Shown in pieces: positions 1 to 64,000 of a stretch of 64,000 nt of DNA. Numbering within the stretch: the stretch's first letter is position 1; every line of letters begins with the position of its first letter. The notes under the pieces were generated by a model. The model ran no database searches, was not told the DNA's origin, and saw nothing but the letters and a program-made list of their open reading frames with translations. Position numbers and translations under genes: made by a program. Source of the stretch: a virus; IMG/VR virus record IMGVR_UViG_3300028030_000012, positions 1 through 64,000 of that record. One strand, written 5' to 3'.

Positions 1-576
1 TTTTATACCTTTATATTCCCATAATATTTGGTACTCTGAGTAATACTGTATATCTGTGAGTATGCTAGAGGGCTCTGAGAGCAATTTAGAGGCCATTTTA
101 TGAGCTCTAATGTTTGTAGCTATATCTTTTATCCGTTTAAAATCCCTAGTTGAAATTACAAGCTTATTAGGACTTGTAAGTAGGTACTTTATATAAGGCT
201 TTAAATCAGTATATAAAGTTTTAGCTTTTTCTATCCATTTTTCAGTCTTATCTGAAGGGGGTATACTGTAATTTTTAATAAAAGCTTCTCTGTAAGATTC
301 TTTTATAGTTTTCTTTTTTCTTGTTTCAACAAAGATATTACAGAATTTTTTTTGTTGAGGGGATTTTGGGATAGCGTAGTCAATTATTGCTATATCTACT
401 TTAAAGCGATCAGGCTCTAGTAGATACATATGTACAGCCGTTCCAAAATCGTAATATGATTTTTTTTCTTCTTTAGCTTCTCCATCTAAGAACTCCTTAA
501 ATTTTTTAGGGGAGTCTTCTAATATGTTTAAGCTGGAATTAGAAACATAACCTTTAAGTTCGTGATAATCAATCAT
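1..576 (-). CDS. RecE-like PD-(D/E)XK exonuclease, partial
   Basis: The gene starts at ATG 576-574 and is still open at the left edge (192 codons seen), so the C-terminus is missing. The N-terminus begins MIDYHELKG, followed by SSLNILEDSPKKFKEFL and then FGTAVHMYLLEPDRF near residues 65-80. This is the signature N-terminal segment of RecE/YqaJ-type (DUF3799-like) nucleases, in which the catalytic D...ExK residues come later and would lie outside the window. Known role of the family: 5'-3' resection for single-strand annealing recombination, usually paired with an annealase or SSB. Its start overlaps the stop of the upstream nuclease gene (ATGATTGA), which suggests translational coupling in the recombination operon. 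Confidence 0.7.
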   Translation of the reverse strand, partial: MIDYHELKGYVSNSSLNILEDSPKKFKEFLDGEAKEEKKSYYDFGTAVHMYLLEPDRFKVDIAIIDYAIPKSPQQKKFCNIFVETRKKKTIKESYREAFIKNYSIPPSDKTEKWIEKAKTLYTDLKPYIKYLLTSPNKLVISTRDFKRIKDIATNIRAHKMASKLLSEPSSILTDIQYYSEYQILWEYKGIK

Positions 577-1975
577 TTTCTTTTCTTTTTAAAAGTATAG
601 TTGCTATTACAGCATCTACATCCTTTTTATTTCTAGGTAAATACAAATCGTAAGTAATATTGTTAGTCGCTAAGTAATTTTTGAATATCTTCCATCTTAG
701 TGGAACAGTAATGTTCTTTACAGCTTTTTTAATTACTGTTTCTGTACTTTCATATGTATAGTTATTTGTACAGCTCAGACTATATCATCAGTTATTAAAC
801 TGTTCGGCGCTCTTGGGTATAGTATATTCTAAATAAATAGTTTCAATACCTAGTCGTTGAACCCACTATAGTTGTTAACTTATAGCTTGGCTGCTGATTA
901 TCTTCTTCAAGATTTTCCAGCAATTCACCGAATTTTATACGCACTTATAATTCCAGTAGTATCCTTTATAAAGTTTATTAGAATGTGTTAAAGCGTAATG
1001 CACTCCATTTTTATGAGATTTTATATTACCTCCTATTGCTCTTAAAGCTTGATTAATAGAAGGGTAATTAAATAATTCATTATTAATAGATTTTAATATT
1101 ACAGCTCTTTCTTTTTTTGAAGTAGGGGGTTTCCAATTTGAAGGAAATTTTGTATAAGACCAGTAATAACCATTAGCCATTCCTTTAACGTATATTGCTT
1201 TAGGAATATTTTTAGATGGTGTATCTGTCTTTTTTTCTGCTTCTTTAGTAGATTTAAAAATAAATTGTTTATTGGATTTTTTTTCAAAAGCGTAAATTAG
1301 TTTTCTTTTTTTCTTTTGATATTTCTTTATTTTACTGCATATAGTGTTTCCTCCTGCAGTAAGATTTAAAAGATTTGTTTTGTCTTTATAATAAGAAATC
1401 CAATACATTTCCCTCTCATTTAATTTATCTCTTTCTACTTCTTCTAATAATTCTATTAATGGAAATTTTCCTTGTTTAAATAATTTTCTAAACCAGTGTG
1501 TTTTAGGAATATTATATTTTCCATTATTTCCATACAAAGTATCATATATATGTGTAGCCATTCTTCTTTTTAAAAGTTGAATAGTTTGTCCAATATATCT
1601 GATTTCATTTGTATCAGGATTTTTTAATACGTATATCTTTCCTTTCATAACTAGTTTTTACTAATATACGGGAAAGACTACCGAAAGTTATACTATTTTT
1701 TATGCGTCATTCATCATACCTTTGCACTCTATAATAAATTCTTTACCTGAAAAATCAGGTAAGAATGTCATGGCTCTAACTTTTTCACCATTGTATTGAA
1801 AAGGTTCTACAATTGTAAACTTAAGTTTTTCGTAATTTGTTTCTAGATTATGTTTTTGTAGTTGTTGGTAACAATAAGTTTCAAGTTTACTTTTGAAATG
1901 AATATTGTCATAAATGTTTGGTTTTACATTTCTTACTTTTTGATTCCCCGTAGTTTTCTTACGGCGTCGAATCAT
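569..1975 (-). CDS. Intron-split small PD-(D/E)XK endonuclease (DUF1064-like)
   Basis: Exon 1 runs from ATG 1975 to about 1713 and holds FKSKLETYCY, FLPDF and IIECKG, the E...PD...ExK pattern of small PD-(D/E)XK nucleases. The reading frame then stops, but after a group I intron core the same fold resumes. Exon 2 (about 770 to stop 569) encodes VPLRWKIFKNYL, matching the R-x-K-x-x-x-F helix that follows the ExK strand in this family. The joined product is about 154 aa. The 3' splice site is probably after G771 and the 5' site near 1713. I could not confirm the 5' site through P1 pairing, so the boundaries are approximate. Likely role: nuclease in phage recombination or replication. Exon 2 overlaps the next gene start by 8 nt. 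Confidence 0.65.
771..1712 (-). ncRNA. Group I intron (IA-type core) carrying a GIY-YIG ORF
   Basis: Read on the minus strand, the segment after the GIY-YIG ORF contains the group I core in order: AATTGCTGG (plus-strand 917-929, P3/P4), AATCAGCAGCC (889-900, P4-P6), GGTTCAACGACTAG (849-863, P7 5' strand) and GATATAGTCTGA (774-788, P7 3' strand). These are the conserved P, Q, R and S elements of phage group IA introns. The endonuclease ORF sits upstream of P3, in the P1-P2 region. The intron lies directly after the ExK motif of the host nuclease. Length is about 940 nt. The exact ends are inferred from reading frame and the terminal-G rule, not from a proven P1. Confidence 0.8.
935..1648 (-). 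CDS. GIY-YIG homing endonuclease (intron-encoded)
   Basis: 237 aa. Residues 4-22 read KIYVLKNPDTNEIRYIGQT, the GIY-YIG signature, followed by LLKRRMATHI with the conserved arginine and by NEREMYWISYY with the catalytic glutamate. The lysine-rich C-terminal half contains two AINQALRAIGG/KEAEKKTD-like segments resembling nuclease-associated modular DNA-binding repeats. The ORF lies entirely inside the group I intron, so its likely job is to cut intronless alleles of the host nuclease gene and drive intron homing. Its start follows the intron 5' part by about 65 nt, and its stop lies just ahead of the P3/P4 core. Confidence 0.85.
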   Translation of the reverse strand: MKGKIYVLKNPDTNEIRYIGQTIQLLKRRMATHIYDTLYGNNGKYNIPKTHWFRKLFKQGKFPLIELLEEVERDKLNEREMYWISYYKDKTNLLNLTAGGNTICSKIKKYQKKKRKLIYAFEKKSNKQFIFKSTKEAEKKTDTPSKNIPKAIYVKGMANGYYWSYTKFPSNWKPPTSKKERAVILKSINNELFNYPSINQALRAIGGNIKSHKNGVHYALTHSNKLYKGYYWNYKCV

Positions 1976-2011
1976 TTTTTTATTTTATGTTTAAGTTTTT
2001 AATTAAGTGTT

Positions 2012-2036
2012 ATAATAAACCTCCCGAAGGAGGTCT
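2012..2036 (-). terminator. Rho-independent terminator
   Basis: A 6-bp stem ACCTCC/GGAGGT with a 4-nt loop (TTCG when read on the minus strand), followed on that strand by TTATTAT. It sits 6 nt past the stop of the ligase-like gene, between it and the nuclease gene. Confidence 0.7.
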
Positions 2037-2041
2037 ATATC

Positions 2042-2950
2042 TTATAAATAATAAATTTTTTTTATTTTTTTTATTGTAGGGGTATTTTGATTTGTAAAAT
2101 AAAGGTTATTGCAAAGTATTTTACTCCCTATTAATTTGTTTTTTATTTCTACTAGGAACCCTCTAATAACTAGAGATAGGCTAGATAAAGAATATGTCAA
2201 TTCAGTTTCCCCAAACTTTATTAATAATTCATCTGCCATAGTAAGGGTCTCTCCTGGTAAAAAATTTGTACTACTATTTATTTTTACAATCGTCCCAAAA
2301 ATATCTTCAGATGGGTCAAGAAGCACAGCATTAGTTTTAGTCAAAGCTGATTCTCCTTGTATATAAGACCCTTTTTTATTTAAAAGTAATAGCCCTTCTG
2401 TTTCTGAAGTATTTTGCAAAAGGAATTCTGCCATATCTTTTAATTTTTCTTTAGAATTAACTTCAGAATAGGTAGCGGGTATTATATTAGGCATTATAGG
2501 GTTATTTTCGGTTCCAAAGAATGCTTTAACAAGTAAAACAATATTTTTGAAATTCATTTCTTCAATACTATTTTCATATAAACACATTGTTATATATAAA
2601 TTTGTATTGTTGGGCAAAAGTTTATTAGGGCTTACTAAGGCACTATATAACTGTTCTTCTGATACCCCCTTTGCATACATAGTAGCATGAAGTGTAAAAT
2701 TACGTTTATTAGTTAATTCTAATAAAGTTTTAAACCTTTGTCTGAATTGTGTATTAAGTATGAGATAAGGGTAAGTAATGAGAAATGGATGCCCACCTCG
2801 GATTATTAAATCTACTCCTTTTTTTGCAATTGTTGTATACATTGGGAAAGCTTCGTCCTGTAATCTATCTAATGCAAATCTGCCTTTTACTTTTGGAATT
2901 ATAGTGGGAATAAATGATGTATCAATGTTTGAAATGATTTTGTTTGGCAT
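2042..2950 (-). CDS. Degenerate ATP-dependent DNA ligase-like protein
   Basis: 302 aa. Residues 184-205 (TEGLLLLNKKGSYIQGES, then TK) match motifs IV-V of covalent nucleotidyltransferases (EGLVxK...Y..G.S..W.K). IIRGGHPF at 49-56 resembles the R-x-G motif, and an acidic/aromatic strand follows near 118-125. The expected motif I lysine (KxDG) is not recognisable: the aligned stretch reads FALDRLQDEAF. The family role is sealing nicks through a lysyl-AMP intermediate. Without the lysine this copy may be inactive or structural, or my alignment is off. It follows the primase gene with a 29-nt overlap, which supports a replication role. Confidence 0.45.
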   Translation of the reverse strand: MPNKIISNIDTSFIPTIIPKVKGRFALDRLQDEAFPMYTTIAKKGVDLIIRGGHPFLITYPYLILNTQFRQRFKTLLELTNKRNFTLHATMYAKGVSEEQLYSALVSPNKLLPNNTNLYITMCLYENSIEEMNFKNIVLLVKAFFGTENNPIMPNIIPATYSEVNSKEKLKDMAEFLLQNTSETEGLLLLNKKGSYIQGESALTKTNAVLLDPSEDIFGTIVKINSSTNFLPGETLTMADELLIKFGETELTYSLSSLSLVIRGFLVEIKNKLIGSKILCNNLYFTNQNTPTIKKIKKIYYL

Positions 2951-3896
2951 AGTTTATCTTTTTTGAAATGAGTTTAATAGTTTTTTCTAAGCCATATTTG
3001 AAATGATAATCCGTGATATCTTTTGCTTTTTTTTGACTTGTAAATATAAAGCCAAAAGTAGGATTTTCTTTAAGAAGTCGGCGAGTACCTGTGATACCGG
3101 CTTTGTCCATGTCATAGAATACTATAACGTATTTAAAGTTTTTTTTGAGTATTTTTAATGCTTTTTCAGGTATTTTATGCCCTTCTCCATTAGGTGCTAT
3201 AGCGGTATATCCTAATTGATATAAGTACATAACATCTTTTAGAGATTTTGTTATAATGACAGTATCTTTGGAATAGTCTAGTTGCTCCCATCCTTGAATG
3301 TAATCGGCTGTACAATTAGTATAGAATCTTTTTTCTTTATAAAAAGGCCTATAAATTTTATTTTTATCATATATTTCATAATCAAACATAGGATTTGTAG
3401 TAGACGAGTAACCTTTGACAATGCCATTTACCCAATATTTTTTTATTTGGGTAACTTTGAAATAATTTAATGTTTTTAAAGTAATTCCGAATTTTTGCCA
3501 AAAAGAGATTCCTTCGGCATTCCATGTGATTTTACTTGTGTGTATATTTCTTTCGCCCGACTTAATTTCAGGTATAGAAGTAGTTTTTACTACTTTAATG
3601 TTGGAATATTGTTTGAAAAGGTATTCAATTGTCTCTGATGTGTGCATACCTTCAGTAAGCTTAGCGAATTTAATAGCGTCACCTGACTCCCCTGTACCTA
3701 AATCTTTAAACATTAGGTTATTTTTTCTACCTCGGAATATACCGAAAGAAGGATTAAGGTCCTGTCTAAAAGGTGATTTGTATACTTTACCTACTATCGG
3801 ATTAAAGCCTAAATAGGATTTGTATATATCATACTCAGAAATTAGTTTATAGACGTCTTCTTTAGTATGCTTAAATACGTTAGCTGTATTGTACAT
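2922..3896 (-). CDS. DNA primase, toprim type
   Basis: 324 aa. Residues 40-75 carry SPFRQDLNPSFGIF and FKDLGTGESGDAIKF, the conserved DnaG N-terminal pattern, but no zinc-binding cysteines are present. A toprim domain follows: IITKSLKDV (214-222), then the DxD strand VIVFYDMDKAG (257-267). The usual toprim glutamate is replaced by lysine 217. Role: synthesis of RNA primers at the fork together with the helicase encoded upstream. It is followed by the ligase-like gene, with overlap. The single toprim domain and 324-aa size are typical of short phage primases. Confidence 0.75.
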   Translation of the reverse strand: MYNTANVFKHTKEDVYKLISEYDIYKSYLGFNPIVGKVYKSPFRQDLNPSFGIFRGRKNNLMFKDLGTGESGDAIKFAKLTEGMHTSETIEYLFKQYSNIKVVKTTSIPEIKSGERNIHTSKITWNAEGISFWQKFGITLKTLNYFKVTQIKKYWVNGIVKGYSSTTNPMFDYEIYDKNKIYRPFYKEKRFYTNCTADYIQGWEQLDYSKDTVIITKSLKDVMYLYQLGYTAIAPNGEGHKIPEKALKILKKNFKYVIVFYDMDKAGITGTRRLLKENPTFGFIFTSQKKAKDITDYHFKYGLEKTIKLISKKINYAKQNHFKH

Positions 3897-3909
3897 TTAA
3901 TTTATAGTG

Positions 3910-4293
3910 TCACCATGTTATTTTAACATTATGGATGTTAACATTATTAATATTGCCGTGTCCCATATATTCTATATCATAATTGGCTTTTTTCAAAGCT
4001 TCTTTTGTAGCTAAGAAGATGGGGTCTTTAATTAAAATAAAAATGAAGCTTTCTCCCTTTAAGGCTGCTTCACAGATTTTTGCACTAATGCTTTGAGGAG
4101 ATTTTGTAAGATTAGTAAGAGTTTTAGCATGATTTGCCTTAAGACAAATGCTTGCAGTTTTCTTTTTTGTTAAATACACCATTTCTGCTACTGTTTTTTC
4201 CAACTCTATAGAATTTTGTCGAGAGGGGGCATTTAAAAACTTTTTGACTGTAGTTACTAATTCTTTTAATAATTTTTTATATTGATTTGCCAT
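3910..4293 (-). CDS. Hypothetical protein between SSB and primase
   Basis: 127 aa, family not recognised. The N-terminal half is basic and helical (KKLLKELVTTVKKFL). The C-terminal half looks like an alpha/beta unit with FIFILIKDPIF as a buried strand. It lies 13 nt upstream of the primase and downstream of the SSB-like gene across a terminator-like hairpin, so an accessory replication role is plausible but not shown. Confidence 0.5.
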   Translation of the reverse strand: MANQYKKLLKELVTTVKKFLNAPSRQNSIELEKTVAEMVYLTKKKTASICLKANHAKTLTNLTKSPQSISAKICEAALKGESFIFILIKDPIFLATKEALKKANYDIEYMGHGNINNVNIHNVKITW

Positions 4294-4314
4294 ATTTGTA
4301 ATTTTAGGTTAGTA

Positions 4315-4342
4315 ATAGAACCTACCCCCGAAGGGGTAGGGT
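4315..4342 (-). terminator. Hairpin terminator after the SSB-like gene
   Basis: Perfect 8-bp stem CCTACCCC/GGGGTAGG around a TTCG loop (minus-strand reading), followed by TTCTATT. It lies 10 nt past the SSB-like stop codon. The short T-run suggests partial termination or RNA 3'-end protection. Confidence 0.65.
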
Positions 4343-4349
4343 ATATTAT

Positions 4350-4997
4350 TTAAAAGGGTAAATCTTCAGTTTTATCAACTGGAATATCAGTAACCGTGGG
4401 GTAGGTATTAGATGTTTCCAGTAAAGGGTTTTTAGTACGTTGGTAGCCATTGTCCTGTTTTGGACGAATTAAGACATCTCTTCCATCAATCATCTGGATT
4501 CGAGTATCGGCATCGGCCACTTTGTCTTTACGTTCAATCCATTCAGTACTGTCGTAAATATAAGAAGGGGTAGTTACCCAACCATTTTTATCATAAGTAG
4601 CTTTAATACGTAGTTTAATTCCTTTAGTTTTACCTTCTAATTTTGTTTTAATAAAACTACAGAATTCGGAAAAACCAGAGAAACTTTTATCTTTAAATTC
4701 CTCTTCAGGTACGAATAATTTAGCAACCTTCAGAATTCTTTTCATCTGTAGGTCAATAACGGCTTCATATCCTTGTTTTTTCTTATCTGGAAGACTTTCG
4801 TAATTCTCAGGAAGATTAACTTCCCATTCAGTCTTTGAGAGTCGTTGTCCTGCACTATTAGTATAGTAATACGCAAAGAATGTCTTATTATTCTTTGATT
4901 TATCAAGTACAGTTTCGGTTAGCTCAACTTCATGTATCCCTACACCAATGTAAGAAGGAGCTTTGGTTGTTAGAACCTCTTCAGTTATTTTATACAT
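4350..4997 (-). CDS. Single-stranded DNA-binding protein (SSB-like)
   Basis: 215 aa. The N-terminal part is predicted to be rich in beta strands (VGIHEVELTETVL, KTFFAYYYTN, TEWEVNLPE), consistent with an OB fold such as the phage DUF669-like family. The last residues are an acidic linker ending in EDLPF, which resembles the DDDIPF tail through which SSB recruits replication partners. It is translated 6 nt after the Sak4-like ATPase gene, the usual neighbour of phage SSB genes. Role: covering ssDNA during replication and annealing. The assignment rests on the tail and context rather than a clear family signature. Confidence 0.55.
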   Translation of the reverse strand: MYKITEEVLTTKAPSYIGVGIHEVELTETVLDKSKNNKTFFAYYYTNSAGQRLSKTEWEVNLPENYESLPDKKKQGYEAVIDLQMKRILKVAKLFVPEEEFKDKSFSGFSEFCSFIKTKLEGKTKGIKLRIKATYDKNGWVTTPSYIYDSTEWIERKDKVADADTRIQMIDGRDVLIRPKQDNGYQRTKNPLLETSNTYPTVTDIPVDKTEDLPF

Positions 4998-5002
4998 AGT
5001 TC

Positions 5003-5701
5003 TTATTTTTCATACTCCTTGTATTTCTCAATAACATTTTGTAAATTATTGGGGATACGGTATTCTGGAAATAGGTTTAGTGGAGACCTACAAGTGTTTT
5101 TTCCATTATTTTGTGTTAAAAAGTAATATTCTGGTTTTCCATCTTTCATTACAACCTCTGTATAGAGAATTAAATGAAAAAAAGATTCCGGTACTATTTT
5201 TTCCTTAATTAATTTCCCCCCTATAACTTTAAAAGAGGATTTTAATTCGCCATTTACATCATAATTATCTTCTATGTGCGACATGATTACTATAACAAGG
5301 TCATCACGAAGTTTTCTAGCAGATTTAATGATGTTATAAGTATCTAATGCAAAATCCCCAAATTTATCAAACCCTTTTTCTTTGAGTCTAAGCATAAACT
5401 CATTTGTCATGATACTTGTAATAGTATCAATAATTAAAGTTTTAATATGGGGCATATCTTTAGATACAGCTTTCATAAGCTCTAACACTATGACAGGGTC
5501 AGTAGTTTCGAAATAGTTACTTTTTTGTAGATCAAGTTTGTTATTTTCTTTGTAAACAGTTTTGTAATTGGTTTTTGACCCTGGCAACGGTAAAGGTTTT
5601 TCGTCAGAATGTATGACGAAAGTTGTTTTTGGGTCCAATTCTTGTATACTAGTAGTTTTACCAGTACCAGGAGGTCCCATTACTAATATGGGTGTTGCCA
5701 T
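5003..5701 (-). CDS. Sak4-like RecA-fold ATPase
   Basis: 232 aa. Walker A GPPGTGKTTS is at residues 9-18 and Walker B IKTLIIDTIT at about 84-93, followed by IVIMSHIED, the sensor/motif typical of AAA_24 (Sak4) proteins. The length matches short single-domain Sak4 recombinases. Role: ATP-dependent single-strand annealing or strand exchange alongside SSB and the RecE-like nuclease. It lies immediately upstream of the SSB-like gene with a 5-nt gap. Confidence 0.75.
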   Translation of the reverse strand: MATPILVMGPPGTGKTTSIQELDPKTTFVIHSDEKPLPLPGSKTNYKTVYKENNKLDLQKSNYFETTDPVIVLELMKAVSKDMPHIKTLIIDTITSIMTNEFMLRLKEKGFDKFGDFALDTYNIIKSARKLRDDLVIVIMSHIEDNYDVNGELKSSFKVIGGKLIKEKIVPESFFHLILYTEVVMKDGKPEYYFLTQNNGKNTCRSPLNLFPEYRIPNNLQNVIEKYKEYEK

Positions 5702-5736
5702 TAATTACATTTAAGAAAATAAATTATTGTTTATAT

Positions 5737-6372
5737 TTACGAAATAGAAAAAATATTTTTTAGGATATAAGGTACGCCTTGTTCTTCAGATTGTTTTTTA
5801 GTTGAAGGCTTTTTATTTTTAAGTAAGGCCTCTATAGAACAAGTGTCATCATAATCTATACGAGAATTACCTACACGTATAAAATTAGAGTGGTAAGTAA
5901 TTTTGGTACATGAAGATTGGTTTTTAGCTTTTTCATTAGCTTTCTCATTAGCTTTCTTAAAGGTATGTACGACGAATTTTTCAAGTCTATCCAAAATAGT
6001 ACTGAAATCTTTTTCCATATCGAATACGGGAAGTGTGTATATAGGTAAGTTTGGAAATGCTTGGTAATCTGCAAGAGTGCCAAAAGAAATGTCATCTTTA
6101 TGGCTTACTCCTACTAGAATAACATCTGATGAAGTATTCTCAATGCGACCTTCTTCACGATAACGTTTGAAATTAGGAGTTACAGAAAGTGTTTCCATTA
6201 CTTTAGTTAATTCTCCTTTAAACTTATGTTTAGTATTTAAACCTTCTATTTTAAGAGTAGGTAACAGTGTTAGAGAAGCTGTTAGGGCAGCAAGCCAAAT
6301 ATCTTTGTTAATAGATTTGGAAGTTGTTTTATATTTAATTGCAAATGCGAATTCTTTGTTTTTAATAGTCAT
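5737..6372 (-). CDS. Hypothetical protein in replication operon
   Basis: 211 aa, not recognised. It has a small internal tandem repeat KANEKANEKA near residues 140-150 that looks like recent codon-level duplication, and a C-terminal lysine-rich segment. It lies between the helicase and Sak4-like genes with 13- and 35-nt gaps, so it is probably co-transcribed with them. Confidence 0.5.
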   Translation of the reverse strand: MTIKNKEFAFAIKYKTTSKSINKDIWLAALTASLTLLPTLKIEGLNTKHKFKGELTKVMETLSVTPNFKRYREEGRIENTSSDVILVGVSHKDDISFGTLADYQAFPNLPIYTLPVFDMEKDFSTILDRLEKFVVHTFKKANEKANEKAKNQSSCTKITYHSNFIRVGNSRIDYDDTCSIEALLKNKKPSTKKQSEEQGVPYILKNIFSIS

Positions 6373-6385
6373 GTGGCAATATGTA

Positions 6386-7366
6386 TTAATTATTATTGAG
6401 TTTTAAAACACTTTCGGCAGGATCGCCTTTTGGGGCATCTTCTATTCGATTGTATTTTAAATTATTATTAAATTGTAGTACTTTGACTTCCCCATCCCTG
6501 TTTTTGAGTAGGTGAAGATAAATTTTATTTTTAGTGGGCCAATTCTTTTTTCCATATAATGCTATACCTAAAATTTCTGGTCTATGTATAACAATTAAAT
6601 AGTCAGAAGCTTGGAACAGGGAATCTCCACCAAATATATCAGAACGCATAGGAAAATGCATAGAAGGGCTAGTAACACGATCACTTTTTTCTATATTCCT
6701 ATTCATTTGAGAGAGTTGTATAATAGAAGTTCTACTCAGCTTTTTTACACGCATAAACATGTATTGAAGGTCTGTTAAAATCTTCCTCTCTGCGTCCCCA
6801 GTTCTACCTTTTGTTAGAAGTACATGGTCTAGCATTACGATAAGCCATTTATTTTTCGCTAAGGTTCTTAGGAAATGATGAATAGTTTCTTCAATTTCCT
6901 CCACATTGCCAGGCATATCTACATAATAGATTTCGTAATTTTTTATTTTCTCAGCAGCTCCTTTGACAGCGTCAAGGTCTGAATCTGAGAGTTTTTTAGA
7001 AGAATCTCCGCTATAGAGTTCTTTAGTTGTCTTATTTAGTTTACTAGAAAGTTTTCTGCCTACTTGTCGTGCGCTTAACATTTCAAAATTGAAAGATAAA
7101 ACGACAAAATTAGCATTTGGGTTTAGATCAAATAAATCTGTTTCAAGGCTATTTGCAAAACTACTTTTACCACTTCCTGAAATTCCTGCTATAGTCATTA
7201 TAATATTGGGTTCTATTCCTCCCATCGTAAGACGATTTAACTTTGACCAGCGAGTTTTAAGGGAATTTAAAATACCCTTTTTTCTTTTAGTGATATAATC
7301 TACAGCTTCGTCAGATGCCACTGATATGTGCTTGTAATGAAGTATTTTATTCGAGCTCTTCTCCAT
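6386..7366 (-). CDS. Replicative DnaB-like (SF4) helicase
   Basis: 326 aa. Walker A GISGSGKSS is at residues 61-69. LSFNFEMLSARQVGRKL corresponds to the DnaB H1a block, IVMLDHVLL near 176-184 is Walker B, and IIQLSQMNRN is the H3 block with its polar glutamine. A C-terminal strand block with HLLKNRDGE precedes the arginine-finger region. It lacks the DnaB N-terminal collar domain, and its length equals the RecA core only. Role: hexameric fork unwinding with the primase. It overlaps the upstream winged-helix-like gene by 20 nt, a pairing often seen for helicase and loader. Confidence 0.8.
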   Translation of the reverse strand: MEKSSNKILHYKHISVASDEAVDYITKRKKGILNSLKTRWSKLNRLTMGGIEPNIIMTIAGISGSGKSSFANSLETDLFDLNPNANFVVLSFNFEMLSARQVGRKLSSKLNKTTKELYSGDSSKKLSDSDLDAVKGAAEKIKNYEIYYVDMPGNVEEIEETIHHFLRTLAKNKWLIVMLDHVLLTKGRTGDAERKILTDLQYMFMRVKKLSRTSIIQLSQMNRNIEKSDRVTSPSMHFPMRSDIFGGDSLFQASDYLIVIHRPEILGIALYGKKNWPTKNKIYLHLLKNRDGEVKVLQFNNNLKYNRIEDAPKGDPAESVLKLNNN

Positions 7367-7916
7367 AGGTCTCTTCTTTAAGATCTAAGATGGAATTTCT
7401 AGCCTCATCTTTCATACGCTCTCCCCAAATAACCCATTCTTCTGAATTGAGCCAATTAGGTAATTTCTTCATCCATTGCATTTCGTTATTTAAAGTGCGA
7501 TGTTTAATTTCGAATTTTAAACAGCTCATGATAAAGTCATGCATATCTCTGCGGCGACCTACTTTGCGTAAGTATTTAGTTTTGCTTCTTTTAGTATCTG
7601 TTTTTAGGTAGTCTTTTTTACCGTCAGGGCGTATTACTGAAGTAGGGAAAAGGTTCAAGATATCTTTAAAAATATCAGTACCTTCTACCATCTCTTTGCC
7701 TTGTGTGGTTAATTTTAATTTACTAGTTGTAGCCCCCTCAATAAGATTTCTTTCTTTAAGTTTTTCTATATCCTCTCTGAAAGGATCTTCATGAAGTTTG
7801 GTTTTTAACTTTTTAATTAAATTAATCTTATTACCTTGGATAAGGTAAAGTATAATTAATTGATTAGGAAGAAGTTTATTTTTTATTAAAAAATCCCCTT
7901 CCAAGTTTAGTTCCAT
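7347..7916 (-). CDS. Winged-helix-like protein, possible helicase loader
   Basis: 189 aa. Residues 1-75 follow a helix-turn-helix/wing pattern (LLPNQLIILYLIQG, then DIEKLKERNLIEG, then KLKLTTQGKEMV), like MarR- or replication-initiation-type winged helices. The C-terminal half is basic and helical with several tryptophans. It is the first gene of the helicase operon and overlaps the helicase start by 20 nt. DNA-binding initiator or loader is an inference from position and fold impression. Confidence 0.5.
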   Translation of the reverse strand: MELNLEGDFLIKNKLLPNQLIILYLIQGNKINLIKKLKTKLHEDPFREDIEKLKERNLIEGATTSKLKLTTQGKEMVEGTDIFKDILNLFPTSVIRPDGKKDYLKTDTKRSKTKYLRKVGRRRDMHDFIMSCLKFEIKHRTLNNEMQWMKKLPNWLNSEEWVIWGERMKDEARNSILDLKEETYGEELE

Positions 7917-8231
7917 ATCATAAGTATTATTAGAGAGCTAAATTATTTGTAAATTTAGGGATTTCTGATATGTATGCTCATATTAAATTTATAAGTATAG
8001 GAAAAATCCTATAATTGCTACATTTTTATATTTATTATGGTATTAGGCTTGTTAAAGTTTTGTACTATGTGAGTGTTTTTTTCACTTAATGGGCAATATG
8101 TAACCGGTTTGCCGTCCGTTGTAATTATAGGATTTATTTATGTTTAAGGCTTTAATTATTGTTTGGGTAAAACTTTGCCTTTATATTATTAGAGTGTCTT
8201 AAATAGGCTTTAAAATGCGTTCTAGGGGGTA
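7917..8231 (-). promoter_or_regulatory. Non-coding gap with 13-bp inverted repeat
   Basis: No gene is visible between the polymerase stop and the helicase operon. AAATCCTATAATT at 8004-8016 is repeated as its exact reverse complement at 8123-8135, separated by 106 nt. A promoter for the helicase operon should lie here. I could not find a clean Bacteroidota -33 TTTG / -7 TAnnTTTG pair. The symmetric arms could be an operator, an origin element or the base of a long stem. Confidence 0.4.
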
Positions 8232-10205
8232 TCAATGACTCCAATGAGATGCTATTTCTGGAACAGTAGTCATTTTTATGTGTTTTACAAAAAATTCACC
8301 TGCTTTTTCCATAGCATTTTTAAGTAGAGTGGAAGCTGTTTCAGCGAGTTCTTTTATAGCTTCTATGATTATTTCATCATGCACTACATTAACTAGCTTT
8401 ATTTTAGCATTTTTAACAGGTCTTATATTTAATTTAAGAAGTTCGTTTCGAGCTAATATAAGGGCTGTTTTAGTCATATCTCCTGCAGTACCCTGTACTG
8501 GAGTATTCATACCTTTACGTTCTACTCTACCTTTTGCTTTAGCAGCTTTACTTCGATCTTCTTTACTAAGTTGGTTATAGGGTTTATTTTGAAATTCTTG
8601 ATAAATTTCCCATTCTGGTATCCATCTTATACGATTTGTAATAGTATTTGTACGAATATACCCATTAGTAAGTGCAAAGGTTTTATTTTTAGTAAATAAT
8701 GCTTTTAAAGTAGGGAACCCTGTATAAAAGGAATTTATAAGCTCTTCGGCTTCTGCTAATGCTATTTTAAGTGTTTTTGAAAGGGTAAAGGCAGACCCTC
8801 CGAAAGAGATCATAAAATTTAATATTTTTCCTTTTTGTCTGTATTCTTTATTTTCATTGGTTTTAGTCACAATGAATTTCTTGCCAAAAGAGGCTGAGAA
8901 CATTTTAGTTGCAATAAAACTATGGGCATCTCCGTCACCATGATTAAAAAAATTAATGTAATCTTTATCTTTTGCTTTATCTGCCATTATTCTACCTTCT
9001 TGATTGGCATAATCAGCAGATATTATTAGATTACCAAATTCAGCTGTAAAAGCCTCTCTAAATTCTTTTTCACTTGGTATTTGCTGCATATTAGGATTAC
9101 TACTACTCATTCTACCAGTATCAACCATTTGATTAAAATGGGAATGTAGTCTACCATCTTTTTCTAAATGTTTTTCTAAGAACTTTTTTCCAAAAGTACT
9201 TATTATTTTAGCTTCTTTTCTATACTGTATAAGTGCAGTTACGAATTCAGATTTACTATTCAGTAAGAGCAAAGCAGGAGTTCCTGAACCAGATTTTCCA
9301 TCTTTGTCTTCAGGGAATATTTTAAATACTTCTGTAAGTATTTTATAAACTTGTTTGTCACTGTTCCAATTAACTGCAGTATATCTTTCTCTTTTATTTG
9401 AGAAGAATAAGGATAATTGGAAAGCTTTTTGTTCGAAATTAGGATCTTTTTGAATTAAAAGAGTATCTAGTTTTTTAATGGTTTCTACTAATCTTAATGA
9501 ATAAGAAGTACTTATTTTTAACCATTTCCTAGTGCTAATAGCTATACCATTATATTCAATATCTGCTACTGCAAGTACAGATTTATTTTCGAGATTAATA
9601 GTTTTATGTAATTTGTATTTTTTAATCCAATGTTTTTGAGCTTCTTTTATCTCTAAAGGGTATACTACATCCATAGCTCCATATTTTATTTGGTCAAAAG
9701 TAAAAGGGCTAGAGCTTAGTGTTGTAAATTCATTACGTATAGTTTTAGAGATTTCCTTTTCAAAATAATGTAAATAAACACCTGCTAAAGAAAAGCGTTT
9801 ATTCAGCCTTATATAAGTTTGAGAGTATTTTCCATTATATATAACTTTGTCGGCTAACATAGTATCATATACTTTATACAAAACAATATTATATTGTTTT
9901 AACATATTGTAGTCAAATTTGATATTATGCCCTATAAATGTTATACTTTTTCTTTCTAAAAAGGGCTTTATGGTAGAAAAATCAAAACCCCTTGTGTCAA
10001 TTACCAATTGAATATTTTTAAAACCTATTTGAAGCATTACGATATTGTCTGTTAGGGGGTTGAGGCCAGTAGTTTCAACATCTAAAGCTGCAAAATGATT
10101 AATTTTAAACAGTTCTTTCAGTTTAACAAGGAGTTCGGATTTATCTATTTGTTTTATTTCAGAATCTTTCAAAAACGAAGTCTGTTCAGAATAGAAATAT
10201 ATCAT
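8232..10205 (-). CDS. DNA polymerase family A with 3'-5' exonuclease
   Basis: 657 aa. The proofreading domain has ExoI ALDVETTG (D42, E44), ExoII GHNIKFDY (92-99) and ExoIII YGAMD (175-179). The polymerase domain has TGRMSSSNPNMQQIP (363-377), motif A IISADYANQEGR (D398), motif B RQKGKILNFMISFGG (456-470), the MNTPVQGTAGD block (566-576) and motif C VVHDEIIIE (H609-D610-E611). All catalytic residues are present, so it should be active. It is shorter than bacterial Pol I, lacking a 5' nuclease, as in phage replicases. It is separated from the helicase operon by 315 nt. Confidence 0.95.
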   Translation of the reverse strand: MIYFYSEQTSFLKDSEIKQIDKSELLVKLKELFKINHFAALDVETTGLNPLTDNIVMLQIGFKNIQLVIDTRGFDFSTIKPFLERKSITFIGHNIKFDYNMLKQYNIVLYKVYDTMLADKVIYNGKYSQTYIRLNKRFSLAGVYLHYFEKEISKTIRNEFTTLSSSPFTFDQIKYGAMDVVYPLEIKEAQKHWIKKYKLHKTINLENKSVLAVADIEYNGIAISTRKWLKISTSYSLRLVETIKKLDTLLIQKDPNFEQKAFQLSLFFSNKRERYTAVNWNSDKQVYKILTEVFKIFPEDKDGKSGSGTPALLLLNSKSEFVTALIQYRKEAKIISTFGKKFLEKHLEKDGRLHSHFNQMVDTGRMSSSNPNMQQIPSEKEFREAFTAEFGNLIISADYANQEGRIMADKAKDKDYINFFNHGDGDAHSFIATKMFSASFGKKFIVTKTNENKEYRQKGKILNFMISFGGSAFTLSKTLKIALAEAEELINSFYTGFPTLKALFTKNKTFALTNGYIRTNTITNRIRWIPEWEIYQEFQNKPYNQLSKEDRSKAAKAKGRVERKGMNTPVQGTAGDMTKTALILARNELLKLNIRPVKNAKIKLVNVVHDEIIIEAIKELAETASTLLKNAMEKAGEFFVKHIKMTTVPEIASHWSH

Positions 10206-10272
10206 TTTTCTTTCTCATTTTATAGATTTAATAAATTAATTCTGAAATATAAAATGAAAAATTTGAAAAGTG

Positions 10273-10812
10273 TTAAAGTGGAATTGCTAGATATTCTACT
10301 CTAATCCGCATACTTTTATTATAATTGGCTTGTTTAAAGTAAATATCTTCTATTTTTTCTTTGCAATTCTTTACTTGGGTATCTAAATAAGTCTTAAATT
10401 TTGAAGAGGGTTTATCTTTTTCAAATAAACGATAAGCAAGTTTGGAATAAATAGATTTTAAAGTTTGTAAATCACTTGAACGATATATATGAGCATTTAT
10501 ACCAAAAGTCATATTATCGGGATCTCCTACGTTTGCAATAGCGTTTAATTGTTTAAAGATGGTTAAATTATATTGTAACCCCTCTATAACTTTAATTCTA
10601 GCTTTTATATTCTCTTCAGACAATTTAGAATTATTTAATATTTCTGCGGATATGGATTTAATTTTTGTAACTGTACGCAGCTTTAACTCAATTAATTCTT
10701 TTAGAGACATTTCTTTTATTACAGTTACCCAATTAGTTGAAGGAGGGGGGGTTAAGACAGCTTTTAATGTGGGGTTAATGATTTTATTTGGAATGTTTGA
10801 GTTTTTTCCCAT
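10273..10812 (-). CDS. Hypothetical helical protein
   Basis: 179 aa, not recognised. Mostly amphipathic helices (LKELIELKLRTVTKI, ENIKARIKVIEGL). Its start lies inside the end of the M23 peptidase gene (49-nt overlap), so the two are co-transcribed. The next gene downstream is DNA polymerase, after a 67-nt gap. Confidence 0.5.
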   Translation of the reverse strand: MGKNSNIPNKIINPTLKAVLTPPPSTNWVTVIKEMSLKELIELKLRTVTKIKSISAEILNNSKLSEENIKARIKVIEGLQYNLTIFKQLNAIANVGDPDNMTFGINAHIYRSSDLQTLKSIYSKLAYRLFEKDKPSSKFKTYLDTQVKNCKEKIEDIYFKQANYNKSMRIRVEYLAIPL

Positions 10813-11450
10813 TTTTTGTAATTTTGAAAATTTAACATAATGTTTAGTAAATCTTCTTTACTACATGATAATAACTTTGTTAAATCTATACTTTTATTAT
10901 GTATGCGAATCTCATAATGCAGGTGAGGGCCAGTAGAGATACCTGTATTTCCTAATAAAGCTATTTTTTGGCCTATTTTAATAACACTTCCTTTTTTTAC
11001 GAGGGTTTTGTTTAAATGCCCGTACATAGAAGTAATACCTTTACCATGATCTATCATGATGTATTTACCATAACCATGGGCATAACATACTTTTTTAACG
11101 ATGCCGTTAGCAGTTGCATAAACAGGTGTTTTTAGTTTACCTGCAAAATCAATTCCTTTATGTAATCTTACTATTCCTAGTATAGGGTGCTTACGTTTTC
11201 CATAAAAATCACTTATTCTTGAAAACCCTTCTAAATCTAAGGGGAATGCAAGTGGTAAATTAGTAGTAGTTATATTAAAATGATTTTTTAGATAGGAATT
11301 TGCTGAGGTATTCGCTAGTAATGCTCTGAATATAATACTTTTTAAGTTTCTAGAAATCACTGTTTTTGTAAAAGATTTGAAAGAAAATGAATTCACTTTT
11401 GTCGAAAAACTATTAAGTATTAGTAGCAAAGCTATAAATAAATTTCTCAT
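10764..11450 (-). CDS. Secreted M23-family peptidoglycan endopeptidase
   Basis: 228 aa. A short hydrophobic N-terminus (MRNLFIALLLILNSF) suggests Sec export. The LytM/M23 domain spans about 80-195: zinc ligands H97 and D101 in LHKGIDFAG, H145 in MYGHL, and HLH at 176-178 in TGPHLHYEI. All metal ligands are present. Role: cleavage of peptide cross-links in the host cell wall. Unusually, it is encoded in the replication arm rather than the lysis cassette, and the export signal could allow action from the periplasm without a holin. It could alternatively be a virion or entry enzyme. Confidence 0.8.
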   Translation of the reverse strand: MRNLFIALLLILNSFSTKVNSFSFKSFTKTVISRNLKSIIFRALLANTSANSYLKNHFNITTTNLPLAFPLDLEGFSRISDFYGKRKHPILGIVRLHKGIDFAGKLKTPVYATANGIVKKVCYAHGYGKYIMIDHGKGITSMYGHLNKTLVKKGSVIKIGQKIALLGNTGISTGPHLHYEIRIHNKSIDLTKLLSCSKEDLLNIMLNFQNYKKWEKTQTFQIKSLTPH

Positions 11451-11556
11451 TTTCTAAGTTTTCGTTAATACTTGCATTTCTTATTCTGATGTTTCAGATA
11501 GGAATGCTTAACTTTAGAGCCATTAGTCTACGTAGTAGGAAGATATAAGGTTTAGT

Positions 11557-11589
11557 GCTAAAAGGGGTACTTAAATTCCCCCTTTTAGC
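11557..11589 (-). terminator. Strong hairpin between basic-protein gene and M23 gene
   Basis: An 11-bp stem GCTAAAAGGGG/CCCCTTTTAGC with an 11-nt loop, 45 nt past the stop of the upstream minus-strand gene. It lacks a long T-run on the minus side. The rest of the 184-nt gap (11451-11634) shows no gene. Confidence 0.6.
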
Positions 11590-11634
11590 TTGGTGTAGGT
11601 TGTTCGTTTATTTCTTTATTTATTTCCATCCAGT

Positions 11635-12615
11635 TTAAAAGGGTATATTTAATTCTATTTGTTTAGCGTTAAATATATTTTTAGCTCTTTGGTGGTTGGA
11701 ATAAGAAGCGGTATATTTTTTTCTAAAGCGGATATTCTTTTGCTTCTTTTTAGACTTAATTTGTTCTATGATAGGGGCTTTATCACCTATTGTTAAAGTT
11801 TTTACCATTATTAATTTAGGGTGATTTGCAGTACCTATGACTTTTATAATTCGTTTTTTTCTTTTGGCTCTGGCTTTTACAGCTTTAATTAAAGCTTCTT
11901 CTTTCTGTCTTTTTTTCTTTCGATCATTTCTTTTAAATCGAGCAAAGGATTTATCCATATTTTGAGGACTTCCTGGTAGAGTTAATTTACCTACTGTCCA
12001 TAAAAGAGTTATATTAGATGATTTTTCTGCTCTAGCATTTTTCCATTCTTGTTTAGGTATAAATGCCCAATTTTCAGAAGCTACCATAGTGGTTGCAAGA
12101 GATTGGAGCACTCTTGCTATAGTATTTTCTTTTCTAATACAGACTAATCTGTTAGAGTGTCTAATATGCTTTTTATGCCTTTGTTTAAGGGCGTATGCTT
12201 CTCGTTTTAGCTTGTTTTCTTTTATACAGGCTTCAACATACTTATGGTGTCTTTTAGCTTGCATAGAAGGTGTATAAACCTTTTTTTCTTTTTTTACAGC
12301 TCTTTTAGATGAATTGAGTTCTTTTTGAATTTCTTTAGCCCGTTCTATACTAATTGCTATAGTAAGACCTGGATCTTTAGAATAACAATAATTTTTAATT
12401 ACTTCTTCTAAAGTATATAATTGTGATTTACCAGGTTTTGTAATTTTTTTAATAGGTCGAGACTTCTTTCTATTTTTAAGTAATTTATTTTTTTTAATTT
12501 GTTTTTTCTTTGCTCTTCGTTGAGCTAAAGTGGTTTTATTTTTAGTAATTGCTTTTTGCTTAGCATTTACTTTTATTTCCGGTTTTTTAATAACTTTCTT
12601 TTCTAGTATAACCAT
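11635..12615 (-). CDS. Highly basic Lys/Arg-rich protein of unknown function
   Basis: 326 aa with an extreme lysine/arginine content along its whole length (for example AQRRAKKKQIKKNKLLKNRK and RNDRKKKRQKEEALIKA). A central less-charged block around residues 165-215 includes WAFIPKQEW and LLWTVGKLTLPGS. No catalytic motif is seen. Such composition suits nucleic-acid binding, for example genome condensation or an ejected DNA-associated protein. It is flanked by terminator hairpins on both sides, so it is probably monocistronic. Confidence 0.5.
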   Translation of the reverse strand: MVILEKKVIKKPEIKVNAKQKAITKNKTTLAQRRAKKKQIKKNKLLKNRKKSRPIKKITKPGKSQLYTLEEVIKNYCYSKDPGLTIAISIERAKEIQKELNSSKRAVKKEKKVYTPSMQAKRHHKYVEACIKENKLKREAYALKQRHKKHIRHSNRLVCIRKENTIARVLQSLATTMVASENWAFIPKQEWKNARAEKSSNITLLWTVGKLTLPGSPQNMDKSFARFKRNDRKKKRQKEEALIKAVKARAKRKKRIIKVIGTANHPKLIMVKTLTIGDKAPIIEQIKSKKKQKNIRFRKKYTASYSNHQRAKNIFNAKQIELNIPF

Positions 12616-12650
12616 TTATTTGTAAATTTTAGTTGGGGAAACTAAATAGT

Positions 12651-12680
12651 AGCAGGCTTTAAATCGAATTAAAGCCTGCT
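12651..12680 (-). terminator. Terminator hairpin
   Basis: A perfect 12-bp stem AGCAGGCTTTAA/TTAAAGCCTGCT with a 6-nt loop, 23 nt past the stop of the membrane-anchored protein gene. Confidence 0.75.
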
Positions 12681-12702
12681 TATGATTATATTTATTGCTG
12701 AG

Positions 12703-13824
12703 TTATATCAGATCTAAAGATTCTGTTAATCTGTATACTCTAGCCATTTTTCTATCTAAATTTGGAATACCTGTTAAGCATATTCCAACTTGTTTTAAAC
12801 TGTAATTTGGTCTATCTGTCTCTAATATTTCTTGTAAAGAAAGTAAAGAAGCTGAAGGCAAAGCTTTAATTTTTTTAAAAGCTACATTATTAGTTGAAGG
12901 TACCCATCTAGTTAATAAAACATTCAGATTTAACTGTTTTATACTAGAAACTTGTTCAGTTAATATGTTTTTAGTTCTAACAAGGGATTTCTTTAAATAA
13001 GATTGTTCATAGTCTATTGGTAGACTTCTGCCAGCATACCCTACTTCAAGACAGAAATTACTAAAATGATTATAAGCAGTTAAGAATAATGCGGTATTTG
13101 AATTGTTGTTATTCAATTCTACAATTGCTTGTTGGTAATCTTCAGCTAAATCTTTACTTAAAGCAATCATGCTTTTAGGTATAATATAATTTATTACTTC
13201 TTTTATGGAAGTTATAACTTTTTTTCTTGAGTACCAATGTTTTTTAATAACAATAGTCCCATCAGATTTTATTCTGAAAGATTTTTTACCTGTGAATAGT
13301 AATTGTAAAATTGCTTTTAAATGTTGTTTGTTTTTTTTATGCATATTTAAAGTATTAGAATATGATTTTATACTTGCAATTCTTAGAGTTGGATAATTAC
13401 TAATCTCAGGGTATTTTAATCCGGGAGATCTAGCTTTTGCATCAGTTTTACTAATTTTTGCATTAGCTTCGTTTTGAATTTTGGTTTTTAGAGGTTGCTC
13501 TAAGGATGCTGTAGTTTTGTTTAAAATTAAAGAACTTTTTATAATAATTGGTTTACGTACAATTATATGTCCTTTTTTGTAATACTTCTGAAAAAGAGTT
13601 GTTGTATCTTTAACAGCTGTAACTGTTATTTCTGGTAGAAAGTAACTTGCTTCAAATACCTCGAAAGGCTCCACAATTTTGGGGGATGTTACAGTTATTT
13701 TTTCTTTGGTTTCAATATGCTGTTTAGCAGTATTTACTTCACAATTTACATAAGAAATTGTAAATATACTTCCTAGCATAAAGCTTACCAAATACCCCAT
13801 TAAAGTAATAATAAATTTAGACAT
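12703..13824 (-). CDS. Membrane-anchored protein of unknown function
   Basis: 373 aa. Residues 4-25 form one hydrophobic segment (IITLMGYLVSFMLGSIFTISYV), a signal anchor, followed by a long polar, lysine-rich region and a helical C-terminal half. A short motif SFRIKSDGTIVIKKHWYSRK near 185-205 is the most structured-looking part. It is the first gene after the 265-nt gap at 13825-14089 and has its own terminator. No family recognised. Confidence 0.5.
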   Translation of the reverse strand: MSKFIITLMGYLVSFMLGSIFTISYVNCEVNTAKQHIETKEKITVTSPKIVEPFEVFEASYFLPEITVTAVKDTTTLFQKYYKKGHIIVRKPIIIKSSLILNKTTASLEQPLKTKIQNEANAKISKTDAKARSPGLKYPEISNYPTLRIASIKSYSNTLNMHKKNKQHLKAILQLLFTGKKSFRIKSDGTIVIKKHWYSRKKVITSIKEVINYIIPKSMIALSKDLAEDYQQAIVELNNNNSNTALFLTAYNHFSNFCLEVGYAGRSLPIDYEQSYLKKSLVRTKNILTEQVSSIKQLNLNVLLTRWVPSTNNVAFKKIKALPSASLLSLQEILETDRPNYSLKQVGICLTGIPNLDRKMARVYRLTESLDLI

Positions 13825-14089
13825 ACTAAAATTATTTAAGGTTTATTTTGAAATGTTCGTGCTTATCGGTGGGAACGTCTCACCGCTATACATAATGCAT
13901 AGATACGTTAGATACGTATTTTTTTCGTAATAGGCTTTCTTAAAATCCATTTAAATTTTTAATCTTCCCTTAAGGTACTATAAAGTATTCTAACGACTAG
14001 TCAACTTTGATTAAAATTTGTAAATTTTGAAAATTTCTGACAACAGGGACCTACGGGTAATATTGTTATTTACCTAATTACTGTTTTGA
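13825..14089 (-). promoter_or_regulatory. Non-coding gap with leader hairpin
   Basis: A hairpin CGGTGGGA/TCTCACCG with a 3-nt loop lies at 13867-13885, 43 nt upstream of the membrane-anchored gene start. A direct pair of GATACGT copies lies near 13900-13920. It probably holds the terminator of the upstream operon and the promoter of the downstream gene. No ORF is supported here. Confidence 0.35.
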
Positions 14090-14611
14090 TTAAGAGCTGA
14101 GAATAGCGTCAATTTCTTTTTTGATTGTTCGATATGCTTCACGATATTTTTTAATTTCTGCTTTTCTCTGGTTATAGATTAAGTTGAAAAAATCAACTTG
14201 TGAGAGAGTACCTTCTTTACTAGTATTTACACAATGTTCAGAATATAAGGCATAAAAATTATCTTCGATAGAAAATAAAGATTTGCCCTTCGCATTTAAA
14301 ATATCTTGTGTAAAGTCAGTTTCAAAACTTTTTTTAAGGTAATGTAAATGAAGTTTTGAATAAGCGTATTTATGTAAAGAAGTACAATAAGCACAACCAC
14401 ATCCAATAGATCTAGTCATTGCATGTGGTGAAAAAAAAGCTTCGTGGTCAGTTTTTTTAAAATTATACTTTTCTAAAAGTAAATTAATTCTTCTGATTTT
14501 CTCTGCGTACTCTTTGCGAATTCGCATATTTAAGCCTTCTTTATCTCTTTCTAATTCATAAAAAGCTTTAAGTCTTGTAAGAAGTAAGTAAGAAGATTTC
14601 TGTACGGACAT
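14090..14611 (-). CDS. Hypothetical protein with Cys cluster
   Basis: 173 aa, not recognised. It contains GCGCAYC near residues 70-76 plus nearby histidines (HEAF, HAMT, HKYAY), which could bind metal, between two long coiled-coil-like basic helices. Its start touches the stop of the preceding gene (1-nt overlap at 14611), so they are translationally coupled. Confidence 0.5.
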   Translation of the reverse strand: MSVQKSSYLLLTRLKAFYELERDKEGLNMRIRKEYAEKIRRINLLLEKYNFKKTDHEAFFSPHAMTRSIGCGCAYCTSLHKYAYSKLHLHYLKKSFETDFTQDILNAKGKSLFSIEDNFYALYSEHCVNTSKEGTLSQVDFFNLIYNQRKAEIKKYREAYRTIKKEIDAILSS

Positions 14612-15033
14612 TATTTTACAAGTTTTGCAAGGTTATCCCAATTTTCTTTACCTCCTATTTCCATTGTCTTATCAATAGCTTTATATAAGGTTTCGAGAGT
14701 TGAGGTTACTTTTCTAATTCGTTGCACCGCTTGTTCATCAAAAATCTGCTTTTCAATGAATTTTCCATCTTTGTCTTGTTCAAATGACTTCTTTCCAACC
14801 TTGAGTTTGCTTTTTTCGGCTTCAAGAACTTCAGCTTCTTCAATGGCTTTCCCATAGGTTTCTATATATTTTTTAATAATAGCTTCTTTCTCTCTTTCCA
14901 TTGTAGTATTGAATACTGTAGTGGATAAAGAGTTGCCTTCTACCATTTTTTTAAATTCTTCATCTCGTTTAATTATGTGGCGAGATGTAATTATTGTATT
15001 TTCAGCCATTTCTTTTCGTTTAAATAAGTTCAT
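14611..15033 (-). CDS. Hypothetical coiled-coil protein
   Basis: 140 aa, Glu/Lys-rich and helical (ETYGKAIEEAEVLEAEKSKL, TSTLETLYKAIDKTMEI). A second possible start is Met9 (MAENTIITSRH), which looks more like a natural N-terminus. It is coupled to the following gene through an overlapping stop/start. Function unknown. Confidence 0.5.
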   Translation of the reverse strand: MNLFKRKEMAENTIITSRHIIKRDEEFKKMVEGNSLSTTVFNTTMEREKEAIIKKYIETYGKAIEEAEVLEAEKSKLKVGKKSFEQDKDGKFIEKQIFDEQAVQRIRKVTSTLETLYKAIDKTMEIGGKENWDNLAKLVK

Positions 15034-15165
15034 TAGTCAAGTTAAAATTTTACTTGTTAAATTTGTAGCTTTATCTAAATGCTATATGAGTATCATTAAA
15101 AATTATTTGAATTTAATAATTCTGCTTGATTAATTTCATAATGCAATTATAAAATGTTTCTTATC

Positions 15166-15217
15166 ATTTTAAGGGCAAGGGTAACTCGCACTTTCTATGC
15201 GAAGTCCACCCCTTAAA
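15166..15217 (-). terminator. Nested stem-loop downstream of 15237 gene
   Basis: An outer pairing of TTTTAAGGG (15167-15175) with CCCCTTAAA (15209-15217) encloses an inner hairpin TCGCA/TGCGA (15186-15190 and 15198-15202). On the minus strand it ends in TTTTAAAATG-like AT-rich sequence. It lies 20 nt past the stop of the upstream gene, so a terminator is likely. The two-level structure could also be a small RNA element. The rest of 15034-15236 shows no gene. Confidence 0.45.
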
Positions 15218-15236
15218 GATCTATAGGCCTTGACCT

Positions 15237-15695
15237 TTATACTCCTTTATCAATGAAATCTTCCAACTCTACTTGAAATTTTTCAAAGGATTCTTGTATA
15301 CGTTTTACAGCGGCACGAGTAGAGATATTAATGGTTTTAGCAAAGGCCTGTGCCATTTTTTCTTTGTCAAACCATGATCCGGGTTGTACTGTTACATTTG
15401 CCTGGTCGAAAGGAATTTCAATTTTATCCTTAAAATTTTTTTTGATGTTGTCTGGATATAAAGGGGAGCCCTTTTTATTGATAAGGCTTCCACTTATTAA
15501 CAAAGCTGTTTTACTTTCGTTTGGCATTATTACCGCAATTTCTAAAGTTTCGATAGCGGCATAATTAAGGCTGTTAGGCACAATATGTTCTTTTAAAATT
15601 GGGTCGTTGGACATTGGGGCAGTTACTACCCTGTGAATTTTTTGTCCGTAATGAAGTTTTATTACTTCTTCAATTCCTTTACTAAATGTGTTCAT
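15237..15695 (-). CDS. Hypothetical protein
   Basis: 152 aa, not recognised. The central part looks like a beta-rich domain (IETLEIAVIMPNESKTALLI) followed by a helical C-terminus (AAVKRIQESFEKFQVELEDF). It overlaps the end of the upstream 113-aa gene by 14 nt, so the two form an operon. Confidence 0.5.
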   Translation of the reverse strand: MNTFSKGIEEVIKLHYGQKIHRVVTAPMSNDPILKEHIVPNSLNYAAIETLEIAVIMPNESKTALLISGSLINKKGSPLYPDNIKKNFKDKIEIPFDQANVTVQPGSWFDKEKMAQAFAKTINISTRAAVKRIQESFEKFQVELEDFIDKGV

Positions 15696-16023
15696 GGATT
15701 ATTTTTTTTAAAATTTTGAAAATTTCTTTATCTTCTCCTTTATTCCACATAGGCCGTTTGAATGCAAGTGTATCTATGATTGATTGAAAGGTTGTTATAG
15801 GGTGTTTTAGTTCATAAAAAGTAATAGGTGAGTTTTTAGGGCAGTAGTACCAAGAATACTTTGTTTTTGATAGTATATTGAATCCATAGATTCTGTAAAG
15901 TAACTTATGGTGCTCTAGCGTTATGAATTTCCCAACTATTTTTTCTAAAGAAGTTACATCCTTTGTATTTTTTTCGGTTATTAATTTAGGAATTTCTTCT
16001 GTAAAATTAAAAATTATTTTCAT
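15682..16023 (-). CDS. Hypothetical protein
   Basis: 113 aa, not recognised. It starts MKIIFNFTEEIPKLI and has several aromatic residues in the middle (KYSWYYCPKN). It is the first gene after the 1.2-kb non-coding block and is preceded 14 nt upstream by a long inverted repeat that would lie in its 5' leader. Confidence 0.5.
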   Translation of the reverse strand: MKIIFNFTEEIPKLITEKNTKDVTSLEKIVGKFITLEHHKLLYRIYGFNILSKTKYSWYYCPKNSPITFYELKHPITTFQSIIDTLAFKRPMWNKGEDKEIFKILKKIIHEHI

Positions 16024-16036
16024 TTTTTAAAAGATT

Positions 16037-16108
16037 AGTAAGAGTAAGAACCTTAATAAGCTAAGTGTGGCAAAGTTAATGAGACTTCTTCACAGTCTTA
16101 CTCTTACT
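16037..16108 (-). promoter_or_regulatory. Long leader hairpin (13-bp stem)
   Basis: AGTAAGAGTAAGA (16037-16049) and TCTTACTCTTACT (16096-16108) are exact reverse complements. The 46-nt interior has two smaller pairings (CTTA/TAAG, and AAGTG with the later CACTT-like side), giving a possible three-way junction. It lies 14 nt upstream of the start of the 113-aa gene, so it would be in that mRNA leader. Confidence 0.45.
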
Positions 16109-16160
16109 CTTTTGATTCTATTATTCTAGATTCGCAATTTATTTCAGGTTGCGTTGATTT

Positions 16161-16180
16161 GTTCATGACGTTTCATGAAC
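16161..16180. repeat. Perfect 8-bp hairpin
   Basis: GTTCATGA, loop CGTT, TCATGAAC. The strand is undecided: it could be a palindromic operator or a terminator. Confidence 0.45.
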
Positions 16181-16581
16181 AGGTGTAAAAAAATTTTAAG
16201 GGGTTTTGTAAAATAAGGGCCTTTAGGATATCAAACAGTTTTAAATGTATTTCGTAAGATTGTGCTACTTTTACACCATAACCCTGTTGTAGGGTTTTGT
16301 AGGGTTCTATTCTGTTTTTATTTAATAAATATCGTTTACAGTACGACCTACTGTATTTTTCAGCGACTCTGTCTGCTTTTTACTTTATTCATTAATAAGA
16401 TTAGTCTACCTACACCTTTCTTAAATTAAGTAGTTTATAGAAAGTTTTACGTTACGTATATTACAATTATACTTTTAAGAAAAACATTTATACTATTTAT
16501 ACTTCCTTTTTTTACTAATTTTGCATATTAAACTGCTGTTGGCCTTTAATATAGTATTTATAAAGTACTATATACCTAATC

Positions 16582-16709
16582 CAATGATGGCGGGATTCGA
16601 ACTCTTTATAATCATTTCTAAGTATTTTACTAAGGAATAATCGCGTAACATGTCTCAACGGACTTCAACTTTAAAAGTATATATCTTTGACCTCTTGAAT
16701 ACACCATTG
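16582..16709 (-). other. tRNA 3'-end-like sequence, no complete tRNA
   Basis: Read on the minus strand, it ends with TTCGAATCCCGCCATCATTG, the look of a T-loop, T-stem 3' strand and acceptor strand. CAATGGTG at 16709-16702 can pair with CATCATTG at 16589-16582 (8 bp, one G-U). However, the T-stem 5' strand reads AAGAG and does not pair with CCCGC, and the span of 128 nt is too long for a normal tRNA. It may be a decayed tRNA, a tRNA-derived attachment core, or chance. Confidence 0.3.
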
Positions 16710-16939
16710 CATAATTTTAACAAATGTCACTAACCTCATCCTCATCAGGAATCTACTGTTAGTATAGACAGGGTACTATTTAGATCGTTATACTCTAATA
16801 ACATATCCTTTCTTTTATTTCCCAACTCTACGTTTACTCTATGTTTACCCAAGCCTCTGTATACTTAGGCCCCTCTTTTACCCGCATGGTTTTGGACGCC
16901 ATTGTTTTGACCTTATACATTTGATAAATGTCACTACGG
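16698..16939 (-). repeat. Two-copy segment TAGTGACATTT...CAATGGYGT
   Basis: On the minus strand, both 16935-16893 and 16732-16700 read TAGTGACATTT, then an AT-rich spacer, then CAATGG(C/T)GT. The spacers differ in length by 9 nt. The copies are about 200 nt apart inside the non-coding block and could be repeated promoters ahead of two RNA 5' ends. Confidence 0.4.
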
Positions 16940-17221
16940 TTATAGAAGTATTATTAGGCATGTATACTGCTGCACGTATAGGTAGGCAGCCATCCTAGGG
17001 CAGCATCCTGTTTACGGCAGTGTCTCACCTTTATTTGATTTTAAAGGGGCCGCCCATTTATTTCAACGTTTCTTAACAAAGTAATAAATACTTTTCAAGA
17101 CCCTTCCTATAAATTAAAGTTTCAGGAGTTATTATAGTCTTCTAAACCTACTTAATTTCTTCACCGCTAGTCAGTACAGCGGTCCCTATTTGCGTTGTAA
17201 TAGGTGTTTTAGGGGTTAATT

Positions 17222-18850
17222 TTAAAAATGATAAGAAACAATTTTAAAGTTTTTTCTAGGCAATCCCGAGGAATTTGCCAATGCAGTTACTTCTTGAATT
17301 TTTGAAAAGGGCTTTACAGATTTGTTAACAACTTTTTTTATTTTAGATAATTCTTTTTTCAAAGTTTCTATATTATTAAAAGAGGAGTTAAATTCTATAT
17401 ATTCAAAATCAAGTTCTATTATTAAAATCAGCCTTTTGTTATGTATAGCTATAGTAGCTTCATTTACAATTTTGAATCGTTTGGCTATTGATAATATCTT
17501 TCCTGTTTCGATTACTAGACCTTTTTCATTAACAAAAATATTTTTTGTTTTGTTTTTAATTAAAACTTTATTATTGCGTACTAATCCAACGTCTTCAGTT
17601 CTAAATTTATTATTTTCGTCCTTAGGACTTGTTTGTTGTACTGTAATGTCAAAGTATTTCCATTTGTTATTATTTTCTAGGTAGCTATGAAAAAGATCTG
17701 TACTAGTAACATTCAGTTCTCCAAAATCACTTACATCTCCAGTAGTATCAATAGATACGTTTTGTCTGGGAGTAAGCCATAAGTGCTTAGGTAACCTTGT
17801 CCAAGTTCCAGAAGCAATATAAGAGGACACTTCACTCATTACATAGAGCACTGTGTATTTTTTCTTGATTGAATTAAGTAATTTTCTTTTTGTAATTTTA
17901 CCGTGTGTTATTATAGTTTTTATATGTTTACTAATGTGTTTTTTAAACAATCTCCTCATTATAAAGGAATGGCATAGTAATTTACAAAAAGGTGTAGATT
18001 CTTGTTCTAATGTTTTTAATAGTATTTCTAATTTTTGAGTGTTAATATAAAGAGTTTTAACTTCAATTTCTTTAAAGGAATTGAATAAATCAGCGATATT
18101 ATTTCCTTTACCTATTGTAACATGTTTACCATGTAATATAGGCGCTATTATACCATTTAAGATATCGTATAGGGAATTAAAAGGTTCTACTGTTAATAAA
18201 GTATTTTCTATGTTATTAGAAAGTTCTTCATAAGAATCTTTTATTCCTTGATATATAGCGGAATGTTTTATGCGAGAGGCGGTATATAACCCTTTAGAAA
18301 TCCCCTGATGAAAGAAAGTGCCTGTTACATGTTCAAAATTGGGATGCAAGTATGCTTCAGCTAGAGAAATATCGTCTTTATTGATTAAAGAGTCTTTTCC
18401 TGTACCTATACTGCTTACTACTTCAAATATTTTAGACATATAATCTTTTGTATCTTCATCTAATGCATTATAATTCCATCCTTTGGATATGATTTTGAAT
18501 GTTCCAGGATGTAAGGTCAATAAAGTTTCATCTATAACTTCTTCTGCAATTATTACCCCATAACTTAATTTAGTTAACACTGTTTTTACTTTAGTATCTT
18601 CTATATTATCTGAGGTGTCAAGAATTACAAAATTAGTCTCATAACTTAAACAAGCAATTATTGCAGCTATTCCATACATTTCATTGGTAACATATATTCC
18701 AATTGTATCTGTAGTACTTACTCCTATACAACTTAAACTGCGTTCAATAAGTTCAGCTTTTTTAAGAATTTCTCCAGCAGTGTATGTCTTACCTTCACTT
18801 GTTGTTAGTACAACTTCTAAGAAGTGTTTTTTTAGTTTTTTTTGAAGCAT
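17222..18850 (-). CDS. Divergent ANL-superfamily adenylating enzyme-like protein
   Basis: 542 aa, close to the usual 500-600 aa of acyl/aryl-CoA synthetases. The order of ANL landmarks is preserved. The N-terminal pattern KTYTAGEILKKAELIERSL...DTIGIYVTNEMYG...NFVILDT is typical. A degenerate P-loop VTGTFFHQGISKG lies at about 175-187. YVMSEVSSY (336-344) stands where YGxTE occurs, GELNVTSTDLFHSYL follows, and FRTEDVG (416-422) stands for RTGD. KNKTKNIFVNEKG (432-444) is the hinge, and GLPRKNFKI (529-537) is the C-terminal catalytic-lysine block. Family role: activating a carboxylate as an acyl-AMP, then transfer to CoA, a carrier or an amine. The degenerate P-loop leaves activity uncertain. 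It overlaps the preceding gene by 19 nt. Confidence 0.6.
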   Translation of the reverse strand: MLQKKLKKHFLEVVLTTSEGKTYTAGEILKKAELIERSLSCIGVSTTDTIGIYVTNEMYGIAAIIACLSYETNFVILDTSDNIEDTKVKTVLTKLSYGVIIAEEVIDETLLTLHPGTFKIISKGWNYNALDEDTKDYMSKIFEVVSSIGTGKDSLINKDDISLAEAYLHPNFEHVTGTFFHQGISKGLYTASRIKHSAIYQGIKDSYEELSNNIENTLLTVEPFNSLYDILNGIIAPILHGKHVTIGKGNNIADLFNSFKEIEVKTLYINTQKLEILLKTLEQESTPFCKLLCHSFIMRRLFKKHISKHIKTIITHGKITKRKLLNSIKKKYTVLYVMSEVSSYIASGTWTRLPKHLWLTPRQNVSIDTTGDVSDFGELNVTSTDLFHSYLENNNKWKYFDITVQQTSPKDENNKFRTEDVGLVRNNKVLIKNKTKNIFVNEKGLVIETGKILSIAKRFKIVNEATIAIHNKRLILIIELDFEYIEFNSSFNNIETLKKELSKIKKVVNKSVKPFSKIQEVTALANSSGLPRKNFKIVSYHF

Positions 18851-19131
18851 AGTTCATTTTTAAGAATGGAGACTGAAATTTCTTCTTTAACATTAATAAT
18901 GTCGCCTTTTACAATGGTAATTTTGATATCCGCTTCTTTACTTATGAGTATAAAAGCAGTAGACTTTGCATTTTTAATTTTTCTAGTAAGTCTATTACCT
19001 AAATGTGTAAATCTAAAATACTTTTTTATATACCCGTATCCTTTATTTGAATAAGTGAGCATCTCAGTTTCTATGAAAGTCCTGACAAGCATTTCGATTC
19101 TTTTTTCAGAGTTATTATTATTTTTGATCAT
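18832..19131 (-). CDS. Small basic protein coupled to the ANL-like gene
   Basis: 99 aa, not recognised. A helical N-terminus (KRIEMLVRTFIETEML) is followed by a basic segment and a beta-rich C-terminus (ITIVKGDIINVKEEISVSIL). No carrier-protein DSL serine motif is present, so it is not an obvious acyl carrier. Its end overlaps the ANL-like start by 19 nt and its start overlaps the end of a 52-aa ORF by 14 nt, making a tight three-gene operon. Confidence 0.5.
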   Translation of the reverse strand: MIKNNNNSEKRIEMLVRTFIETEMLTYSNKGYGYIKKYFRFTHLGNRLTRKIKNAKSTAFILISKEADIKITIVKGDIINVKEEISVSILKNELCFKKN

Positions 19132-19276
19132 TTATCCAGGTATTTAGTATATTTACAAATTTTTTAGCTTGTGTGACATTTATAGACGTTTCAACCTTTT
19201 TTTTATTTTTTGTCAAAATTAATTGTAATAAATGAGGTTCTGTCTCTTTAGTACCAAATAATAGTTCTTCTACCAT
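19118..19276 (-). CDS. 52-aa hypothetical protein, first gene of the ANL-like operon
   Basis: Starts at ATG 19276 and stops at TAA 19120-19118. The sequence begins MVEELLFGTKETEPHLL and ends with a helix (QAKKFVNILNTWIND). It overlaps the next start by 14 nt. Its size and overlap suggest a real coupled gene, but no function can be read. Confidence 0.45.
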   Translation of the reverse strand: MVEELLFGTKETEPHLLQLILTKNKKKVETSINVTQAKKFVNILNTWINDQK

Positions 19277-19340
19277 AGTGTTTAAAAATTAAGCCCTGTA
19301 TTACATGCTAATGCAATACCTAAGGGCAATTATCAAAAAT

Positions 19341-21539
19341 TTAGATAGCTGTTTTTTCTGCTAGAAAGGTAATATCTCCTGAACTAAAGTCAGGCTTCAT
19401 ATGAATTTGCTTACCTTTTGTTGTAGAATTTTTTGCTTTTTCATTCTCTTTTTTAATCTTTTGAGAATACTTTAATAAGGCTTCTACAAAATCAATTTTA
19501 GCAGATTCCATAGATTTAGATCCGGTTGTTTTTATAGTCTCATTAAATCCGTTTAAAGTACAGCTATATGTACCGTCTGTTTCCAAAGTAATAGTGGCTG
19601 AATATTGAGGTCTTGTTAAAAGGTCTGTTGAAGTAGACTTAATAGTAAGCTTAGGATCGCTTTGAGTGTCCTTTTTAGCTTGTTTAAGAGCCTCTTTCTC
19701 TTCTGGTGTCTTTTGGAACTTCTCTCCTCCTTTAACTTCTTCATTAGGCTCTTCTTTAACCTTTTGATTATTATTAGCTCTATATCTTTTTTTATTAAAT
19801 TCAGCAATAGCTTTAGAAAAATATTTGATTCTAAATTCTTTCTTATCTTTCTCTCCTATAGCTTCTTTTATAGAAGTTTCAAGGGATTTTTCAAAACTGT
19901 AGATAGAAGTTAAAATGTTAGTACTTTTTTCAACTAATGTAACTAAAGCTTGGCGTGTTTCTTTTGCAACATTATTAACAGTTTCGGACTTGGTCGATAC
20001 AGCCATTTGGTTGCTGGGTACACTATTGGGTTTAGTCTTTTCTTCAGTTTTTGTGGCGGTCCCATCCGCCTTATTTGAAAAATCATATTCGAAATTAAGC
20101 TTACTTTTACATTCTTGTTCGGTATCGGCACTTTGAGCTTTTACATGAACATCTATTAAAGTATTTACAGCCTGTTTGAAATCCTCTTCTTTAGCATAAC
20201 CTTTTATAATAGTTTGTACTCCAGGCCCCTCAACTTTACCTTGGAAAAATTGTTTAGAATCTTTGGTTACTTTAATAGAGTATTCTAATATTTTTATTTC
20301 GGAAGAGGTAGTTGATTTTTCTTCTTTTACAATCTCTTCTTTTTTAGTTGAAGGTTTAAGAACTCCGTTATCATTAAGACGTACAATTAATTTATCAATA
20401 AAGTTATTTATTTTACTATCTTCCCAAGTACGTTTGGTTTTAGAAGTACCTTTTTCATTAACTGTATATCTTGTGTAAGCTCTTACAAGATTTTTAGCAT
20501 GTTTAATACCTTCTTTATAGGAACCTTTTTGTTCTTGTTTAAAAACTAAGATATTTTCAATTAACTTTTCTAAATGTTTAAAAGAATTTGTAATAAATAG
20601 GTTATTTAAAAACCACCTTACTTTTTCAACTGGCCATATACTCCCTGTTTTAGAGTCAGAATAAAATTTGGTTAACTCATCAATCGCTTGATTTTCTCTA
20701 CCAGTTATTCTGAGATACATAGCTCGTTGCTTAACAAAATCTTGAGGATTTACATTATCAACATTATTTTTACCTGTTAACAGCATTAAATTGAAATTAT
20801 TGTCTACAGTGTATAAGGTTTTTCCATTTAGCAGTTCTTCTCCTTTGATAAGAGATTCTAAGGGTACTGTAATGGCAGTATCAATTCCTTCTTTTTTAAT
20901 TTCTTCGGCAAATACCTCAAGATTGGCATTAGCTTGTTCTTTTATAACTACTTGTACAAATTTTGATAAGATACTTCTAATATTTGTAATTCCTAAATCT
21001 TGGTTATTTAAAAGATCTTTAACTTTTGTATAAAGTTTAGCTTTAGCAACATTTCCTTTTGAAGATTGCCATTCTTTTACTATACTGTCTTTAAATTCGT
21101 CTGTTAATTTTTCTTTAGGCAGGTCGAATAAAGACTTAAAAGTGGGTCGTTTTTTAATATTTTCTTTTTTAGGCATTAGTGCAATAACTGAATTGGTAGA
21201 TTCATTAACTGTTTCAGTAATAACACTTGTTTCTGCATCTACTACAAGCTCTTTTTCAGCTACTTTTTCAACTACTTTGTTGATTATTTGAGGTGATTGG
21301 GCAGTAAGTTGTAAAGCATAAGATTCTAAGGATTGCTCAATATTATCTAATACTTTTCTATAATAAGTAGTTTTTCCAGATAATTTTACCATTTTGACAT
21401 TATCTACTTGAACAAGATCTGGTATTTTGATTCCAGATTCGGGTAAAGATACTTCATCCTTTAAAGCTTTTCTGAAATATTTAGCTAGTGTTACTAAAGG
21501 TTCGATAGTCTCTGTACCAATAATTTTTACATTTCCCAT
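19341..21539 (-). CDS. Large multidomain hypothetical protein with a repeated C-terminal domain
   Basis: 732 aa, not recognised. Long helical regions at 1-100 and 130-400. Two roughly 55-residue alpha/beta domains appear at about 413-468 and 644-696. Each runs YSxxxT....., a short beta hairpin, then a helix (DFKQAVNTLIDVHVK and KIDFVEALLKYSQ), and they look like diverged copies. Low-complexity K/E/T linkers lie between (400-412, 590-640). No catalytic motif seen. It stands alone, with 64-84 nt gaps on both sides, and its size suggests a virion-injected or host-takeover protein (inference). Confidence 0.5.
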   Translation of the reverse strand: MGNVKIIGTETIEPLVTLAKYFRKALKDEVSLPESGIKIPDLVQVDNVKMVKLSGKTTYYRKVLDNIEQSLESYALQLTAQSPQIINKVVEKVAEKELVVDAETSVITETVNESTNSVIALMPKKENIKKRPTFKSLFDLPKEKLTDEFKDSIVKEWQSSKGNVAKAKLYTKVKDLLNNQDLGITNIRSILSKFVQVVIKEQANANLEVFAEEIKKEGIDTAITVPLESLIKGEELLNGKTLYTVDNNFNLMLLTGKNNVDNVNPQDFVKQRAMYLRITGRENQAIDELTKFYSDSKTGSIWPVEKVRWFLNNLFITNSFKHLEKLIENILVFKQEQKGSYKEGIKHAKNLVRAYTRYTVNEKGTSKTKRTWEDSKINNFIDKLIVRLNDNGVLKPSTKKEEIVKEEKSTTSSEIKILEYSIKVTKDSKQFFQGKVEGPGVQTIIKGYAKEEDFKQAVNTLIDVHVKAQSADTEQECKSKLNFEYDFSNKADGTATKTEEKTKPNSVPSNQMAVSTKSETVNNVAKETRQALVTLVEKSTNILTSIYSFEKSLETSIKEAIGEKDKKEFRIKYFSKAIAEFNKKRYRANNNQKVKEEPNEEVKGGEKFQKTPEEKEALKQAKKDTQSDPKLTIKSTSTDLLTRPQYSATITLETDGTYSCTLNGFNETIKTTGSKSMESAKIDFVEALLKYSQKIKKENEKAKNSTTKGKQIHMKPDFSSGDITFLAEKTAI

Positions 21540-21623
21540 AATGTTATAGGTTAATTTAATTAAATATAAATATTGATTTTAAATGTTGGGTTAGGTTTGA
21601 ATAGTTTAATTTATATTTTTAGG

Positions 21624-22241
21624 CTAAGTGTTATGTTTATCCGGATCGTATCGAGATATAGGTTTCCATTTAAAAAATTGATGGTATATAAGATAACCTA
21701 AGATAAATAAAACAATCATAAATATTATAATACTTATTAAAATACTGGATAATCTAGGGGGGTCTTTTCCAAAAAATTTAATTGGGTTTTTATTTTCTAT
21801 TTGAGATTCAAAATCTGAAAGAGTAAGCATAGGCATTCCTTGATAGTGAAGATATCCATTAAATAGAATATAGTTGGAATGTTTCATTTTTTGGTAGCAG
21901 GAATGATAATTTACTACACTTTTAAAATGTGCTTTGAATCTTTGATAATTTTTTCTGAGGGTAATATTACGGATATTGAGATCTGTATAATAAGCCTCCA
22001 AGTTTCCATTTTTATAATATACCATTTCAGCAAAATTATCTTTAACTTTCGTACTCTTTACACTGTCTATAGTATGCTTATCTACCGTAATATAATAAGG
22101 CAGGGCAGAAGTATGCAGTGCTGGCACAGGATTGTCTTTAATCAGTATTGAATCCTTTTTGTCTTCTGTACAACGTGTAAAAAGAGTTGTTAAAGATAGA
22201 AGAACGAATAAAATACTAAAGATAATTTGTTTTTTTTTCAT
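21624..22241 (-). CDS. Membrane/lipoprotein-like protein
   Basis: 205 aa. An N-terminal hydrophobic stretch (IIFSILFVLLSLTTLFTRC) ends in a cysteine at residue 24 and could be a lipoprotein signal, although the lipobox is imperfect. There is a polar middle domain, then a C-terminal membrane segment at about 165-190 (ILISIIIFMIVLFILGYLIY) and a basic tail. Two membrane attachments around an extracytoplasmic domain suggest a role at the host envelope, such as superinfection exclusion; this is inference. Confidence 0.5.
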   Translation of the reverse strand: MKKKQIIFSILFVLLSLTTLFTRCTEDKKDSILIKDNPVPALHTSALPYYITVDKHTIDSVKSTKVKDNFAEMVYYKNGNLEAYYTDLNIRNITLRKNYQRFKAHFKSVVNYHSCYQKMKHSNYILFNGYLHYQGMPMLTLSDFESQIENKNPIKFFGKDPPRLSSILISIIIFMIVLFILGYLIYHQFFKWKPISRYDPDKHNT

Positions 22242-22272
22242 GTTTTTAAGTTTTAATATTGATTAAAAATAC

Positions 22273-22473
22273 TTAAGAAATTTTAGCAAAGTTTTCTAGA
22301 GTTTGAATTCTCTTTTCAATTCTGCCTTTTAGAGTAAATACAGTAGCGGATGTATAAGCATCATTTTGCTTATTAAAGCTTTTTACTCTGGTTCTTATAG
22401 AAAGTTGATCTTGCACTTTCTTTAATTGGTTGTGCAATTTTTTTAATTGTTTAGTTCTGCTTTTTGGTTTCAT
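22273..22473 (-). CDS. Small basic coiled-coil protein
   Basis: 66 aa, Lys/Gln-rich (TKQLKKLHNQLKKVQDQL), predicted helical hairpin. It overlaps the end of the zinc-ribbon gene by 23 nt. Function unknown. Confidence 0.45.
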   Translation of the reverse strand: MKPKSRTKQLKKLHNQLKKVQDQLSIRTRVKSFNKQNDAYTSATVFTLKGRIEKRIQTLENFAKIS

Positions 22474-22762
22474 TTAAATAATTTTGATTTTTGTTTATGT
22501 AAATTTCTTTACATTTATCACAAATATTCACTTCAAACCAGTAAAATCTATCTCGATGATTATACAATTGAAGAAGTTTACTTTGTGCAAGTAGAATGTC
22601 GTTCTTAAAAGTTTTATGCTTGCCACAAGTAGGGCACTGAAACGTTTTAGAAAGGGGTGCATTTGGATAGGTTTTTTTAAGCTTTGAAAAACTACGAAAA
22701 CGACGTATTGATTTGTCGTCATGTGCGAAGTTATGACCTACAAACTCATTTTTTATTTTCAT
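22451..22762 (-). CDS. Zinc-ribbon-like protein
   Basis: 103 aa. CPTCGKH near residue 43 and CDKCKEIY near residue 82 give a CxxC...CxxC zinc ribbon with about 35 residues between the knuckles. Such small phage proteins often bind nucleic acid or RNA polymerase. It sits in a run of tightly packed small genes, with only a 1-nt gap to the gene upstream. Confidence 0.55.
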   Translation of the reverse strand: MKIKNEFVGHNFAHDDKSIRRFRSFSKLKKTYPNAPLSKTFQCPTCGKHKTFKNDILLAQSKLLQLYNHRDRFYWFEVNICDKCKEIYINKNQNYLNETKKQN

Positions 22763-22763
22763 A

Positions 22764-22967
22764 TTAAATATTTATTACAACAGTTCCTTTTGGATTACCT
22801 TTTAAGTTTAATATACTAACTATTTTATTCCCTTTTTTAAACTTCATTTTATTATAGTCAAAGGTACTCTTAGAAAGTATATTAATAATACGCAATACTT
22901 TACTGGGGTCGCCAGTAATAGAAATTAAAGCATCTACTACTAGGCGACTATTTGTTTTAGAACACAT
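22764..22967 (-). CDS. Small hypothetical protein
   Basis: 67 aa, not recognised. A helix with VDALISITGDPSKVLRIINIL is followed by a beta hairpin rich in lysine. Its start overlaps the stop of the small membrane protein gene (11 nt). Confidence 0.45.
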   Translation of the reverse strand: MCSKTNSRLVVDALISITGDPSKVLRIINILSKSTFDYNKMKFKKGNKIVSILNLKGNPKGTVVINI

Positions 22968-23133
22968 CTTCAGTAATTTTAAATTTAGTTTTTAAAAGCT
23001 TATTCTTTTTTTCCAAATGTTTTTTGAAAGTATTATGGTCTATTGCTATTTTGATTGCTATAATAATTACCATAACTGCAGTTAATAATAAAAATATTAC
23101 TACAATATCATTTTCATGCATTAATTCAATCAT
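22957..23133 (-). CDS. 58-aa single-pass membrane protein
   Basis: Starts at ATG 23133, stop TAA 22959-22957. One strong hydrophobic span (IVVIFLLLTAVMVIIIAIKI) is followed by a basic tail (KKHLEKKNKLLKTKFK), suggesting N-out/C-in topology. It overlaps the next gene start by 11 nt, supporting translation. Confidence 0.5.
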   Translation of the reverse strand: MIELMHENDIVVIFLLLTAVMVIIIAIKIAIDHNTFKKHLEKKNKLLKTKFKITEDVF

Positions 23134-23136
23134 TGT

Positions 23137-23547
23137 TTAGAAATAATCTGTTTTTTTAATTACTTTAGAGTTTGCTAGAAATTTTAAATAGGTTTTTAAG
23201 GCAAGTATTGAAGACTGGCTATATTTTTCAGACTCTATTCGAGTTACAAAACTACTTAAGGATTCTGCATGTAAGGAAGACTCTTTTTCTAAGTCCCTGA
23301 TTATTTTATACACGTCTTCAATAAAAGCTTTATTGGCTCTATATTTTTTTCGTATAGTTAATTTGTGAATAGGTTTTTCTTTTTCAACATGGGAAGTTTT
23401 AAAAGTATAGACTGAGTTTTTAAGGTTTTGTAAATCTTTCTCTATTTCATCTAGTTGTTTTTTAGGCCCGTAATTAACTATAAACACTGTTAGAAAAATC
23501 AGTGCTACAATAATTCCTAAAATTACTATTACTTCTGTATTAGTCAT
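23137..23547 (-). CDS. Membrane-anchored coiled-coil protein
   Basis: 136 aa. An N-terminal transmembrane span (IVILGIIVALIFLTVFIV) is followed by a helix (LDEIEKDLQNLKNSVY) and a soluble helical domain. Such topology resembles spanin-like or phage membrane scaffolds, but no lipobox partner is certain. It overlaps the upstream 46-aa gene by 8 nt. Confidence 0.5.
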   Translation of the reverse strand: MTNTEVIVILGIIVALIFLTVFIVNYGPKKQLDEIEKDLQNLKNSVYTFKTSHVEKEKPIHKLTIRKKYRANKAFIEDVYKIIRDLEKESSLHAESLSSFVTRIESEKYSQSSILALKTYLKFLANSKVIKKTDYF

Positions 23548-23680
23548 TTTTTTCCTTTCTGTTTAAATGGTTAACATAAATTACTAGTATAAATGTAATT
23601 ACTACAATAACAGCTGCTAAGTAGTATAAGGGTATGAAATTAGTAAGTATTTCATTTATTTCCTTTAGAATTTCTTTCAT
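23540..23680 (-). CDS. 46-aa single-pass membrane protein
   Basis: Starts at ATG 23680, stop TAA 23542-23540. A central hydrophobic span (YYLAAVIVVITFILVIYV) lies between a short acidic N-terminus and a basic C-terminus. It overlaps genes on both sides (4 and 8 nt), the usual sign of a real small gene in this cluster. Confidence 0.5.
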   Translation of the reverse strand: MKEILKEINEILTNFIPLYYLAAVIVVITFILVIYVNHLNRKEKND

Positions 23681-23946
23681 TTTGAATTAATTTGAAAGTT
23701 ATTAAATGTTTTTAACACGGTTATCTGTGCGTTGTTACGTACAAAATCTCTCCCAGTAGTATTTTTTTGAATACTGGTTATTAAACTGCTTTTGATTTTT
23801 AGAGTTTTAGAGTCTTGATTAAAACAGACTTGTAAAGGTAGAAATCGTAAAGCGCATTTTTTACATATGCCTGACCCTTCTTTTATTTCTAAGGGTTTTT
23901 TGCAAGGAGGCATAAATAAGTCAGCAAGTACATTTTTCTTTTTCAT
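23677..23946 (-). CDS. Small Cys-containing hypothetical protein
   Basis: 89 aa. Cysteines at about 15, 28, 31 and 41 (PPCKK, CKKC, VCF) may form a metal site. The rest is polar beta/alpha. It overlaps both neighbours by 4 nt. Not recognised. Confidence 0.45.
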   Translation of the reverse strand: MKKKNVLADLFMPPCKKPLEIKEGSGICKKCALRFLPLQVCFNQDSKTLKIKSSLITSIQKNTTGRDFVRNNAQITVLKTFNNFQINSK

Positions 23947-24332
23947 TTTGACTTAAGATTTTGAATAATTGTTTTTACTACTTCTATACGCATGGCTAAC
24001 CCCTCTGAATTTAAAGGCCACCAGAAAGGGTAATAATAGCTATCGACACCTTTATAATACTTATAGAATTCAGGGAATAGAGCAGATAAGTAATGGAAAC
24101 TTTTAAAATAATAAGGGGAATGTAATGTAACTTGCCTGTCTATTAAGAAGCATAAAGCTGTCTCTCCCCATACATTTATTATTGGGGCTTCCTTACTGTG
24201 TTTTTTTAATACTACTAAAACATTAGAATAAATGAGTATTTTTGATTGGGTATTAAAGGGAATGATTTTTTTGCCATTTGAATCCTTCATGATACTATCT
24301 TTAAGTGTTTTTGTAACCAATAAATGCGCCAT
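23943..24332 (-). CDS. Hypothetical protein
   Basis: 129 aa, rich in aromatic residues in the second half (HSPYYFKSFHYLSALFPEFY). Not recognised. It overlaps the upstream 103-aa gene by 46 nt and the downstream gene by 4 nt. Confidence 0.45.
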   Translation of the reverse strand: MAHLLVTKTLKDSIMKDSNGKKIIPFNTQSKILIYSNVLVVLKKHSKEAPIINVWGETALCFLIDRQVTLHSPYYFKSFHYLSALFPEFYKYYKGVDSYYYPFWWPLNSEGLAMRIEVVKTIIQNLKSK

Positions 24333-24598
24333 CTTTGATCTCCTTCTTTCCAGAAATAAAAAATTCGTATATCTATTATACCTTTTTTAGAAGCTTTAAT
24401 TACTGTTTTAGTCGGATGTTTATGAAGATATTCTAACATCCATTGGTGTTCTAATACACTTATAGTGTTATCTTTCATTAACATATCATCCCAATAACTA
24501 CACAAACCAGTTTTAATTGGAATTTTATTTTCAAGAATATTGTGTAAGGTTAAAGAAATTATTTTCTTGATAACAGAATTATTATCTATTTTTTTCAT
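24287..24598 (-). CDS. Hypothetical protein
   Basis: 103 aa with many tryptophans in the C-terminal half (IFYFWKEGDQRWRIYWLQKH). Not recognised. It follows a terminator hairpin, so it probably starts a new transcript covering the small-gene cluster down to 22.3 kb. Confidence 0.45.
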   Translation of the reverse strand: MKKIDNNSVIKKIISLTLHNILENKIPIKTGLCSYWDDMLMKDNTISVLEHQWMLEYLHKHPTKTVIKASKKGIIDIRIFYFWKEGDQRWRIYWLQKHLKIVS

Positions 24599-24621
24599 AA
24601 TGTTTTATTTAAGTAAAAAAT

Positions 24622-24654
24622 GAAAGGACTGTTACTATTATTCACAGTCCTTTC
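24622..24654 (-). terminator. Rho-independent terminator
   Basis: A perfect 11-bp stem GAAAGGACTGT/ACAGTCCTTTC with an 11-nt loop, followed on the minus strand by ATTTTTTAC. It lies 24 nt past the stop of the Cys-rich 120-aa gene. Confidence 0.85.
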
Positions 24655-24677
24655 TTCATTTCTGACAAAATGAAATA

Positions 24678-25040
24678 TTATTTAGAAGCATCTTGATCCG
24701 CTTCTCTAACTACGTCAAAAAACCATTTGTTTTTTAATTGTACAAAAACATTACCATTAAAATTTTGTAGTCTTTCGTGTAATAATTTAAAAAATCTCAA
24801 TATGTTTAACTCTTCCTCTTTTGTAGGAAGTAAATCAGAAGTGTTTGAGTAAGGTATTGTATTTCTATTTAAACAGTATTTGTTTTTACTACCTTCTTTA
24901 AAAGCTCTCATTATGCATTTATCACAGTTATTTTTTGCAACTTTACATAAAGGGGTTTCTAATATTTCTACTCTATTCTTGATAAAATAAAGCTGTCTTG
25001 TTCTAAGTATGGCCCAAAGCCACTCTTTTTTTCTAGTCAT
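24678..25040 (-). CDS. Cys-rich hypothetical protein
   Basis: 120 aa. Cysteines at about 32, 39, 42 and 55 (CKVAKNNCDKC...YCLNR) suggest a small zinc-binding domain in the first half, followed by a helical C-terminus. Not recognised. Confidence 0.45.
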   Translation of the reverse strand: MTRKKEWLWAILRTRQLYFIKNRVEILETPLCKVAKNNCDKCIMRAFKEGSKNKYCLNRNTIPYSNTSDLLPTKEEELNILRFFKLLHERLQNFNGNVFVQLKNKWFFDVVREADQDASK

Positions 25041-25056
25041 CTTGTCAGTTTTATAA

Positions 25057-25227
25057 TTAAATTAGTTTGTCTTTATCTTTTCGTTTGTCGTAGGGAGTAG
25101 TAGGGTGTATGAGCCAGTAGATTAAAGCGAATATTATAAATCCAATTAAAGACCATCTCCTGTTCATAGCTTCGCTTTCTAAAGCTCTGTCACACCAGCT
25201 TGTAGCTAGTAATAAGAAGTTTAACAT
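25057..25227 (-). CDS. 56-aa membrane protein
   Basis: ATG 25227 to stop 25059-25057. It has a short hydrophobic N-terminus (MLNFLLLATSW), then a clear transmembrane span (IGFIIFALIYWLI) and a charged tail (DKRKDKDK). It fills the gap between two longer genes. Unknown role. Confidence 0.4.
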   Translation of the reverse strand: MLNFLLLATSWCDRALESEAMNRRWSLIGFIIFALIYWLIHPTTPYDKRKDKDKLI

Positions 25228-25287
25228 AATGAAAGGTATAAAAAGCAGATTTTGATAGTCTGCTTTAATTAATTTAATATGTTAAAA

Positions 25288-25839
25288 TTATAAAGGGTAA
25301 TCTATAAGAATATCCTCCATATATTCTTTAAGTTCATCTTCTTGGTTAAATCTAGAGCCGTTTAACATTGCAGCTCTTACTGCGAACTTAAATTGTTCTG
25401 CTAGCCCTTGAACAGAAGTGTTATCTTCTTCCCCCACAAAAATAAGTATGTTTTGCCATTTTTTCCGGTCTTTATCTTCATGGGGTGCGGGCACAGCATA
25501 AAAAGCTCCCCCAATTGCAATTTGAGTATCAAAAGGGGCTGTAGGCTTCGGCTCTTCTTCAAGTAGGGCTTCTTCAAATGTTTCGAATTGCTCTTTTTGC
25601 CACTTATTAAAGATGCAAACAACAGGGTTATTTGTCCTTAATGATATTTTTTTTAAGCCTGAGCTTGATCTTTGAGGTGGTTTTCTTAGTTCAACTATCA
25701 AATAGTCAAGGTCTCTTTGTTTAGCAGAGCGCTCTATAAAACCCTTGTTAGCTTTATCTGGGCGTAGCCATGCTACATACTCTGTGGGTGTTTGAATCTG
25801 TATTTTTAGTTCAAACCCTGTTTTATTTTCTTCAGTCAT
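25288..25839 (-). CDS. Hypothetical protein
   Basis: 183 aa, not recognised. Mixed alpha/beta composition with an acidic C-terminus (DELKEYMEDILIDYPL) and a Pro-rich middle (EEEPKPTAPF). It overlaps the stop of the 39-aa gene upstream (ATGA-type overlap), so it is coupled. Confidence 0.5.
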   Translation of the reverse strand: MTEENKTGFELKIQIQTPTEYVAWLRPDKANKGFIERSAKQRDLDYLIVELRKPPQRSSSGLKKISLRTNNPVVCIFNKWQKEQFETFEEALLEEEPKPTAPFDTQIAIGGAFYAVPAPHEDKDRKKWQNILIFVGEEDNTSVQGLAEQFKFAVRAAMLNGSRFNQEDELKEYMEDILIDYPL

Positions 25840-25955
25840 GATTTTGGTTTGTTTAGTTTAACAATTTGTTTTATTTTACTACGTTCACCCTTAGTGAGTA
25901 GATGGTGCAAAGCTTTATTACTAACACCTGTAATTGATTTTAATGTTTCTTTCAT
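25836..25955 (-). CDS. 39-aa hypothetical protein
   Basis: ATG 25955 to TGA 25838-25836; the stop overlaps the next ATG by 3 nt. Basic, with a helix-turn pattern (SITGVSNKALHHLLTKGE) that could be a minimal DNA-binding unit. Support is only the coupling and coding-like sequence. Confidence 0.35.
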   Translation of the reverse strand: MKETLKSITGVSNKALHHLLTKGERSKIKQIVKLNKPKS

Positions 25956-26058
25956 TTTGTCAGTTTTAAGTTATTTTATAGTTAAAAGCATAGAGCTTGA
26001 CGTTTCAAGATATGCTTTAGCAAAATAAACGTACTACTACGCCTATATTCTGAATTGA

Positions 26059-26286
26059 TTAATAAAAAGTTACCTCTGTTATAGAATTTATTGGGATGTA
26101 TTTTATGATATTTACAAGAGGTATTACATTATTAGAAGTAGGATAGTCAGGGTTAGTTATAACCTTATGAGATACCCTAAGGCACTTTAAACCTAATTGA
26201 TTAGTGAGTTTACTATAGTTTGTGTGTACTTTATATTCTGTATTATTTGCAGTAATAAAGAGGCCTTGTTTTTTATAATTCCCCAT
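26059..26286 (-). CDS. Small hypothetical protein
   Basis: 75 aa, beta-rich (GLFITANNTEYKVHT, ITEVTFY). Not recognised. It follows the two-span membrane protein gene by 12 nt. Confidence 0.45.
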   Translation of the reverse strand: MGNYKKQGLFITANNTEYKVHTNYSKLTNQLGLKCLRVSHKVITNPDYPTSNNVIPLVNIIKYIPINSITEVTFY

Positions 26287-26298
26287 AATAATATTAAA

Positions 26299-26460
26299 TT
26301 AAAAGTCTTTGTCACACATTGAATAAGCAAAAGCAAGTATAGCAGCAATGCCTATTACGACAAATACTGTAGTGAGTTCAAAAGGTTTAAAACCTAAGGA
26401 GTGTGATAGTATTACACTAAAAGTAGCTATTAAAAGAATTGTAAATGTTTGACGTTTCAT
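26299..26460 (-). CDS. 53-aa membrane protein, two hydrophobic segments
   Basis: ATG 26460 to TAA 26301-26299. Two hydrophobic spans (FTILLIATFSVILS and LTTVFVVIGIAAILAFAY) flank a short polar turn, a hairpin topology. Unknown role at the host membrane. Confidence 0.45.
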   Translation of the reverse strand: MKRQTFTILLIATFSVILSHSLGFKPFELTTVFVVIGIAAILAFAYSMCDKDF

Positions 26461-26606
26461 TTTGAATAAGTTTTAGTTATGTAATAATGATAAGCTATAT
26501 GAATACATCTCAATCGAAGGTAAACTAGGCACTGTCTAATTGAGGGAAAGAGGGAAGGTTCTACTATATAAAATAAGAGCATAAACACTATAAAATAAGG
26601 CTAAAT

Positions 26607-26623
26607 AGCCCTAAAATAGGGCT
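26607..26623 (-). terminator. Hairpin terminator
   Basis: A 7-bp stem AGCCCTA/TAGGGCT with a 3-nt loop, 9 nt past the stop of the 66-aa gene, followed on the minus strand by ATTTAGCC and AT-rich sequence. Nearby CTATAAAATAAG is present twice. Confidence 0.5.
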
Positions 26624-26631
26624 AAATAAGG

Positions 26632-26832
26632 TTATTCTAGTAGTTTTAGAGCCTCCTCTGGGACTTTAATAGCATCATCTACTTTGTAGCTTATATGACC
26701 CTCTGGTGCGAACCAAGCAATGTAAGCATTACCTGCTTTAAGGAAGTCTCCAATTACTTCATTATCAAGTCCAATCATGTACCATTGGCCATTTTTGGCC
26801 TGTTTTAATTTAATAATCAATAAAGTTTTCAT
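26632..26832 (-). CDS. Small hypothetical protein, first minus-strand gene at the divergence
   Basis: 66 aa: KTLLIIKLKQAKNGQWYMIG then NAYIAWFAPEGHISYKVDD, a compact beta fold. Not recognised. Being closest to the divergent promoter region, it is likely among the earliest expressed genes (inference). Confidence 0.5.
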   Translation of the reverse strand: MKTLLIIKLKQAKNGQWYMIGLDNEVIGDFLKAGNAYIAWFAPEGHISYKVDDAIKVPEEALKLLE

Positions 26833-27268
26833 TTTGTCAGTTTTTGTGATTAAACATAGGGGGCTTCGCCCGCTTAGTTAGCATAGGGGGGACTTGATGT
26901 ATGATGGAATGGGCATTTAGACATATGCATAAAAATAAAAATTACTGAAATTTTTTTTGAGTAGGCATTTAGACATATACATAATTTTAATATATAAAAT
27001 TCTAAAAAAATCACATATAAGCTATATAAAAATTATCGAAATCAAAAAAGTAGTAATTTTTTTTAGGTTTTATTGAAACCTTTTGCCTACTATCCTCGTA
27101 CCTATTATTAGAATTTTTTAATAAAAGAAAAGTAATACAAAAGAAAACAAAGCATAGAAGTAAGAATGTAAGACTATCGAAAGAGTAGTATAAATAGTTT
27201 GAGCGTTCAATTCACAACATGAATGTAGTGTGAATTTCACTAACAAAAGTAAATTAATATTAAGGTAT
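26833..27268. promoter_or_regulatory. Divergent intergenic control region
   Basis: 436 nt separating the minus and plus arms, with no supported ORF. GGCATTTAGACATATRCAT occurs twice as a direct repeat (26912-26930 and 26964-26982, one mismatch). An inverted repeat AATTCACA/TGTGAATT (27210-27217 and 27230-27237, 12-nt spacer) lies 32 nt before the first plus-strand gene. The stretch 26930-27115 is very AT-rich with long A and T runs. These elements fit opposing promoters and an operator. Confidence 0.55.
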
Positions 27269-27457
27269 ATGAATATTAGTAAATACAAGTATAGTAAAAG
27301 TAGAATTACTGATTCCTTAAATGCTAATAGGTTAATACCTTTAGATATTAATAACAGCAGGGGGAAGAAGGCCAAACCTAAAGTACGTAAGCTAGTACCT
27401 ATGGCAACAGCCCTAGCAGACCCTATTTTAAAGGCTAAAATGGTTGGTAAATGGTAG
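27269..27457 (+). CDS. Small basic protein, first plus-arm gene
   Basis: 62 aa from ATG 27269. I chose this start because the upstream in-frame GTG lies inside the inverted repeat. Lys/Arg-rich (KYKYSKSRI, RGKKAKPKVRK). Its end overlaps the next start by 7 nt. Unknown; possibly a minor virion or DNA-binding protein. Confidence 0.45.
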   Translation: MNISKYKYSKSRITDSLNANRLIPLDINNSRGKKAKPKVRKLVPMATALADPILKAKMVGKW

Positions 27458-27753
27458 AGTTAGTGGGGGATGTAGTTATTAGTGAAACCCTAGAGAGGGT
27501 GAATGGTAATATTATAGGCTTTGACGCTAATGGGGATAAAGCTTATGAGTTAACTTTTATTAAAGGGGGTTATAAGGCTAAACTGTTTGGGGCTACTAAA
27601 GCAGCGGTATATGCTGCACGAGCTAAGGTAGTGCCTGTTGAAGCAATGTCAGACCCTTCTATACTGGGTTTATCAGGGGGTAAATCCATAGGTACAAGCA
27701 ATGGGGTAGGGCAAGGGTTTTCGGCGGCCCCTACAATAAATACATTTAATTAG
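27451..27753 (+). CDS. Hypothetical protein
   Basis: 100 aa, beta-rich N-terminus (VISETLERVNGNIIGFD) and a Gly/Ser-rich C-terminus (GGKSIGTSNGVGQGF). Not recognised. Confidence 0.5.
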   Translation: MVELVGDVVISETLERVNGNIIGFDANGDKAYELTFIKGGYKAKLFGATKAAVYAARAKVVPVEAMSDPSILGLSGGKSIGTSNGVGQGFSAAPTINTFN

Positions 27754-27759
27754 TTTAAC

Positions 27760-27996
27760 ATGGCGCATGTAGTAGGGGTTACAGTTTACCCGCAATTAAC
27801 TGACAAAATAGTAATGGGGGGCACACCTTTCGTGTTTAACCGCTCTTCTAAGTTAAAAGGGACAGCTTCGTTTAACGTTACGGTACCTACTACAGCTAAA
27901 TATAAGACATTTGAATGGGAGAATGAGGTTATTGACAATATGTTAGATTTGCTAACAGGCACTGATTTGAAAGCCGTTGCATCTTTTGATTATTAA
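27760..27996 (+). CDS. Hypothetical protein
   Basis: 78 aa, beta-rich (GVTVYPQLTDKIVMGG, ASFNVTVPTTAKY). It is followed by a strong terminator, so 27269-27996 forms a short transcript. Position ahead of head genes suggests a minor structural protein. Confidence 0.5.
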   Translation: MAHVVGVTVYPQLTDKIVMGGTPFVFNRSSKLKGTASFNVTVPTTAKYKTFEWENEVIDNMLDLLTGTDLKAVASFDY

Positions 27997-28020
27997 TAAT
28001 TAGTTTACTTATTCAAATAC

Positions 28021-28046
28021 GGGGCCTTTAGGGGCCCCTTTTATTT
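28021..28046 (+). terminator. Rho-independent terminator
   Basis: GGGGCC/GGCCCC stem with a 6-nt loop followed by TTTTATTTT. Confidence 0.85.
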
Positions 28047-28058
28047 TAAATAAACATT

Positions 28059-28250
28059 ATGGGGAAGAATGCTGACAAGCGAATGGCTGCTTTTTTAGCC
28101 TCTAAGAATTATAAAGGGGCTACGTGGATGACTGAGGAGATTGAATATACCAGATGGGTTGAAGAGGGTCGCCCTATGTATATGGAGCCCATTGTAATAA
28201 CAGGATTTACACAAAAAAGCAAGGCAAGTAAAGACAACATACTTACTTGA
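28059..28250 (+). CDS. Small hypothetical protein
   Basis: 63 aa, starts MGKNADKRMAAFLASKNY and ends with a basic tail. It is flanked by terminators on both sides, so it is a single-gene unit. Unknown. Confidence 0.45.
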   Translation: MGKNADKRMAAFLASKNYKGATWMTEEIEYTRWVEEGRPMYMEPIVITGFTQKSKASKDNILT

Positions 28251-28273
28251 GGATAAGTGCAAATAATTAAGGG

Positions 28274-28297
28274 AAAGGGGGCTAAATGCCCCCTTTT
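28274..28297 (+). terminator. Rho-independent terminator
   Basis: AAAGGGGGC/GCCCCCTTT, 9-bp stem, 5-nt loop, followed by TGTTGTG. Confidence 0.8.
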
Positions 28298-28362
28298 GTT
28301 GTGTTTAAACGTAACTTTAATCAATTTCTATCCGTATAAGGTGTACTAACACGTTAACTATT

Positions 28363-28560
28363 ATGGCGCATCATGCGGACTATGAAGAAAAAGAATGCAA
28401 ATTTTGTTTTGAACCTTTCTGGGTTAGGTGGGTTGATTCTAAGCCTTATAATGATAGTGGGTTTTGTTCTGCTAGGTGTAGCAGGGATTATAGTAAGTAT
28501 ATTAGAATTAATAGTGAAATTAGTAAACAAATTAAAAAGACGTTATTAAATTTTATTTAA
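28363..28560 (+). CDS. Small zinc-finger-like protein
   Basis: 65 aa. CKFCFEPF near residue 12 and CSARCSRDY near residue 35 form a CxxC...CxxxC metal site of the kind seen in small phage or treble-clef proteins. The stop is immediately followed by the next ATG. Confidence 0.5.
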   Translation: MAHHADYEEKECKFCFEPFWVRWVDSKPYNDSGFCSARCSRDYSKYIRINSEISKQIKKTLLNFI

Positions 28561-28869
28561 ATGACAGGTATAATTGATATTAATAAAGGCAGGATACCTA
28601 AAGGTAAAGCCTTATTAAAAGTAGTAAATAACTTACCTAAAAACATTATCTTACCGAATGAATCTGACAAAGCTGAGTATTTCAGTCATTACGAAGTGAT
28701 GATGCTAAATGATGTAGATACTATAGACGTTAAAGTAGGTGACTATGTAATAGCTGCTAACGGTATCTCTCAACATGGGGGTTTTGAAATAGATGATGAA
28801 TTGTATATTATAATCTCAGGGTATAATATAGATATGGTAACAATCCCTGATAATTTTAAACGTAAGTAA
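28561..28869 (+). CDS. GroES/Gp31-like co-chaperonin (putative)
   Basis: 102 aa, the size of GroES. The pattern GKALLKVVNNLPKNIILPNE, then VKVGDYVIAANGI, then DDELYIIISGYNIDMVTI follows the GroES order: N-terminal strand, a mobile-loop region ending in a hydrophobic IIL triad, KVGDxV, and the C-terminal strand. Known phage examples (T4 gp31) redirect GroEL to fold the capsid protein. The location ahead of the head genes fits. Identity is too low by eye to be certain. Confidence 0.5.
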   Translation: MTGIIDINKGRIPKGKALLKVVNNLPKNIILPNESDKAEYFSHYEVMMLNDVDTIDVKVGDYVIAANGISQHGGFEIDDELYIIISGYNIDMVTIPDNFKRK

Positions 28870-28870
28870 A

Positions 28871-29119
28871 ATGAATAATTGTGAAAACGAAGTAACTGGT
28901 GAAAAATTGCAGGAGCTCAGTGAAGATAAGCCTAACAGTAACGAACCTAAGATTAAAATAGAATTAGAAGAACTTACAGTATCTATTAATGGTAAGCTAA
29001 TCACTGTACTTAAAAAAGACATTATAGAAGCCAATTTGCAAAACAGGTGGTCTATACAAAGAATAACAAATGATGAAGATTTATTGAAATTGTTTTTATT
29101 TATATTGATAAATAATTAA
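28871..29119 (+). CDS. Small acidic hypothetical protein
   Basis: 82 aa, acidic N-terminus then a beta hairpin (IELEELTVSINGKLITVL). Not recognised. Packed 1-2 nt from both neighbours. Confidence 0.45.
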   Translation: MNNCENEVTGEKLQELSEDKPNSNEPKIKIELEELTVSINGKLITVLKKDIIEANLQNRWSIQRITNDEDLLKLFLFILINN

Positions 29120-29121
29120 TT

Positions 29122-29340
29122 ATGAAATTAGTTTTAGAGTATGAAAAAGCCAATCCGTGTGACAAGGGTCCGGATACTATCTATAGGACTATAGAAATAA
29201 AAGGGCTTACACGCAAAGAACGTAAGAAAAAAAATCCTCGCAAAGTGATGGACATTCTAGTAGAATTAAAAGCAGCTTTGCGGAATGAAAGTTGGACTGT
29301 AAGGGCTGAGACTTATAGTTTATTAAAAAATTGGTTATAA
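29122..29340 (+). CDS. Small basic hypothetical protein
   Basis: 72 aa with a basic centre (TRKERKKKNPRKV) and a helical C-terminus. Not recognised. Confidence 0.45.
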   Translation: MKLVLEYEKANPCDKGPDTIYRTIEIKGLTRKERKKKNPRKVMDILVELKAALRNESWTVRAETYSLLKNWL

Positions 29341-29360
29341 TATTAATAATAAATAATTAT

Positions 29361-29744
29361 ATGAGATACAAAGTAATACAAGAATTCCCGGGCCTTAAGG
29401 TAGGCGATATAGCCGTTAAAGAAGGTGACTTCTATACATTTGAGAGTACTGAAGAGGACTATTCGGAAGATAGGGAAATTATACGCATAAACTCTGTAGC
29501 TTTGGGCCAAGAGGTTGTAGAAGGCTCCCCAGAATTCTTTGAGGCTCTTGAAGAGGTTGAAGAGGTTGAAGAAACACCCTCTAATAAAAGGGTCGAGGAA
29601 CTTATAAACGACGTGATGCAAGTTGCCTCCCTACTTGAAGGCGATTTAGTTTGTTCTATAAATGAGTATCATAGTGAGCGTATTCAGGAAATGATTAATA
29701 AAGCTTATGATGACGCTAATTTTTTAAGTACTTTATTAAACTAA
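29361..29744 (+). CDS. Acidic hypothetical protein
   Basis: 127 aa from ATG 29361; the in-frame upstream start at 29331 overlaps the previous gene and is less likely. The N-terminal beta part (YKVIQEFPGLKVGDIAV) resembles small SH3-like or head-protein folds. A Glu-Val repeat (EEVEEVEE) and a helical C-terminus follow. Unknown. Confidence 0.45.
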   Translation: MRYKVIQEFPGLKVGDIAVKEGDFYTFESTEEDYSEDREIIRINSVALGQEVVEGSPEFFEALEEVEEVEETPSNKRVEELINDVMQVASLLEGDLVCSINEYHSERIQEMINKAYDDANFLSTLLN

Positions 29745-29748
29745 TATC

Positions 29749-30177
29749 ATGCAGCATACTAATAAAGGAGTAGAAGACCCTAAAATAGATAATCCTACAG
29801 TGTTCAAGTACGCAGATGCTTTTTTGAAATGTCACAAGTGTGGTGCGGACACTAAAGTTTTTGAAAATGTAAAAGGGGGTATGGAGGTTGTTCTTTATAC
29901 CACTGACCAACATAAGCTTATCTTACACTGTGCCAAATGTGATAATAGATTAGAAATAGGATTTAAAGAGGCTTCTAACCCACCTAAAGAAGATAAGAAA
30001 GCGGATGAATTACCTAAACCTACTAACGAGGTTCCTCAGATTGAGGATGTGGAGTGTACCCAAGATGGAAATGTTGAAGAGGCCTCCTCAGAGGAAGGTG
30101 GTAAGCTTGTGGACAAAGACTTCCAATATACAGAGTCCTTTGAGGAACCACTTGAACCGGCACTTAAGGAGGACTAG
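29749..30177 (+). CDS. Zinc-ribbon protein with acidic tail
   Basis: 142 aa. CHKCGADT near residue 27 and CAKCDNR near residue 65 form a zinc ribbon. Residues 85-142 are a strongly acidic, probably disordered tail. DNA or RNA mimicry or a partner-binding tail are possible but unproven. Confidence 0.5.
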   Translation: MQHTNKGVEDPKIDNPTVFKYADAFLKCHKCGADTKVFENVKGGMEVVLYTTDQHKLILHCAKCDNRLEIGFKEASNPPKEDKKADELPKPTNEVPQIEDVECTQDGNVEEASSEEGGKLVDKDFQYTESFEEPLEPALKED

Positions 30178-30179
30178 TT

Positions 30180-30551
30180 ATGAATAAGTACAGGAAACAT
30201 ATAAAGCCTAAAAATAAGTACAGGGAATTTCTTAAAGTACTTAATGGCAATCTACATTTAACAGAGAGGGAACTTGATATATTTTCTGTTATGATGAAGA
30301 TAGATGAGGAATGGGAACCTGTAGAGGAGGGGGGTTTTAAACATATTATAAGTACTTCTAATAGAAAGAGGATTATGAAAGAGACTTTGGTCAATAAGAA
30401 TAATCTTACAAAGTATGTAAGACTGTTTAGGAGTAAAGGATTGTTGATTTCCAATAGTAATGGGGGTGTTGAAGTAACCCCAATGTTTATGCCCTCGATA
30501 AAAGGAGAGACTATAAAGATAGTATTTATGCTCGATTGGAGCGCTAAATAA
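30180..30551 (+). CDS. Winged-helix-like hypothetical protein
   Basis: 123 aa. The central part LTERELDIFSVMMKID...LVNKNNLTKYVRLFRSKGLLI reads as helix, helix, recognition helix and wing, as in winged helices. It could be a transcription regulator for the plus arm. No close family recognised. Confidence 0.45.
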   Translation: MNKYRKHIKPKNKYREFLKVLNGNLHLTERELDIFSVMMKIDEEWEPVEEGGFKHIISTSNRKRIMKETLVNKNNLTKYVRLFRSKGLLISNSNGGVEVTPMFMPSIKGETIKIVFMLDWSAK

Positions 30552-30556
30552 AAATT

Positions 30557-30721
30557 ATGAATTATATTAAATTCCCGAAGATATTCGGTAAGAAGAAAGC
30601 TAAAATTAAAGCTTTAGAATTACAAGTAGAAGCCCTGGAAGCTGAGATTAAGATTCTAGAAACTAGGAAGAGGACTAGACGACATCCTAATAAAGTAGTT
30701 ACAGCTAATAAAATTAAATAA
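30557..30721 (+). CDS. 54-aa coiled-coil protein
   Basis: ATG 30557 to TAA 30719-30721. A basic N-terminus, a heptad-rich helix (IKALELQVEALEAEIKILE), and a basic tail. It is tightly spaced with neighbours (5 and 1 nt), so likely a real gene. Confidence 0.5.
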   Translation: MNYIKFPKIFGKKKAKIKALELQVEALEAEIKILETRKRTRRHPNKVVTANKIK

Positions 30722-30722
30722 T

Positions 30723-30938
30723 ATGAGTATTAAGGATTTGAAAATAGGGAAAAGATTTTTAATAGAGCCTGCTGATAGGTATGACCCATTTTTAATGGAA
30801 GTGAAGGTTTTAGATATTACCACTAAAGCAATTAAGTGGGAAAGGGTTGATAGAAAACCTGAGGCTGTTTCCCCTAGTTGGGCACTGATTGCAGGTTTTA
30901 GTAAGAATTATTCTGTAATTGAAGAATTGGAAGATTAA
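30723..30938 (+). CDS. Small hypothetical protein
   Basis: 71 aa, beta-rich (MSIKDLKIGKRFLIEPADRY) with the look of a small SH3-like barrel. Not recognised. Confidence 0.45.
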   Translation: MSIKDLKIGKRFLIEPADRYDPFLMEVKVLDITTKAIKWERVDRKPEAVSPSWALIAGFSKNYSVIEELED

Positions 30939-30943
30939 GTGAA

Positions 30944-31216
30944 ATGCTAAAAAAAGACGAATTAGTTAGGAAAATAGCTAAGCGCAAAGGCATGGATGAG
31001 AGGGTAGTTCGCTTAGTTGCAGATTACCCTCTTAAATTTGTAAAAGACAGGTTTGCAGATGACGATGATTGGAAACCTATAAGGATAAGGTATTTTGGAA
31101 TGTTCGGTTTAAAAAGGAAATATGAAAATACGGAGTTATCTAAACAAGGTAACGCAATAAAGGTTTCACAACTTAAAGAGAAACAAGTAAAGGACGCCCC
31201 TCGTAGGATTAAATAA
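30944..31216 (+). CDS. HU/IHF-like DNA-binding protein
   Basis: 90 aa, the size of HU. KDELVRKIAKRKGMDERVV is the HU N-terminal helix pair, followed by FVKDRFADDDDWKPIRIRYFGMFGLKRKY, matching the HU block ending in GFGTF..R.R before the DNA-binding arm. The long arm is shortened. Role: DNA bending in packaging or replication. It lies just upstream of the terminase genes, a place where phage architectural proteins commonly sit. Confidence 0.6.
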   Translation: MLKKDELVRKIAKRKGMDERVVRLVADYPLKFVKDRFADDDDWKPIRIRYFGMFGLKRKYENTELSKQGNAIKVSQLKEKQVKDAPRRIK

Positions 31217-31327
31217 TTACACACCTTATCTGCGAGTAGTTTATTAATTAAAAACTTAAAAGCTTTTGTTTGGCTTGCCTTTACTAAAGGCAGTTACCAC
31301 TCAGAAGCTTTTTATCAATATGGAAGA
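31217..31327 (+). promoter_or_regulatory. Leader region of the packaging operon
   Basis: TGCCTTT/AAAGGCA hairpin (7 bp, 3-nt loop) at 31276-31292, bracketed by an AAAGCTT/AAGCTTT pair (about 31258 and 31303). It could be a terminator/antiterminator or leader structure ahead of TerS-like and TerL. Confidence 0.4.
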
Positions 31328-31843
31328 ATGAATAGGTTATTTGACATAGATCGTGGAAAGTTAGTACTTAATCCTACTGTATTATGGGTACCCGAGTTTA
31401 AAAAGCTTTGGGATAGGGATAAGAAGAAAAATAAAGATAGGGCAATAGCTGAGATAAGTTATGTTGTATTTATGCATTCTTTTAAATCTCCTTATGCAGC
31501 TTACAATGAAGGGGAACGTAAAACTAAAGTTACTGAAGATTTTCTTAAGGGGGTTAAAAATTGGGAACCAGATGAAGAGGTGAAGGCAGCCATAGAAAAA
31601 TATTTAGAGTTGCAAGATAGCGTTTCACTAAGGTTATTCCGATCTACTAGGCTAGCTTTAGAAAAGATTGAAGAGTATTTTAGGGAGGCCGACAAAAACG
31701 ATATCAATACTATTGTAAAGAATAGTAAAGAGTTAGGCAATTTAGTACAGTCTTTAGATAAGTTAGAAAAGCAAGTACAAAAAGAACAATTAGAAAGTAC
31801 CAGTATTAGAGGTCAATCTGAAGCTGGCTTATTCGAGATTTAA
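31328..31843 (+). CDS. Putative terminase small subunit
   Basis: 171 aa, located 2 nt ahead of TerL. Largely helical (EVKAAIEKYLELQDSVSLRLF, TRLALEKIEEYF), with a charged C-terminal coiled coil suited to ring oligomerisation. No clear DNA-binding motif is visible, so the name rests on position and architecture. Role if correct: genome recognition for packaging. Confidence 0.5.
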   Translation: MNRLFDIDRGKLVLNPTVLWVPEFKKLWDRDKKKNKDRAIAEISYVVFMHSFKSPYAAYNEGERKTKVTEDFLKGVKNWEPDEEVKAAIEKYLELQDSVSLRLFRSTRLALEKIEEYFREADKNDINTIVKNSKELGNLVQSLDKLEKQVQKEQLESTSIRGQSEAGLFEI

Positions 31844-31845
31844 AT

Positions 31846-34800
31846 ATGAAAGCTGAGTTAAAAGTAACAAAGAACAGTAATAAATTTAGAAAACCTGCAT
31901 TACACTATCAAAAATATGACCAGTATTTGTTTGCTCCACAAGGCACTTCAGAATATGTAAAATACTGGTCTACAGAATATGATAGGTGTAAATTTGGTTA
32001 TACAGCTGAGGATGGTGATTTCATCCCCGGCTATTTTTATTTCTACTTGAATTACTTTCCTATTAGTCTGATTAAAGAGGTTGAGGTAGAAATAGGGGTA
32101 GGTAAAACAAGTAGGAGGGCTTCGGCTATACGGGACTTTCCTAGTTTTTATGATTATGACAGGTTTTTCTTTGAGTCTATAGAGAATTGTGAAGAGGAGG
32201 GCAAACACCTTATAGTTCTAAAAGCTCGTCGTAAAGGGTATAGTTACAAAATAGCTTCAATGTTATTACGCAACTATTATTTTTTTAGAGGTTCTAAAGG
32301 ATTTGCCCTAGCTGCAGAGGCAGAGTTTTTAGTAAAGGACGGTATTCTAACTAAGACTTGGGATGGCATGGACTTTTTAGATCAGCATACCGCTTGGTTT
32401 AAAAAAAGGCAAGTTAAGAATACTATGATGTGGCGTAGAGCCTCTTTCTTACAAAAAGATGACACTGGTGTAGATATTGAAATAGGCTACAAGTCTGAGA
32501 TAATGGGGGTTACTTTAAAGAATGATCCTCAGAAAGCTAGGGGTAAAGGCGGCCGGCTTATTATATTTGAAGAGGCTGGTAAGTTTAGAAACCTATTACA
32601 AGTATGGCAAATTGCGAGACCCTCTGTAGAACAAGGCTCTTTTGTACAAGGGACAATGATTGGTTTTGGATGTACGTTAGCGGGTACAAAGCTTTATACC
32701 AAAGAGGGTAGGTTAGTTAATGTAGAAGATTTAAAAATAGAGAGTGGGACTATAGGTTATAATGGATATTCTCATGAGAAGGAAGATATTGTAGGTACCC
32801 TTTTTAGTTTTAAAAAACAGAGTTATAAAATTACATTGAATTCTGGTAGGTTTATAGAATGTAGTTATGACCATCCTATGCTATTCAGTAAAAGGGATTT
32901 ACAAGAGAGAGTGCCTGGGTTTAGAGGAGAAGGGCTGAGGCGTAAAAAAGTAAAATGGGCAAAAACTGAAGATTTAAAAATAGGGGATCAATTAGCTGTT
33001 TTAGAAGAATTTCCTTTTGAATCAAATAAAGAAATGTGGGAACCTCGTTTTATAGGGTTACTTATTGGAGATGGTTCTTATGGTTATAATAAAACACCAG
33101 TACTATCTAATGCTGATGAAGAAGTTAATTCTTTTATAGATGATAGATTTAACACAGTAATAGAAAAATCTTATATTACAAAAGATGGTAGACTATATAG
33201 AGAAACTAGAATAAAAGGAATTACTAAAAAATTACGGGGACTAGGGATCTATGGGCAAACTAAAAATAGAAAAGCTTTTCCCATTGATATACATTCTTAT
33301 TCTGAAAATACTGTTACAGAAATATTAAGTGGGTTTTTTGATGCTGATGGGTATATTTATCAAACAAAAACAGGGCGTATTAGAATTAATTTTTCTTCTT
33401 CTTTTGATTTACTATTAGAAGTGCTTTATTTATTACAAAGATTGGGTATACATGGTAAAATACATTTTATAAAAGATGAAAGAAAAAATAGAAAAATAAA
33501 AAGTAATGGGGGGTACTATAGACTTTCTATAGAAGATCTTAAGAGTTTACTTGTATTTTCTACTAAAATAATTTCACTTATTAATAGGAAACAAACCCTT
33601 TTAAATAAAATAGTTGGGTATGCATCTGTACATGAAAGTTCCTTAAGTAAATATATTTCTGGTATAAGATTCGAAAGGATTGTAAAAATAGAAGATTTAG
33701 GGGAACAGCCTGTTTATAATTTGCAAACTTCGAACACTCATACCTATATCGCTAATGGTATTGTAACTAAAAACACAGGGGGTGAGGAAGGCGAAGATTT
33801 TGATGGTCTTAAAGAATTGTTTGAGAGGCCTAAAGCATACAATTGTTTAGAGTTAGATAATATATGGGATGAGGAAAATATTGGTCAAAAGGTAGGATTC
33901 TTTGTACCACAGTATGCTAACTTAGAAGGGGAATATTATAATGAGGATGATAAGGATGACCCTTTAAATGGAGAGCCCTTTATGGATGATCAAGGTAATA
34001 CTAGAACTTTAGTAGCTAAGAAGTATGTGCTATTACAAAGGTCAAAAGTAATAAAGAATGCTTCAGATAGACGTGCTATAGATAGGCATATTGCTGAGCA
34101 GCCTATAATACCTGCAGAAGCCCTACTTGATTTAAGTTCTAATATATTCCCTAAAGCTGATTTGCAAAGGCATTTAGCTCATATAAGGAATGACGAAAAG
34201 TTACGTCAGTTTAAACAAGTGGGAGATTTATATTTTGATAATGAAGGTATTATAAAGTGGATGCCTGTAGAAGCTGATAAAGCTAAAGATATTATAAGGT
34301 ATCGTTTAGATCCGCAAGACGACCCTAAGGGTCAAATAGTAATATGGGAACACCCTATGAAAGCCCCTCCTTGGGGCTTATATATAGCAGGCTGTCTTAC
34401 TCCAGGTGAGAAAGTAAATACTTCAGAAGGATTAAAGAATGTGGAGGATGTAACACTAGAAGATAAACTCATAAATAAAGAAGGGGAAGAAGTCGAAATA
34501 AATACTTTATTAAGATATGAAAAAGTAAACGAACCTACTTATAAAGTGCATATGTATAATGTGGATAGGCCTACTAATTATACACAAGAACATCCTTTAT
34601 ATGTAGCAGATATTCCTGAAGGTAAGTTCGATTTTATAAGGGCAGAAGAAGTTGAAAAAGGCATGTGGACTAAAGCTCCTAATTATTATAAAATAAATTC
34701 TAAAGAGATTGATACTACTATTTGGGATAATTATAAAACTAGAAATACAAAAGATACTAATCCTTTGTTAGATGAAGATTTTTGGTGGTTTGTAGGACAT

Positions 34801-36180
34801 TGGTTAGGAGACGGGTTCAATCATAAACAAGGGAGAAATTATACTATTTACAATTCTTTCGGTAAAAAAGAAACTGATTATATAGACAAGTATAAAAGAA
34901 TTGTTAAAGAACTTTTTAATAGAAATCCTAATCCCAAAGTTCAAAATGGATCTGGTACGCATAAGTTTGAATTTAAACAATTATTCTTATTCTTAGAAGA
35001 TAATTTTGGTAAATATGCCGATGGTAAGTATATTTCTGAATGGGTTAAGTATATACCTGAAGAATATAAACTTCAATTAGTTTTAGGATATTTAGATTCT
35101 GACGGATCTGTTTATTTAGATAACAATAGAATAGTTAGTAGTTTTAAAAGTATTAATAGAAAATTACTTTATGATATACAAGACATTTTATTTTCGGTAG
35201 GAATTGTATCTAGTTTTCATTTGTCTGAAAAGAAAGGGAAATACAATATTAAGGGGAAAATTGGAAATAGAAAAGAAAGTTATCGTTTAAGAGTGAATCA
35301 GACAAATACTGTAAAATTATATAATTTATACAATTCTTTATACAATAGTAGAAAATTAAAGTTGATAGGAGTTAATAAAAACGGAATAAATTTTGTTAAA
35401 AGCAGAGGTTGTCAAATGTCTGAGGATTTAACTTATATTTACATTAAAATAAAAAATATAGAAGTGTCTACATATTCGGGTACCGTTTATAATTTTGATT
35501 GTAAAACACACAGTTTTATATGTCAGTACTTCTCGGGACATAACTGTGACCCCTATGATCACGATAAATCAGGGACTAATTCTTTAGGTTCTACTTTTAT
35601 ATTTAAACGAATACAGAGTTTTGAAGAATATTATGATATGCCTGTAGCAGAGTATACTGGTAGGCCGGATACTGCAGCAGAATATTATGAGAATGTTCGT
35701 AAATTACTTATGTATTATAATGCTACTTTATTATATGAAAATGAGAAGAAAGGTTTATTCTTTTATTTTGAAAAAGTAAACGCCACTTATTTATTAGCAG
35801 ACCAGCCTAATGATTTAATAGGAGATATTGTAAAAGATAGTAAAGTAGACAGGAAAAAAGGAATCCATATGTCTCAGTTTATTAAGGACTGGGGAGAGGG
35901 TGCAATAAGGGACTGGTTAGTCGAAGAGTTTGCCCCAGGTAAAAAGAATCTTACCAAAATAATGTCGGAACCTTTATTAGAGGAACTCATAGCCTACAAT
36001 GATAAAGGTAATTTCGATAGGGTAATGGCATTCATGTTGGTCATGATGTACCGACAACAACTGCATAAGTTGCATGTTAAGAAAAATCGTTTGGAAAATA
36101 AAAAGCGCTTGTTATTTCCTGATGGTTTATTTACAGGCTATGATGATGAGGAAAATTATACGTATAACATTTCAATTTAA
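31846..36180 (+). CDS. Terminase large subunit with two inteins
   Basis: 1444-aa precursor. Removing inteins 276-643 and 850-1233 leaves a 692-aa terminase. The ATPase has Walker A-like ARRKGYSYK (127-135) and Walker B LIIFEEAG (238-245). The coupling motif reads GFG|TGG and is split by intein 1. The RNase H-like nuclease begins YIAG|CDPYDHD, split by intein 2 directly before its first aspartate block, and continues with a YENEKKG segment carrying the second acidic site. Role: ATP-driven DNA packaging and genome cutting. Both inserts are in frame, so activity depends on protein splicing. Confidence 0.92.
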   Translation: MKAELKVTKNSNKFRKPALHYQKYDQYLFAPQGTSEYVKYWSTEYDRCKFGYTAEDGDFIPGYFYFYLNYFPISLIKEVEVEIGVGKTSRRASAIRDFPSFYDYDRFFFESIENCEEEGKHLIVLKARRKGYSYKIASMLLRNYYFFRGSKGFALAAEAEFLVKDGILTKTWDGMDFLDQHTAWFKKRQVKNTMMWRRASFLQKDDTGVDIEIGYKSEIMGVTLKNDPQKARGKGGRLIIFEEAGKFRNLLQVWQIARPSVEQGSFVQGTMIGFGCTLAGTKLYTKEGRLVNVEDLKIESGTIGYNGYSHEKEDIVGTLFSFKKQSYKITLNSGRFIECSYDHPMLFSKRDLQERVPGFRGEGLRRKKVKWAKTEDLKIGDQLAVLEEFPFESNKEMWEPRFIGLLIGDGSYGYNKTPVLSNADEEVNSFIDDRFNTVIEKSYITKDGRLYRETRIKGITKKLRGLGIYGQTKNRKAFPIDIHSYSENTVTEILSGFFDADGYIYQTKTGRIRINFSSSFDLLLEVLYLLQRLGIHGKIHFIKDERKNRKIKSNGGYYRLSIEDLKSLLVFSTKIISLINRKQTLLNKIVGYASVHESSLSKYISGIRFERIVKIEDLGEQPVYNLQTSNTHTYIANGIVTKNTGGEEGEDFDGLKELFERPKAYNCLELDNIWDEENIGQKVGFFVPQYANLEGEYYNEDDKDDPLNGEPFMDDQGNTRTLVAKKYVLLQRSKVIKNASDRRAIDRHIAEQPIIPAEALLDLSSNIFPKADLQRHLAHIRNDEKLRQFKQVGDLYFDNEGIIKWMPVEADKAKDIIRYRLDPQDDPKGQIVIWEHPMKAPPWGLYIAGCLTPGEKVNTSEGLKNVEDVTLEDKLINKEGEEVEINTLLRYEKVNEPTYKVHMYNVDRPTNYTQEHPLYVADIPEGKFDFIRAEEVEKGMWTKAPNYYKINSKEIDTTIWDNYKTRNTKDTNPLLDEDFWWFVGHWLGDGFNHKQGRNYTIYNSFGKKETDYIDKYKRIVKELFNRNPNPKVQNGSGTHKFEFKQLFLFLEDNFGKYADGKYISEWVKYIPEEYKLQLVLGYLDSDGSVYLDNNRIVSSFKSINRKLLYDIQDILFSVGIVSSFHLSEKKGKYNIKGKIGNRKESYRLRVNQTNTVKLYNLYNSLYNSRKLKLIGVNKNGINFVKSRGCQMSEDLTYIYIKIKNIEVSTYSGTVYNFDCKTHSFICQYFSGHNCDPYDHDKSGTNSLGSTFIFKRIQSFEEYYDMPVAEYTGRPDTAAEYYENVRKLLMYYNATLLYENEKKGLFFYFEKVNATYLLADQPNDLIGDIVKDSKVDRKKGIHMSQFIKDWGEGAIRDWLVEEFAPGKKNLTKIMSEPLLEELIAYNDKGNFDRVMAFMLVMMYRQQLHKLHVKKNRLENKKRLLFPDGLFTGYDDEENYTYNISI
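32671..33774 (+). other. Intein 1 (LAGLIDADG) in TerL
   Basis: 368 aa. Starts with Cys276 (CTLAGTKLYTKEGRLVNVED, block A). Block B is CSYDHPML. Endonuclease blocks LLIGDGSYG and GFFDADGYIY follow, and the C-terminal HTYIANGIVTKN precedes Thr as the +1 residue. The penultimate residue is Lys rather than His, a non-canonical but tolerated variant. The insertion point is inside the terminase coupling motif (GFG|TGG). Confidence 0.9.
34393..35544 (+). other. Intein 2 (LAGLIDADG) in TerL
   Basis: 384 aa. Starts with Cys850 (CLTPGEKVNTSEGLKNVED). Block B is TQEHPLYV, the endonuclease blocks are VGHWLGDGF and LGYLDSDGSVY, and the canonical C-terminus is SGHN followed by Cys as +1. It is inserted immediately before the DPYDHD nuclease active-site motif. 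All splice-junction residues are canonical, and both acidic DOD residues appear intact. Confidence 0.93.
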
Positions 36181-36184
36181 TAAA

Positions 36185-38533
36185 ATGGCATCATCTTACA
36201 ATCCTGAGAGCAGTGTGGTACCTTACCAAATGCTTTCGCTAAGGGAGAAAAATGAAAAATGGAAAAAGGCCAGTGTAGACGCTTTTATATCAAAGTTCTA
36301 TTTTGGAAATAATAATACTGCTGGTCGTAAGCAGCAAATGAAAATATCCTATGATTTATACAATGGGATATTTGATGAGAAGGATCTTAAATATGTTACA
36401 GATCCTTATAAAGTTAATGATAGTTTCCCAGCTTCATTGCAGAATTTTAATATTATCAAGCCTAAAATAGACTTGTTAATGGGAGAAGAAACTAAAAGGC
36501 CTTTTTCTCTTAGGGTAGCCCAGACTGATGGGGAAGCCACTACGAAATTTCAGTCTAAACATAAAGAACTTTTAATAGCTACTTTATCGGATATATTAGG
36601 GGAAGGGGATTCTGACGCTCCTCTTACAGAAGAAGAGATGGATAAACTACTTTCAGTTGGGGACTACATGTCTAAAGATTATTCAGATATATCTGAGACT
36701 ACTGCTTTTCATACTTTAAATTATTTGAAGGAAAAAGAAAATTTAAAATATAAATTTATGGAGGGCTTCCATGATTTGATTTGTGCAAGTATGGAGGTTT
36801 ATTATACAGGCCAGTTAAATGGGGAGCCTATTGCTGAGCGTGTTAACCCTCTATTTTTTAGTTTTGACTATAGTCCAGAAGTTCAGTTTATAGAGGATGG
36901 GGAATGGGCAGTTAGAAGATTGCGCATGACCCCTGCAGCTATTTATGATCGTTTTTATGATATAATGGACGAGTCTGATTTAAAGGAGCTTACTTTAAGG
37001 CATAGTCAATCGGGTTATGAGAGTAAAGGAAATAGCAGGGAATATAATCATATAAGATGGAGAAATATTTCTGTAGATGGAAACGATAGCTGTGATGCCT
37101 TTACAGGCAATACTATAGATGTGTGGCATGCCACTTGGAAGTCTTATAAGAAAGTGGGGTTTCTGGCTTATTTAGACGAGAATGGGGAACCTCAAGAAGA
37201 AGTTGTAGATGAGACCTATAAGGTACAAGAAAATGAAGAGGTTACTTGGGACTGGGTTTTAGAAGTTTGGGAAGGCTATAGAATAGGTGACGGTATATAT
37301 GTAGGAATAAGGCCTATACCGGAACAATCTGTATCTATAGATAATCCTAATGGTAATAAATTACCCTATGTAGGTGTTGTCTATAATAATAACAATACAG
37401 CCCCTAAGTCTTTAGTAGAGACTATGAAGCCTTTACAGTATATGTATATTGTAATATGGTATCGGCTAGAGTTAGCTATTGCAAGAGATAAGGGCAAAAT
37501 TATAAACATGGATGTTACTCAAATACCTAAATCAATGGGTGTAGATGTTAATAAATGGCTTCATTATTTATCCTCAGCTGGTGTAAATCTTATTAATCCT
37601 TATGAAGAAGGATGGGATGTGCCAGGTAGAGAAGGGGGGAAAGCCTCTCAATTCAACCAATTTAGTCAAGTGGATCTTACGATGTCTTCAGTTATTTCTG
37701 AATATATAGGCCTCATGGATAAGATAGAGGATATGATGGGAGAAATTTCAGGGGTATCCAGACAGCGTCAAGGGCAGGTACAGTCTAATGAACTTGTAGG
37801 CAATGTACAGCAAACGATAACGCAGTCATCTCATATCACAGAACCTTTGTTTTTTGCGCATATGCAAGTTAAAAAAAGAGTTTTATCAAACCTGTTAAAT
37901 ATTGCTAAAAATGTGTGGCACAAGTCTGGCAAAGAAAAACTAAACTACATCTACGATGACGTTACAAGGGTATTTTTAGATATTACAGATGATTTTGTGT
38001 ATGCGGATCATACTATATTTGTAACCGACAGTACAGAGGAGAATAGAAACTTAGAGATGATTAAAAATCTTTACCAACCTGCTATGCAGAATGGGGCTTC
38101 ACTATCAGAAATTGCTGAGATTATGGCGTCTAACAATCTTACAGATATTAAAAATAAACTTAAAAAATTAGAAATGGATAGGGCTAAGCAGGAACAGCAA
38201 CAGCAACAGCAGCAACAACAATCTCTTATGGAAATAGAGAAGATGCGCAAGGAAGCTGAGGATAACAAGCTAAAATTAGAAATGAATAAGTTAGAAGTAA
38301 CAGAGAGGGATTCTATTCGGGATTCTGAAACTTCTATAGAAGTAGCTTTGATTGGGGCAGACTCTAAAGAAGTTTTAGAAGTGCATAAGAATAGAATTGC
38401 TCAAGATAAAGTGGATAAAGAGACATCAGTGAAAAGAGAAGAATTAGAGGAACAACGAAGATCTAATCAATCTATTGAAGAAATTAAAAGAATGGAGGCT
38501 AGAAATAAAGCCAAACAAAAAACAATAAACTAG
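36185..38533 (+). CDS. Portal protein
   Basis: 782 aa from ATG 36185, five nt after the TerL stop. The longer in-frame start at 36074 would overlap TerL and is rejected. The protein begins with a helical clip/stem-like region and contains NFNIIKPKIDLLMGEETKRPF, a portal hallmark. The middle has ISGVSRQRQGQVQSNE, and a Gln-rich coiled-coil C-terminus (about 655-782, with nine consecutive Gln) resembles the barrel helices. Role: dodecameric DNA channel at the head vertex. Position TerL-portal-scaffold-capsid is canonical. Confidence 0.8.
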   Translation: MASSYNPESSVVPYQMLSLREKNEKWKKASVDAFISKFYFGNNNTAGRKQQMKISYDLYNGIFDEKDLKYVTDPYKVNDSFPASLQNFNIIKPKIDLLMGEETKRPFSLRVAQTDGEATTKFQSKHKELLIATLSDILGEGDSDAPLTEEEMDKLLSVGDYMSKDYSDISETTAFHTLNYLKEKENLKYKFMEGFHDLICASMEVYYTGQLNGEPIAERVNPLFFSFDYSPEVQFIEDGEWAVRRLRMTPAAIYDRFYDIMDESDLKELTLRHSQSGYESKGNSREYNHIRWRNISVDGNDSCDAFTGNTIDVWHATWKSYKKVGFLAYLDENGEPQEEVVDETYKVQENEEVTWDWVLEVWEGYRIGDGIYVGIRPIPEQSVSIDNPNGNKLPYVGVVYNNNNTAPKSLVETMKPLQYMYIVIWYRLELAIARDKGKIINMDVTQIPKSMGVDVNKWLHYLSSAGVNLINPYEEGWDVPGREGGKASQFNQFSQVDLTMSSVISEYIGLMDKIEDMMGEISGVSRQRQGQVQSNELVGNVQQTITQSSHITEPLFFAHMQVKKRVLSNLLNIAKNVWHKSGKEKLNYIYDDVTRVFLDITDDFVYADHTIFVTDSTEENRNLEMIKNLYQPAMQNGASLSEIAEIMASNNLTDIKNKLKKLEMDRAKQEQQQQQQQQQSLMEIEKMRKEAEDNKLKLEMNKLEVTERDSIRDSETSIEVALIGADSKEVLEVHKNRIAQDKVDKETSVKREELEEQRRSNQSIEEIKRMEARNKAKQKTIN

Positions 38534-38540
38534 TTAAACT

Positions 38541-39686
38541 ATGAAAGAAGATATATTTGGTGGGTTTTCAGCAGTGGCCCAAAGCATCTCGGATAGAACA
38601 AATTCGATAGAGGCAGAATCGGAAGGAGGAGAGGAGCTTCCTACCGCTGAAGAAATAGCTGCTAATCTTAAATTAGAGGAAGAGGCTGAGCAATTAGGTA
38701 AAGAAGGGACTGATGAAATTCCTTTTAGAGAGGATCCAAGTGACGAAGAGGATGGGGAGGATGACGAAGATGACGAAGACCCAAAAGGGGGTAGTGGAAG
38801 TGAAGGCGATTCTGACCCAGATTTAGGTACTAATTTTGGGGAGGCTGAGCCTGATTTAGCTGCTTATCTGCAGGACCGACTATTTGAAGGATTTGGTTTT
38901 GAGAAGGGGGAGGAAGAGTTTAAAAGTGTAGAAGATGTTATAGATTTTGTTAAAAAGGTAGTTGATGAGAATTCTAAGCCTTCTTATGCAGACGAGACTC
39001 TTGCTTTAGCAGATGAATATGTTAAAGAAGGTGGTAAATTAGAGGAGTTTTTAGAGACTGTTAAAGGCGGTGTAAACCCTGCCACAATTGATATAGATTC
39101 TTATAAAGATCAGAAAAGTGTTATTACAGAACTTTTAAAAACGAAAGGATATTCCGAAGCTAAGATAACTAGAGCTATAGATAGGTATGAAGATGCGGGT
39201 GTTTTAAAGGAAGAGGCTGAAGACGCTTTAGAAATGATAGAGGAGGCTAAAGAAGGAATTGCAGAAAAGCTATTAGAACAGCAAAGAATAGACAATGATG
39301 CCCAAATAAAGAAACAACAAAAATACGTAGGTGACGTAAAGAAAGAAATAGAAGGTCTGAAGGACGTTAGGGGTATAACTCTTACTAAAAGAGAGAAAAA
39401 AGATCTCTTTGATTATATATTTAAACCCACTCGTTCCGGGAAGACTAAGTACCAAGAGGATTATGTGAAATCTCAACGTAACATGATTGAGTCTGCTTTC
39501 TTCACTATGAAGGGCGACACTCTAGTACAAAAGGTTCAGAAGAAAGCAACTTCTGAAGCTGCTAGTAGACTAAAAAAGAGGCTCGCAAATAAAGGCTTAC
39601 GTGTAAGAAATGAAAGTGGCCAAGGAGGTAATACAGTTTCTGATATTTGGGATATGGCTAGCAGTCAATTGAGAAATCCTTTTTAA
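38541..39686 (+). CDS. Acidic scaffold-like protein
   Basis: 381 aa. Residues 50-100 are extremely acidic with DEEDGEDDEDDED-type runs. The rest is helical and charged, ending in a basic segment (ASRLKKRLANKGLRVRN), the usual organisation of internal scaffolds whose basic C-terminus binds the capsid. It lies between portal and capsid genes. No protease catalytic triad is visible. Confidence 0.6.
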   Translation: MKEDIFGGFSAVAQSISDRTNSIEAESEGGEELPTAEEIAANLKLEEEAEQLGKEGTDEIPFREDPSDEEDGEDDEDDEDPKGGSGSEGDSDPDLGTNFGEAEPDLAAYLQDRLFEGFGFEKGEEEFKSVEDVIDFVKKVVDENSKPSYADETLALADEYVKEGGKLEEFLETVKGGVNPATIDIDSYKDQKSVITELLKTKGYSEAKITRAIDRYEDAGVLKEEAEDALEMIEEAKEGIAEKLLEQQRIDNDAQIKKQQKYVGDVKKEIEGLKDVRGITLTKREKKDLFDYIFKPTRSGKTKYQEDYVKSQRNMIESAFFTMKGDTLVQKVQKKATSEAASRLKKRLANKGLRVRNESGQGGNTVSDIWDMASSQLRNPF

Positions 39687-39703
39687 ACTAAAAACTAATT
39701 TAA

Positions 39704-41996
39704 ATGACTAATACAGTTCTTAACGGATTACAGCTGTACCGTGCCAAATGGTTTTCAGATTTAGTAGATGAGAATATGTTATCAAATGCTTTGATGACAA
39801 AACCTCACGAAGTTTCTACTATACTGTCTTATGTATTTGGTACTTATGAAAGTAGTGTAATCGACTTCCTGACCTCAGGATTAGGAAAAACAGTTACTGT
39901 TGAAAACAGACAGTACGAATGGCCAGTTATGATACAACATGACAAAGCCATTGAAATATTTGATGCTAAGTGGCAAGGTGCGGCTATTACCGATAATCTT
40001 ACACCAGGCATAAACCAAACTCCTATACTTTTGTATTTGAAAGAAAAGTGGTTAACCAATGGGCTGAGCCACGCTGCATAGTAATATGTAGAAAAATAAA
40101 TTTCGTGAATTGCTGGAAACTCTTAAAGATATTTAGACCGTAGAGTAATACTTAAATATATAGAGATGAAAATTAAAAATAGACAATCAGCAGCCGAGCT
40201 AGTAGAAATGAAACCAATTCCTGGATGGGAAGATTCCTATTCTATAACTGAAGATGGAAAAGTTTTTTCAAATAGAAGTAACAAATTTTTATCCCCTAGA
40301 GAATCAATGGATGGGTATAATAGAGTTGCTTTACAAAAAGAAGGTTATAGGAGAGAATATAGAATAGCAAGATTAGTAGCTATTACATATATTCCAAATC
40401 CAGAAAATAAAGAACAAGTAAACCATAAAGATTATAATAGAAAAAACGATTTTATAAATAATCTAAAATGGGTTACCCCAAAAGAAAATACAGACTATTC
40501 CTTTAAAAAAGAAAGTAGGTTTAAAATACCTGAAACTTATAAAGTCTATACTTTTACAAATGTATTTAACAATAATTCATTTACAATAATAGGAATTAAA
40601 AATGTAGCTAAACAATTTGGATGTTCTGCTAAAAACTTTAAAGCACTAATTACAAAATATGCCAATACTGGTATGTACGTAAAACAAGGTTACTTTAAAG
40701 GACTTAGAATTGATTCAGACTACTTGAAGGTTCAGAGACTATCCGAAAGGAGTACACTCTAGTGAGTGGAAGTGCGAAACATCCCTAGTGGATGAAGATA
40801 TAGTCCGATCTCATGTGAGAGCATGAGCAGCTTAAAAAGCGGGTAGGGAATAACGCCCCCTACTGAACATCAACAGAAATGTTGGCCCAGGCGCAATCTT
40901 GGCTTTTGATGAACGTGAGTTTCAGGTAAGAGTTTCAGGCGCCCCTTATCAAGATGGTGATTATTTTGTATACACTGTTTTTGTAGCCGATGGTAGATCG
41001 GAATCTTATATTCCGCCTGAGCTATTGGAAAAAAGTAAAAGGGTAAGCCGTGAAGGCTCTGCTTACGAAGAGTACAGTGATGAGTCAGATATCGTGAATT
41101 ATAATACTCCATTGAAGTTAAGGAATCACCTTACTACAATGAGATTATCTTATGATATTACAGGTTCTGCTTATTCGTCTAAGATGGTAATCGAGATGAA
41201 AGATCCTAAAACAGGAAAATCATCTTATCTATGGTCTGATTATCAGGAGTGGGTGGCCCTACGTCAATGGTATCAAACAATGGATCGTTTCTTAGTTTAT
41301 TCTAAGTATAACGCTAATCCAGACGGTACTACTGATTTAAAAGGTACTAATGGACGTCCTGTATATATTGGCGCTGGTTTGTTACAGCAGATTGCTGCTT
41401 CTAACCGTCAATCCTATACAAAACTGACAGCGGATCTACTTGAGGATTATCTCTTCAATTTGTCTTATAACATCATGGCCAAAGGGGAGCGTAAGTTTGT
41501 AGCTCTTACAGGTGAGATGGGAATGAAAGAATTTGACCGTATACTTAAAGAAAAAGCTTCAGGTTACCAATTAGTTGATACTAAATTTGTATCAGGTTCT
41601 GGGCAAGAGCTTACTTTAGGCGGGCAGTTCACTACTTATAAAATGCTCAATGGCATAGAACTTACATTGAAGCACTTCCCATTGTATGATGATATTGTAT
41701 ATAATCGTAGTTTACACCCAGTTAGTGGCAAGCCTTTAGAATCTTATAGGATGACCTTTGTTGACTTTGGAATGCGTGATGGCGAATCCAATGTGCAGAA
41801 AGTTGTTCGTAAAGATCGTGAGATGGCTATGTGGCATATTGCTGGTTCTGTAGCTCCAGGTACTGGACATGCAAAATCTAAATCAACTCTTCGTGCTAAT
41901 GCTAAAGATGGTTATTCAGTTAACTTCTTAACAGAGCAGGGAATCATGATGAAAGATCCTACAACGAGTGGGGAATTAATCATGGATATTGCCTAG
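39704..41996 (+). CDS. Major capsid protein, interrupted by a group I intron
   Basis: Exons 39704-40052 and 40882-41996 join to 487 codons. Joining reads LKEKW|FGPGAILAFDEREF in frame, so the intron splits the Phe codon. Exon 2 holds VRVSGAPYQDGDYFVY and a long conserved capsid region. The size and these segments match crAss-like HK97-fold capsid proteins. Without splicing, exon 1 would stop after 125 aa. A start at TTG 40899 would make a truncated protein and is not supported. A strong terminator follows. Role: icosahedral shell. Confidence 0.88.
40053..40881 (+). ncRNA. Group I intron in the capsid gene
   Basis: 829 nt. Core elements in order: AATTGCTGGAAACTC (about 40107-40121), AATCAGCAGCC (40185-40195), GGTTCAGAGACTA (40729-40741, P7 5') and GAAGATATAGTCC (40793-40805, P7 3'). 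P1 can be drawn as exon GTGGT paired with intron GCCAC (40067-40071) with a U-G pair at the 5' splice site. The intron ends in G40881. The joined codons restore the capsid frame, which independently supports both sites. Confidence 0.9.
40166..40762 (+). CDS. HNH homing endonuclease in the capsid intron
   Basis: 198 aa (or 184 aa from ATG 40208, which gives a more typical NUMOD4 start, MKPIPGWEDSY). A NUMOD4 domain (IPGWEDSYSITEDGKVFSN) is followed by HNH motif VNHKDYNRKNDFINNLKWVT and a C-terminal modular DNA-binding helix (IKNVAKQFGCSAKNFKALI). It overlaps the intron core at both ends: the P4-P6 strand lies at its start, and the P7 5' strand is read as VQRLSER. Role: mobility of the intron into intronless capsid genes. 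Confidence 0.85.
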   Translation: MKIKNRQSAAELVEMKPIPGWEDSYSITEDGKVFSNRSNKFLSPRESMDGYNRVALQKEGYRREYRIARLVAITYIPNPENKEQVNHKDYNRKNDFINNLKWVTPKENTDYSFKKESRFKIPETYKVYTFTNVFNNNSFTIIGIKNVAKQFGCSAKNFKALITKYANTGMYVKQGYFKGLRIDSDYLKVQRLSERSTL

Positions 41997-42008
41997 TAAT
42001 AATTATTT

Positions 42009-42038
42009 GATCGGGGGCTTCGGCCCCTTGATCTTTTT
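42009..42038 (+). terminator. Terminator after the capsid gene
   Basis: GGGGC-TTCG-GCCCC inside a GATC/GATC outer pairing, followed by TTTTT. It probably sets high capsid expression apart from the downstream genes. Confidence 0.9.
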
Positions 42039-42059
42039 AAAACCTTCTAACTAATAGTT

Positions 42060-42803
42060 ATGGAAGTAAGAATAAAACACCTGCATAAGCAGGACTGGTC
42101 AGGTATAACAAGATATCCAAATTGTTTTGATGCCTTAGGACCATATTTCACAAGGTCGGGTAGAATATATACAGGCCTATCAAAAGAGGATGCTGACCGT
42201 TTAGGTGAGATTTTGAGTTTGGATTTAGCCCCGGGCTCTGCCTATTGGGACACTTTTAGAATTCGAATGGGTTCTGAAGATTTTTATCTAGACACTACTG
42301 ACCCTTTTGATGAATTAAAATATTTGTTCCTTAAGGGGCACAAGCGAGTAGCTGAATCATTGGATTCTATCAAGCCTACCGCTCAATATTATATTAGCAA
42401 TCCACAAGAGGAGGCTAGTAAAAATAATATTCAGAACAGGCTTAAGAGACAAGCGTATAAAGAATTTGATAAAATGAAGTCTGGGGATATTAAGAAATGC
42501 TTACGACTTTATGGCTTTAAATCTGACAGCGTTTCAGATTCTGTAGCTGAAGAAAGGTTAATGACACTGTTAGAACAAAGTCCCGCAAGATTTTTCGATA
42601 AATGGGTAAACAATAAAAATAGGGCTACTGAGTATTTGATTAAAGAAGCGATTTCTAAGAATGTAGTAAGGAAAAATAAAAACATATATTCTTACGGCAC
42701 TACTACTTTAGGGAATACTTTAGAGGCTGCTATAGAGTATATTGATGAAAAAGAAAATTCTGAAATCAAAGCAACTATTATAAACGAAACTATTATTAAG
42801 TAA
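42060..42803 (+). CDS. Virion-associated hypothetical protein
   Basis: 247 aa, not recognised. The N-terminus (IKHLHKQDWSGITRYPNC) and the central DTTDPFDELKYLFLKGHKRV suggest a globular protein, with a helical C-terminal half. It directly follows the capsid gene and is coupled to the connector-like gene (1-nt overlap at 42803), so a head auxiliary or vertex role is plausible. Confidence 0.5.
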   Translation: MEVRIKHLHKQDWSGITRYPNCFDALGPYFTRSGRIYTGLSKEDADRLGEILSLDLAPGSAYWDTFRIRMGSEDFYLDTTDPFDELKYLFLKGHKRVAESLDSIKPTAQYYISNPQEEASKNNIQNRLKRQAYKEFDKMKSGDIKKCLRLYGFKSDSVSDSVAEERLMTLLEQSPARFFDKWVNNKNRATEYLIKEAISKNVVRKNKNIYSYGTTTLGNTLEAAIEYIDEKENSEIKATIINETIIK

Positions 42804-43582
42804 TGACAGTTCTTGAGATGATAAACAGTTTTAATATAGGGGTGGATAAAACTACCTCTTTCCAAACTGTGTCTTTTGAAGAGGAAGAAGTACTTTATTG
42901 GTTGAATGAGGCGCAATTGCAAGTCATCAAGCAAAAGATGTTTGGGAATAATTTTAGGAAAGAGGGTTTTGACACTTTGTATAAAGGCAAGGTCACTAAA
43001 AGATCTGATGACTTAAGTAACCTTATAAGGAATACCGAAAGGTTGAATTATTATCCCACAGGCAATCCTAGTGCTATATATCCTCATTTTAGACCTCACG
43101 AGTATCATCCAAATGTAGCCACTATAAATATAGTAGCTGACAATATGCCGCGATACCTCTTCTACATAGATACCTACTTTAAAGCAGTAGGCCAAGATGG
43201 TCCTATGGAAACAGAAGTTATAGAGCAGAAGGATATTAGAGATTTTGTAGAAACCCCTACTAACAAGCCTTTTTTAAGGAATGGGCTCGTTTATTTAAAG
43301 GGTAATGAGGTTAACATAATACACGACCCTTTTGTAACACCAGAATGGGCATATATTTCTTATGTAATGCAACCTAAGAAATTGGCTTTATTTACTAATC
43401 CTGATGCTTGGATTACTGACTACAGTATAAAATCTCATTGGGATGACGAAGTGGTATCTCAGGGACTTGTAAGTGAGCAAATACATCCAGAAATTGTATC
43501 TTTGGCAGTAAATCTTGCTTTGGAAAATGTTGCAGATCCTCGTTATCAATCACATTCAATAGAGTTAAATAAAAAAGAATAG
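42803..43582 (+). CDS. Connector/ring-like protein A
   Basis: 259 aa. An N-terminal helix with EEEVLYWLNEAQLQVIKQ is followed by a beta-rich middle and FLRNGLVYLKGNEVNIIHDP. The same layout and the YWLNxA motif occur in the next gene, so the two look like paralogues. Position after head genes fits the head-tail connector or ring proteins of short-tailed crAss-like virions. Confidence 0.5.
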   Translation: MTVLEMINSFNIGVDKTTSFQTVSFEEEEVLYWLNEAQLQVIKQKMFGNNFRKEGFDTLYKGKVTKRSDDLSNLIRNTERLNYYPTGNPSAIYPHFRPHEYHPNVATINIVADNMPRYLFYIDTYFKAVGQDGPMETEVIEQKDIRDFVETPTNKPFLRNGLVYLKGNEVNIIHDPFVTPEWAYISYVMQPKKLALFTNPDAWITDYSIKSHWDDEVVSQGLVSEQIHPEIVSLAVNLALENVADPRYQSHSIELNKKE

Positions 43583-43583
43583 T

Positions 43584-44258
43584 ATGAGCCCTAGAGAATT
43601 TCAGGAAGCTTTTGAATATACAGTTAATAAATATGATGAAGTGGGAATTGTTCCTTCTGACACTATATTTTATTGGTTAAATACAGCTATTATTGAATTT
43701 GTAGAAGTAAACTATTCTAATGAGAAGGAGTCTTTTGAAGAGACTCAAAAAGTTACAGATGTTCTTAAAAACTTAGTAGTTGAAGAAAGTTTACAAACAG
43801 CTAACTACACTTTCAGAAATAATAGTCTTATGGCTACTTTACCAGAGGACTATCTACATGCAGTTAATGAAGAAGTTAAGATTCAATACTCTGTTACTGC
43901 AGAAGCTACTGAAGTAAAGAGGGTAGGTGTAACCGACTCTTCATCAGCCTTGCTTGCAAATCAATTAGCAGATCCTTATAGTCCTTATAGGTTACATTAC
44001 AGGAGTGCTAAACCTTTACGTTTGTTTAACAGTGGTAAAGTAATACTAATTACTGATGGTAATTATACTGTACTTGAATACTATTTAAGGTATTTACGGA
44101 ATCCGGCTCTTTTAGTATTATCTAATACATCAGAAGATTATAAAGACCTGCCTAAAAATGTACATAGGGATATAGTTAAAATTGCCGCATCCTTATATTT
44201 AAGAAGTGTGGGAGTGTCGCTAGCCCACCAACCAAAACAACAAGAAAGTAATAAATAA
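43584..44258 (+). CDS. Connector/ring-like protein B (paralogue of A)
   Basis: 224 aa. SPREFQEAFEYTVNKYD, then DTIFYWLNTAIIEFVEVNY parallels protein A (FEEEEVLYWLNEAQLQVIK). Later blocks LPEDYLHAVNEEVKI and LRYLRNPALLVL are beta-strand rich. It starts 1 nt after protein A. Likely part of a hetero-ring in the neck. Confidence 0.5.
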   Translation: MSPREFQEAFEYTVNKYDEVGIVPSDTIFYWLNTAIIEFVEVNYSNEKESFEETQKVTDVLKNLVVEESLQTANYTFRNNSLMATLPEDYLHAVNEEVKIQYSVTAEATEVKRVGVTDSSSALLANQLADPYSPYRLHYRSAKPLRLFNSGKVILITDGNYTVLEYYLRYLRNPALLVLSNTSEDYKDLPKNVHRDIVKIAASLYLRSVGVSLAHQPKQQESNK

Positions 44259-44269
44259 TAAAATATATT

Positions 44270-45346
44270 ATGTTAAAAAGAGTAAATGAAATATTAATCG
44301 GTAAGGATATTGACCGCTTCGCAGGAGAATTTGGCGGCAGTTCTATTAACGAAATACAGCAAAATATTGCTGAAGGTGAGATAGTAGTTTTAACACAGGA
44401 TTTTAAAGGGTATATTAGAGGTACCGATTCTTTTACTACTACCCCTACAATTTATATAGCAGAAGGTTCTGCAGATATGGGGACTGAAACAGCCCCTGAT
44501 GGTACAGAGAGTGCTATGCGTAGACTTATTATATCAGCTCCTATAGACGGGAATTTGGTAAAAACCTACAGTAAAACTTCTTATACTGCAAAAACTGAAA
44601 AGAGTGTTACATTCGGACCTATTACAGATCCTATAGTAGCAGGTACAGAGTATCTTATTAAATTTGTTTATAAAGATATTATAGAGCGTCCAGCCCCTTA
44701 CTCACAGACTTACAGATACACTGCTAAAACTGGGGATACTTCTGTAGAAGTTTTTGACGGATTACGTGCTAGAATACGTAACAATAAAGGGCAGCTTTCT
44801 ATTAAAGGGGGTGCTAGAATTTCTGTTAATGCTAATGGCCAAGCTAATTTTGTAGCTACAGGTAAAGCAATCCCAGAATGTACTTCTAAGGTTAATGATA
44901 TAGATGAGTTAACACAGGTTGATTTTGAAGCTTATCTTAATTATGTAGATAATGACGGTAATTGGACAGCTGTAACTACTGCCCCAACAAAATCTTATGG
45001 CGCTGCTTTTAGAGGGCAAGGTTCTTGGGAAGTTATAAGGGATATTGAAAAACATTCTTTGAGTTATAGAGGAATTGAGAATAGAATATGGTTCCCAGTA
45101 GCTTATCCAGTACAACGTGTACAAAAAAATGGTGAGTATAATACTATTGTAATAGAGCATGATGCTGCATATGTAAGTGCTGACAACCAATATACTAAAC
45201 AAACTTCTCTTACAACTCAAACAGCTTTTGAAAAAGCTTTAGGTGCTCCTACCCTTAATCAAGGTAGTGGTATTGAGGACGACTTGGATGATTGGATGGC
45301 TTCTTTACCAGCTTCTAAATCTGATGATGATTTAGTTTGGTTATAG
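44270..45346 (+). CDS. Virion structural protein, beta-rich
   Basis: 358 aa, not firmly identified. Mostly beta strands (EIVVLTQDFKGYIRGTDSF, TYSKTSYTAKTEKSVTFGP, YLIKFVYKDIIERPAPYSQ). The end is acidic (GIEDDLDDW). It is followed by a strong terminator, like the capsid gene, suggesting abundant expression, as for a tail or decoration protein. The terminator pattern is seen; the role is inference. Confidence 0.5.
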   Translation: MLKRVNEILIGKDIDRFAGEFGGSSINEIQQNIAEGEIVVLTQDFKGYIRGTDSFTTTPTIYIAEGSADMGTETAPDGTESAMRRLIISAPIDGNLVKTYSKTSYTAKTEKSVTFGPITDPIVAGTEYLIKFVYKDIIERPAPYSQTYRYTAKTGDTSVEVFDGLRARIRNNKGQLSIKGGARISVNANGQANFVATGKAIPECTSKVNDIDELTQVDFEAYLNYVDNDGNWTAVTTAPTKSYGAAFRGQGSWEVIRDIEKHSLSYRGIENRIWFPVAYPVQRVQKNGEYNTIVIEHDAAYVSADNQYTKQTSLTTQTAFEKALGAPTLNQGSGIEDDLDDWMASLPASKSDDDLVWL

Positions 45347-45372
45347 AGTAATCAATATAGTACTAATAAGGA

Positions 45373-45404
45373 AGGGCGGTCGAGTTAATCGTCCGCCTTT
45401 TTAT
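45373..45404 (+). terminator. Rho-independent terminator
   Basis: GGCGGtCGA/TCGtCCGCC stem with a 5-nt loop and a TTTTTATTTT tail. Confidence 0.9.
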
Positions 45405-45414
45405 TTTAAAATAT

Positions 45415-48400
45415 ATGAAGGACATACAAGAGATATTAAGAGGGGATAATTCTGTATCTTTAGAGTTTACTAGTAAAGAGTACCAAGGTAATATTACGTT
45501 TAGGGAAAATGCTTTTTGGCTTGATAGGGAAATATACGATACCAGAGGAAAGATGCTGAACGGCACTGCACTTTTTACAGAACTTACTGATACCCCTAAT
45601 TCATTAACAGGAGAGGCCGGGAAATATGTAAGGGTAAATCCAGCAGAAAATGGCTTAGTTTTTGTAACGGGACAAGACCCTACAGTAGCCACTACTTGGG
45701 GGGAAATAGTAGGGGATATTACAACTCAAGTAGACCTAAATACTCTTTTGACGTCCAAAGAAAGTAATCTAGGGGACCCTGTTGCAGATAACATGGTGCT
45801 TAGTTCCCTTGTCAATGGTACAAGATCTTGGGTAGACGCTGCTACTATTAGCGGGGTACCTCAAACTACTGACAGTTTAATAGAAGGGAATTCTAATTTT
45901 TACTTTACAGAGGCTAGGGTAACAAACAATACAGACGTATTGCTAAATACCATGAACCGACATAACCATTCTAATAAACCCCTACTTGATAGCTTAATTA
46001 CTACAGGTACAGGTATTAAGTTTCTTGCGGATGACGGTGTTTATAGAGAAGGTGTAGGTGGCGTGACGGACCATTCTATGTTAGTAAATAGGAATCTGGC
46101 AGACCAACATTCTATTTCTTCTATAACTGATTTACAGCCACTTTTAGACCATATACCTAATACTACAGATAATTTAACAGAAGGGGTAGCTAACCAGTAC
46201 TATACCGATGCTAAAGTAAGTACTAATGGGGATGTATTAGGGAATACTACTGCTAGGCATACTCATTCTAATAAAGCCTTATTGGACAGCCTAATTACTA
46301 CAGGTACAGGTAATAAATACCTATCTGATGATGGTACTTATAATCCTGTAATAGGTGGAGGGGCCGCTACTTGGGGGAGTATAGGGGGTCTCTTATCGGA
46401 TCAGTCTGATTTACAAACAACTTTAGATAGTAAAGAAGCTTCTTTAGGCAATCCTGTTACAACAGGCTTATTTCTAAGTTCTACATCTACTGGTGTACGT
46501 TCTTGGGTAGCTGTAGATGGGGGACAGTTAGAAGAGGATGTTATTATATTAAAGCATACTTACGATTCTTTTGCTTCTATACAAGTACAGATAGATGTTT
46601 TACCTAAGGATATGGCAGGTAAAGAAATTGTTATACTGTTTGCTGATGGGGCCCATGATTGGGGGAATGATATGCTAAATCTTATGGGGTTTCATAATGG
46701 CCGTATAAGGTTAGAGGCTGCTACAATGATTGCTGCAGCAGGTACTAATCAAAATGCTACATGGAATTTAAATGGTACAGGTTATTTAAAAGCTGACAAT
46801 GTATATGGTAATATAAGTATAGCTGGTATAAAAGTGACTCCTACAATAGGTAATGTAGTTTTTCAAATATCTGGCAATGCCAAAGTAACTACTACTTTAA
46901 TGTATTGGGACGCTCACTTATGTAACTATGAAACAAGTGTATTTTACTCAGCAGGTGTAGATATTTCTTCTTATAAGGATACTTTTACAGGGTCTCTTTC
47001 ATACATTACTAATTTTGTAAAATTTGTTAGAGGTGTAGAAGAAGTACAAGGGGGACATATAGCCATTTTTGAAGCTTCTATGAATACAAGGGTATTCACA
47101 AATGCAGCTAATGGCGTAGGGACAGCCTCTTTTAACTCTTCAGAAGGTGTGTTTACAAATAAAGTAGTTGGAGATGCTGTAGATTTAAGTGCGGCAGTAG
47201 AAGGCGAAGAGAATATAAACCTACTTCAGTATACGGCATTAGGGAATCATTCGCATTCGCCAGGAAATGGACAAGTATCTACAGACGGGTATTTCATATA
47301 TTTCAATTTGTTTAATGCATCTGGGAGCTATATTAAGCGCATACTATTAACGATTGAGGTTGGGGATACTGTTGCGATGACTGAAAAAACTAGTGGCGGG
47401 GGCGACAAATATTTTATTTATGTTGTAAAATCCGTATCAATTAGTGGGTCTGTTTGTACTATTGAAAGAGAAACAAGTGCAACTGGGGGTTTAGATTTTG
47501 ATTCAGGGGATAATATAGAGATTGAACTTTTTACTGTAAAAGGTACAGGTACAGGCTCTAATGTAGCCTCTGTATCTTATCCTTATATAGGTACTGTAAC
47601 AGATACTAGTATAGAAATTACCCCTTCTTTTAATAGAAATGGTATTATTTATTGGGGGGCTTATTTAAGTACTTCTAGCGTGCCTTTAAAGTCTGAAATA
47701 GAAGCTGGTACTAATGCAGAAGTGTTTGGCAATACGACTGTTACAGGAGGAGGTTCTAATAGTATTGTTATTACAGGCCTTTCTGCAGAAACTGATTATA
47801 CTAATTACATATTTGGTAGAGATGGTTGGAAGAATGATAGTGAGGTAAGAAGTACTTCTGCTACCACTTCTATGGCAGTTGATAATTTACCTACAGCGAC
47901 TAATGTTACTATTGCAGGTACAGAAACAGAAGGGGAGACCCTTACAGGAACCTACACTTATACGGATGCCGATGGGGATGCTGAAAGTGGTTCTACTTAT
48001 GCATGGTATAGGGCTGATGATGCTTCAGGTACTAATTTAGCAGCTATCAGTGGAGCTACTTCCCAAACTTATACGCTTATAGCAGCAGATGTAAGTAAGT
48101 TCATTATGTACGGTGTAACGCCTGCAAATGCTAATGGTACTGGTATAGAAGGCACTAGTGCGTATACGGGGGCAATAGCAGCAGCTGCAAGTGCAATGGT
48201 TGCTCCTACACTTACTTTAGGTACAGTTACAGATCATACAATTCCTATTTCTTGGAATGACCCTAATAGTGGGGCAGACACAGGACTTGTTATTGAAGTA
48301 AAGGAGAGTTCAGAGGCTACTTGGGATAAAATGTTCATTGCTAGTAGGGGTATTTCAGACTATACTATCAAAGGTATTTGGGAATCTGGTATAGGGGCTG

Positions 48401-49980
48401 ATTTACTTGTACCGGGAACCAATTACGATATTAGGGCTTATTTCAGGGGTAACGGTATGCTTGGAGATAGTGACTACACAACAATTAGTAATACCACAAC
48501 AACCGGCTCACTTCCCGGGCAAGATACAATGGGGACTGCTACGGTTGAAGATATAAGGCCTCGTGGTTTTAGGATTAGTTTTGGACATGTGAATAATGCG
48601 ACTAATCTTAGGGTTGAGTATAGAGTATCAGGCACAACAGATTGGGTTCATTATAAACACGGTGTTAAAGTAAACGACAGTATCTATGTTACAGGGCTTA
48701 CTCCAAACACTGATTATGAAGCAAGGGTTAAAGCAGTGACAAATGGAGGTAGGCAGTTTACTGTATGGAGTAATACAGTCACAGTTACTACCTTGGCAGT
48801 TTCAGGCGATATGCTTATGACTATTAGTGTAACTACAGATGGGGATAGTTTTACTCTCCCTTTCAATGGTACAAATGATATAAATATAGATTGGGGGGAC
48901 GGTAACAGTGATGCTAGCATTACAGTTTCAAATCCTACTCATACTTATGCAACCGCAGGAACTTATCTCGTGAAGGTAGGGGGTACAGCTACTTCGTTTA
49001 GTTTCTTATCTACCAATACCAGTGCTTCAATGGTAATAGGCATTGACCAAATGGGTATTATCTCTTATTCTAATATAGTAGGGTTATTGTCAAATTGTCC
49101 TAATGTGGAGTACTTGTATATGCAAGATATAAATCTTACAAATATTACAACTTTAGAAAGTTTGGTGAACAATGCTCCTAATCTTTATACTATAGACGCT
49201 AGAAATCTTAATTTTACAAGCATTACATCAATGCGAACCATGCTTTATCGAACTAAAGCTTATTTGTATAATGAAGGATGGTCGAATACTAATAATATTA
49301 CAGACTTTTATAGATTTGCTTACCAGTCTACTTCAAGGGAAATACCTGTAGAAAATATTGATTTTTCTGGTGCTACTAATTTGCAATATACTTTCTTAGG
49401 TATAAAATCAGAATATTTAGATACTCTTAATATGAATGTGGGTACTGCTACAACTATGTACGGAATGTTCAATGATAATAAAATATTATCACTATTTACC
49501 AGAAATTGGGTTACTGCAAGTCCTAATATGGAAATATTTGCGAGAAGGTCTGATTTCAAATGTTGGATTAACCCTAATGCATTCTGGGGGAATGGCGGTA
49601 TAGCAAGTCATTCTAGAGCATTTGAGGATGCCTTAGAGATATCAAACTATTCCGATATACCTAATAATTGGAAAAATATAGCACTTACTGCACCTGCTTT
49701 AAATGCGCCTACAATGGGCTCTACCACAGCAGATTTGACATGGTCAGATCCTAACCCTGATTCAGGGGCAGGTAATGAAAACGAGGAGAACGTTATTGTA
49801 CTTTATAGAACAGCAGGAGGAGGTTCTTGGACAACAGTATCTCTTGCAGCAGATACTGTTAGTTATCAGATAACAGGGCTTAGTGCTAGTACAAATTATG
49901 ACTTTGCGATAAGAGTAACTAATGCAACGTCAGAAAACTCTCCAGAAAGTAATATACAAACAGCATCTACAACAGCATAA
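45415..49980 (+). CDS. Large modular tail fibre 1
   Basis: 1521 aa. An N-terminal anchor (SLEFTSKEYQGNITF, residues about 14-28) is shared with the S74 fibre. Two copies of the fibre module TTDxLxEG...RHxHSNKxLLDSLITTGTG lie at about 150-210 and 249-310. Further on come FN3-like domains (about 720-800, 925-1130, 1425-1521), an Ig-like DADGD domain (about 820-910), a PKD domain with NIDWGDGNSD (about 1150-1190), and a BspA/DUF285-like leucine-rich stretch to about 1420. Role: host surface recognition. The domain set resembles Bacteroidota surface proteins and probably binds glycans or host proteins. Confidence 0.75.
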   Translation: MKDIQEILRGDNSVSLEFTSKEYQGNITFRENAFWLDREIYDTRGKMLNGTALFTELTDTPNSLTGEAGKYVRVNPAENGLVFVTGQDPTVATTWGEIVGDITTQVDLNTLLTSKESNLGDPVADNMVLSSLVNGTRSWVDAATISGVPQTTDSLIEGNSNFYFTEARVTNNTDVLLNTMNRHNHSNKPLLDSLITTGTGIKFLADDGVYREGVGGVTDHSMLVNRNLADQHSISSITDLQPLLDHIPNTTDNLTEGVANQYYTDAKVSTNGDVLGNTTARHTHSNKALLDSLITTGTGNKYLSDDGTYNPVIGGGAATWGSIGGLLSDQSDLQTTLDSKEASLGNPVTTGLFLSSTSTGVRSWVAVDGGQLEEDVIILKHTYDSFASIQVQIDVLPKDMAGKEIVILFADGAHDWGNDMLNLMGFHNGRIRLEAATMIAAAGTNQNATWNLNGTGYLKADNVYGNISIAGIKVTPTIGNVVFQISGNAKVTTTLMYWDAHLCNYETSVFYSAGVDISSYKDTFTGSLSYITNFVKFVRGVEEVQGGHIAIFEASMNTRVFTNAANGVGTASFNSSEGVFTNKVVGDAVDLSAAVEGEENINLLQYTALGNHSHSPGNGQVSTDGYFIYFNLFNASGSYIKRILLTIEVGDTVAMTEKTSGGGDKYFIYVVKSVSISGSVCTIERETSATGGLDFDSGDNIEIELFTVKGTGTGSNVASVSYPYIGTVTDTSIEITPSFNRNGIIYWGAYLSTSSVPLKSEIEAGTNAEVFGNTTVTGGGSNSIVITGLSAETDYTNYIFGRDGWKNDSEVRSTSATTSMAVDNLPTATNVTIAGTETEGETLTGTYTYTDADGDAESGSTYAWYRADDASGTNLAAISGATSQTYTLIAADVSKFIMYGVTPANANGTGIEGTSAYTGAIAAAASAMVAPTLTLGTVTDHTIPISWNDPNSGADTGLVIEVKESSEATWDKMFIASRGISDYTIKGIWESGIGADLLVPGTNYDIRAYFRGNGMLGDSDYTTISNTTTTGSLPGQDTMGTATVEDIRPRGFRISFGHVNNATNLRVEYRVSGTTDWVHYKHGVKVNDSIYVTGLTPNTDYEARVKAVTNGGRQFTVWSNTVTVTTLAVSGDMLMTISVTTDGDSFTLPFNGTNDINIDWGDGNSDASITVSNPTHTYATAGTYLVKVGGTATSFSFLSTNTSASMVIGIDQMGIISYSNIVGLLSNCPNVEYLYMQDINLTNITTLESLVNNAPNLYTIDARNLNFTSITSMRTMLYRTKAYLYNEGWSNTNNITDFYRFAYQSTSREIPVENIDFSGATNLQYTFLGIKSEYLDTLNMNVGTATTMYGMFNDNKILSLFTRNWVTASPNMEIFARRSDFKCWINPNAFWGNGGIASHSRAFEDALEISNYSDIPNNWKNIALTAPALNAPTMGSTTADLTWSDPNPDSGAGNENEENVIVLYRTAGGGSWTTVSLAADTVSYQITGLSASTNYDFAIRVTNATSENSPESNIQTASTTA

Positions 49981-49982
49981 TT

Positions 49983-52900
49983 ATGAAACACGATTTAACA
50001 GGCCCTAGAGCCGTTACTATTAGAATGTACCCTACAGAGGACCGGTTTCCTTTTGACTTCAATATAGGTATGGAGGATAATTGGTGGCTTACAGAAGAGG
50101 AGCTTGGCTTACAGTATTTATTTTTGAATTCTGAAGGTAAAAACGAACATGTACATGCTGAAGATGAAGATGCTACTATTACTAGATGGTATCGTTGTCC
50201 AAATACTGATGTAGCAAACGTGCAATTAATAGCTTCAGGTAACAATATTGATAGGTACATTCTTACAAATGATGATGTTGGTTATTATATGGTAGCTTCC
50301 GTAGAAGTTGTTACTAAAGCAGGGGTCCATGGGCCAGAGGTATTTTCTGATTTTTCAGATAAGAAAGTAAGGCTTCGACCAAGTGATACTCCTGAATGTT
50401 TTAATGTCTTCATCTCCGGAACTCCTATGGTTAATAGGGTAATGACATTGGACTATAGGTATAAGGACTTGTCATTATCAGAAGAACAATGGAAAACTAA
50501 TAAAACACCCCACACTGAAATTAAATGGTATTTAGCAGATGATGCTGTAGGCACTAATGCAACACAGATAAATGGGGAGACTACAAAAGACTATTTACCT
50601 ACTACTGACATTATAGGGAAATATGTAGCAGTCAGTGTTACTCCAGCTAATAAGCTAGATAGGGTAGGTAATGAATACTTTTCAGAGTATATAGGTGTAG
50701 GCATGGCCGAGACAACTGAATTTATTACTAGATGGTCTAATGTAAGTTCAGTGACACTTCCTTTAACCCCTTCAGGTACCTATAATTTTATAGTAGATTG
50801 GGGGGATGGGAATTCTGATACAATAACTACTTGGGATGCCGCTAGTAAATCTCATGTATACTCTTCTAATGGTACTTATGATATTTCTATTACAGGAGTG
50901 CTGACACATTGGAGCTTTAGAACGGGGGCTCATGGAGATTACTCAAGCCATGATGGTATTACGGAAGTAGTACAGTGGGGAAATATACCTTTTAGGGAGT
51001 TGTCGTTTCAGAATTGTAACAATATAACTTCATTATCTTTTGATGATTTTAATGGGGCTGACTTTACTAATTTTGGTTATGGTATCTACGGCATGAGTAG
51101 TCTTACTCATTTTTATAGTGAGAATTTGAATACGTCTCGCATATCTAATTTTTCTTATTTCGCACGTAATGCCTCTAAATTAGAGGTGGTGAAAAGTAGT
51201 AGGTGGGCATTTAGTTCGGTTTTAAATATTGCAAATATGTTTGTCCAAAACTCAGAATTAATAGAGTTAGACACTTCAAAGTGGAATGTATACAAAGCGG
51301 AGGTAGCTTATAATGCATTTACACACTTGGCCAAGTTAGAATATATAGATACAAGAGATTGGATTACACACAAGATACCCATTAATGATAGGCACAATCC
51401 TACATTTGGGGGAGCTTTTTCAAACAACCCTTTATTGAAAGGGCATTTTCCATCAAAAAACTGGTGGTATAATTTCTATTTTCCAGAGGAATATATTAAA
51501 AATACTTTTTTAGGGAGTCCTTCATTAGTAAATTATAATGAAATCCCTGTAAAATGTGGGGGAGCTTATCATCCTGAGACATTTGAAATGGAAGTGCTTA
51601 TTTCAGAATCAGGCACTGTGTTTACTTTACCTGCTTATTCTTCAAGTAATGATTTTGTAATAAATTGGGGGGATGGCTCTGATACTGAGTCTGTAACAGG
51701 TGTAAACCCTTCCCATACTTACATGTTAATAGGTAGATTTACAATTACCATAAAAGGCACTATGCCCGCATTTGGGTTTAAAGGGGGTTTTGGAGTTGAG
51801 AAGGTTATTAAAATAAATCAAGTGGGGGATGTGGGACTTACCCAAGTCGAAGGATTTGTCCAAGGGGCTGTACGTTTAATGTACGCTAATATTTCAAGCC
51901 TCCCTAATAGTATTACAGACTTAAGTTATTTCTTTGATGGGTGTGCGTATCTAAATACTGTGGATACAGGAAACCTTATCTTTGATAATGTAGTAAATTT
52001 TAGAAACTTTGTCTCCGGATGTCATAGTTTAGTTTCAATGGACACGTCTTTATGGGTATTATCTAGTAACCCTGTTATGACAGAGTTTGCTAAAAATGCT
52101 TCTCTATTTACTACTTCTCTTAATAGTACTGCTTTTTGGGGGAATGTAGGTATTGTGACCTATACGGACGCTTTTACAAACTGTAATGGGAATCTCAATT
52201 GGGCAAATGTGCCAGAGTCTTGGGGGGGTGAAGCGGGTGCCATTAATCCTACTTATCCTAACGGGGTGTATACAGTCCCTTATGGTAGAAGTAATGCTGA
52301 CGGTACTGCTGGGAATCCTTATGGTGTAAAAGATATACTTGAAGATAATGTCTTAGCAGGTTCCAATGTCTTTTTTAGAAGAGGTTACTATATTAATGAA
52401 AGCTTTGATTTCAAAATAGGAGGTACTAGTGGAAGTACTATACATATGCAAGCTTATAATAATGAGCAAGTTATTTTTGTTTTATGGCAATCTAATATAG
52501 TTCTGGGTGATTTTATCGAACTTAAGGATGTTATTGTTACTTATCCTGAAAATTTAAAGTCCGTCAAATATGCTTGGGACGATCCACTAGTTCCTATAGA
52601 TGGTGGGTTTGCTGTATTGAAAGGTGAAGAGAGCGCTATAGTAAATTGTATTTTGTACGACTCTACTGGATTGCATAGCCCTGTCTCTTCAGTTAACCCC
52701 TTAGTATATGGTAATATATTATTTTATGGAGGGACTCATGATGGTACAGTTAACCAATCTAACTATGGTAGGGAACATGGTATGTACTTTGAAAATGGTG
52801 TGGGCAGTAGAATGCAGGTTTATGATAATGTGATAATGCACTTTTTTGGTAATGGTATTCAATACTATAGTGATGGGGGAGCTCAAGTGTATGGTTCCGA

Positions 52901-54551
52901 TTTTTACAACAATCTTATAATAAATTCAGGCAGTATTAACTCCAAAGAAGGGGTGGCCTCTATGTACCAATATCTATTAGATTGTGGAGGGGCTTCTATA
53001 GAGGATTCTAATGTTGTAGATAACTGTCATGGGTATATGTTTAGGTCTAATACAGGTACTGTGTTTCAACTTGGGTATCATTACAATGGGTATACTCATA
53101 TAATGAGAGATTGTACTAGTACTAATGGGGGAGTGCAATTACAAATGGCTGCTAATTGTGATGTACAGCGTAACACTTTTACTATACGCCCAACTTACTA
53201 TAGGGGACATTATGGTTACGGTGCGCCAGATTTCGTAATACTTAATCCTGTAGATACTCCCGATACTTATTTCTTCGACCATAATAATTACTATGATTGG
53301 GCTTCTAAGACGTCTGGATTTCATGTACAAGGGGTTGAAAATGGTTATTGGGGAAATTTTGAAGGGTGGCAAACAGAGGAAGGGCATGATTTACATAGTG
53401 CTTATGCGTCCTATTCTGATTTTACTTTAATGCCAGATTCTATACATCTTTACCCTAACGCTCATGAGGGTAAAAGATGCAATGTTTTTATACACAATAA
53501 CAGCTTGTCTGCAAGCGTACCAGTAGATATTTCGTCAGTGTTTTCAAATGGGGATACTTATTATGTCTATGATTTAGAGAATTTAGAAGCCCCTATAATG
53601 GAAGGGGTTTATAATAATTCTAACATTAATATTTCAACCAATCAGATTAAAAGTTTTCCTTATATTCGAAGTAAACATGTAGCCGAAGAAGCTACTCATA
53701 CTGGGGATGATTTCGGGGCATTTTTAATAATAGGGCGTAAATTAGAACTTCTACCTGAAAACAGTGAAGTTAATAATAATCCTATAGCAAGAAATGATAC
53801 TTCTTCGGTAGATAAAGGGGGGAGTGTAGTTTTAAATATAGTTAGTAATGACGAGGTAGTTGCAGAAGGTGCCTCTTTAGATGTAAACAGCATTGTAATT
53901 ACTGAAGTAGTAGCTGGTTCTGTTGTAGATAATGGTAACGGAACTGTGACCTTTACTCAAGATGGTTCTGCAGTAAGTCTGGGCGGGTTCTTCTATACTA
54001 TTGAGGACAGTCTAGGAAATGTCTCAAATAAAGCGTATGTTTCTATAACTGTCAATCCAGATATACCTGATGATATTATATCTTCTGATCAAGAACTTAC
54101 TGACTATATTAATACAGGGGGAACCCCTGGAGATGTAAAATATTTGTCAGGTACTTTTACACAAACACATAATATTTCTATAGACGGTACAGGGGAAAAT
54201 ACAATCTCTTTTTTGGCTTATGCTTCAGCCCCTCCTGTAATGCAAGGCAAAACTATTATAAGTGGTAGTTACATTGTAATGGACAATATTACATTTGAAG
54301 ATGAAGTAGAATTGCATGGGTTTGTTACAATCAGCAACTGTAATTTTAATGCTAACGCTGGAAATTTTATATACAATCTTGTATTCCCTGCTAATGATTG
54401 GAGAGGCTATTATTTACAAATAGACAGTAATACTTATAATGTAAGACCTGACACAAAATTTACAGGGGTCGCTTGGCAGGAAAATTGGTCAGGTTATAAT
54501 GCAAGATTTCCTAAATTTGATAATAATAGTATTTTTCAAATACTGCCTTAA
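49983..54551 (+). CDS. Large modular tail fibre 2 with beta-helix
   Basis: 1522 aa. An Ig-like domain (EIKWYLADDAVGTNATQ, about 175-240) comes first. Then a PKD domain (FIVDWGDGNSD) plus DUF285-like repeats (about 260-520), and a second PKD plus repeats (FVINWGDGSD, about 560-740). A right-handed beta-helix follows, resembling pectate lyase or tailspike folds (NPYGVKDILEDN...VFFRRGYY, about 760-1190). A cadherin-like NPIARNDTSSVDKG domain lies at about 1265-1360, then a second small beta-helix. The PKD/LRR units match those in fibre 1, showing module sharing. Possibly a glycan-degrading depolymerase; catalytic residues cannot be named. Confidence 0.7.
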   Translation: MKHDLTGPRAVTIRMYPTEDRFPFDFNIGMEDNWWLTEEELGLQYLFLNSEGKNEHVHAEDEDATITRWYRCPNTDVANVQLIASGNNIDRYILTNDDVGYYMVASVEVVTKAGVHGPEVFSDFSDKKVRLRPSDTPECFNVFISGTPMVNRVMTLDYRYKDLSLSEEQWKTNKTPHTEIKWYLADDAVGTNATQINGETTKDYLPTTDIIGKYVAVSVTPANKLDRVGNEYFSEYIGVGMAETTEFITRWSNVSSVTLPLTPSGTYNFIVDWGDGNSDTITTWDAASKSHVYSSNGTYDISITGVLTHWSFRTGAHGDYSSHDGITEVVQWGNIPFRELSFQNCNNITSLSFDDFNGADFTNFGYGIYGMSSLTHFYSENLNTSRISNFSYFARNASKLEVVKSSRWAFSSVLNIANMFVQNSELIELDTSKWNVYKAEVAYNAFTHLAKLEYIDTRDWITHKIPINDRHNPTFGGAFSNNPLLKGHFPSKNWWYNFYFPEEYIKNTFLGSPSLVNYNEIPVKCGGAYHPETFEMEVLISESGTVFTLPAYSSSNDFVINWGDGSDTESVTGVNPSHTYMLIGRFTITIKGTMPAFGFKGGFGVEKVIKINQVGDVGLTQVEGFVQGAVRLMYANISSLPNSITDLSYFFDGCAYLNTVDTGNLIFDNVVNFRNFVSGCHSLVSMDTSLWVLSSNPVMTEFAKNASLFTTSLNSTAFWGNVGIVTYTDAFTNCNGNLNWANVPESWGGEAGAINPTYPNGVYTVPYGRSNADGTAGNPYGVKDILEDNVLAGSNVFFRRGYYINESFDFKIGGTSGSTIHMQAYNNEQVIFVLWQSNIVLGDFIELKDVIVTYPENLKSVKYAWDDPLVPIDGGFAVLKGEESAIVNCILYDSTGLHSPVSSVNPLVYGNILFYGGTHDGTVNQSNYGREHGMYFENGVGSRMQVYDNVIMHFFGNGIQYYSDGGAQVYGSDFYNNLIINSGSINSKEGVASMYQYLLDCGGASIEDSNVVDNCHGYMFRSNTGTVFQLGYHYNGYTHIMRDCTSTNGGVQLQMAANCDVQRNTFTIRPTYYRGHYGYGAPDFVILNPVDTPDTYFFDHNNYYDWASKTSGFHVQGVENGYWGNFEGWQTEEGHDLHSAYASYSDFTLMPDSIHLYPNAHEGKRCNVFIHNNSLSASVPVDISSVFSNGDTYYVYDLENLEAPIMEGVYNNSNINISTNQIKSFPYIRSKHVAEEATHTGDDFGAFLIIGRKLELLPENSEVNNNPIARNDTSSVDKGGSVVLNIVSNDEVVAEGASLDVNSIVITEVVAGSVVDNGNGTVTFTQDGSAVSLGGFFYTIEDSLGNVSNKAYVSITVNPDIPDDIISSDQELTDYINTGGTPGDVKYLSGTFTQTHNISIDGTGENTISFLAYASAPPVMQGKTIISGSYIVMDNITFEDEVELHGFVTISNCNFNANAGNFIYNLVFPANDWRGYYLQIDSNTYNVRPDTKFTGVAWQENWSGYNARFPKFDNNSIFQILP

Positions 54552-55048
54552 TGAGAACTTTAAAAATGGATAATAAGGATGAGAAGTTAATGAATGAAAA
54601 ATTCGAAGGGGTTTATCGTTCATTCGAAGATAATTTCAGTAATATAGTAGGTAAGTTAGATGAGGTAATTAAACATCAAAAAATAACAAATGGCAGAGTA
54701 ACGGCTCTTGAAACAAATCATATTATAGATGTGTCAGAAAGAAGGAGAATGACAGACACATTAAACAAGGTGGTTACAACTTTGGATAGCTTAGCAGATA
54801 AGATTGCGGTTTTAGATAAAGACAGGGCTGTTAATGAACTGAACCATGTGAGCATAAAAGAGGATTTAAAAACTATTACAGAAACTGTTAAAGAAGCCGA
54901 TAAAAGAGGTATGGGGTTTTGGTTATGGTTCTCAGAAAGTAAGATACGTTTAGTAGCACTATTCTTCCCTGTTGTATTAGTATTATTCCCTTCTTCAAGA
55001 GACTGGATTATAGATATGGTTGGCAAATTATTTCTTAAAATGTTTTAA
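54551..55048 (+). CDS. Coiled-coil membrane protein, holin-accessory-like
   Basis: 165 aa. A long coiled coil (about 15-120, with VTALETNHIIDVSERRRM) is followed by one C-terminal membrane span (IRLVALFFPVVLVLFP). The layout is like XhlA-type lysis accessory proteins. It overlaps its neighbours through TAATG junctions, so it is coupled to the next two lysis-like genes. Confidence 0.5.
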   Translation: MRTLKMDNKDEKLMNEKFEGVYRSFEDNFSNIVGKLDEVIKHQKITNGRVTALETNHIIDVSERRRMTDTLNKVVTTLDSLADKIAVLDKDRAVNELNHVSIKEDLKTITETVKEADKRGMGFWLWFSESKIRLVALFFPVVLVLFPSSRDWIIDMVGKLFLKMF

Positions 55049-55299
55049 TGATGGATAAATTTATAGATAAAATAAACAAAGGGCTTAGTAAATGTACTGA
55101 AGTTTTAGAGGAAGATAATGGAAGATTAAGCATGACTAGGTTGGTGGTATTATTTGTCACTGCTTTTGTAATGTTTGAGACACACAAGCTTTTAAATGCT
55201 CCTGGTACTCAAATAATGGATGTTATTAAGTTCTTTACTTCTATTGAAGGTGTGGCATTAGGAGTTAAAGTGAGCCAGAAAATAGTTGAAAATAAATAA
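55048..55299 (+). CDS. Small membrane protein, holin-like
   Basis: 83 aa. One hydrophobic span (LVVLFVTAFVMFETHKLL) and a second weaker one (IEGVALGVKVSQKIV). Small size and position fit a holin, but no family is assigned. Confidence 0.45.
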   Translation: MMDKFIDKINKGLSKCTEVLEEDNGRLSMTRLVVLFVTAFVMFETHKLLNAPGTQIMDVIKFFTSIEGVALGVKVSQKIVENK

Positions 55300-55300
55300 T

Positions 55301-55717
55301 ATGGTAAATGTTTATATAAAAAGAATAGAGGAGGGGAGTCAAGGTACTTTCGGTTATTTAGCGGTACCTCAAGTAGGGTTTAGTTGTTTCACAGCTGAAT
55401 TGCCTTGGTTAGATAATGCACGTAATAAGTCATGTATACCTAAAGGTACCTATATTCTAGAGCCTTTTGATAGCCCTGACCATCCAAACGTGTATAAAGT
55501 AAAAGATGTTCCAGGTAGGGGGGCCATTCTAATTCATGTAGGTAACTACGCAGGGGATAAAGCCAAAGGGTATAAGACTGATTCTGATGGCTGCATATTG
55601 CTAGGCAAATCCTTGGGGTATTTAGGGAGACAAAGGGCTGTGATAAGCAGCAGGGTAGCTATAAGAGAGTTTGTAAGAAAAGTCAAAAAGTACCCATTAA
55701 AATTAATTATAGAATAA
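55301..55717 (+). CDS. DUF5675-like protein with YkuD-like SDGCILLG motif
   Basis: 138 aa from ATG 55301. It contains CFTAELPWLDNARNKSCIPKGTY, then GAILIHVGNYAGD, then TDSDGCILLGKSLG. The His followed by an SxGC motif resembles the L,D-transpeptidase (YkuD) site (SHGCIRL). This matches the DUF5675 family found in Bacteroidota phages. Role may be peptidoglycan remodelling or cleavage during lysis or entry. Placed between two membrane-protein genes of the lysis-like cassette. Confidence 0.6.
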   Translation: MVNVYIKRIEEGSQGTFGYLAVPQVGFSCFTAELPWLDNARNKSCIPKGTYILEPFDSPDHPNVYKVKDVPGRGAILIHVGNYAGDKAKGYKTDSDGCILLGKSLGYLGRQRAVISSRVAIREFVRKVKKYPLKLIIE

Positions 55718-55718
55718 A

Positions 55719-56327
55719 ATGGTATTAAGCGGATTAATAGGAGTGGTTACGGGGCTATTAGGGAATGTTGTGACTTCCTTCACTAACCTTAAAGCCCAAC
55801 GGTTAAAGAACGAGCATGAAGAGAAGCTAATAGGACTTAAGACTACTGCAATGGTAGCAGAGACTGAAGCTACTATAAGAATTGCAAAAGCTAAGATAAC
55901 AGGGGCATTGGATAAACTAGAACAGTCCACCTATAAAACTAATATAGAAAAAGCTAATCAAAATATTTTAGAAAAGGGGGTTATACCTAAATTATTTGAT
56001 AATAAGAGTACTAGATGGTTAGGTGCAGTACTTACATCTTTACTAGGACTTGTAGATGTAGTAAAGGGGTTTATAAGGCCCTCTCTTACCATATACTTAG
56101 TTATTTTGACTAGTTGGATAACCTATTACTCTGCTGAAATATTGACTGCTAAACAAGCTTTATTAGACGTTTCAGAAGCTTCAAGATTATTTGGGGAAGT
56201 AGTAGAGATAGTTATATACTTGACAGTATCAGTAGTAACCTGGTGGTTTGCAGATAGAAGGGTAGCTAAGTTCCTTAGTAGATTAGATGATGGTAATATA
56301 AAAAAGGTAGAAAATGATAAAAAATAA
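55719..56327 (+). CDS. Holin-like membrane protein
   Basis: 202 aa. It has a short amphipathic N-terminus (SGLIGVVTGLLGNVVTSF), a charged helical region (about 25-95), and membrane spans at about 100-118 (LGAVLTSLLGLVDVV), 123-145 (LTIYLVILTSWITYY) and 165-185 (VVEIVIYLTVSVVTWWF). Multi-span proteins of this kind near the lysis genes of crAss-like phages are annotated as holins. Its end overlaps the S74 fibre start by 14 nt. Confidence 0.55.
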   Translation: MVLSGLIGVVTGLLGNVVTSFTNLKAQRLKNEHEEKLIGLKTTAMVAETEATIRIAKAKITGALDKLEQSTYKTNIEKANQNILEKGVIPKLFDNKSTRWLGAVLTSLLGLVDVVKGFIRPSLTIYLVILTSWITYYSAEILTAKQALLDVSEASRLFGEVVEIVIYLTVSVVTWWFADRRVAKFLSRLDDGNIKKVENDKK

Positions 56328-58824
56328 TCCAGGGGGGTCTAAGAGTATTAGGCAGATAAAGTACCCTGCAGACGATACAGTCCTTAGATTTACTTCTAAA
56401 GATCATATAGGGGAAATTACTTTAGATAACATAACAGGGTATTTTAAATTCGAACCGGGCTTAGCTCCTGAAGAATTAGAAGGTTATGTTACCTTAGAGA
56501 CGGTGCAGGAGATAACAGGGGAAAAATCTTTCGATACTACTACAGTTAAGTTTACAGGGGGGACCTCTTTAAAATGGTCTGACTTTGTAGATAATGGAAT
56601 GTCTAGCCCTCAAGAGATAGTGTGTGAATTACGTAACGGTACTTCTGTAAACCCAGGGGATAATAAAGGGCGCCTTTTGCTCAATGACAAAGCTATATTT
56701 ACCGAGGATACCCTTAAAGGGGGTACGGGTATAACTATAGAACAAGCTATGGGGGCAGCTTCGTATACCTATACAATCTCTACTAATGCTCTGCAGTATG
56801 TTGATCTAGAAACTGTGTACGGGCCTAATTCAATCACTGTGAGTACAGATGAGATGGGAGGCTATTTCACAGAAATACATTCCGCTACTACTTCTGTAGC
56901 AGGAGTAATGTCTGCTGCTGATAAGCAAAGTATAGGGGTTTTAAAAACAAATGGGGAAGGCAGTAAATACCTAAATGATAAAGGGGAGTATTTAGAAGTT
57001 TTACCTTATGTTAGCGGACCTATAAGTAAATTTAATACTGCAAATAATGAGGTTGTATTATGTAAGGTAAGTATGGTTTTGGGGGATTCCTTAAATGAGC
57101 ATATTATTGTAGATTCTTCCTATGGTTCTTTTGATATAGCCTTGTCAATAAGGGATGCTAATATTTATGTAAGTGTTCGACAGACTATTACAAATAATAT
57201 TCATACACCTGCTATATATGTAAATAGGGAATATGATAACGGTATCAACTTAGAAGTAAAATACCACTCTGGTACAGGGACGTCAGAAGATGAAGTAAAG
57301 TATAAGGTACTAAACAGTGAAGCCCCAAGCGGCTCCGGCTTTTTGATAGAAAGGGGAAATGCTTTTATAAACAGCAGTGCAAATAATGAAAGCCACATTA
57401 CAGTATGGGATAGCGCAACTGCCCCTTTAGTTGCTACTTTAACTGATTTGGGTACTGGCTCTAATGTACTCGCAGATAATGGTACTTATGTAGATATAAG
57501 TGGATTGGGGGGAGGTGACATGGCTAAGGCCACATATGACCCCACTAGTATAAACGCTTCCGCGTTTGATTATACTAATTTTATTAATACCCCTACTATA
57601 CCAGCTACTACAGATAATTTACCTGAGGGAGGATCTAATCTCTATTTTCAAAACAGCCGAGTAACTGCTAATCCTGAAGTAACCCTTAATACATATGCTC
57701 GACACTCTCACGCTAATAAAACTCTTTTAGATGCGTTAACAAGTTCAGGCGGGGGAAATAAATATCTTAATGATGCAGGAAATTATGTAGCAGTATCTGC
57801 AGGTTCAGGCTCTGCGGATTGGGGGAGTATAGGGGGTATAATAGCTAATCAAATAGATTTAAACCAGGCGTTTCCAGCCAAAGCTTCTACAGCTACTATT
57901 TCAGGAACTAGATGGACTTTTCTTCATGATATTACTGTTAGTGGTAATATAGATAATTGGTTCTTCGATCTTTGGGAATGGGATGGTTTAAATAACGTAC
58001 TTAAATGTAAACATAATTTATCCGCCTCTGGGGAAATAACAGCATTTGCTGAAGCTAACCCCCCCGATGTAAATTGGTGGAATAGTATGCCTTTGGCTAC
58101 TAATATTTCAAATGGGGGTATAAAAGCTCAAACTACGTTTACTAATGGGATAAGGATAGGAGCTGGAGGATTTTTAGAAGTAGACCCTTCGTATTCAACA
58201 AGTGGGGATGTAGATCAGACTCTTACATACGCGCATCCAAATCTCACCATTACAGGTAGTGGGGGCAATACAGTGACACTCACGCATACACATGCCATAA
58301 CAGAGGTAGATACACTGTCGGATGCCCTTACTAATAGACCTACTAGGTCTGGAAATTCTTATATTACAGGTAATTGGATATTCGGTAATGGACTTACTAT
58401 ATCTAATGGGGCTAATATTACAGGTGGGCTTGTTTCAGAGAATAATATACATGCTTACGAAGATGTGGTTGTAGAAGGCAATATAACAGCTGAAGGAGAA
58501 ATCACTGCTTTCTATGCTTCTGATAAACGTTTGAAACAAGGGGTTAAAACTATAGATAACGGTTTAAATATTGTAGAAAATTTAAGGCCGGTAGAGTTTA
58601 ATTGGAATACAAAAGCTGTCGAATTAAATAATAATAAAGAGACTATAAGTTTGCAGGCAGGTTTAATAGCACAAGAGGTGGAGGAAGTATTACCGAATAT
58701 AGTAGGGTCAATGTATGTAGACTATAAGTCTTTGGATTATGTGCAATTAATCCCCTATTTAATAAACGCTGTGCAAGAACTTAGTAAAGAAGTTAAGGAA
58801 TTAAAAAGAAGAGGCGATGAATAA
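56314..58824 (+). CDS. Tail fibre with S74 intramolecular chaperone
   Basis: 836 aa. The N-terminal anchor LRFTSKDHIGEITLDNI (about 24-40) parallels fibre 1. A fibre module TTDNLPEGGSNLYFQ...RHSHANKTLLDAL is near 430-490, again like fibre 1. The C-terminus has ASDKRLKQGVKTIDNGL...LRPVEFNW...GLIAQEVEEVLPNIV, the Peptidase_S74 chaperone, whose SD/K-type self-cleavage site is the Ser in ASDKRLK (about residue 734). Role: trimeric receptor-binding fibre matured by self-cleavage. Confidence 0.85.
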   Translation: MIKNNPGGSKSIRQIKYPADDTVLRFTSKDHIGEITLDNITGYFKFEPGLAPEELEGYVTLETVQEITGEKSFDTTTVKFTGGTSLKWSDFVDNGMSSPQEIVCELRNGTSVNPGDNKGRLLLNDKAIFTEDTLKGGTGITIEQAMGAASYTYTISTNALQYVDLETVYGPNSITVSTDEMGGYFTEIHSATTSVAGVMSAADKQSIGVLKTNGEGSKYLNDKGEYLEVLPYVSGPISKFNTANNEVVLCKVSMVLGDSLNEHIIVDSSYGSFDIALSIRDANIYVSVRQTITNNIHTPAIYVNREYDNGINLEVKYHSGTGTSEDEVKYKVLNSEAPSGSGFLIERGNAFINSSANNESHITVWDSATAPLVATLTDLGTGSNVLADNGTYVDISGLGGGDMAKATYDPTSINASAFDYTNFINTPTIPATTDNLPEGGSNLYFQNSRVTANPEVTLNTYARHSHANKTLLDALTSSGGGNKYLNDAGNYVAVSAGSGSADWGSIGGIIANQIDLNQAFPAKASTATISGTRWTFLHDITVSGNIDNWFFDLWEWDGLNNVLKCKHNLSASGEITAFAEANPPDVNWWNSMPLATNISNGGIKAQTTFTNGIRIGAGGFLEVDPSYSTSGDVDQTLTYAHPNLTITGSGGNTVTLTHTHAITEVDTLSDALTNRPTRSGNSYITGNWIFGNGLTISNGANITGGLVSENNIHAYEDVVVEGNITAEGEITAFYASDKRLKQGVKTIDNGLNIVENLRPVEFNWNTKAVELNNNKETISLQAGLIAQEVEEVLPNIVGSMYVDYKSLDYVQLIPYLINAVQELSKEVKELKRRGDE

Positions 58825-59866
58825 AACTATTAATAGCTATACTGTCTTGGGGACGACATTCACTGCTGCAGATATACAGAGTAGGTCAAGTCATATTGGG
58901 GGAGAGGCAGTTGTTGGTAATGATGTAGCTGTAACAGATATTAAAATTTCTGAAGTAAGGAGTGTTTTAGGGGAATCTGTTAATAATTTAAAGGGGTTGA
59001 ATCAATCAGCTAATATAAATAAATATAGTAATTTTAGCCCTTTCTCTATAGAAGCCCCTTTTAATAGTGTCGTGTTTAACAATACAGCTCCTTTTAATTT
59101 GGGGGACTTTGCTTGTTATAATAAAGACGCGGTCACTCCTTCTATAGGAGTTGTAGGTGTGGAAGAAGGCGGTACTATACTCATACATCATTGTAACTCA
59201 CTTCCAGAATATGGTCTTATAGAAACGGATATTCATCTAGGGGAGATTGACTATGAAGGGCTGTATAACGGTGTAAACAGCTTTGTAGTACAGGTAGAAT
59301 CTTTAGGTAAAGATGATGTTTTTCAACCTGCTATACTTGCGGATTTTACTAAAATTTCAAATAACGATATTCAAGTATCTACTTCTGTTACAATAGATTT
59401 AGAAGGGGTCACTGAACTTTCTTCTAGAGAATATACTATGAGCGCCTATTTTACAGATGGGGGAAATAAAAAAATATATTTGCCAGCGGCCTCTTTTAGC
59501 TTTAATGTTAGAGCAAGAATAGACCATCCTACTATCGACTTAAATAATCCACCACCTTCTTGGCAAGATGAAGGGGAGTGCGTTACTGAAAGTTTACTCG
59601 CATCTTGGGATGCTGTACTGCATTCAGGTCGTTACTTGCACGTGAATAATGTATATGTTATTGGCGAAGTTGCTGGAGAAGGAATGTCCAGAATGTATAG
59701 TGGGGATGCAACTTTAAGAGTAATACTTGATGGGGGAACTCCTATAGTTAATACAGTCACTATTCAAAATGGAGGGGCTTTGAGTGAGGAACTCGTTATT
59801 GATATGGGAGGATATGTTAATTGTACTGCAGAAGTAGAGTCTTCTATAACTTACACTTCTTGTTAA
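58817..59866 (+). CDS. Virion protein, beta-rich, unknown
   Basis: 349 aa, not recognised. N-terminal polar region, beta-rich middle (FVVQVESLGKDDVFQPAIL, STSVTIDLEGVTELSSREY) and C-terminal Ig-like strands (ATLRVILDGGTPIVNTVTI). It overlaps the S74 fibre stop by 8 nt, so it may be a fibre accessory or tip protein. Confidence 0.5.
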   Translation: MNKTINSYTVLGTTFTAADIQSRSSHIGGEAVVGNDVAVTDIKISEVRSVLGESVNNLKGLNQSANINKYSNFSPFSIEAPFNSVVFNNTAPFNLGDFACYNKDAVTPSIGVVGVEEGGTILIHHCNSLPEYGLIETDIHLGEIDYEGLYNGVNSFVVQVESLGKDDVFQPAILADFTKISNNDIQVSTSVTIDLEGVTELSSREYTMSAYFTDGGNKKIYLPAASFSFNVRARIDHPTIDLNNPPPSWQDEGECVTESLLASWDAVLHSGRYLHVNNVYVIGEVAGEGMSRMYSGDATLRVILDGGTPIVNTVTIQNGGALSEELVIDMGGYVNCTAEVESSITYTSC

Positions 59867-59884
59867 TAAAATAATTTTATAGAG

Positions 59885-60544
59885 ATGATATTTACAACAT
59901 TAAATACAATAGTGGAAGATATACTTAAGATTATACGGGGGAGTATAATTAATTCCACAGAACCTATATCGAGAAGGCAAATTGAAGACTGGGTACATCA
60001 GTATAGGGCTCTCCTTATTAAACAGGATTTGGACAAAGGTTATTACCCTAACCCTGATTATATACAAGAACTTAATAATTTACTTGTAAATGATGAAGCT
60101 TCTCAAGGAGACTTCAAGACGGAATTGAAAATCCCTAAAACCCTTGATTTAAGGTACAAGAATGGCATTACTTGGGTAGGGAGATATACTCCGGGCAATA
60201 ATACGGTTTATGAACATACCCTGATACCTCAAAGTAGGTTCTTTTGGTCTAGGTTCAAACGCTATTCTTTTGGGGAAAATTATGCTTATCTAGAAGAGGG
60301 GTATATGCATATTACTAACCCAGGGATCACTCCTGCTTTCATTAGTATTAAAGGAGTATTTGAAAATCCTATGGAAGTAATGCTGATGAATAACCCTTCT
60401 GTAAATGGTGATTTTCCTTACCCTATTCCTAATAATAAACTTCCGGTATTAAAGAAAATGATTTTAGAAACAGAGTTAAAAATAGAGGCGGTAGTTCCTT
60501 CAGATGTAACAAATGATGACAAGCATAACCCTAAACCAGTTTAA
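59885..60544 (+). CDS. Connector/ring-like tail protein
   Basis: 219 aa. The N-terminus ISRRQIEDWVHQYRALLIKQD is a helical connector-type start, then ELKIPKTLDLRYKNGITWVG and a beta-rich body. The helix-then-beta layout resembles the other connector-like proteins here, so it is probably a ring of the short tail. Confidence 0.5.
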   Translation: MIFTTLNTIVEDILKIIRGSIINSTEPISRRQIEDWVHQYRALLIKQDLDKGYYPNPDYIQELNNLLVNDEASQGDFKTELKIPKTLDLRYKNGITWVGRYTPGNNTVYEHTLIPQSRFFWSRFKRYSFGENYAYLEEGYMHITNPGITPAFISIKGVFENPMEVMLMNNPSVNGDFPYPIPNNKLPVLKKMILETELKIEAVVPSDVTNDDKHNPKPV

Positions 60545-60546
60545 TA

Positions 60547-61020
60547 ATGTATTTCGGCAGAGGTAAGAATAAACATCAAAAACCCTATGTATTCAAGCAC
60601 ATGTATAAAGAGTATATTAAGGATAAGGAAGGGCCGTATGCTATTTCCTATAGTGACTTTGTAGATATATGTAATGAGTTTTATAAGGGTATAGCTGAGT
60701 ATATTTTAGATGGGGGTCTTTATAAGCTTCCTTATAGACTTGGTGATATGTCAGTTATAAAAAAGAAACCTCGCTTGATGGATACTATAGCCACCCCAAT
60801 AAATTGGGTTGAGACTAATAAGTTAGGGAAGCAAGTCCTAGAAAGCAACGATCACAGTGATTACTTTCGGTTTAGGTTTAAATGGACTAAAATGGGGGTA
60901 GCACAAGTAAAGCATATAAAAATGTATCAAGTTATTTTTACTCGTGCTAATAAAAGAAAGCTGGCTAAAATAATAAAATCAGGGGAATACGATTTCTTTG
61001 AAGAAGTTAAAATAATATAA
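60547..61020 (+). CDS. Virion IHF-like protein
   Basis: 157 aa. ISYSDFVDICNEFYKGIAEYILDGGLYKLPYRLGDMSVIKKK follows the IHF/HU scheme in two consecutive blocks: helix pair, then a G.....LG...V..K strand. A C-terminal basic extension follows. crAss-like phages carry IHF-like proteins among tail genes, consistent with a structural or DNA-guiding role. Placed 2 nt after a ring-like gene and 1 nt before another. Confidence 0.55.
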   Translation: MYFGRGKNKHQKPYVFKHMYKEYIKDKEGPYAISYSDFVDICNEFYKGIAEYILDGGLYKLPYRLGDMSVIKKKPRLMDTIATPINWVETNKLGKQVLESNDHSDYFRFRFKWTKMGVAQVKHIKMYQVIFTRANKRKLAKIIKSGEYDFFEEVKII

Positions 61021-61021
61021 T

Positions 61022-61843
61022 ATGATTTACAATAATGTATCGGTAAAGCAGGTTATTGCTAAAGTGTTCACCGATTATGATTTACATGAAGAAAGCCATC
61101 GTATAGCGGATTATATAGAATGGGCTGGGGAAGCTCTAGAAAAAATAGGGGCCTTTCCACAACTAGAGATTAAAGTTACTGGTAAGGGCGGGGTTCCACT
61201 ACTCAAAATAGAGAACTATCAAGTAAGCCTGCCTGTTGGACTGTACGGTATAATACAAGCTGTGTATACCGCTAAAGAAGGGCAAGGGGCTTCTTATCAA
61301 CCTATGCAGTATGGTACAGGTAGTTTTGATGCTGTTAAAGGGGTGACTGTTCATAATACAGTTGATAATACTTACTCTACTAGAGATGAGACTTGTGGGG
61401 AAACTAGTAAAGCGTCCGGTATTACATATGTAGTAGCCGGGGGTTATTTAAAAACTAATGTTAGAGATGGTTATATAATGCTATCCTATACTTCAATCCC
61501 TTTGGATGAAGAGGGTTACCCTAAGGTGCCCGATAACATGTCTTTCTTAGATGCCCTTTACTGGTATATTGTAATGAAGTCACTTTATCCTAAATGGGTC
61601 AATGGTACTATTCGTGATATGGTCTACTTTGAGGCAAGAAGGTCTTGGAATTACTATAGGAAACAAGCTTACGGAGAAGCTCTAATGCCACAAGGGGATC
61701 AATTAGAATCTGTAAAAAATATATGGAATCAATTAATGCCAGAACTAGGGTCGGGTAAAGACTTTTACTCCAGTATAGGAGGGGAACAAGCTATTTATAA
61801 TCAAACTAATTGCAATGCAAAACATTATCCAGTCCTTTGCTAA
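61022..61843 (+). CDS. Connector/adaptor-like tail protein
   Basis: 273 aa. SVKQVIAKVFTDYDLHEESHRIADYIEWAGEALEKIGAFPQ is a helical adaptor N-terminus, followed by VSLPVGLYGIIQAVY, where the LP.G.Y strand resembles P22 gp4/T7 gp11-type adaptors. The C-terminal RSWNYYRKQAYGEALMP helix ends the fold. Its end overlaps the next gene by 29 nt. Confidence 0.55.
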   Translation: MIYNNVSVKQVIAKVFTDYDLHEESHRIADYIEWAGEALEKIGAFPQLEIKVTGKGGVPLLKIENYQVSLPVGLYGIIQAVYTAKEGQGASYQPMQYGTGSFDAVKGVTVHNTVDNTYSTRDETCGETSKASGITYVVAGGYLKTNVRDGYIMLSYTSIPLDEEGYPKVPDNMSFLDALYWYIVMKSLYPKWVNGTIRDMVYFEARRSWNYYRKQAYGEALMPQGDQLESVKNIWNQLMPELGSGKDFYSSIGGEQAIYNQTNCNAKHYPVLC

Positions 61844-64000
61844 GGGGATGAATACAGACACTGACCTTTCAGGATTAGGCAAAGGGGTGTATAGGGAGGC
61901 TAGAAATTTAACCTTTACCTCCGTAGATGGAGGGGGTATAGGCGCTTTGGAAAATGTGAGGGGCAATGCCTTACTTGCGACTATAGGTTCCCCAGAAGAG
62001 GTGATTGTGGGCTATGTGAATATTGTAGAAGATACAGTATTTTTTACATATAATACTGTGGACCTCAATTCTTCTATATGGTTAGTAGAGTCAGCTACAA
62101 ACACTGTTATTTTAAAATATACAGATGATATTACTGTAGACGGTTCTAAATTAAATTTTAGTACTGCCAAGAAGGATCGGATAGTAGGAGTAGGGAGGCA
62201 TGAGAATGAAAATGTACGTAAAGTATATTGGACTGATGGCCTTAATGAAGTTAGATATATACACATTGAAAGAGATTATCAATCCACTATTCCTGGGACA
62301 TATCTTTCAGTTGATAAATTTAGTATGCTCCCTTCAGTAAACTTAGGCAAAATAGACATTACTGAAGACTCTCTAATCCAAGGGGGTAATATAGAGGCAG
62401 GTGCAGTACAATATGTTTACAAACTTTTTAATAAGTACGGTGCCGAGTCTAATTTCAGTTCTGCTACAAAACTTTTATTTATAACAGAACTTCTACCAGA
62501 AGGTTCCAAACCTTTTGAAGGTGGGGATAAAGATGCTATTGCGCATAAATCAATTAAAATAGATTTTGTAGGTATAGATAATTCTTTCGATTATATTAGA
62601 GTGTACGCTATTTTCTACAAGTCCTTTTTCGAAGCTCCATTAGTTAATTTAGTACATGAAGGGGAATTAAGTAAAGATACTTTTAGTATAATAGATACAG
62701 GGGATGTTTTAGAAGAGTTGACTTTAGAAGAATTTAACTCCATAGGGGGCAAGTTATTTACAGCTGAAGCCCTTGCTTCTAAACATAATCATTTATTTGC
62801 AGCTAATACTAAAGAGAAGTATTTTGAAGCTGTAGACAATACAGGGGAGCCTTTAGACTGCAGGTCTTACAGATTTAGGGATAATGCTGGCACTATGGAG
62901 AGTGTAGTAAGAAATGAGGATTTTTCAGAATCAGTAATAATATCCCCTAATGGGGATTGGGCTCTTTATAAAGATGGTGTGTTAGATACAGATGGCTCTG
63001 ATTGGGGAATTCCTCTTACATTTGACTGTATAAATTGGGATAACGAAATTTACAATGGGCCTTTGTTAAAGAATCTTTCAACACTCTATCAAAAAGATGG
63101 GCTGCATATAGGAGGTTCTGGTAAAATAATAAATTATAAATTTGTTTATGATGCCTCTACTACTATAGGAACTTCTTATTTACCCCATTTGGATAAAACT
63201 ATTTTAAAAGTAAATACCCATAAACGTAATGAAGTTTACAGATACGGTATCATATTTTACGATAAGAAAGGGAGGCCTTCTTTTGTAAACTGGATAGGGG
63301 ATATAATCATCCCTTATTTTAGTACAGAAGAAGCCACTTCTTATCATTATGCTGTGGACACCTCTCTCCATCCCGTGAATATAAGTATAGAATTCACTGT
63401 AGATACCTCTTCTTTTTCATCTGATATTAAAGGGTACAAAATTGTATATGTAGAAAGAAAGAGTTCAGATACAAGTGTTTTAGCACAGGGTATTCTAGGA
63501 ACCGCCTATGATTCAGATTTCCCTAATAGGGTATTTAAAGGTTTTAGTATTCCTTCAGCAAATTCTGTGTGGAAAGGGAAGGTAGCTTATTTTTATTCTC
63601 CTGATGTTACAGTAGGCAAGGCAAGACTTTCTGAGACAGGGCTTAAATGGAGGTCTCTTTCTTGGTTATCCACTCCTAAAGCGGTAGGCGGTGATAATTA
63701 TAAAAACATATGGTCAGATGAGAATTTCCCAGTAGGGAATGCTTTAGCCCCAGATTTAACATTACATTCAGGGGTAGAATTCAGTGGGCTAGTTCCATTG
63801 GTATTGGAGGAAGACGGTATTGCACCCACTCCTTTTGGTATTGGGTTTTCTTCAGGTTCTTTCAGTAATAGAATAGCTTCTACTACTGGTGCGGATAGTT
63901 TGTACGGACCTACTTGTTACGGGGTATTTTTTGACACCTTGCCTTATGAATACACAGGGACAGAAGACCCTACTTTCCTTGTTATAGGGGAATTTTATAG
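61815..64000 (+). CDS. Large tail protein, P22 gp10-like (partial)
   Basis: Starts at ATG 61815, inside the end of the previous gene, and is open at the right edge (728 codons seen). The N-terminus AKGMNTDTDLSGLGKGVYREA matches the GMNTD....L..G.YR.A signature of P22 gp10/tail-nozzle-type proteins of short-tailed phages. It is followed by beta-propeller-like strands (VGVGRHENENVRKVYWTDGL). Role: nozzle or muzzle at the tail tip. The size already exceeds P22 gp10, typical of crAss-like versions. Confidence 0.6.
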   Translation, partial: MQNIIQSFAKGMNTDTDLSGLGKGVYREARNLTFTSVDGGGIGALENVRGNALLATIGSPEEVIVGYVNIVEDTVFFTYNTVDLNSSIWLVESATNTVILKYTDDITVDGSKLNFSTAKKDRIVGVGRHENENVRKVYWTDGLNEVRYIHIERDYQSTIPGTYLSVDKFSMLPSVNLGKIDITEDSLIQGGNIEAGAVQYVYKLFNKYGAESNFSSATKLLFITELLPEGSKPFEGGDKDAIAHKSIKIDFVGIDNSFDYIRVYAIFYKSFFEAPLVNLVHEGELSKDTFSIIDTGDVLEELTLEEFNSIGGKLFTAEALASKHNHLFAANTKEKYFEAVDNTGEPLDCRSYRFRDNAGTMESVVRNEDFSESVIISPNGDWALYKDGVLDTDGSDWGIPLTFDCINWDNEIYNGPLLKNLSTLYQKDGLHIGGSGKIINYKFVYDASTTIGTSYLPHLDKTILKVNTHKRNEVYRYGIIFYDKKGRPSFVNWIGDIIIPYFSTEEATSYHYAVDTSLHPVNISIEFTVDTSSFSSDIKGYKIVYVERKSSDTSVLAQGILGTAYDSDFPNRVFKGFSIPSANSVWKGKVAYFYSPDVTVGKARLSETGLKWRSLSWLSTPKAVGGDNYKNIWSDENFPVGNALAPDLTLHSGVEFSGLVPLVLEEDGIAPTPFGIGFSSGSFSNRIASTTGADSLYGPTCYGVFFDTLPYEYTGTEDPTFLVIGEFY

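Follow-up and report, generated by a model that had tools for sequence, protein, structure and literature searches.

The window analysed here, a stretch of 64,000 nucleotides, is part of a virus record of 68,097 bases (IMG/VR IMGVR_UViG_3300028030_000012), and its capsid protein and nuclease both have their best named relatives among the Crassvirales. On the minus strand of this crAss-like phage, a DUF1064/PD-(D/E)XK nuclease gene, adjoined by a primase gene, is interrupted by a group I intron of 996 nt (1701..706) that contains an open reading frame of its own:

1702..1975, minus strand, exon 1 of the DUF1064/PD-(D/E)XK nuclease, 274 nt, MIRRRKK...ECKGMMNDA plus T
706..1701, minus strand, group I intron, 996 nt, 5' end AAAAAATAG, 3' end the omega-G at 706
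1631..1681, minus strand, predicted RNA hairpin in which the ORF start codon is paired, -15.8 kcal/mol, z -2.6 to -2.9
935..1648, minus strand, GIY-YIG homing endonuclease gene, 237 aa, in the P1 loop
569..705, minus strand, exon 2 of the nuclease, 137 nt, FPLRWKIFKNYL...KEND stop

Joined, the two exons encode a single 136-aa protein, which matches Pfam DUF1064 (PF06356) with 46.5 bits (cut-off 24.7; exon 1 alone gives 38.6 bits) and phrog_190, a Holliday junction resolvase family, with E 1.7e-12; exon 2 overlaps the 5' end of the next gene (ATG at 576). The first-pass annotation had taken the stretch 569-1975 of the minus strand for an intron-split small PD-(D/E)XK nuclease and was right in this, both exons lying inside the interval. 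The alignment with intronless DUF1064 nucleases that it had recommended was made with six relatives devoid of the insertion (L001-L003, which are the crAss-like phages cr125_1, cr50_1 and cr115_1, and L007-L009 from IMG/VR), all of them aligning over the entire length of the joined protein. It fixed the join at donor 1702 and acceptor 705, the top-scoring of 1,824 in-frame stop-free joins when set against the six homologues (2211, with 2197 for the runner-up) and, among the 14 joins listed, the only one in which the intron is preceded by U and has G (G706) as its final base. The junction reads ECKGMMNDA-F-PLRWKIFKNYL, exon 2 starting with TT-CCA (F-P-L-R-W-K), and the joined product around it is ECKGMMNDAFPLRWKIFKNYL; the join proposed earlier, ECKG directly followed by RWKIFKNYL, was about eight residues off, MMNDAFPL having been omitted. 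The proximity of the intron to the nuclease active site, also pointed out before, is confirmed, as the insertion lies beside the E-x-K (ECK) motif, which fits the expectation that a homing site should be found in a conserved stretch of a gene. The 5' splice site falls within a TAA stop codon (T|AA); most group I introns have an in-frame stop immediately downstream of the 5' junction, according to the available sections of PMC3073962 (and, similarly, PMC3984707). Among the matching phage records inspected (the best 60 and an evenly spread, overlapping 60 of 162), every match runs in one piece across the site, so no other record listed there has an intron at this position of the nuclease gene.

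The intron possesses the conserved core P3-P4-P5-P6-P7-P8 with the P, Q, R and S blocks. The elements from P6 to the S block are drawn from the covariation alignment and the sequence, and P9 is read in the sequence, its stem being present also in the predicted fold:

939..944, minus strand, internal guide sequence GUGCGU, within the final sense codons of the ORF, AAG TGC GTA then TAA
926..932, minus strand, P3 5' strand UUCGGUG, partner CGCCGAA 809-803
892..922, minus strand, P4-P5-P4' (P and Q blocks), UGCUGG 922-917, P5 hairpin 912-901, CAGCA 896-892
866..885, minus strand, P6 hairpin
851..862, minus strand, R block GUUCAACGACUA, P7 5' strand
816..850, minus strand, P7.1 hairpin GGUAU...AUACC
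789..809, minus strand, P3' CGCCGAA 809-803 and P8 802-789
776..785, minus strand, S block, P7 3' strand
742..773, minus strand, P9 hairpin CUGUAC...GUACAG

All four core blocks, already recognised on this strand in the first-pass annotation, are present (P from 925, Q from 899, R 862-851, S from 786), and the assignment was borne out by cmscan of the region 400-2100, which placed Intron_gpI (RF00028) at 981..755 with 70.7 bits (gathering 50, E 1.6e-17). The Rfam run over the whole window, made with fast filters at the gathering threshold, gave 0 matches, which is due to the filters and not to the score. In the alignment of 32 distinct cores 92.2% of cells pair, both sides change in 23 of 36 pairs, and covariation amounts to 0.549 as compared with 0.163 after shuffling (0 of 500 shuffles reach 0.549) and at most 0.110 when slid, these values being read on an aligned structure that was drawn on the window sequence and favours the window structure somewhat. 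Covariation is strongest in P3 and P5; P4 is invariant because it is fixed by the search pattern. Subgroup IA group I introns have P7.1/P7.2 between P7 and P3'; the P7.1 stem is kept in 80.8% of cells of our alignment. As to the 3' side, P10 is weak by sequence, consisting either of UU/AA beside the guide only or of GGAA (954-951) with UUCC (705-702) six bases off, as opposed to the clear P10 (AACU/GGUU) of the cr50_1 dUTPase intron. A stem 738-706 (CAGUAAU/AUUACUG), possible by eye, would tie up the omega-G; it is not formed in the MFE fold of 800-706, whose stability does not exceed that of shuffles (z 0.21).

The last six bases of exon 1, ACGCAT, make up the 5' strand of P1 and pair with the guide as ACGCAU/GUGCGU, the U at the exon end forming U.G; this pairing (T1702/G944) is the sole one of at least 6 bp at the homology-defined exon end. 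The guide lies six bases before P3 and inside the last codons of the ORF, hence the endonuclease gene sits in the P1 loop. The placement of P1/P2 within the end of the ORF by Rfam was rejected, as the homology-defined splice site is 757 nt further upstream. The product of the ORF, identified as a GIY-YIG protein from the start, matches GIY-YIG (PF01541) with 26.9 bits (cut-off 22.6), phrog_314 homing endonuclease with E 1.8e-07 and, weakly, the solved catalytic domain of I-TevI (E 0.05). The search of IMG/VR with this protein returned 1 distant relative, and its relatives in phages (18 records) have mainly the catalytic domain in common with it. The ORF, which the first-pass annotation put before P3, does lie there and, more precisely, precedes and overlaps the internal guide sequence.

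We propose that this element is a mobile group I intron from a lineage that is common in phages, residing in the DUF1064 nuclease gene of a crAss-like phage, carrying a GIY-YIG homing gene in its P1 loop and being removed at the RNA level to give the 136-aa nuclease, and we put the probability of this reading at roughly 93%. Its core, P1, join and open endonuclease frame are established by sequence comparison; the intron is presumably self-splicing and capable of homing, and its translation presumably interacts with its splicing. The RNA would fold into the P3-P8 core, the exon end ACGCAU would define the 5' splice site by pairing with the guide GUGCGU, the omega-G at 706 would set the 3' site, and the exons would be ligated as D-A-(T|TT)-P-L-R-W. 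Judging by its family, the GIY-YIG protein should cut intron-less copies near the conserved site, the intron being copied in during repair. With the gene placed in the P1 loop and the guide within its last codons, a ribosome completing the endonuclease would cover the guide. The hairpin at the start codon and the stop codon straddling the splice site probably prevent ribosomes from running into the ribozyme, by analogy with T4 td/I-TevI, where a hairpin hides the ribosome site of I-TevI and its alteration harms splicing (available sections of PMC3073962; similarly PMC3984707).

A decayed intron, in which the ribozyme is dead and the phage makes only a 91-aa truncated nuclease retaining the E...PDF...ECK residues, would agree with the stop codon at the junction and with the DUF1064 match of exon 1 alone (38.6 bits), as well as with the weak P10 and the possible stem that ties up the omega-G. 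However, decay would erode the core, the exon 2 frame and the ORF, and we find all core helices intact, P1 fully paired, the exon 2 frame open and close to its homologues along the entire length, and the endonuclease ORF open for 237 codons, which makes a dead ribozyme very improbable.

The second group I intron of the window, that of the capsid gene, was delimited against the intron-less capsid genes L020 and L023:

40053-40881, plus strand, capsid-gene group I intron, guide GCCAC
40166-40762, plus strand, HNH/NUMOD4 ORF of the capsid intron, overlapping the Q and R blocks

Capsid exon 1 ends with AAGTGGT (40052), and capsid exon 2 starts with TTGGCCC (40882). An insertion motif GCAT|TT common to both introns was considered and abandoned, as the same intron-less genes move the capsid site to AAGTGGT| (40052). 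The earlier placement of the capsid ORF between P6 and P7 is roughly correct, except that the ORF also overlaps Q and R. The two introns appear to have been acquired separately, as had been suggested before; this is the better reading of the sequences, supported, though not proved, by their different sites, ORF families and ORF positions and by cores that are nearer to introns of other phages. In a comparison of 126 core columns, the nuclease intron reaches 70% likeness with dUTPase and ATPase introns of other phages (those of cr50_1 dUTPase and FPSV-F12) and 64% with the capsid intron of the window, while the latter is 73-75% like the capsid introns of cr118_1 and cr50_1. Transfer of one intron inside the genome with a later swap of the endonuclease could account for the identical P and Q blocks and for a 34-base stretch of the capsid intron that is 89% like the nuclease intron, but the 64% likeness of the two cores, the closer affinity of each to introns of other phages and the difference in P-Q spacing (27 in the nuclease intron vs 78 in the capsid intron) leave little room for it, and we regard it as highly unlikely. 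Elsewhere in the window, the large terminase frame (1444 aa, 31846-36180, plus strand) contains an intein (Intein_splicing 51.5 bits, LAGLIDADG_3 68.5 bits) and, near residues 857-939, a weak second Hint-like match (17.2 bits, below the cut-off).

The idea of two genes, one for a free-standing GIY-YIG protein and a small separate one in place of exon 2, with a chance group I likeness between them, is hardly credible, although free-standing homing endonucleases do occur in crAss-like phages and one is annotated beside this nuclease in cr125_1: the separate start of exon 2, a point raised by the first-pass annotation, is absent, with no ATG, GTG or TTG in its frame between the upstream stop and PLRWK and no minus-strand ORF of at least 40 aa ending at 569, which disposes of a separate gene, and, besides, the joined protein is colinear with its homologues and Intron_gpI is matched with E 1.6e-17.

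The P1-loop position of the gene was examined further by a search with the core pattern, which yielded 74 viral and 4 genome contigs or, together with the window, cr50_1 and FPSV-F12, 81 rows, several of them being copies (the intron of L080 is that of cr50_1, and near-identical contigs recur). The rows were assigned to groups by hand and then checked: 31 represent a single capsid-gene intron that has no gene in its P1 loop, 6 contain an exon only, 8 are at a contig edge or lack a 5' homing ORF, and in 36 a homing-type ORF is present 5' of the core (17 HNH-like, 10 GIY-YIG, 5 LAGLIDADG and 4 without a Pfam family). The last 36 form 28 clusters of similar sequences, and Pfam analysis of one member per cluster found HNH_3 above the cut-off in 10 and below it in 4 (L037, L048, L094, L098), GIY-YIG above the cut-off in 5, LAGLIDADG in 5 and no family above the cut-off in 4 (L040, L057, L060, L064). 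The 5'-side ORFs of these last four have a common C-terminal GGYTEAF and are perhaps an undescribed type of homing endonuclease. The ORF continues beyond the start of P4 in 29 of the 36 rows, the ribozyme core being translated as a tail like GELLENPEEDNQQPS; the ORF of the window ends just after the guide. This core-derived tail is common to homing genes of different families and can be mistaken for a conserved protein domain. In L030/L085 a GIY-YIG ORF remains open across most of the core, as far as +275 from P4. Intron-split dUTPase genes with an HNH gene in the P1 loop are present in L013 (1540-3000), L039, L066, L067, L086 and L094, and in the cr50_1 record (L013) both dUTPase exons are annotated as two dUTPase genes.

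The P1 loop can be assigned firmly only where the splice site is fixed, that is, in 7 rows and the L101 group. In all seven introns with protein-fixed splice sites (that of the window and the six dUTPase introns whose 5' splice site could be set by reading the protein) exon and guide pair at 6 of 6 positions across 531-757 nt; these seven include four different exon/guide combinations, and swapped partners pair in 0 of 34 cases. L101, a Bacteroidales MAG contig, has a gene-less dUTPase intron with a 19-nt P1 loop at the site shared with L037, L062, L069, L090 and L093 (in L062 the 5' ORF is not open). In the FPSV-F12 intron the P1 loop is 11 nt long, and the ORF follows the S block. The helicase introns L043/L055/L076, with a GIY-YIG gene, and the gene-less L050/L074 were dropped as a comparison of P1 loops with and without a gene because they seem to have GGAA, close to the 5' end, as their guide, together with a P2 hairpin, so that the gene may follow P1; L043/L055/L076 probably use a different guide, and the cleaner pair is L101 versus L037, L069, L090 and L093. 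P2 of the helicase introns covaries (GCCG/CGGC, GCUG/CAGC), and L050/L074 retain the apparent last codons of a lost gene.

A broader proposal, which we advance tentatively and consider rather doubtful, is that of a widespread phage group I intron lineage, including the present intron, whose P1 loop has been colonised repeatedly by at least three homing families (HNH, GIY-YIG and LAGLIDADG), the guide and often the P3-P4 core being encoded as the C-terminal tail (..GELLENPEEDNQQPS) and the endonuclease of the nuclease gene ending exactly at the guide. Endonuclease synthesis and recognition of the 5' splice site would then be mutually exclusive on each RNA and act as a switch between homing and expression of the host gene. 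The P1-loop arrangement allows one to test whether translation of the endonuclease competes with splicing, and gene-bearing and gene-less introns at one site provide a natural test of how a homing gene can enter a ribozyme without blocking splicing.

Frequent group I introns in crAss-like phages are already known. In the delta group they were found in the MCP, PolB, primase and ATP_43b genes, the PDDEXK gene not being named as split in the available portion of that paper (Yutin et al. 2021, PMC7886860); the accessible part of a review (PMC10136315) repeats this statement and places PDDEXK nucleases in the structural and replication blocks. Our case adds the nuclease to the host genes given in that portion. 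Such genes are easily missed, since the intact nuclease emerges only when two exons 1 kb apart are put together, and the intron escaped the Rfam run over the whole window. No description of a homing gene in the P1 loop of a phage intron was found in the literature searched, as far as its accessible text goes, and within these limits the arrangement may be unreported in phages. In introns of Bastillevirinae, ribozyme elements overlap nuclease genes (PMC11878797, available part).

The crAss-like capsid introns (window, cr118_1, cr50_1) differ from the nuclease intron in site and sub-lineage, in the guide, which is near their 5' end, and in the ORF, which, where present, is in the core domain. 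Closer is the cr50_1 dUTPase intron (NC_055868; L013), alike in core type and spacing (P-Q 27, Q-R 36) and in having its endonuclease gene between the 5' splice site and the guide, with a 6-bp P1 across 688 nt; in contrast to the window, it interrupts a dUTPase gene and encodes an HNH protein whose ORF runs on through the core, whereas the window ORF stops at the guide. Like T4 td/I-TevI, the nuclease intron is a phage group I intron with a GIY-YIG endonuclease, in which the end of the ORF adds to the ribozyme structure and ribosome access is restrained by a hairpin, presumably so in the window (for T4, available sections of PMC3073962), but the ORF of I-TevI, located in the P6 loop, overlaps P6a/P7, while that of the window, located in the P1 loop, overlaps the guide. 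A homing gene in the P1 loop is shared with fungal mitochondrial introns, e.g., the upstream intron of Hypomyces aurantius cox3-i2, which, as the accessible part of PMC4964425 describes, differ in having LAGLIDADG motifs and in belonging to mitochondria and not to a phage.

Follow-up and report, generated by a model that had tools for sequence, protein, structure and literature searches.

Two LAGLIDADG-containing class 1 inteins at the ATPase coupling motif and nuclease centre of a crAss-like phage terminase

Inteins have been described before in the large terminase subunit (TerL) of phages. According to the survey by Yutin et al. (2021, PMC7886860), TerL of the Delta-group crAss-like phages usually has an intein, and in the cMAG OBYQ01000140 two inteins divide TerL into three in-frame pieces. 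Mycobacteriophage TerL contains inteins at seven sites, every one of which lies in the ATPase domain; these inteins splice efficiently in E. coli, and their endonuclease was tested on DNA of intein-minus phage (Kelley et al. 2016, PMC5050341). Here we describe a crAss-like phage in which a single TerL reading frame is interrupted by two inteins, referred to as A and B, one in the ATPase coupling motif and the other in the nuclease centre.

The window analyzed here, a stretch of 64,000 nucleotides, lies inside the 68,097-base virus record IMGVR_UViG_3300028030_000012 (positions 1 to 64,000). The carrier is a crAss-like, gut-type phage. It encodes a protein that matches the Crassvirus major capsid protein profile (PF23898, Crass_capsid) with an E value of 6.8e-149, as well as P22_portal, CrAss_Ring_1, CrAss_Ring_3_4 and a family A DNA polymerase. 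The TerL ORF, which reads in the standard code, matches the PHROG 6681 terminase large subunit (E = 1.7e-132). Its homology is to crAss-like terminases, the portal gene is adjacent and the phage has crAss capsid and ring proteins, all as in Crassvirales TerL loci. A megablast search of phage records with the TerL gene and a PDB profile search with the TerL extein each returned zero matches. In the N-extein we take RRKGYS (residues 128–133) to be the Walker A-like motif, LIIFEE the Walker B-like motif and GFG the start of the coupling motif. The nuclease residues of the C-extein, going by the established TerL/RNase H-like fold, we take to be D483 (first Asp), E546 and D639 (third Asp, in NFDRVMA). 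Elsewhere in the phage, a local Rfam search with E-values found a group I intron in the capsid gene; Rfam at gathering thresholds gave zero matches across the whole window.

Table 1 Features of the interrupted TerL gene (positions in the window).
Feature	Position	Strand	Length or residues	Basis
TerL precursor ORF, uninterrupted	31846..36180	+	1444 aa; 692 aa minus both inteins	
N-extein	31846..32670	+	TerL residues 1–275	alignment with intein-free relatives
Intein A, class 1	32671..33774	+	368 aa; TerL precursor residues 276–643	motifs, profiles, model
Middle extein (TGG to YIAG)	33775..34392	+	TerL residues 276–481	alignment with intein-free relatives
Intein B, class 1	34393..35544	+	384 aa; TerL precursor residues 850–1233	motifs, profiles, model
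C-extein, starting C-DPYDHD	35545..36180	+	TerL residues 482–692	alignment with intein-free relatives

The two segments are inteins of class 1, and each contains LAGLIDADG motifs. Intein A splits the coupling motif (GFG/TGG, where the slash marks the junction) and contains Cys1, the S65-x-x-H68 motif, the terminal residues K367-N368 and a +1 Thr; at the C-terminal end the Asn and +1 Thr of class 1 inteins are present, and the penultimate His is replaced by Lys. Its endonuclease motifs are LLIGDGS and GFFDADG, with the acidic residues D134 and D224/D226. The Pfam LAGLIDADG_3 profile was found in this segment (E = 1.1e-11), the Pfam Intein_splicing profile exceeded its cut-off (1.8e-10) and the NCBIfam profiles intein_Nterm and intein_Cterm both matched, while a PDB profile search led to PI-PfuI. 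The AlphaFold model is of moderate quality (pLDDT 70, pTM 0.55) and its best structural matches are PI-SceI and VMA-type homing-endonuclease inteins.

Intein B is placed one residue ahead of the first nuclease Asp (YIAG/C-DPYDHD). Its splicing residues are Cys1, T64-x-x-H67, H373 and H383-N384 with a +1 Cys, giving the standard ending HN/C, and its endonuclease motifs, HWLGDGF and GYLDSDG, include D140 and D235/D237. Hence each intein has a pair of LAGLIDADG motifs bearing catalytic acidic residues. The LAGLIDADG_3 profile was again found (E = 1e-9), PDB profile matches were to PI-PkoII (1e-11) and PI-SceI (1e-5), and the AlphaFold model (pLDDT 83) best matched PI-SceI and TliVMA. The Intein_splicing score is under the cut-off (4.7e-4; 20.4 of 35.8 bits), and the identification of intein B comes from family membership, fold and residues rather than from that score. 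A class 3 (WCT) mechanism was considered and rejected for the two window inteins, since Cys1 and an F:4 Asn are present in each; only the Walker A and residue-230 inteins of three relatives (L059, L060 and L064) show the class 3 pattern.

The joins are clean in relatives. Three intein-free TerLs (L002, L004 and L005) are 81–83% identical to the window TerL, and the joined 692-aa protein aligns to them free of gaps at both junctions; their empty sites read MIAFG/TGGEEGED and LYIAG/TDPYDHDK, and the DNA is likewise continuous. Thus the proposal of the initial annotation, two inteins at the coupling motif and the first nuclease Asp, each with Cys1, the block B His and intact endonuclease blocks, is borne out by profiles, residues, folds and joins alike. 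The coordinates it gave were right apart from the end at 35547, which takes in the codon of the +1 Cys that belongs to TerL; intein B ends at 35544.

The same elements recur in other crAss-like phages. The relatives were gathered by peptide-pattern scans rather than at random, two of the scans having selected for inteins; intein frequencies among them are not population estimates, and related rows were counted separately. Cys1 is present in 52/52 distinct site-A and 44/44 distinct site-B inteins, the last residue is Asn in 47/52 and 44/44, respectively, and the +1 residue is Thr or Ser at all 52 filled A sites and Cys at all 44 filled B sites. The dN/dS of intein B is about 0.12–0.24, with 0.12 for the endonuclease part, both rough values since dS is near saturation. 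The GC content of the inteins is 27–30% compared to 36% for the extein. Purifying selection and lower GC fit mobile elements that are probably active.

At least six conserved positions of TerL carry inteins in one relative or another, with at most three per gene. In addition to sites A and B, they are found in the Walker A motif (L059, L060), at residue 230 immediately ahead of a conserved RG (L064), at residues 387–388 (L013, L061, L115) and at site F, the third nuclease Asp (NFDR/CMA; L003, L006, L020, L060, L110). Sites A and B lie at the 96th and 87th percentiles of TerL conservation, and the six sites jointly are more conserved than random positions (p = 3e-4). In one relative, L020, a single ORF of 1834 aa holds three inteins, which fill sites A, B and F. 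The A+B pair is also present in L201, L216/L218/L219, L224 and L145, and therefore the combination seen in the window recurs; other multi-intein TerLs have W+A (L146, L160, L161 and probably L136–L138), D+B (L186) or W+F (L060). In L009/L011/L068 a putative group-I-like intervening sequence adjoins intein B; in cr7_1-like phages the candidate intron is placed three codons past the intein. This label is drawn solely from the exact join, the U ending the 5' exon and the G ending the intron, and Rfam gave zero group I matches on the intervening sequence.

A maximum likelihood tree of 26 class 1 inteins contains one clade per site, with support values of 96/95 for A, 98/99 for B and 100/99 for F; each well-sampled TerL site has its own intein clade, and many close pairs of phages differ only in occupancy. 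In a phylogeny of 95 TerL exteins, site A has 8 carriers and 8 changes, site B 11 and 10, and site F 5 and 5. Occupancy by any insert is barely clustered on this tree (20 changes compared to 22.3 with shuffled labels); its long branches L018, L014 and L116 are insecurely placed, and the pattern among close rows is independent of them. Within one group of TerLs that are 81–84% identical, inteins are present at A and B in the window, at A in L001 and at F in L003, and L002, L004 and L005 are intein-free. Intein identity is unrelated to TerL identity at site A (Mantel rho −0.05, p = 0.53) and at site B (0.13, p = 0.17), and tracks it at site F (0.76, p = 0.04, five rows). The window and L001, for example, have TerLs that are 82% identical and A inteins that are 41% identical, while for L018 the values are 38% and 49%, and for L021, at site B, 58% for TerL and 68% for the intein. 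These clades, one per site, together with the discordance with TerL, point to horizontal spread into fixed sites.

The residue that follows the insertion provides a further trace. At site F the +1 residue is Cys in 5/5 filled alleles compared to 1/107 empty ones. Filled alleles of site B invariably have Cys; the empty ones carry Cys, Ile, Thr or Val, or, in a distant intein-free clade, His. At sites B and F, co-conversion of the +1 codon along with the intein would account for this pattern. The +1 Thr of site A is an invariant TerL residue in 105 empty alleles. Collectively, the comparison indicates that the window inteins are probably mobile selfish elements that entered the most conserved spots of the gene.

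We put at roughly 90% the probability that both segments are class 1 inteins that excise themselves to give a 692-aa motor and spread by homing, with splicing, DNA cutting and the homing route predicted from sequence. The inteins would excise from the TerL precursor and ligate the three TerL pieces. Each carries a LAGLIDADG homing endonuclease, and upon co-infection by an intein-free relative this enzyme would cut the empty terL site, after which repair would copy the intein into the cut gene, sometimes with flanking codons such as that of the +1 Cys at site B. Few codons of this essential gene are as conserved as those of the insertion sites; therefore targets would stay recognizable, imprecise loss would kill packaging and the inteins would persist.

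Three other readings were weighed against self-excising homing inteins. The reading in which the segments stay in the protein as structural insertions, or stem from a chimaeric assembly, has almost no probability in our assessment, given that intein residues, folds and site-specific families recur across dozens of independent contigs and that the GFG/TGG and pre-DPYDHD joins are uninterrupted in relatives; a chimaera or frame error was rejected also because all 1444 codons are open. The ending of intein A, correctly read by the initial annotation as KN/T, raises the question whether this intein is decaying, such that the penultimate His has gone, a poor-splicing relic is forming and the endonuclease is free of selection. 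KN is the sole such ending among the 52 distinct site-A inteins, the others ending in HN (45), KQ or RQ (5, among them sister alleles) and AN (1). However, the endonuclease Asp residues of intein A are all intact, its 1104-base reading frame is open, KQ or RQ is present in at least five distinct inteins, three site-B inteins end in QKN, and natural DnaE inteins with Ser or Ala preceding the Asn exist (PMC5874633). Frames are stop-free in all of the 52 site-A inteins but one, within a gene essential to the phage. The penultimate His is common, not obligatory, and with KQ/T or RQ/T and QKN/C recurring, KN/T is, as far as these alignments tell, a tolerated variant. Decay is accordingly very unlikely, and the idea that KN slows splicing, while possible, is not indicated by the data.

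It had also been suggested that splicing acts as a timing switch for late packaging. Here splicing would be conditional, through a slow KN/T junction or redox-sensitive cysteines, and would delay a working motor until late infection. Both inteins lie at catalytic centres, and the unspliced motor is presumably inactive; regulatory roles of TerL inteins were discussed by Kelley et al. (PMC5050341). Cysteines that could serve such a role are conserved, as Cys64 is invariant in site-A inteins (53/53), and of the extra cysteines of intein B, Cys370 in block F is nearly invariant (40/45) and Cys377 is found in 32/45. Yet the nearest relatives package without either intein, occupancy is erratic across the TerL tree, with changes almost as frequent as carriers, the interrupted site varies from phage to phage, Lys at the penultimate place recurs in several inteins with the frame kept, and homing by itself accounts for insertion at conserved sites. 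Unspliced TerL should be dead and splicing is thus required, but a requirement does not amount to regulation. Because relatives do without the inserts or interrupt different places, the comparison reveals no regulatory use in common and does not support a timing switch; a role private to the window phage is possible. Overall, we regard regulation as improbable, to much the same degree as decay, and slightly more so its elaborate form, a two-lock system in which the stacked inteins would hold the ATPase and nuclease centres inactive and impose a post-translational packaging delay, possibly sensed via the extra conserved cysteines.

The probable self-excising homing inteins of the window can be set beside known systems. 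In splicing domain (Hint) and two-motif LAGLIDADG endonuclease they resemble PI-SceI and TliVMA (PDB 1vde, 7qsu), yet sequence identity to these is just 12–18% and the latter reside in yeast and archaeal V-type ATPase genes. The TerL inteins of cr118_1, cr7_1 and cr131_1 (site B) and of Dulem virus 42 and Dulem virus 41 (site A) share insertion points and clades with those of the window, but each of these phages carries just one of the two. The Delta (Suoliviridae-type) TerL inteins of Yutin et al. are in the same virus group and gene; OBYQ01000140 is described there as of the Hint-Hop type with TAG recoding, whereas the window uses the standard code (PMC7886860). Like intein A, mycobacteriophage TerL6-f is in the C-motif, and Walker A is also used there, again with LAGLIDADG endonucleases; unlike in mycobacteriophages, intein B and the site F inteins of relatives lie in the nuclease active centre (PMC5050341).

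For annotation these data carry a warning, as TerL, the usual marker gene for crAss-like phages, is frequently mis-split or mis-sized. The gene also offers a natural laboratory for intein gain and loss, +1 co-conversion and the choice of catalytic codons by homing elements. A two-intein crAss-like TerL (PMC7886860) and a coupling-motif TerL intein (PMC5050341) are already published; the literature searched gave no earlier description of insertions in the nuclease centre, of a TerL with three inteins or of separate clades for each site. To the known systems our findings add these three features, a +1 Cys that appears to move together with its intein, and an intein that adjoins a group-I-like intron. 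Few intein genes seem to be targeted as heavily as crAss-like TerL.

Up to three inteins occur in a single terminase large subunit (TerL), as in the L020 homologue, where one interrupts the coupling motif and the other two sit at nuclease aspartates one and three. In three other related loci (L059, L060, L064), the inteins at Walker A or residue 230 do not begin with a nucleophile; they display the Trp/Cys/Thr pattern typical of class 3 inteins, indicating that TerL has been invaded by two mechanistic classes. At TerL residue 641 the +1 residue is Cys in all five intein-bearing alleles (L003, L006, L020, L060, L110), while among 107 empty alleles Val is found in 94 and Cys in one; judged from these alleles, the nucleophile seems to travel together with the intein.

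A group I intron splits the window's major capsid gene. The capsid profile match falls into two pieces, 2–122 upstream of the intron and 128–495 downstream; in three relatives (L001–L003) the capsid gene is uninterrupted. Close to the window's left end, the ORF with a GIY-YIG domain may be a free-standing homing endonuclease or an intron ORF.

Coordinates of the features in the window and in related TerL loci
Feature	Locus	Position	Strand	Evidence
GIY-YIG domain ORF, near left end	window	935-1648	-	
Toprim/primase-like gene, near GIY-YIG ORF	window	2922-3896		
Major capsid gene, interrupted	window	39704-41996	+	capsid profile, Rfam
Group I intron in capsid gene, about 0.8 kb	window	roughly 40060-40885		Rfam group I, E 1.1e-6
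NUMOD4/HNH endonuclease ORF inside intron	window	40166-40762		
TerL, single ORF of 1834 aa, three inteins	L020	1362-6866		
Class 3-pattern inteins at Walker A / residue 230	L059; L060; L064	4370-5419; 780-1829; 4643-5686		
TerL intervening sequence, three codons 3' of intein B	L009; L011; L068	3471-3694; 3453-3675; 6513-6754		

Inteins, introns and TAG recoding leave crAss-like TerL genes cut short or wrongly annotated in existing records (L009, L011, L012); in the public genomes cr7_1 and cr131_1, for example, the 'terminase' CDS stops soon past the intein.

In L009, L011 and L068 an intervening sequence of 223–242 nt splits the nuclease motif as CDPY/DHD, and its removal restores CDPYDHD exactly. 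As read from the sequence, RNA splicing and protein splicing would both be needed at nearly the same spot of these TerL genes. An Rfam search of the intervening sequence found no group I intron; the U at the 5' exon end and the G at the end of the insert are like those of group I introns.
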